The notes beneath the pieces are model-generated. The model ran no database searches, had not been told where the DNA came from, and saw only the letters and a list, made by a program, of their open reading frames with translations. The position numbers and the translations under genes are program-made. Positions 1 through 13,580 of a stretch of DNA of 13,580 nucleotides are shown here, one piece after another. Source of the stretch: Acanthamoeba castellanii str. Neff (lineage: Eukaryota; Discosea; Longamoebia; Acanthamoebidae). Every line of letters starts with the position of its first letter. Position 1 is the stretch's first letter. The stretch covers positions 39,018 through 52,597 of the forward strand of contig NW_004457242.1 of NCBI RefSeq assembly GCF_000313135.1, in the 5' to 3' direction.

Positions 1-1832
1 GCGAAATGAACTCTGCAATGGGGGGGGGAAGGTTCAGGTAAGTCTGACGCGGGACGACATTGTAACAAAGCCGAGACTGCTACAATGGGCCGCACCTGAG
101 ATGTCGATTTGGCCACTGCCGGTGTCGTCGAACATGGACACCATCAGCTCCACTGCACCATGTGATGGGAAGAAGCGATTAGGGTGGTGTGTGTGGTTGT
201 GTGTGTGCCGCACAGGAGGGATCGTACGAGCTTGCTTGTCGAAGTTGTCTCCACTCGCCGCCAACGCGCGCTGGAGCTCCTCTGAGTCGATTTCTCCGCT
301 TCCTAAGAGTCGTAAGCCGGGTGGTGTGAGAGGCAACGCTAACCGCTGGAGCTCTCCCTACTAGAGGGATGGGTAAGTAGCACGCACCGTCTTGGTCGAC
401 CGCATTGAACCACTCCCGCAGAATCATCATCTCGTCCGGCGACGGCTGACCGTAATAGGCCAGCTATAGAGAACAATACAAGTCAGGCACATGGCCGCAC
501 ACTCATCGTACGCACACGCACACGCACACGCACACGCACACGCACACGCACACGCACACGCACACGCACACACAAGGAGGGAGGTACCCAGCCCTGAGTC
601 ACGTTGAAGCTCTTGGGCGGTAGAGAGGCAAAGGAGGACGACGAGGGCGCGGCCAATCCGCCCCACGGGCCGCCTGTGGAGGGCGCCTGCTGCGGAGGGT
701 AGCCACCGGCGCCGCCGTAGGCCGGGCCGGGCGCCGCCGCACCGTAGGTCGTCGTCTTGGTGTAGACCGTGGCCGACGTCGGCATCATCACCGCGGGAGG
801 ACCGCCCACGCCCTGCGGCTGCTGCTGCTGCGCTCCGGCCGGCGGGCCACCCCAGCCAACCTGCTGCTGGCCCTGGCCCTGCGCTCCCCACGCTGAGCTC
901 TGCGGATAACCGCCGCCCTGTGCTTGCTGCTGTGGGTACGCGGGCTGCTGCTGTTGCTGGCTCCAGCCGCCACCAGGTCCGCCGGGCTGCTGCTGCTGCT
1001 GAGGTGGGTAGGAAGCGCCGCCGTAGGGAGGATAGCCGCCGCCGCCGCCGCCGCCCTGCTGCGGCTGCTGTGGGTAGGCGGGACCACCGGGCTGGCCGCC
1101 GCCCGGTTGTGGCGTCTGCTGCTGCTGGTTCCAGCCGCCACCAGGTCCGCCGGGCTGCTGCTGCTGCCCTTGGGGAGGATAGCCACCGTGCGGCGGCTGC
1201 TGCTGCCCCTGGGGTCCAGGGTACGCCCCGCCGGTTGGGCCGGGTCCAGGCGCCTGCCACGTCGGCTGCGGCGATGCGGGATAGCTCGTCTTGGCCACAT
1301 CAGCCCCGCCGCCGCCGCCGCCCTGCTGGCCCGGCGCCTGAGGTTGAGGTTGAGGGGGTCCGCCCTGGGGAGGATAGCCGCCGCCCTGCTGGCCCGCGTT
1401 CCACGTTGGCTGCTGCTGCTGAGGCTGCTGTGGATAGCCGCCGCCCTGCTGGCCCGGCGGCGGTGGTGGCTGCTGGCCGGGATATGGCGCGCCTCCCTGT
1501 GCTTGGGCAGGTAGCTGCTGTGGCTGGGGCGGGTAGGCGGAAGGGGTGGAGCCGCCGCCAGGGCCGTTCCAGGTCTGCTGCTGCTGTGCAGGCGGTTGTG
1601 TCCAGGGCGAGCTCGTGGACGACTGGCCGGGGGCAGAGTAGCCGCTGCCGCTGCCTCCCGCGCTACCTGGTGGTCGGGGGCCGATGCAGAGCTCTGATCT
1701 TTAGATTGGGTTGGGGGGGGATGATCCCGGGAAGCCGGGTAAAGGCGAAGTGGGAGTACCTGCAGGCGGTGTGCCCGAGTATCCAAACAGGGGCTGTGAC
1801 TGCTGTGGTGGTGGTAGTGGTGGTGCGCTCAT
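1..1832 (-). CDS. Penta-EF-hand calcium-binding protein with long Pro/Gln/Gly-rich N-terminus (partial)
   Basis: Six exons by GT-AG sites and phase: 1832-1760, 1693-588, 463-388, 302-228, 152-96, 12-1; the 3' end is outside the window. The ATG at 1832 starts MSAPPLPPP. Exons 1-2 encode about 393 residues of YPPQ, PGGPGGGW and polyglutamine runs, including two near-copies of QQQQPGGPGGGW followed by N or S and more Gln. Exons 3-6 encode the start of the calcium-binding domain. EF1 reads AVDQDGSGEIDSEEL, with all loop ligands (D,D,S,E,D,E). EF2 reads MFDDTGSGQIDISEF, whose last Glu is completed by the exon at 12-1. Known members (ALG-2/PDCD6, peflin, sorcin) bind membranes or partners in a calcium-dependent way and have short Gly/Pro-rich N-termini; this one is far longer and resembles the tails of annexins A7/A11. 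The family is certain from EF spacing; the subfamily is not. All introns are phase 0 or 1. Confidence 0.88.
511..574. repeat. CACACG microsatellite in an intron
   Basis: About ten tandem copies of CGCACA fill half of the 124-bp intron (587-464) between the Pro/Gln-rich exon and the first EF-hand exon of the gene above. On the transcribed strand it reads GTGTGC, so it lies just after the donor (CTGG|GTACCT). Confidence 0.9.
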
Positions 1833-1928
1833 CCTCTTTGAGGGAAAAACAATCAAAACGGTAAAAAAGAAATATTGCATTTCAGGGGCAAAAAGATATC
1901 GTGAACTCAAAGAGAAAGGACCCTTTCA
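1833..1928. other. Short intergenic gap between two minus-strand genes
   Basis: Only 96 bp separate the TGA of the secreted-protein gene (ends at 1929) from the ATG of the EF-hand gene (1832). It holds an A-rich stretch (about 1852-1875) and must contain both the 3' end of one gene and the promoter of the next. No clear TATA or polyadenylation signal can be named. Confidence 0.6.
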
Positions 1929-2212
1929 TCACACCAGCGTGGTCCCAGCACAGGGGCAGGTGGAGGGGATTTTGAAGAGGTCGGAGGGAGGAGTCCCAAG
2001 CACAAAGTGGGACACCTTGAGGAAAGAGGGCGCCGCCGTTTCGCCACTCGGGTTGACAAAGGTAAAGTAGTACGGCACTCGGCCATCAGAGGAGAAGCAG
2101 ACCGCCTCGCGAACGGGGGGCGTTGTCGGCGCCGTCGCGTTCCACCACGCGCCATTGTCGCCACACGGCCCGCCGTAGGTCGCGTTCACAAACAGGGCGA
2201 AGAAGTTGATGC
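1929..2212 (-). pseudogene. C-terminal half of a secreted protein gene, separated from its 5' half by a transposon
   Basis: A single open exon ends at TGA 1931-1929. It encodes about 94 residues starting SINFFALFVNATYGG, with five or more cysteines (GPCGDNG, EAVCFSS, STCPCAG) and N-glycosylation sequons NAT (twice), so it looks extracellular. It has no start of its own. The frame matches the 5' half at 12128-11642 exactly once the 9.4-kb element and one TA are taken out: GTG AG|TA GC ATC reads V-S-S-I. No family is recognised. As it stands the piece can only be expressed if the element is spliced out or read through. Confidence 0.8.
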
Positions 2213-2214
2213 TA
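2213..2214. repeat. Target-site duplication TA (left)
   Basis: TA directly precedes CACTGCC at the left end and is matched by TA at 11640-11641 after GGCAGTG. Bases further out differ (GC on the left, CT on the right), so the duplication is 2 bp unless TA belongs to the inverted repeat itself. The host reading frame is restored by keeping exactly one TA, which supports duplication. Confidence 0.75.
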
Positions 2215-2236
2215 CACTGCCAGGATGGTAGATGGG
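2215..2236 (+). repeat. Left terminal inverted repeat
   Basis: 22 bp starting CACTGCCAGGATGG. It pairs with the right end with three mismatches, all transitions. Two of the three are CpG losses on this side (CCAGGATGG against CCGGGACGG on the right). Weaker similarity continues inward (GTTTT..CCACC). Confidence 0.85.
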
Positions 2237-2730
2237 CGAAAGCTGGTTTTGGCCACCAAGACAGATTCCACCTTTTCCCGCCCAAAAAGGTGACCCAGAG
2301 ACGAACCAGCTCGCCTTGGTGGGCAAAAGATGGAACATTCCATCACTCCCGTCCACCTTGGGTGCACCTAGGTGGACAGAAGACGGAATGTGCCATCTTC
2401 AAGTCCACCTTGGGTGCACCTAGGTGGACAGAAGATCGAACACACCATCTTCAAGTCCACCTTGGGAACACCTTGAGGTGGGAATGAGAGAGAAGCACAT
2501 TGTGAGGTGGACATGACCACAACAACCATGCCTTCAAGGTGGGAAGAAGGTGATTTTGTTGGTGTTGCATATATTGAATACACACATTACAGCAAAGTGT
2601 TGTGGTCTGCCCTCTAGCCTGGCTGTTGTTTGCTGTCCACTGTCCACCATAGCTGCTGCCATACATCGCTGTCCACCATCCACTGTCTGCCATCCACCAT
2701 CCCTGCTCGATCACTCTGCACAATGTGGAG
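2237..2730. other. Left subterminal non-coding region
   Basis: No gene is seen here. The stretch holds scattered CCACCTT and AAGGTGG motifs in both orientations (near 2268, 2351, 2403, 2455, 2470, 2503, 2536) and a GGTGACC motif at 2290 that recurs near the right end at 11547. Such clusters are the usual binding sites of the second protein of CACTA elements. The stretch 2620-2720 is rich in TGTCCACCAT-like repeats. Confidence 0.6.
2351..2480 (+). repeat. 52-bp subterminal tandem repeat (2.5 copies)
   Basis: Copies begin at 2351, 2403 and 2455 (partial) with GTCCACCTTGGG. Each full copy contains an inverted GTCCACCT...AGGTGGAC pair that could bind a dimer. The two full copies differ mainly at one place, where one has TGTG and the other CACA; both can come from CGCG. 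Confidence 0.85.
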
Positions 2731-3580
2731 TTAGTGAATATGCATGTACTGTGGTGTTGGCATACTAGGCCTGTAGGTGATGTAGATCTTGATGTTCTGG
2801 CGGGCCATCCAGACTTGCTCTGTATCAAACTTGAGTGCAATGGTTCCATTTGCCATGGGGTCCCACTCTAAGTTGTCTGCTCCTGTTACAGATCTGATCA
2901 CAGCCTCTAGGGCTGCAGGCGGAGGAACAGCCCAGGTGGGCAGATTGCTAATCCGCTGGTGGAGCTTGTCCCTGTTGACCACCTTCAGGTCTGCTGGGTG
3001 ATGCATGATGCTGTTCCAAGGAAGCCCAGAGCTTGTGAGCAAGACTAACCATTCACAATTTACTACAATTGCAGAGGAACTGTGAGCAATGAATTCAACA
3101 AGATATGAAGCAAAGAAAGATGTACCATCATTGACACAGGCAGGGGCAGGTGATTGCTGGGCGTGTTCAAGTGCACATTCAGTCAGCACCCACTTCTGCC
3201 CGCTCTTCCTAGGGGCCAAGTGCTCACAGACCAAGTCAATCTCAGCCTCAGTCAGCTCATCCAGATCTTGGCAAGGCTGCTGGGCGCCGGGCTGCGTATT
3301 GGCCAGGCACACAAGTTGCTTTGCAGCACTCATGGCCTGGTCATCCCCTTGAGTCAACCACTCCTGGGTCAATGCAGATGTAGTTTGTTGTTTTTTCATA
3401 CAAAGAACAGCATCAGCTGGAGGCTGGGGTCATGTTGTGGTCTCAGTGTCGACCAATGAATCACACTTGCACCACCTGCAACTTCAAATGTTAGTAAATA
3501 CATAAGAGGAATGATGATATGGAAAATACCTTGATACCATTGAATAAAGTTGTCATATCTTGCTTCTCATCTTCACTGTC

Positions 3581-3724
3581 CTGTTCACTGTCCCATTCAC
3601 TGTCCCATTTGCTGTCCCATTCACCATCCTGTTCACTGTCCTGTTTGCTGTCCTGTTCACTGTCCCATTCACTGTCCCATTCACCGTCCTGTTCACTGTC
3701 CTGTTCACCATCCTGTTCACCATC
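3581..3724 (-). repeat. 12 copies of a 12-bp coding repeat in the acidic region
   Basis: Twelve perfect-length units; plus-strand forms include CTGTTCACTGTC and CCATTCACCGTC. They encode D-(G/S)-(E/K)-(Q/W) repeats. All variation lies at three dinucleotides per unit, each TG, CA or CG, so the ancestral unit was CCGTTCGCCGTC, coding Asp-Gly-Glu-Arg. The Gln/Trp alternation is then two outcomes of one CGG arginine codon. Confidence 0.93.
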
Positions 3725-4747
3725 CCATTCTTTGAACTCTTTCTTCTTTGCCTTTTTCTTTGCAGCCTGCAAGAAAAGATGAGAACAAAGTTGTGTGTGT
3801 TATGCACTAAGTGTTTGTGTGTGTTATGTGCTAATGTACCACATGTGCCTGGGGTGAGTTGACATACTTAAAGAGACTCACCACTTTGCTTCCAGGCTTG
3901 GCCAAGCACGCTTTGGCCAGGTTCATGTCCCTCCACCATGTGACCAATCACTTAGAATGGCTGGGCTCAGTGGGAGGATGCAAGGGGTCCTCAAACACCC
4001 ACTCGTTTGCCATTCTGAAGGCCATCTGAATGAGTGTATCCCTGAATTGTTTATCAACTGCACATGCAGGAAGTCAGTAAATAAATGGGTTAAAGCACAT
4101 GAAAGGTCATGTACCTGTCACTTTTGCCTTGAACTCAGCTGGCTTCTTCACTGGCTTCAGCTTTTCAAACACACATGCAAGCAGCAACTTCAGTGACTCA
4201 GTGACTGGCTTCCATCACTTGCACACCTGAAGAGAAAACAGCTCAGTAACTACAACTAAAACCAAACACTACTAACAACCATACTGCTGGAATGAAGCTC
4301 TTGCTGATCCAATTCTTCATGCTGGCTGATAGCTTCACTTTTTCCTTCTCCTTGACCTGCTTGATGAATTCAAGTTGGAGCTTGTTGCCATTGCCTTGCT
4401 TGACCTTTGTGATGTTGAAGTAGATGTGGGCAACTTTGACTTGCACCAGGTTGGTGACATCATCCTGCTCCATGCTGTGCTGCAAATTGACCTTGGTGAT
4501 TAGCAGGTTGATTAGCAGCTGATGGGTCTCCTCTTGGCCCTTCCACAGCTTGTCCAGGCCTGTCACCAAGGCCTTGGAAAAAGCAAGAAACTCTGTTGTG
4601 TGGAATGTGTAAATCTTTGTGATTGATTATGAAAACAATAATGGGAAAAAACAATGAAAGCAAACCTTCATTGGTGACCATGGATGGGGCCCTTGCCATA
4701 GCTGTTGCATTGGTTGATTGATTTTCCACAAGCAAGATTAAATAAAG

Positions 4748-5033
4748 TAAAATTAGAAATCACATAGAAGGAATTTCTACTATGTCAAGTAAATGAAAGC
4801 AAAACACACCTCCATTCCTCAGATTGGACAACAATCCCTTTGCTGAACCCTGTACATTGCCTGATTAGTGAAACAGAAAATTAACATTAGCAAAATTAGA
4901 AATTGCATAGAAGGAATTTCTACTACGTCAAGTAAATGAAAGTGAAATGCACCTCCATTCCTCAGATTGGATGACAATCCCTTTGCTGAACCCTGTATGT
5001 TGCCTGATTAGTGAAACAGAAAATTAATATTAG
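4748..5033 (-). repeat. 143-bp tandem duplication inside the decayed gene
   Basis: Copy 1 is 4748-4890 and copy 2 is 4891-5033. Every difference is a transition. Five are CA versus TG pairs (4761/4904, 4800/4943, 4805/4948, 4829/4972, 4855/4998), one is TG versus CG (4783/4926), and two are single C/T differences (4748/4891, 4885/5028). Each copy holds a 40-nt segment with acceptor and donor-like sites on the minus strand. Its phase fits neither neighbour, so it may be intron sequence. Confidence 0.93.
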
Positions 5034-5301
5034 AAATTGAATGGTTGTTTGAGTGAGATTGGGTACCAAAGGCATTCTTCTTCATGATCATGGGTAAGCA
5101 GTCAGCAGCAAAGATGTACTGGCCAGGAGGAAGGAGGAGGAAGACTTGTGCTGCCACTACTCCACTGATTGTATGGGAGCAGAATACTGATCTTGTCAAT
5201 GAGCCACAGCTGGCCTTTATGCTGTCAACCCTGGTTATTTCCCAGTTTTAAGTACCTTTTTTCTTGGCTTGCATACCGCGGAACCAACATCCAGAATAAC
5301 T

Positions 5302-5375
5302 GCGATTTCTGCGGACTTCTTTTTATTTTGAAAAAAAATACACTTCAGAAATAAAAAGAAGTCCGCAGAAATCGC
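5302..5375. repeat. Perfect 27-bp hairpin
   Basis: The arm 5302-5328 (GCGATTTCTGCGGACTTCT plus TTTTATTT) is exactly complementary to 5349-5375, with a 20-nt loop. The arms hold CpG sites that survive identically on both sides, in contrast to the CpG-stripped neighbourhood. It could be a nested foldback element, a regulatory cruciform or a source of small RNA; the sequence does not decide. Confidence 0.92.
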
Positions 5376-5735
5376 GGTGTCAGGAAAATTGTTTTCTCTT
5401 TATTTCTACGGACGACTTCTAAGAAGAAAATGATAAACAAATAAAAAGAAAACTTGCCCCCCCTCAACATCTCCCTTCTAGAGGAGATGTTCAAGGCACT
5501 CAACACGCACAACAACACCCATTCCATTCTGTGCTGGCGTTTTTTTACAACCACTCAACACTCACCCACTACTTGACCCCCCTCCATCTTCTTCATAAAG
5601 AAGAATAAAATACTTTGTCTTCCTTTGTGCACTTAAAATCAATTCTTCCTGTTTCTTGTCTCTTTTTCTCTTTTCTTTTCTTGCTTCAATTTTTCTTGTT
5701 TCTTTTTCTCTTTTTTTCAAAAAAATGTAAAAAAG

Positions 5736-6060
5736 TCAGGCACTCAGTACACCTTCCAAATACAGGTTTACAGCTGTAACCATAAATGCTGACATGGCTT
5801 CTTTTTTTTTTAATAAATTCATTTTCTTTGTTGCTGCACTTTTTTGCTTTGAATATTTTGCATTCTTCATCCACAGAACCCACAAGCTTGGTTCTGCAGA
5901 TGGCAGGAAGGTGCTCTGCAGGCTGTTTGGAATATTTACTTTCAACTGTATAAAATCACCACTCAGTGTGAGTCATTTGAGGAATGCTCCTTTGTCAACA
6001 AGAAGTTGCCACAGAAAGCAGCCCAGGACACACCAAGCTTCTTTTCCTTACCACCCTCAG
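5736..6060 (-). other. Possible decayed coding remnant
   Basis: On the minus strand a frame reads EAWCVLGCFLWQLL, then an in-frame TGA, then SGDFIQLKVNIPNS and more down to about 5736. The composition is protein-like and the stop again sits where CGA would give Arg. A second minus frame in the same place (AEGGKEKKLGVSWAAF) is equally open for a while. Neither joins the next exon in phase, so this may be upstream exon material of the left gene or a coincidence. Confidence 0.3.
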
Positions 6061-8082
6061 CAAACACACATAGGGCTCTTCAAGAGGCAGGGAGAGCTTT
6101 GCCCTTCAATTAAATAAAAGAGAGCAGGCCCTTCTGTGCCTTGATTTGTGTGCTGCAGATGATTGAGTGCATGATTTGATGAGTATGTGTGTTAATTGCT
6201 TTCAATTAGCTGTTAATTTTGCTAATCTTGCCTTTCTCCAGTGGCTGAGCTGCAATGCCTGAAAATGGAGTATGTTTCCTTCCCATTGCTCTCCCCACTG
6301 GGTTCATTGTGCAATCCATGCAGGTATGGCAGCATTGCCCAATATCATAACCCCAAGGAGTGCAAGAGGTGATTGTGGAAGAAATGCAAGCCATGCCCAT
6401 TGCTGTATGTCAATCCACCTTTCCCATTTACTTGATTTCTAATGCCCTCAAGGGCTGATTGTGAGAGGAGGCTGCATCATTATGCAGGTAAAAACAAGTG
6501 GAAGCAAATATGCAAGGATGTAGTGCAATGGTGTGGCCTCAAGATGGTATGTGTGATTGTGTGATTGTGTTGCTAATCTACTGATGTTGTGTTGTTGCTG
6601 CAGGTGTACCTGCTGAATCTTTGTGTAGACTGACAAGACATTGTTGATGTCAATGATCAACATCTCTACTTTGGTGATTGTGAAGAATGGTACTTTGTTG
6701 CTGTTATCTGCATGTGGTTGTTTAATGATGTGCACAAGGGCTTTGAAGACCATGCCTACATGAATGACCTGGATGGCATGATCAATGACTTCTACTGCTG
6801 GCTCTTTGCACACCAGATTGACTTTGCCTTTGACCTGGACAAGGAGCATGTGCTCCTTTTTCAAATCTTCTTGATGTACTATTGCAGGAGGTAATTGCGC
6901 CTCCTGCTTCCTGTTATGTTTTTGCGCCTACTCACTTCCTTTACACCCCTTCCTTCATCTGCTTAGATACAAGCAGAAGCAGATGAAGGAGGAGATGCAA
7001 AGGAAGATTGCTTGTGACAAGTATGAGGCAAGCTCTATGTTGATGATGCTTGCCTTGAGGTATGTGTTGTATGTAAATCTCCTTTCTTGTCTCAATTTGT
7101 TTTTGTGTAGTGCACAAGACCAGTACAGCAGTGAATATGAGATGCATGTGGAAGAAGAGAAAGAAGAGAAAGAAGAAGGTGAGGTGGTTGCTGAGGCTGC
7201 CAGCCTCCTCATGGTACCTTCCTTTCTTTGCTCTTTACTTGTGCGCCTGATGCTCCTCCTTTATGTATTTTGTACACAGGAGGTGCATGGACTTGATGCT
7301 GAGATGATTCTTGCATGTGCAATGCATGTGCTTGGTGGCTACAAGGGGCTCATTCTGTTTGGTGACAGTCCAAACACCAAGGCGCTTGCCTTCACCATCA
7401 ACAACAGCCCCAAGGAGCTCATTCATTGGCACTTCAACAAGCACATCAATCACCTCATCACATTCAAGCCAAGCAGCCAAATCCTCTACATGAGGTGCAC
7501 CATTTATTGGTGCTCAAGGACGATCACCTACTTCAACAAAGCCTACAGCTTCATCAAGAGATGGTATCCTCCCTGTCATATCCTCTTGTTTTGTACATCT
7601 TACAATTCCTTCTTCTCAGTCATGTTGCAGGGACAGGAGATATGGAGCTCTTTTGTCCCACATGCTACTTCAAGATGACCAATGCACTCTTCTTCAGTGG
7701 CCATGATCCACTTGGCCTGCTCTTTGGTTTGCTCCCCTCACACAATCTCCAATAAACAGTCATTTGCTTTGGGGGGGACAGGTATGGTGATGAACAGGCA
7801 GAAGTGGTGCGCTGATTGTGAGATTTGGATCTTGCATTGAGGCTGGCAGCATGAACAATCTGAACGCCATGCCAGGGCAGCCAGAGAGAAGTGTATGCTT
7901 GCTTGCTTTTGCTCTTTGCTCTTTGTGAGCTAATGTGAACACTTTTGTTAACAGGCGCAAACAAGAAGCTGGCTGCAGAACAGTGATCACTCAAGTGAAA
8001 GCACCAGGCCAGCAATGAGGGAGACAAAGGTGACAACAACAAGTGCAACAGAGTTTTCAGCTACAGCAAGGAAGAGAAGGTT

Positions 8083-8186
8083 GACAGAAGCAAGAGCAAG
8101 GTCAAGAGCAAGGTCAAGAGTGAGGTCAAGAGCAAGGTCAAGGTCAATAGCAAGGTCAAGGTCAAGAGCAAGAGCAAAGAAACAAT
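8083..8186 (+). repeat. Coding repeat of GGTCAAGAGCAA units
   Basis: About eight imperfect 6- and 12-bp units of AGCAAG and GTCAAG encode a basic Ser-Lys-Val-Lys tract in exon 9 of the transposase. One unit has AGTGAG where the others have AGCAAG, a TG/CA pair again compatible with an ancestral CpG. The tract is followed directly by an acidic stretch (DKLEDKDNEQMEDK). Confidence 0.8.
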
Positions 8187-9952
8187 AAATGATGTTGAGG
8201 ACACACAAGGAGACAAGCTGGAGGACAAGGACAATGAGCAAATGGAAGACAAGGCAATCATGGCCATGGCAGCCATCAACACTGAGAGGGCTGATGACAA
8301 TGATGATGCACACATTCCAGAGGACCCAATGGGTCCAGCAACAGAGGAAGAGCTTAATGAACATGATCTGCCTCTGGTACGTTTGCTGTTGTTATTACCT
8401 TTATTCTTACTGACCTCCTATGTTCACTTCTAAAACGTAGGCACATCACAAGTGTGTAGTGCAAAGACAGGGAGCTGTAGAGTGTGCAATAGTGGACCTG
8501 AAGAACAAGGTGCTCTATGAGCACATGCAGCACAATGATGCCACCAAGCATGCAATGGAGGACCTGCTTTGTATGCATTGGAATCCACTGTTCTGTTTTG
8601 GGATGATTGCTGAGAGTGTCCATGTGCTGAGTGAGGCTGGTCAGGTACACCATGAACAACATTATTTTTGTTGTTTTCGTCATTTTCAGTGATTGACTTG
8701 CGTGCAGATGATGTACCCACCAGTTGCATGGCGTTGGGCTCATGTCAGTCAGGGGACACTCAACTTTGTGTCCCCAACCAATGTGATCCACGATCACTAC
8801 AAGCTCAAGGTAGACTTGAGCAACAAGCACTTCTGTTTCAAATGGAGTGCAAGGCTCAAGCACCTGTGCAACTGCAAACAATTCAAGCAGTGCAAACAGT
8901 ACAACACCCCACAAAAACCCTCAATACTAACTTACTAACTTCATGTTTGTCTTAAGTTACATGTGGAGCAGGGCCCACATGCAAGGGTGAAGGTGGAAGG
9001 ACTGCTGGCTCATCCTTCCCATTTTTTATATTGATGTGTTCTGAAGTGTTGTTGGGATCTACATGTCCTTCGCCAACACATCAATGGACAAAATGGAGAT
9101 TGCCAAGTCAAGATACCTCCTCTGCCTCATGCCACAGGACGTCAACCTCTTCAATGCCTTGCAGATCATCATCATCATGCCAATGCGCCTGCTCAAGCAC
9201 AGATACAACATCTACTTCAAGGCCAACAACACCACACGCCACTGCTACAGCTCCATCTACTGTATCCTCAGCGACCATCCCTCACAGGCGCTGTGTGCCA
9301 GTACATTCAACAATTGTTCAGTTTGTCTTTCTTCAAGTTAACTTATGTTTTATTCACATCACAGGATTAGCACAGGGCGGCTGGGGGTCATGCCAATACT
9401 GCCACAACCTCTCAGCCTTCTTCCACGAGGTGGAATGGCCAATCAAGGTTGGCAGCCAAACTGTGCACCGGCCCCAGCGACACAGCAACTACTGGAGCGT
9501 CTACAACGCTCACATCGCAACACTCAAGGACTCCAACAAAGGAGTCCATGGCAAGGTTGGCCCTGCTGATGAGAAAATAAAGGTGCATGGCTGGGGCCAA
9601 CAGGTAAGCCCATTTTGGGAGCTCCTCTGGATGCATGAATCGTTTTACGATTGCTTTGGTATCTGTCTACTGCATATTGAGCACCTTGGTCTTCTCAAGG
9701 TGTGTTGACCTGATCCTTACACAACTTTTAACTTTATTAACTTCTTCTTCGTTCAAAGAGACACTTGCAGTACACAAGCACAGCACATGGGCTTGAGGAA
9801 GAGCTCAACGAGGCGTTCAAGGCTTTCCCACCATTCCCAGGAAAGCAGAGCTTTGCAAACCAGACACAGATCATCCAGCATAATCCAAACATACGTTTTC
9901 CTTTTTCTTTCTTCTCTGTTCTTCTCTGCGCAACACTCACAGCCGTCATTGC

Positions 9953-10048
9953 GTACGACACGCACACGACCAACGGACACGCGCACGACCAACGGACACG
10001 CGCACGACCAACGGACGCGCACGCGCACGCACACATGCACACGCACGA
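9953..10048 (+). repeat. CGCACGACCAACGGACACG tandem repeat in an intron
   Basis: Three 19-bp units followed by a CGCACG microsatellite occupy the intron between transposase exons 14 and 15. It is dense in CpG and marks where base composition turns GC-rich. Similar CACGACCAG motifs recur in the 3' repeat at 11300-11455. Confidence 0.8.
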
Positions 10049-11295
10049 CCAACGACACGCAGGGCAAGGTGGTGGTGGCGGGGCTGACAGGAGGCGAAAT
10101 GGACAGCTTCCTGCAGGTCGCGGGTGAGCGATCCGCAGGAGCGCGAGTGCTGGCAAATCCACGTCGATATCGTCCGCCTCCTGCAGCAGGAAAGCTTCGA
10201 CGCCAACGACCTCGAGAAGCTCGAGAAGCTGACCAAGAGATGGAAACATCTCATGGTCAAGTTCTACGGCGGCGTTGCCGAGCGGCAGCGAGCGACGAGC
10301 TCAAAGAAGACGCGGTCGAAGAAGCGGTCGAAGAAGCGGTCGCGGACGGCCGAGACGGCGGCCAGCGACACGACGACGAGCGGAGAGAAGCCACTCAGCT
10401 TCAAATTTCCGAACTTCGAGGTCGCGCAACACTGGCCGGAGTTGATTCGCTTCCTCGGGCCCCCATGGGTGCAGGACACGCGCCTGTGGGAGCAGCGGCA
10501 CCTCGCGGCGAAGATGACCGGGCATAGGACGAACCAGATCAACACCGAATGTGCAATTCTTGTGAAGGTACGGCTTTGTTGCATGTTTTTTTAACGTTTG
10601 CTAACCTCTGGTTTTGTTGTTAAGACGCACCAAAAGGACACCGTCATTTGCCACCGAGCATACGCTGGGCTGCCCCGCGTGAGCTCTGTGGATGGGTCCC
10701 GGAAGGAACCCTACACGCTCAGCGTTCGTGGCACAACAACCAGCATCACGAGGGACCGCAGGCGCAACCTCTTCGACGCAGTCAGCCGTGAGCTGGGCGA
10801 GGGCGTCCAGATAGCGGACGACATCACCTCGCACAAGTCGGCCCACTACTACGGCCACTTCCTGCGACCAGGCGATGGGATCGCCTTGCGTGTTCCCGAA
10901 GACTATCCAAACGTACGATAGTGTGCTAGTGTTGTGTTTCGCTTCTCATTACTAATTCTTTATTTAATTGTAGATACGGTTCATCATCGACAACTCACGA
11001 CACGCCATCCTCGACGAGTCCGAGACGCAGTGTGTCGTGATCGGAAGGATATCTCGTCTGCTTCGCATTGCCTGCAACAACGTGGTGAAGGCGTGGGTCG
11101 AGCTCGAGCTTGGCGATCTGCGCGGCGTCAGCGATGGCTTTCTCGAGTTCCGGCTCAGCCAGCGACGGTTCTACCTTCCCTTTGGGTGGAATGGATGGAC
11201 CGTCGCCAAGCGCGTCCACCTCGTGCAACAACATGCGGGCTTGCTCTATAACCATCGCGTTAGGTGGCACCTGGGCGACAGGTGGGCCACACCGG

Positions 11296-11492
11296 CGAGC
11301 GGCGCACGACCAGCGGCGTGGAGCACGACCAGCGCGATCGGCGGCGCGGAGCACGACCAGCACGACGACTAGCGCCACCAGCACGACGACCAGCGGCGCG
11401 GAGCACGACCAGCGCGACCAGCGGCGCGGAGCACAACCAGCACGACGACTAGCAAGGTGGACAGGAGGTGGACAGGAGGTGGACAGGTGAAG
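11296..11492 (+). repeat. GC-rich 3' repeats: GCGGCGCGGAGCACGACCAG units, then AGGAGGTGGAC units
   Basis: About four imperfect copies of a unit of about 20 bp span the end of the transposase frame; the TAG stop at 11370 lies inside the array and the same CACGACGACTAG recurs at 11441. From 11456, three GGTGGACAGG units form the right subterminal cluster, matching the GTCCACCT motifs at the left end in inverted orientation. Confidence 0.8.
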
Positions 11493-11617
11493 ATGGAATT
11501 GTCCACCTTTTTCAATACAACCATTCGACCTACTCAAGGTGGAAAAAGGTGACCTCAATGTGCTGGCTTTTGGTGGTTTTTCCCGTCTTGTGAAAGGTGG
11601 AAAACAGCTATCTTTTT
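11493..11617. other. Right subterminal non-coding region
   Basis: It carries GTCCACCTTTTT (near 11499), CAAGGTGGAAAAAGGTGACC (11534) and AAAGGTGGAAAAC (11593), mirroring motifs of the left end. No gene is seen. Confidence 0.65.
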
Positions 11618-11639
11618 CCCACCTACCGTCCCGGCAGTG
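11618..11639 (-). repeat. Right terminal inverted repeat
   Basis: Read on the minus strand it starts CACTGCCGGGACGG and pairs with 2215-2236 at 19 of 22 positions. This copy keeps both CpG sites that are lost on the left. Confidence 0.85.
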
Positions 11640-11641
11640 TA
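11640..11641. repeat. Target-site duplication TA (right)
   Basis: TA directly follows GGCAGTG and matches the TA at 2213-2214. Confidence 0.75.
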
Positions 11642-12128
11642 CTCACCGCACAGTCCTTGTCCGGGTTCCTCGGGCACGAAGACCCGCGCCAGCACTCAGT
11701 TGTGCAGACGGTTCTGTTGAAGGAGACGGAGATGCTCTCGGCCGAGTCCACAATGTCCGTGAGCTGCTTCGTGTGGTCTGTTCCCCCCGCCACGCAGGAA
11801 GGAGGTCCACTGCAGTGGTCAGCCAGCCCAGTGGGCGTCACCGCCGGCGGAAAGTGTGGACGTACCCAGAGTGGCCGAGCGCCTGTGCTCCCCATCAAGG
11901 GCCAGGGAGAGAAACAGAGGCTCGTTCGCACCGTGCGGGACGTAGTGGACGTCCCTGGAGCAGAGAGGTGGTAAGCAGGTGGAGCAACAAGACGCTAAGA
12001 GAAGGGGAGGCATCTACCATCATCCAGGAGGTGAAGTCGAGGAAGTCGGGCCGCGTTTGGGCGTGCAGGGCGCCCACAAAGAGGAGCACCAGCAGCAAGC
12101 GACACAGCACAGGCGAGACGCTCATCAT
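11642..12128 (-). pseudogene. N-terminal half of the interrupted secreted protein gene
   Basis: The ATG at 12128 starts a clear signal peptide (MMSVSPVLCRLLLVLLFVGA, then LHAQ as a likely cleavage region), so the product is secreted. Exon 1 is 12128-12018 (donor ATG|GTAGAT). Exon 2 is about 11954-11866 (donor TGG|GTACGT, with a good GGCTGAC branch site in the 56-bp intron after it). Exon 3 starts at 11809 and runs into the transposon at 11642. Exon 3 is Cys-rich with an NRT sequon (SFNRTVCTTECWRG). Problem: in the phase joining exons 1 and 3, exon 2 contains TGA at 11897-11895, while a different frame of exon 2 (VHYVPHGANEPLFL) looks more like protein. Either the gene had already decayed or a splice site is misread. 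The family is unknown. Confidence 0.72.
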
Positions 12129-12393
12129 CGTGGCAGCAAGAGAGGGAGACAGACAAAGGAAGTGTGCTTGGCGCAAAAACTGTAGTAGCCGTCCGAAAGG
12201 AAGGAAAAGAAGGGCGCGGTTCTACTGTGGAGTCCCCACCGAAAGTTCTACGACAAAAAATATAATATATATTTTAACATTTTTAACATAGCCTCACTTG
12301 TTAACATATTTATTTCCATTTTAATGCTGCCCCCAGAATTTGCGGGATTTCAAAAACAATCTTTTTTTGTTTGTTTTGCAGATCCTGCACGAG
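12129..12393. promoter_or_regulatory. Divergent promoter region with AT-rich core and 5' UTR intron
   Basis: 265 bp lie between the start codons of the secreted-protein gene (minus) and the histone-fold gene (plus). An AT-rich block at 12255-12320, including ATATAATATATATTTTA, offers TATA-like sequence in both directions. A polypyrimidine tract and TTTTGCAG|ATCC at 12381 look like the acceptor of a 5' UTR intron of the plus-strand gene. Confidence 0.55.
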
Positions 12394-13580
12394 ATGGAAT
12401 TGGATCCGATTACAGACGACGCCTTGGCGGATGTTGTGGAAGAGGAGGGGGTGGTAGTCCAGCGTGCCCAACATGCGCCACGCGATGGTGTGGACAGTAT
12501 GAAATTGGATGAAGATGAAGATCTTGAGGACGATCTTGATGAGGACGAAGATGGAGGCGAATCCATCAAGGGCAAGGAGCGCGTTGGAAAGCGCGGGCGT
12601 AGCGTGAGCACAGATCTGGGTGCGCCTGGGGCCAAGCGAAGCGGGAGGGTCAAGCGCACCAAGGCCAAGAAGAGCTGCCTCAACACCCTGCCGCTGGCGC
12701 GCGTGAAGCGCATCCTCAAGACCGACCCCGATGTCAAGCTCATCAGCAACGATGCCGCCCTCCTCGTCTGCCGCTCAACTGTACGCTGCCGCAGCTCTGT
12801 CTGGCCGCCGCCACACGCGCCTCCTCATACATCAACACCACTTGGCTTTTTTTGGTCTTTGCTGCAGGAGCTGCTGTGCGAGCTGTTGATTAAGAAGGCC
12901 TACGAGCACACGCAGCACGAGCGAAGGAAGATGGTCTACTACCGCGACGTTGGTACTCAACCGTTATCCATTATCTTCTTCTTCAGCGCCGAATTGACCT
13001 TGTGTGTGTCCGTCGTGTGTGCCGTGACTGTGGCAATGGGCAGCAAGAACGGTCGCGCAGGGAGACAACCTCGACTTCTTGCTTGAGGTGGTGCCTCCTC
13101 GTCCCGAGATCGACGTCATCAAAACGAAGAAGCAATCGGCCAAGCGCGAGGCCGAGGCGTTGCCGCAGTCACCGCCAAATCCCACTTCAACGGCAACGGC
13201 AACGACGGCAAGTGCGGCGACGGCCACTACTATTTCTCCACCAGCAGCAGCTTCGTTGTCATCTGCCCCCACTCCATCGCAGGCATTGCCTTCCCCTGCG
13301 GCCCCGGTCGCCGCCGCAGCCGCCGCGACGGCCAAGCCACCGACGCCCGCTCCTCCGGGGCGACCACCCACCAGGCGAGGTCGCGGGCGACCGCCTTCCA
13401 GCGTACCACCGCCAACTCGGCTTCCGCCCACTGCCACAGCCGCCACAGCCGCGGCCGCAGCCACATCTACGACCCCGACACCCACGCCTACGACAAGTGT
13501 AGGCCGGCCACCACAATCCTTCGCGCCTTCGGGCATCCCAACACCGGCGATGGGACTTCCTCCGCGAGGCACACTCTACG
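12394..13580 (+). CDS. Histone-fold protein of the POLE4/Dpb3/CHRAC1 (NF-YC-like) type, partial
   Basis: Exons: 12394-12780, 12868-12952 and 13044 to the window edge, with introns of 87 and 91 bp. The ATG at 12394 (MELDPITDD) follows a splice acceptor at 12381, so an upstream non-coding exon is likely. The N-terminus is acidic (DEDEDLEDDLDEDEDGGE), then basic (GRVKRTKAKK). The histone fold starts LPLARVKRILKTDPDVKLIS and runs through STELLCELLIKKAYEH and YYRDVARTVAQGDNLDF to LLEVVP. Known proteins with this fold pair with an NF-YB-like partner in DNA polymerase epsilon, in CHRAC chromatin remodelling, or in the CCAAT factor. The LARVKRI and YRDV wording is nearest to Dpb3/POLE4. A long Pro/Ala/Thr-rich tail follows, with an AT-hook-like RRGRGRPP, unusual for POLE4. 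The protein acts in the nucleus. Confidence 0.85.

Follow-up and report, generated by a model that had tools for sequence, protein, structure and literature searches.

Strand-phased CpG loss in copies of an Acanthamoeba castellanii mobile element suggests a CpG-directed mutator resembling fungal RIP

Introduction

Repeat-induced point mutation (RIP) of Neurospora crassa changes C to T in repeats, in tight clusters, each event hitting a single strand; in about 91.9% of the clusters the changes are either all C-to-T or all G-to-A, as stated in part of one report (PMC7296669). The process is called fungal-specific, acts between mating and meiosis, and mostly prefers CpA, according to an excerpt of another (PMC2621366). 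In the basidiomycetes Rhizoctonia solani AG8 and Microbotryum, a CpG-biased RIP-like hypermutation with CpG-to-TpG change in repeats has been described in the excerpted text of PMC4014442 and PMC4352252. The latter regards the CpG signature as the outcome of methylation and subsequent deamination, and neither text contains the word "strand".

Silencing methylation in Acanthamoeba castellanii is likewise mostly CpG and enriched in repeats; the excerpts of the two reports concerned (PMC12344493, PMC12210455) describe methylation and, in general terms, a later decay of viral inserts by point mutation, not strand-phased CpG mutation. In strain Neff, methylation is predominantly CpG and enriched in repetitive and intergenic DNA. 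The enrichment concerns LINE and LTR elements, with none for DNA transposons as a class and high methylation of some inserts (PMC12344493, in part). Dinucleotide composition was not substantially shaped by 5mC in the available part of a cross-species study (PMC12695648). Among the best matches in open-licence PubMed Central, no report was found that places a RIP-like process in Acanthamoeba or in any non-fungal host, nor one of strand-coordinated CpG mutation of repeats.

The element described here resembles the N. crassa system in its one-strand clusters of C-to-T change, but its target is CpG and its host is an amoebozoan. With the basidiomycete hypermutation it shares the CpG target in repeats, whereas Acanthamoeba is not a fungus. 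With the methylation described above it shares the genus, the mostly CpG target, and the repeats.

Results

The element and its copies

The window is the whole 13,580-nt stretch of DNA analysed. It carries one copy of a mobile element, designated W (Table 1), and two young sister copies on other contigs, C200 and C228, are about 90% identical to it. Having inverted termini and a short target duplication, the element agrees with the definition of a terminal-inverted-repeat DNA transposon; TA stands on both sides of W and C200, the left edge of C228 being TC instead. In a Pfam search, no transposase or other match above the curated cut-off was obtained among the element ORFs submitted. One element ORF has 18 similar proteins; two of them are named from A. 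castellanii Neff, one being 84% identical over 35% of the query and the other 73% over 24%. The genome comprises 38.4 Mb in 250 contigs, and its profilin gene, which matches PDB entry 1f2k (profilin II, from A. castellanii) with 262 bits over 125 residues, likewise indicates the genus Acanthamoeba.

Copy C200 has both ends present and lacks a segment of about 500 bases that W carries near 7.5-7.9 kb, while C228 is without 5218-5892 and everything to the right of about 9205. Near window positions 3470-3472, about 460-470 bases are present in C200 and C228 and absent from W. Older relatives of the element were found on contigs C234, C2, C172, C241, C186, and C73. Two minus-strand ORFs flanking the element (1929-2285 and 11623-11931) may be one host gene split by the insertion, and a host ORF to the right of the element, at window positions 12340-13086, has a CBF/NF-Y histone-fold match.

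Table 1. Coordinates of the element, the array, and the stretches of CpG loss and retention (window positions).
Feature	Position	Strand	Remark
Whole mobile element, inverted-repeat, about 9.4 kb	2215..11639	.	Left end common to C200 and C228, right end to C200
Left terminal inverted repeat	2215..2249	+	26/35 bases match the right end
Right terminal inverted repeat	11605..11639	-	Imperfect match to the left end
TA, possible 2-base target duplication with 11640-11641	2213..2214	.	At the left edge
12-base array	3581..3724	.	12 copies; variable dinucleotides TG/CA/CG
Predicted exon containing the array	3531..3769	-	Putative splice sites, read by eye
CpG-decayed element body	2471..9300	.	W retains 45/461 recognised CpG-derived sites, array excluded
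Right part of the element, CpG largely retained	9751..11639	.	W retains 154/164 sites with CG in another copy
Strand-phased tract	6147..7327	+	W: 70 TG, 1 CA, 3 CG at CpG-derived sites
CA tract	5205..6069	-	W: 35 CA, 0 TG, 11 CG; mostly only C200 aligns, W and C200 not separable
C200 losses in the right margin	9956..10815	+	22 consecutive TG over 860 bases among kept CpGs

CpG-rich ancestor and extent of CpG loss

When 2401-9200 is divided into 17 bins of 400 bases, 16 have a ratio of observed to expected CpG of 0.00-0.23, the exception being 5201-5600 with 0.70; in bins left of 2401 and right of 9600 the ratio is 0.64-1.34. Over 2471-9300, the three young copies diverge pairwise by 9.1-9.7%, and their non-CpG divergence is 0.42-0.60%. 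Differences within the set CG, TG, and CA make up 529 of 566, 545 of 570, and 518 of 546 in the three pairs (93-96%). Double differences of TG against CA number 194, 216, and 175 in the three pairs over the same interval, and any other double change occurs at most 7 times.

These sites descend from CpG. Outside the array, a CpG origin is certain for 396 triple-aligned sites. The mean count of the six mixed TG/CA patterns is 36, which implies about 73 further, hidden CpG sites. The ancestral density, by our own arithmetic, is estimated at about 9 CpGs per 100 triple-aligned columns (5182 in all), which is close to the 158 CpGs per 1539 remaining in the right end of the element.

The change is specific to CpG. 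Relative to C-to-T or G-to-A change at C/G sites outside CpG, CpG loss per C is higher by a factor of about 292 in W, 98 in C200, and 315 in C228. These ratios rest on 5, 7, and 3 non-CpG changes and become 125, 47, and 108 at the upper 97.5% count limit, while the recognition of sites overestimates CpG retention and makes them conservative on that side. W has TG and CA in the proportion 208:208 overall, and of 533 states scored where another copy has CG, 0 are TA; a CpG becoming TG or CA only is what passive 5mC deamination predicts.

At sites where the third copy has CG, the strand choice of its two sisters agreed in 53 cases and differed in 68, which rules out a site bias shared between copies; the copies thus decayed independently of one another. 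No flanking-base preference was found at lost CpGs, 5' or 3' (0.51, 0.51, 0.51, and 0.46 for 5' A, C, G, and T), and flanking context is therefore not the cause of strand choice.

The limits of the decay were also compared. C200 retains 46 of 49 CpG sites at 2500-2999, 62 of 93 at 3000-3499, and 1 of 23 in the following 500 bases; the edge of the decay therefore varies between copies. Of the sites in its right end (9751-11639) that are CG in another copy, C200 retains 154 of 178. C2, an older copy, has 12 CpGs in about 1.2 kb of this right-end stretch, versus 125 in W.

Strand phasing in the young copies

Neighbouring losses tend to lie on the same strand. The cleanest set comprised only sites proven to be CG by the other two copies, and neighbour agreement was compared with shuffles. 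In W, 210 of 307 neighbouring losses are on the same strand (shuffle mean 153.6), which was reached by 0 of 20,000 shuffles, and its longest same-strand run of 29 was reached in 0 of 5000. C228 gave a similar result, with 163 of 255 (mean 127.1; 0 of 20,000), and C200 a weaker one, with 120 of 208 (mean 103.8; 286 of 20,000). Under looser ascertainment, agreement was 300/415 (72%) in W, 217/319 (68%) in C200, and 253/361 (70%) in C228, and simulations of independent decay with that ascertainment gave 50%, with maxima of 57, 57, and 60%, respectively. In a stricter set, confined to sites that are CG in another copy, W (109/158, z 4.9) and C228 (66/112, P 0.03) are phased, and no phasing was found in C200 (36/64, P 0.43). 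The sites proven by the other two copies, together with the simulation, exclude ascertainment as the origin of the runs. The strand-independent loss of sites that passive 5mC deamination would require was thus not observed.

Same-strand agreement fades by about 160 bases, and a two-state model under the looser ascertainment gave mean patches of 236 bases in W, 218 in C200, and 100 in C228. Single tracts can be much longer (Table 1). The right-margin run in C200 was scored at sites that are still CG in another copy, in effect W. Over the right margin as a whole (9301-11639), C200 has 27 TG:4 CA (P 3e-5) amid 157 retained CpGs, and W has 10 CA:3 TG (P 0.09). When 12 overlapping stretches were tried (margins, left edge, and body), the only significantly one-sided ones were the two in the right margin of C200 that cover 9751-11639.

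Older copies and a second family

Older copies were scored at sites proven by the three young ones. C234 (132/175, 0 of 5000 shuffles), C2 (107/172, P 0.001), and C241 (41/60, P 0.02) are phased, and C172 (53/98), C73 (18/34), and C186 (9/14) showed no significant phasing. A run seen in the pair of W and C172 (62/69) is due to W, as C172 alone is not phased. Altogether, 6 of the 9 copies have clusters on one strand at P<0.05 uncorrected, as expected when each event hits one strand, and 3 of the 9 are not significant.

Phasing was scored in two repeat families. The second, a pair of reverse-transcriptase elements, has 20 of 27 neighbours on the same strand (P 0.012). On contig C73, positions 401807-402205 (within L053) hold a reverse-transcriptase match with seven in-frame TGA stops, which is what decay of CGA to TGA would give.

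The array

The array was the starting point of this work. A sequence-only reading had counted 17 TG, 18 CA, and 1 CG at its variable dinucleotides, and this count is exact for the 12 units tiling 3581-3724. Bases 1, 4, 5, 8, 11, and 12 are invariant in 12/12 units. Position 1 (unit bases 2-3) has 7 TG and 5 CA in W; position 2 (bases 6-7) has 10 CA and 2 TG (binomial P 0.039); and position 3 (bases 9-10) has 8 TG, 3 CA, and 1 CG. A unit with every CpG intact would encode Asp-Gly-Glu-Arg and is now D-G/S-E/K-Q/W, decay in its codons leading to Gly/Ser, Glu/Lys, and Gln/Trp. In C200, 1 of the 30 variable sites is TC.

That reading took the array for a record of CpG decay and proposed comparing it with the same array in other copies. 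The comparison revealed CpG-intact versions in both sisters, CG being retained at 13/39 variable sites in C228 and 8/30 in C200, and the reading was right in kind. It had further described the losses as falling on the two strands in nearly equal numbers. Over the three copies this holds for positions 1 (16:15) and 3 (13:12) and fails for position 2, with 4 TG:22 CA (binomial P 0.0005). Flanking context was rejected as the cause of this skew, since the TCGC sites in the rest of the element are divided 41:37, and selection on the protein is unsupported, with 58 silent and 62 changing losses when three minus-strand ORFs are taken as coding and the array is excluded. With neither cause apparent, some units, a good part of them, had probably begun as CA at position 2 before the copies parted.

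The losses had also been called independent. Inside the array, strand choice indeed appears random, with no phasing (same-strand neighbours 13/34 in W, 15/25 in C228, 12/21 in C200, pooled 40/80). Across the element it is phased, with a strong signal in W and C228 and a weak one in C200, and the phasing of the array is below that of the element (Fisher P 0.015). As a guess, unequal exchange among units, whose number differs between copies, could scramble tracts here, and the array would be a small and perhaps scrambled sample of an element-wide process. Contrary to the view that sibling repeats in one molecule make outside alignment needless, it took the sister copies to tell decay apart from older unit variants and to expose the strand phasing.

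Discussion

A CpG-targeted mutator acting on one strand at a time, in the manner of fungal RIP, is probably the best explanation of these data. Each copy of the element would have arrived CpG-rich. Later, and independently of the other copies, CpG cytosines in the body of each copy would be turned into T, many on one strand per event, over a span of roughly 100-250 bases and sometimes about 1 kb. Replication would then fix the stretch hit as all TG or all CA, and repeated events on either strand would erase nearly all CpGs while other bases barely change. The hits within one tract would be simultaneous, as a same-strand tract implies that one strand received numerous lesions during a single replication cycle, a density that slow deamination is not expected to supply. 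The enzyme responsible would most simply be a DNMT1-type CpG DNA methyltransferase, or else a deaminase following methylation, and the process may serve repeat silencing.

The genome has two places with adjacent predicted BAH and C5-methyltransferase matches and other predicted methyltransferase matches. Together with the same-strand tracts, the one-stranded clusters of Neurospora RIP, and the CpG methylation of repeats in strain Neff, these matches make a RIP-like, CpG-directed process the best-supported account. A compact C5-methyltransferase match also lies at L046 (contig C215) 3256-4684, on a 68-kb contig whose ORFs look virus-like to the eye.

As in RIP, G:C to A:T transitions are concentrated in the repeat and the flanks are spared, the right 1.9 kb of the element being largely spared as well. 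The process was not classified as RIP because 93-96% of the changes are in the CpG set, without the CpA preference of the ascomycete form, and because the host is Acanthamoeba and not a fungus. Several observations count against a RIP-like account. Three of nine copies are not significantly phased, C200 is weak, and the array is unphased. The right 1.9 kb is also repeated, yet largely retained. Methylation enrichment concerns LINE and LTR elements, not DNA transposons as a class, and the cited part of the cross-species study gives 5mC little weight in dinucleotide composition.

Slow deamination of 5-methylcytosine, one CpG after another with the strand left to chance, in a methylated repeat, was the mechanism of the sequence-only reading and is unlikely. 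It accounts for change confined to CpG, for the overall equality of TG and CA, and for the missing TA. CpG methylation of repeats is known in A. castellanii from parts of the reports introduced above, and the array, which is without strand runs, and the three older copies lacking significant phasing also favour it. It does not account for the six phased copies, three of them young and three older, nor for the long runs on a single strand, 22 sites in C200 and 70 of 71 sites in W. The ratio of CpG to other change is also high for it, at about 100-300; in mammals it is about 10-15.

Improbable, too, is an AID/APOBEC-type deaminase of single-stranded DNA that attacks strands exposed in replication or repair and prefers methylated CpG. 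Strand-coordinated clusters are the usual mark of this class, and the tract scale of 100-240 bases suits it, but the change is restricted to CpG and the flanking-base preference is absent. Genome searches for APOBEC_N, as well as for TET/JBP, gave no match, with the controls equally silent. A resected break is expected to leave TG and then CA on its two sides; the two largest tracts of W stand in the opposite order, one of them being inseparable from C200, and tract order was rejected as a mark of resection.

The last explanation, that the array arose by amplification of units already carrying CA or TG and not by decay, draws on the position-2 skew without context bias elsewhere and on the differing unit numbers (12 in W, 13 in C228, 10 in C200), and is very improbable, since amplification of such variants alone is refuted by CG in both sister arrays and the same exchange of CG, TG, and CA runs throughout the rest of the element.

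For the CpG-directed, RIP-like process preferred here, we propose tentatively, and short of calling it probable, that Acanthamoeba has an active, repeat-directed, CpG-specific hypermutation of one-strand tracts, that is, a RIP-like defence outside fungi, presumably run by CpG methyltransferases. The strand-phase test needs only three sister copies, so that bursts of mutation can be distinguished from slow decay in any genome that has been sequenced. If the proposal is true, CpG loss in methylated repeats could not be read as a slow clock. In an amoebozoan with DNMT1-type enzymes, it would mean that the trait predates fungi or arose repeatedly from CpG methyltransferases.
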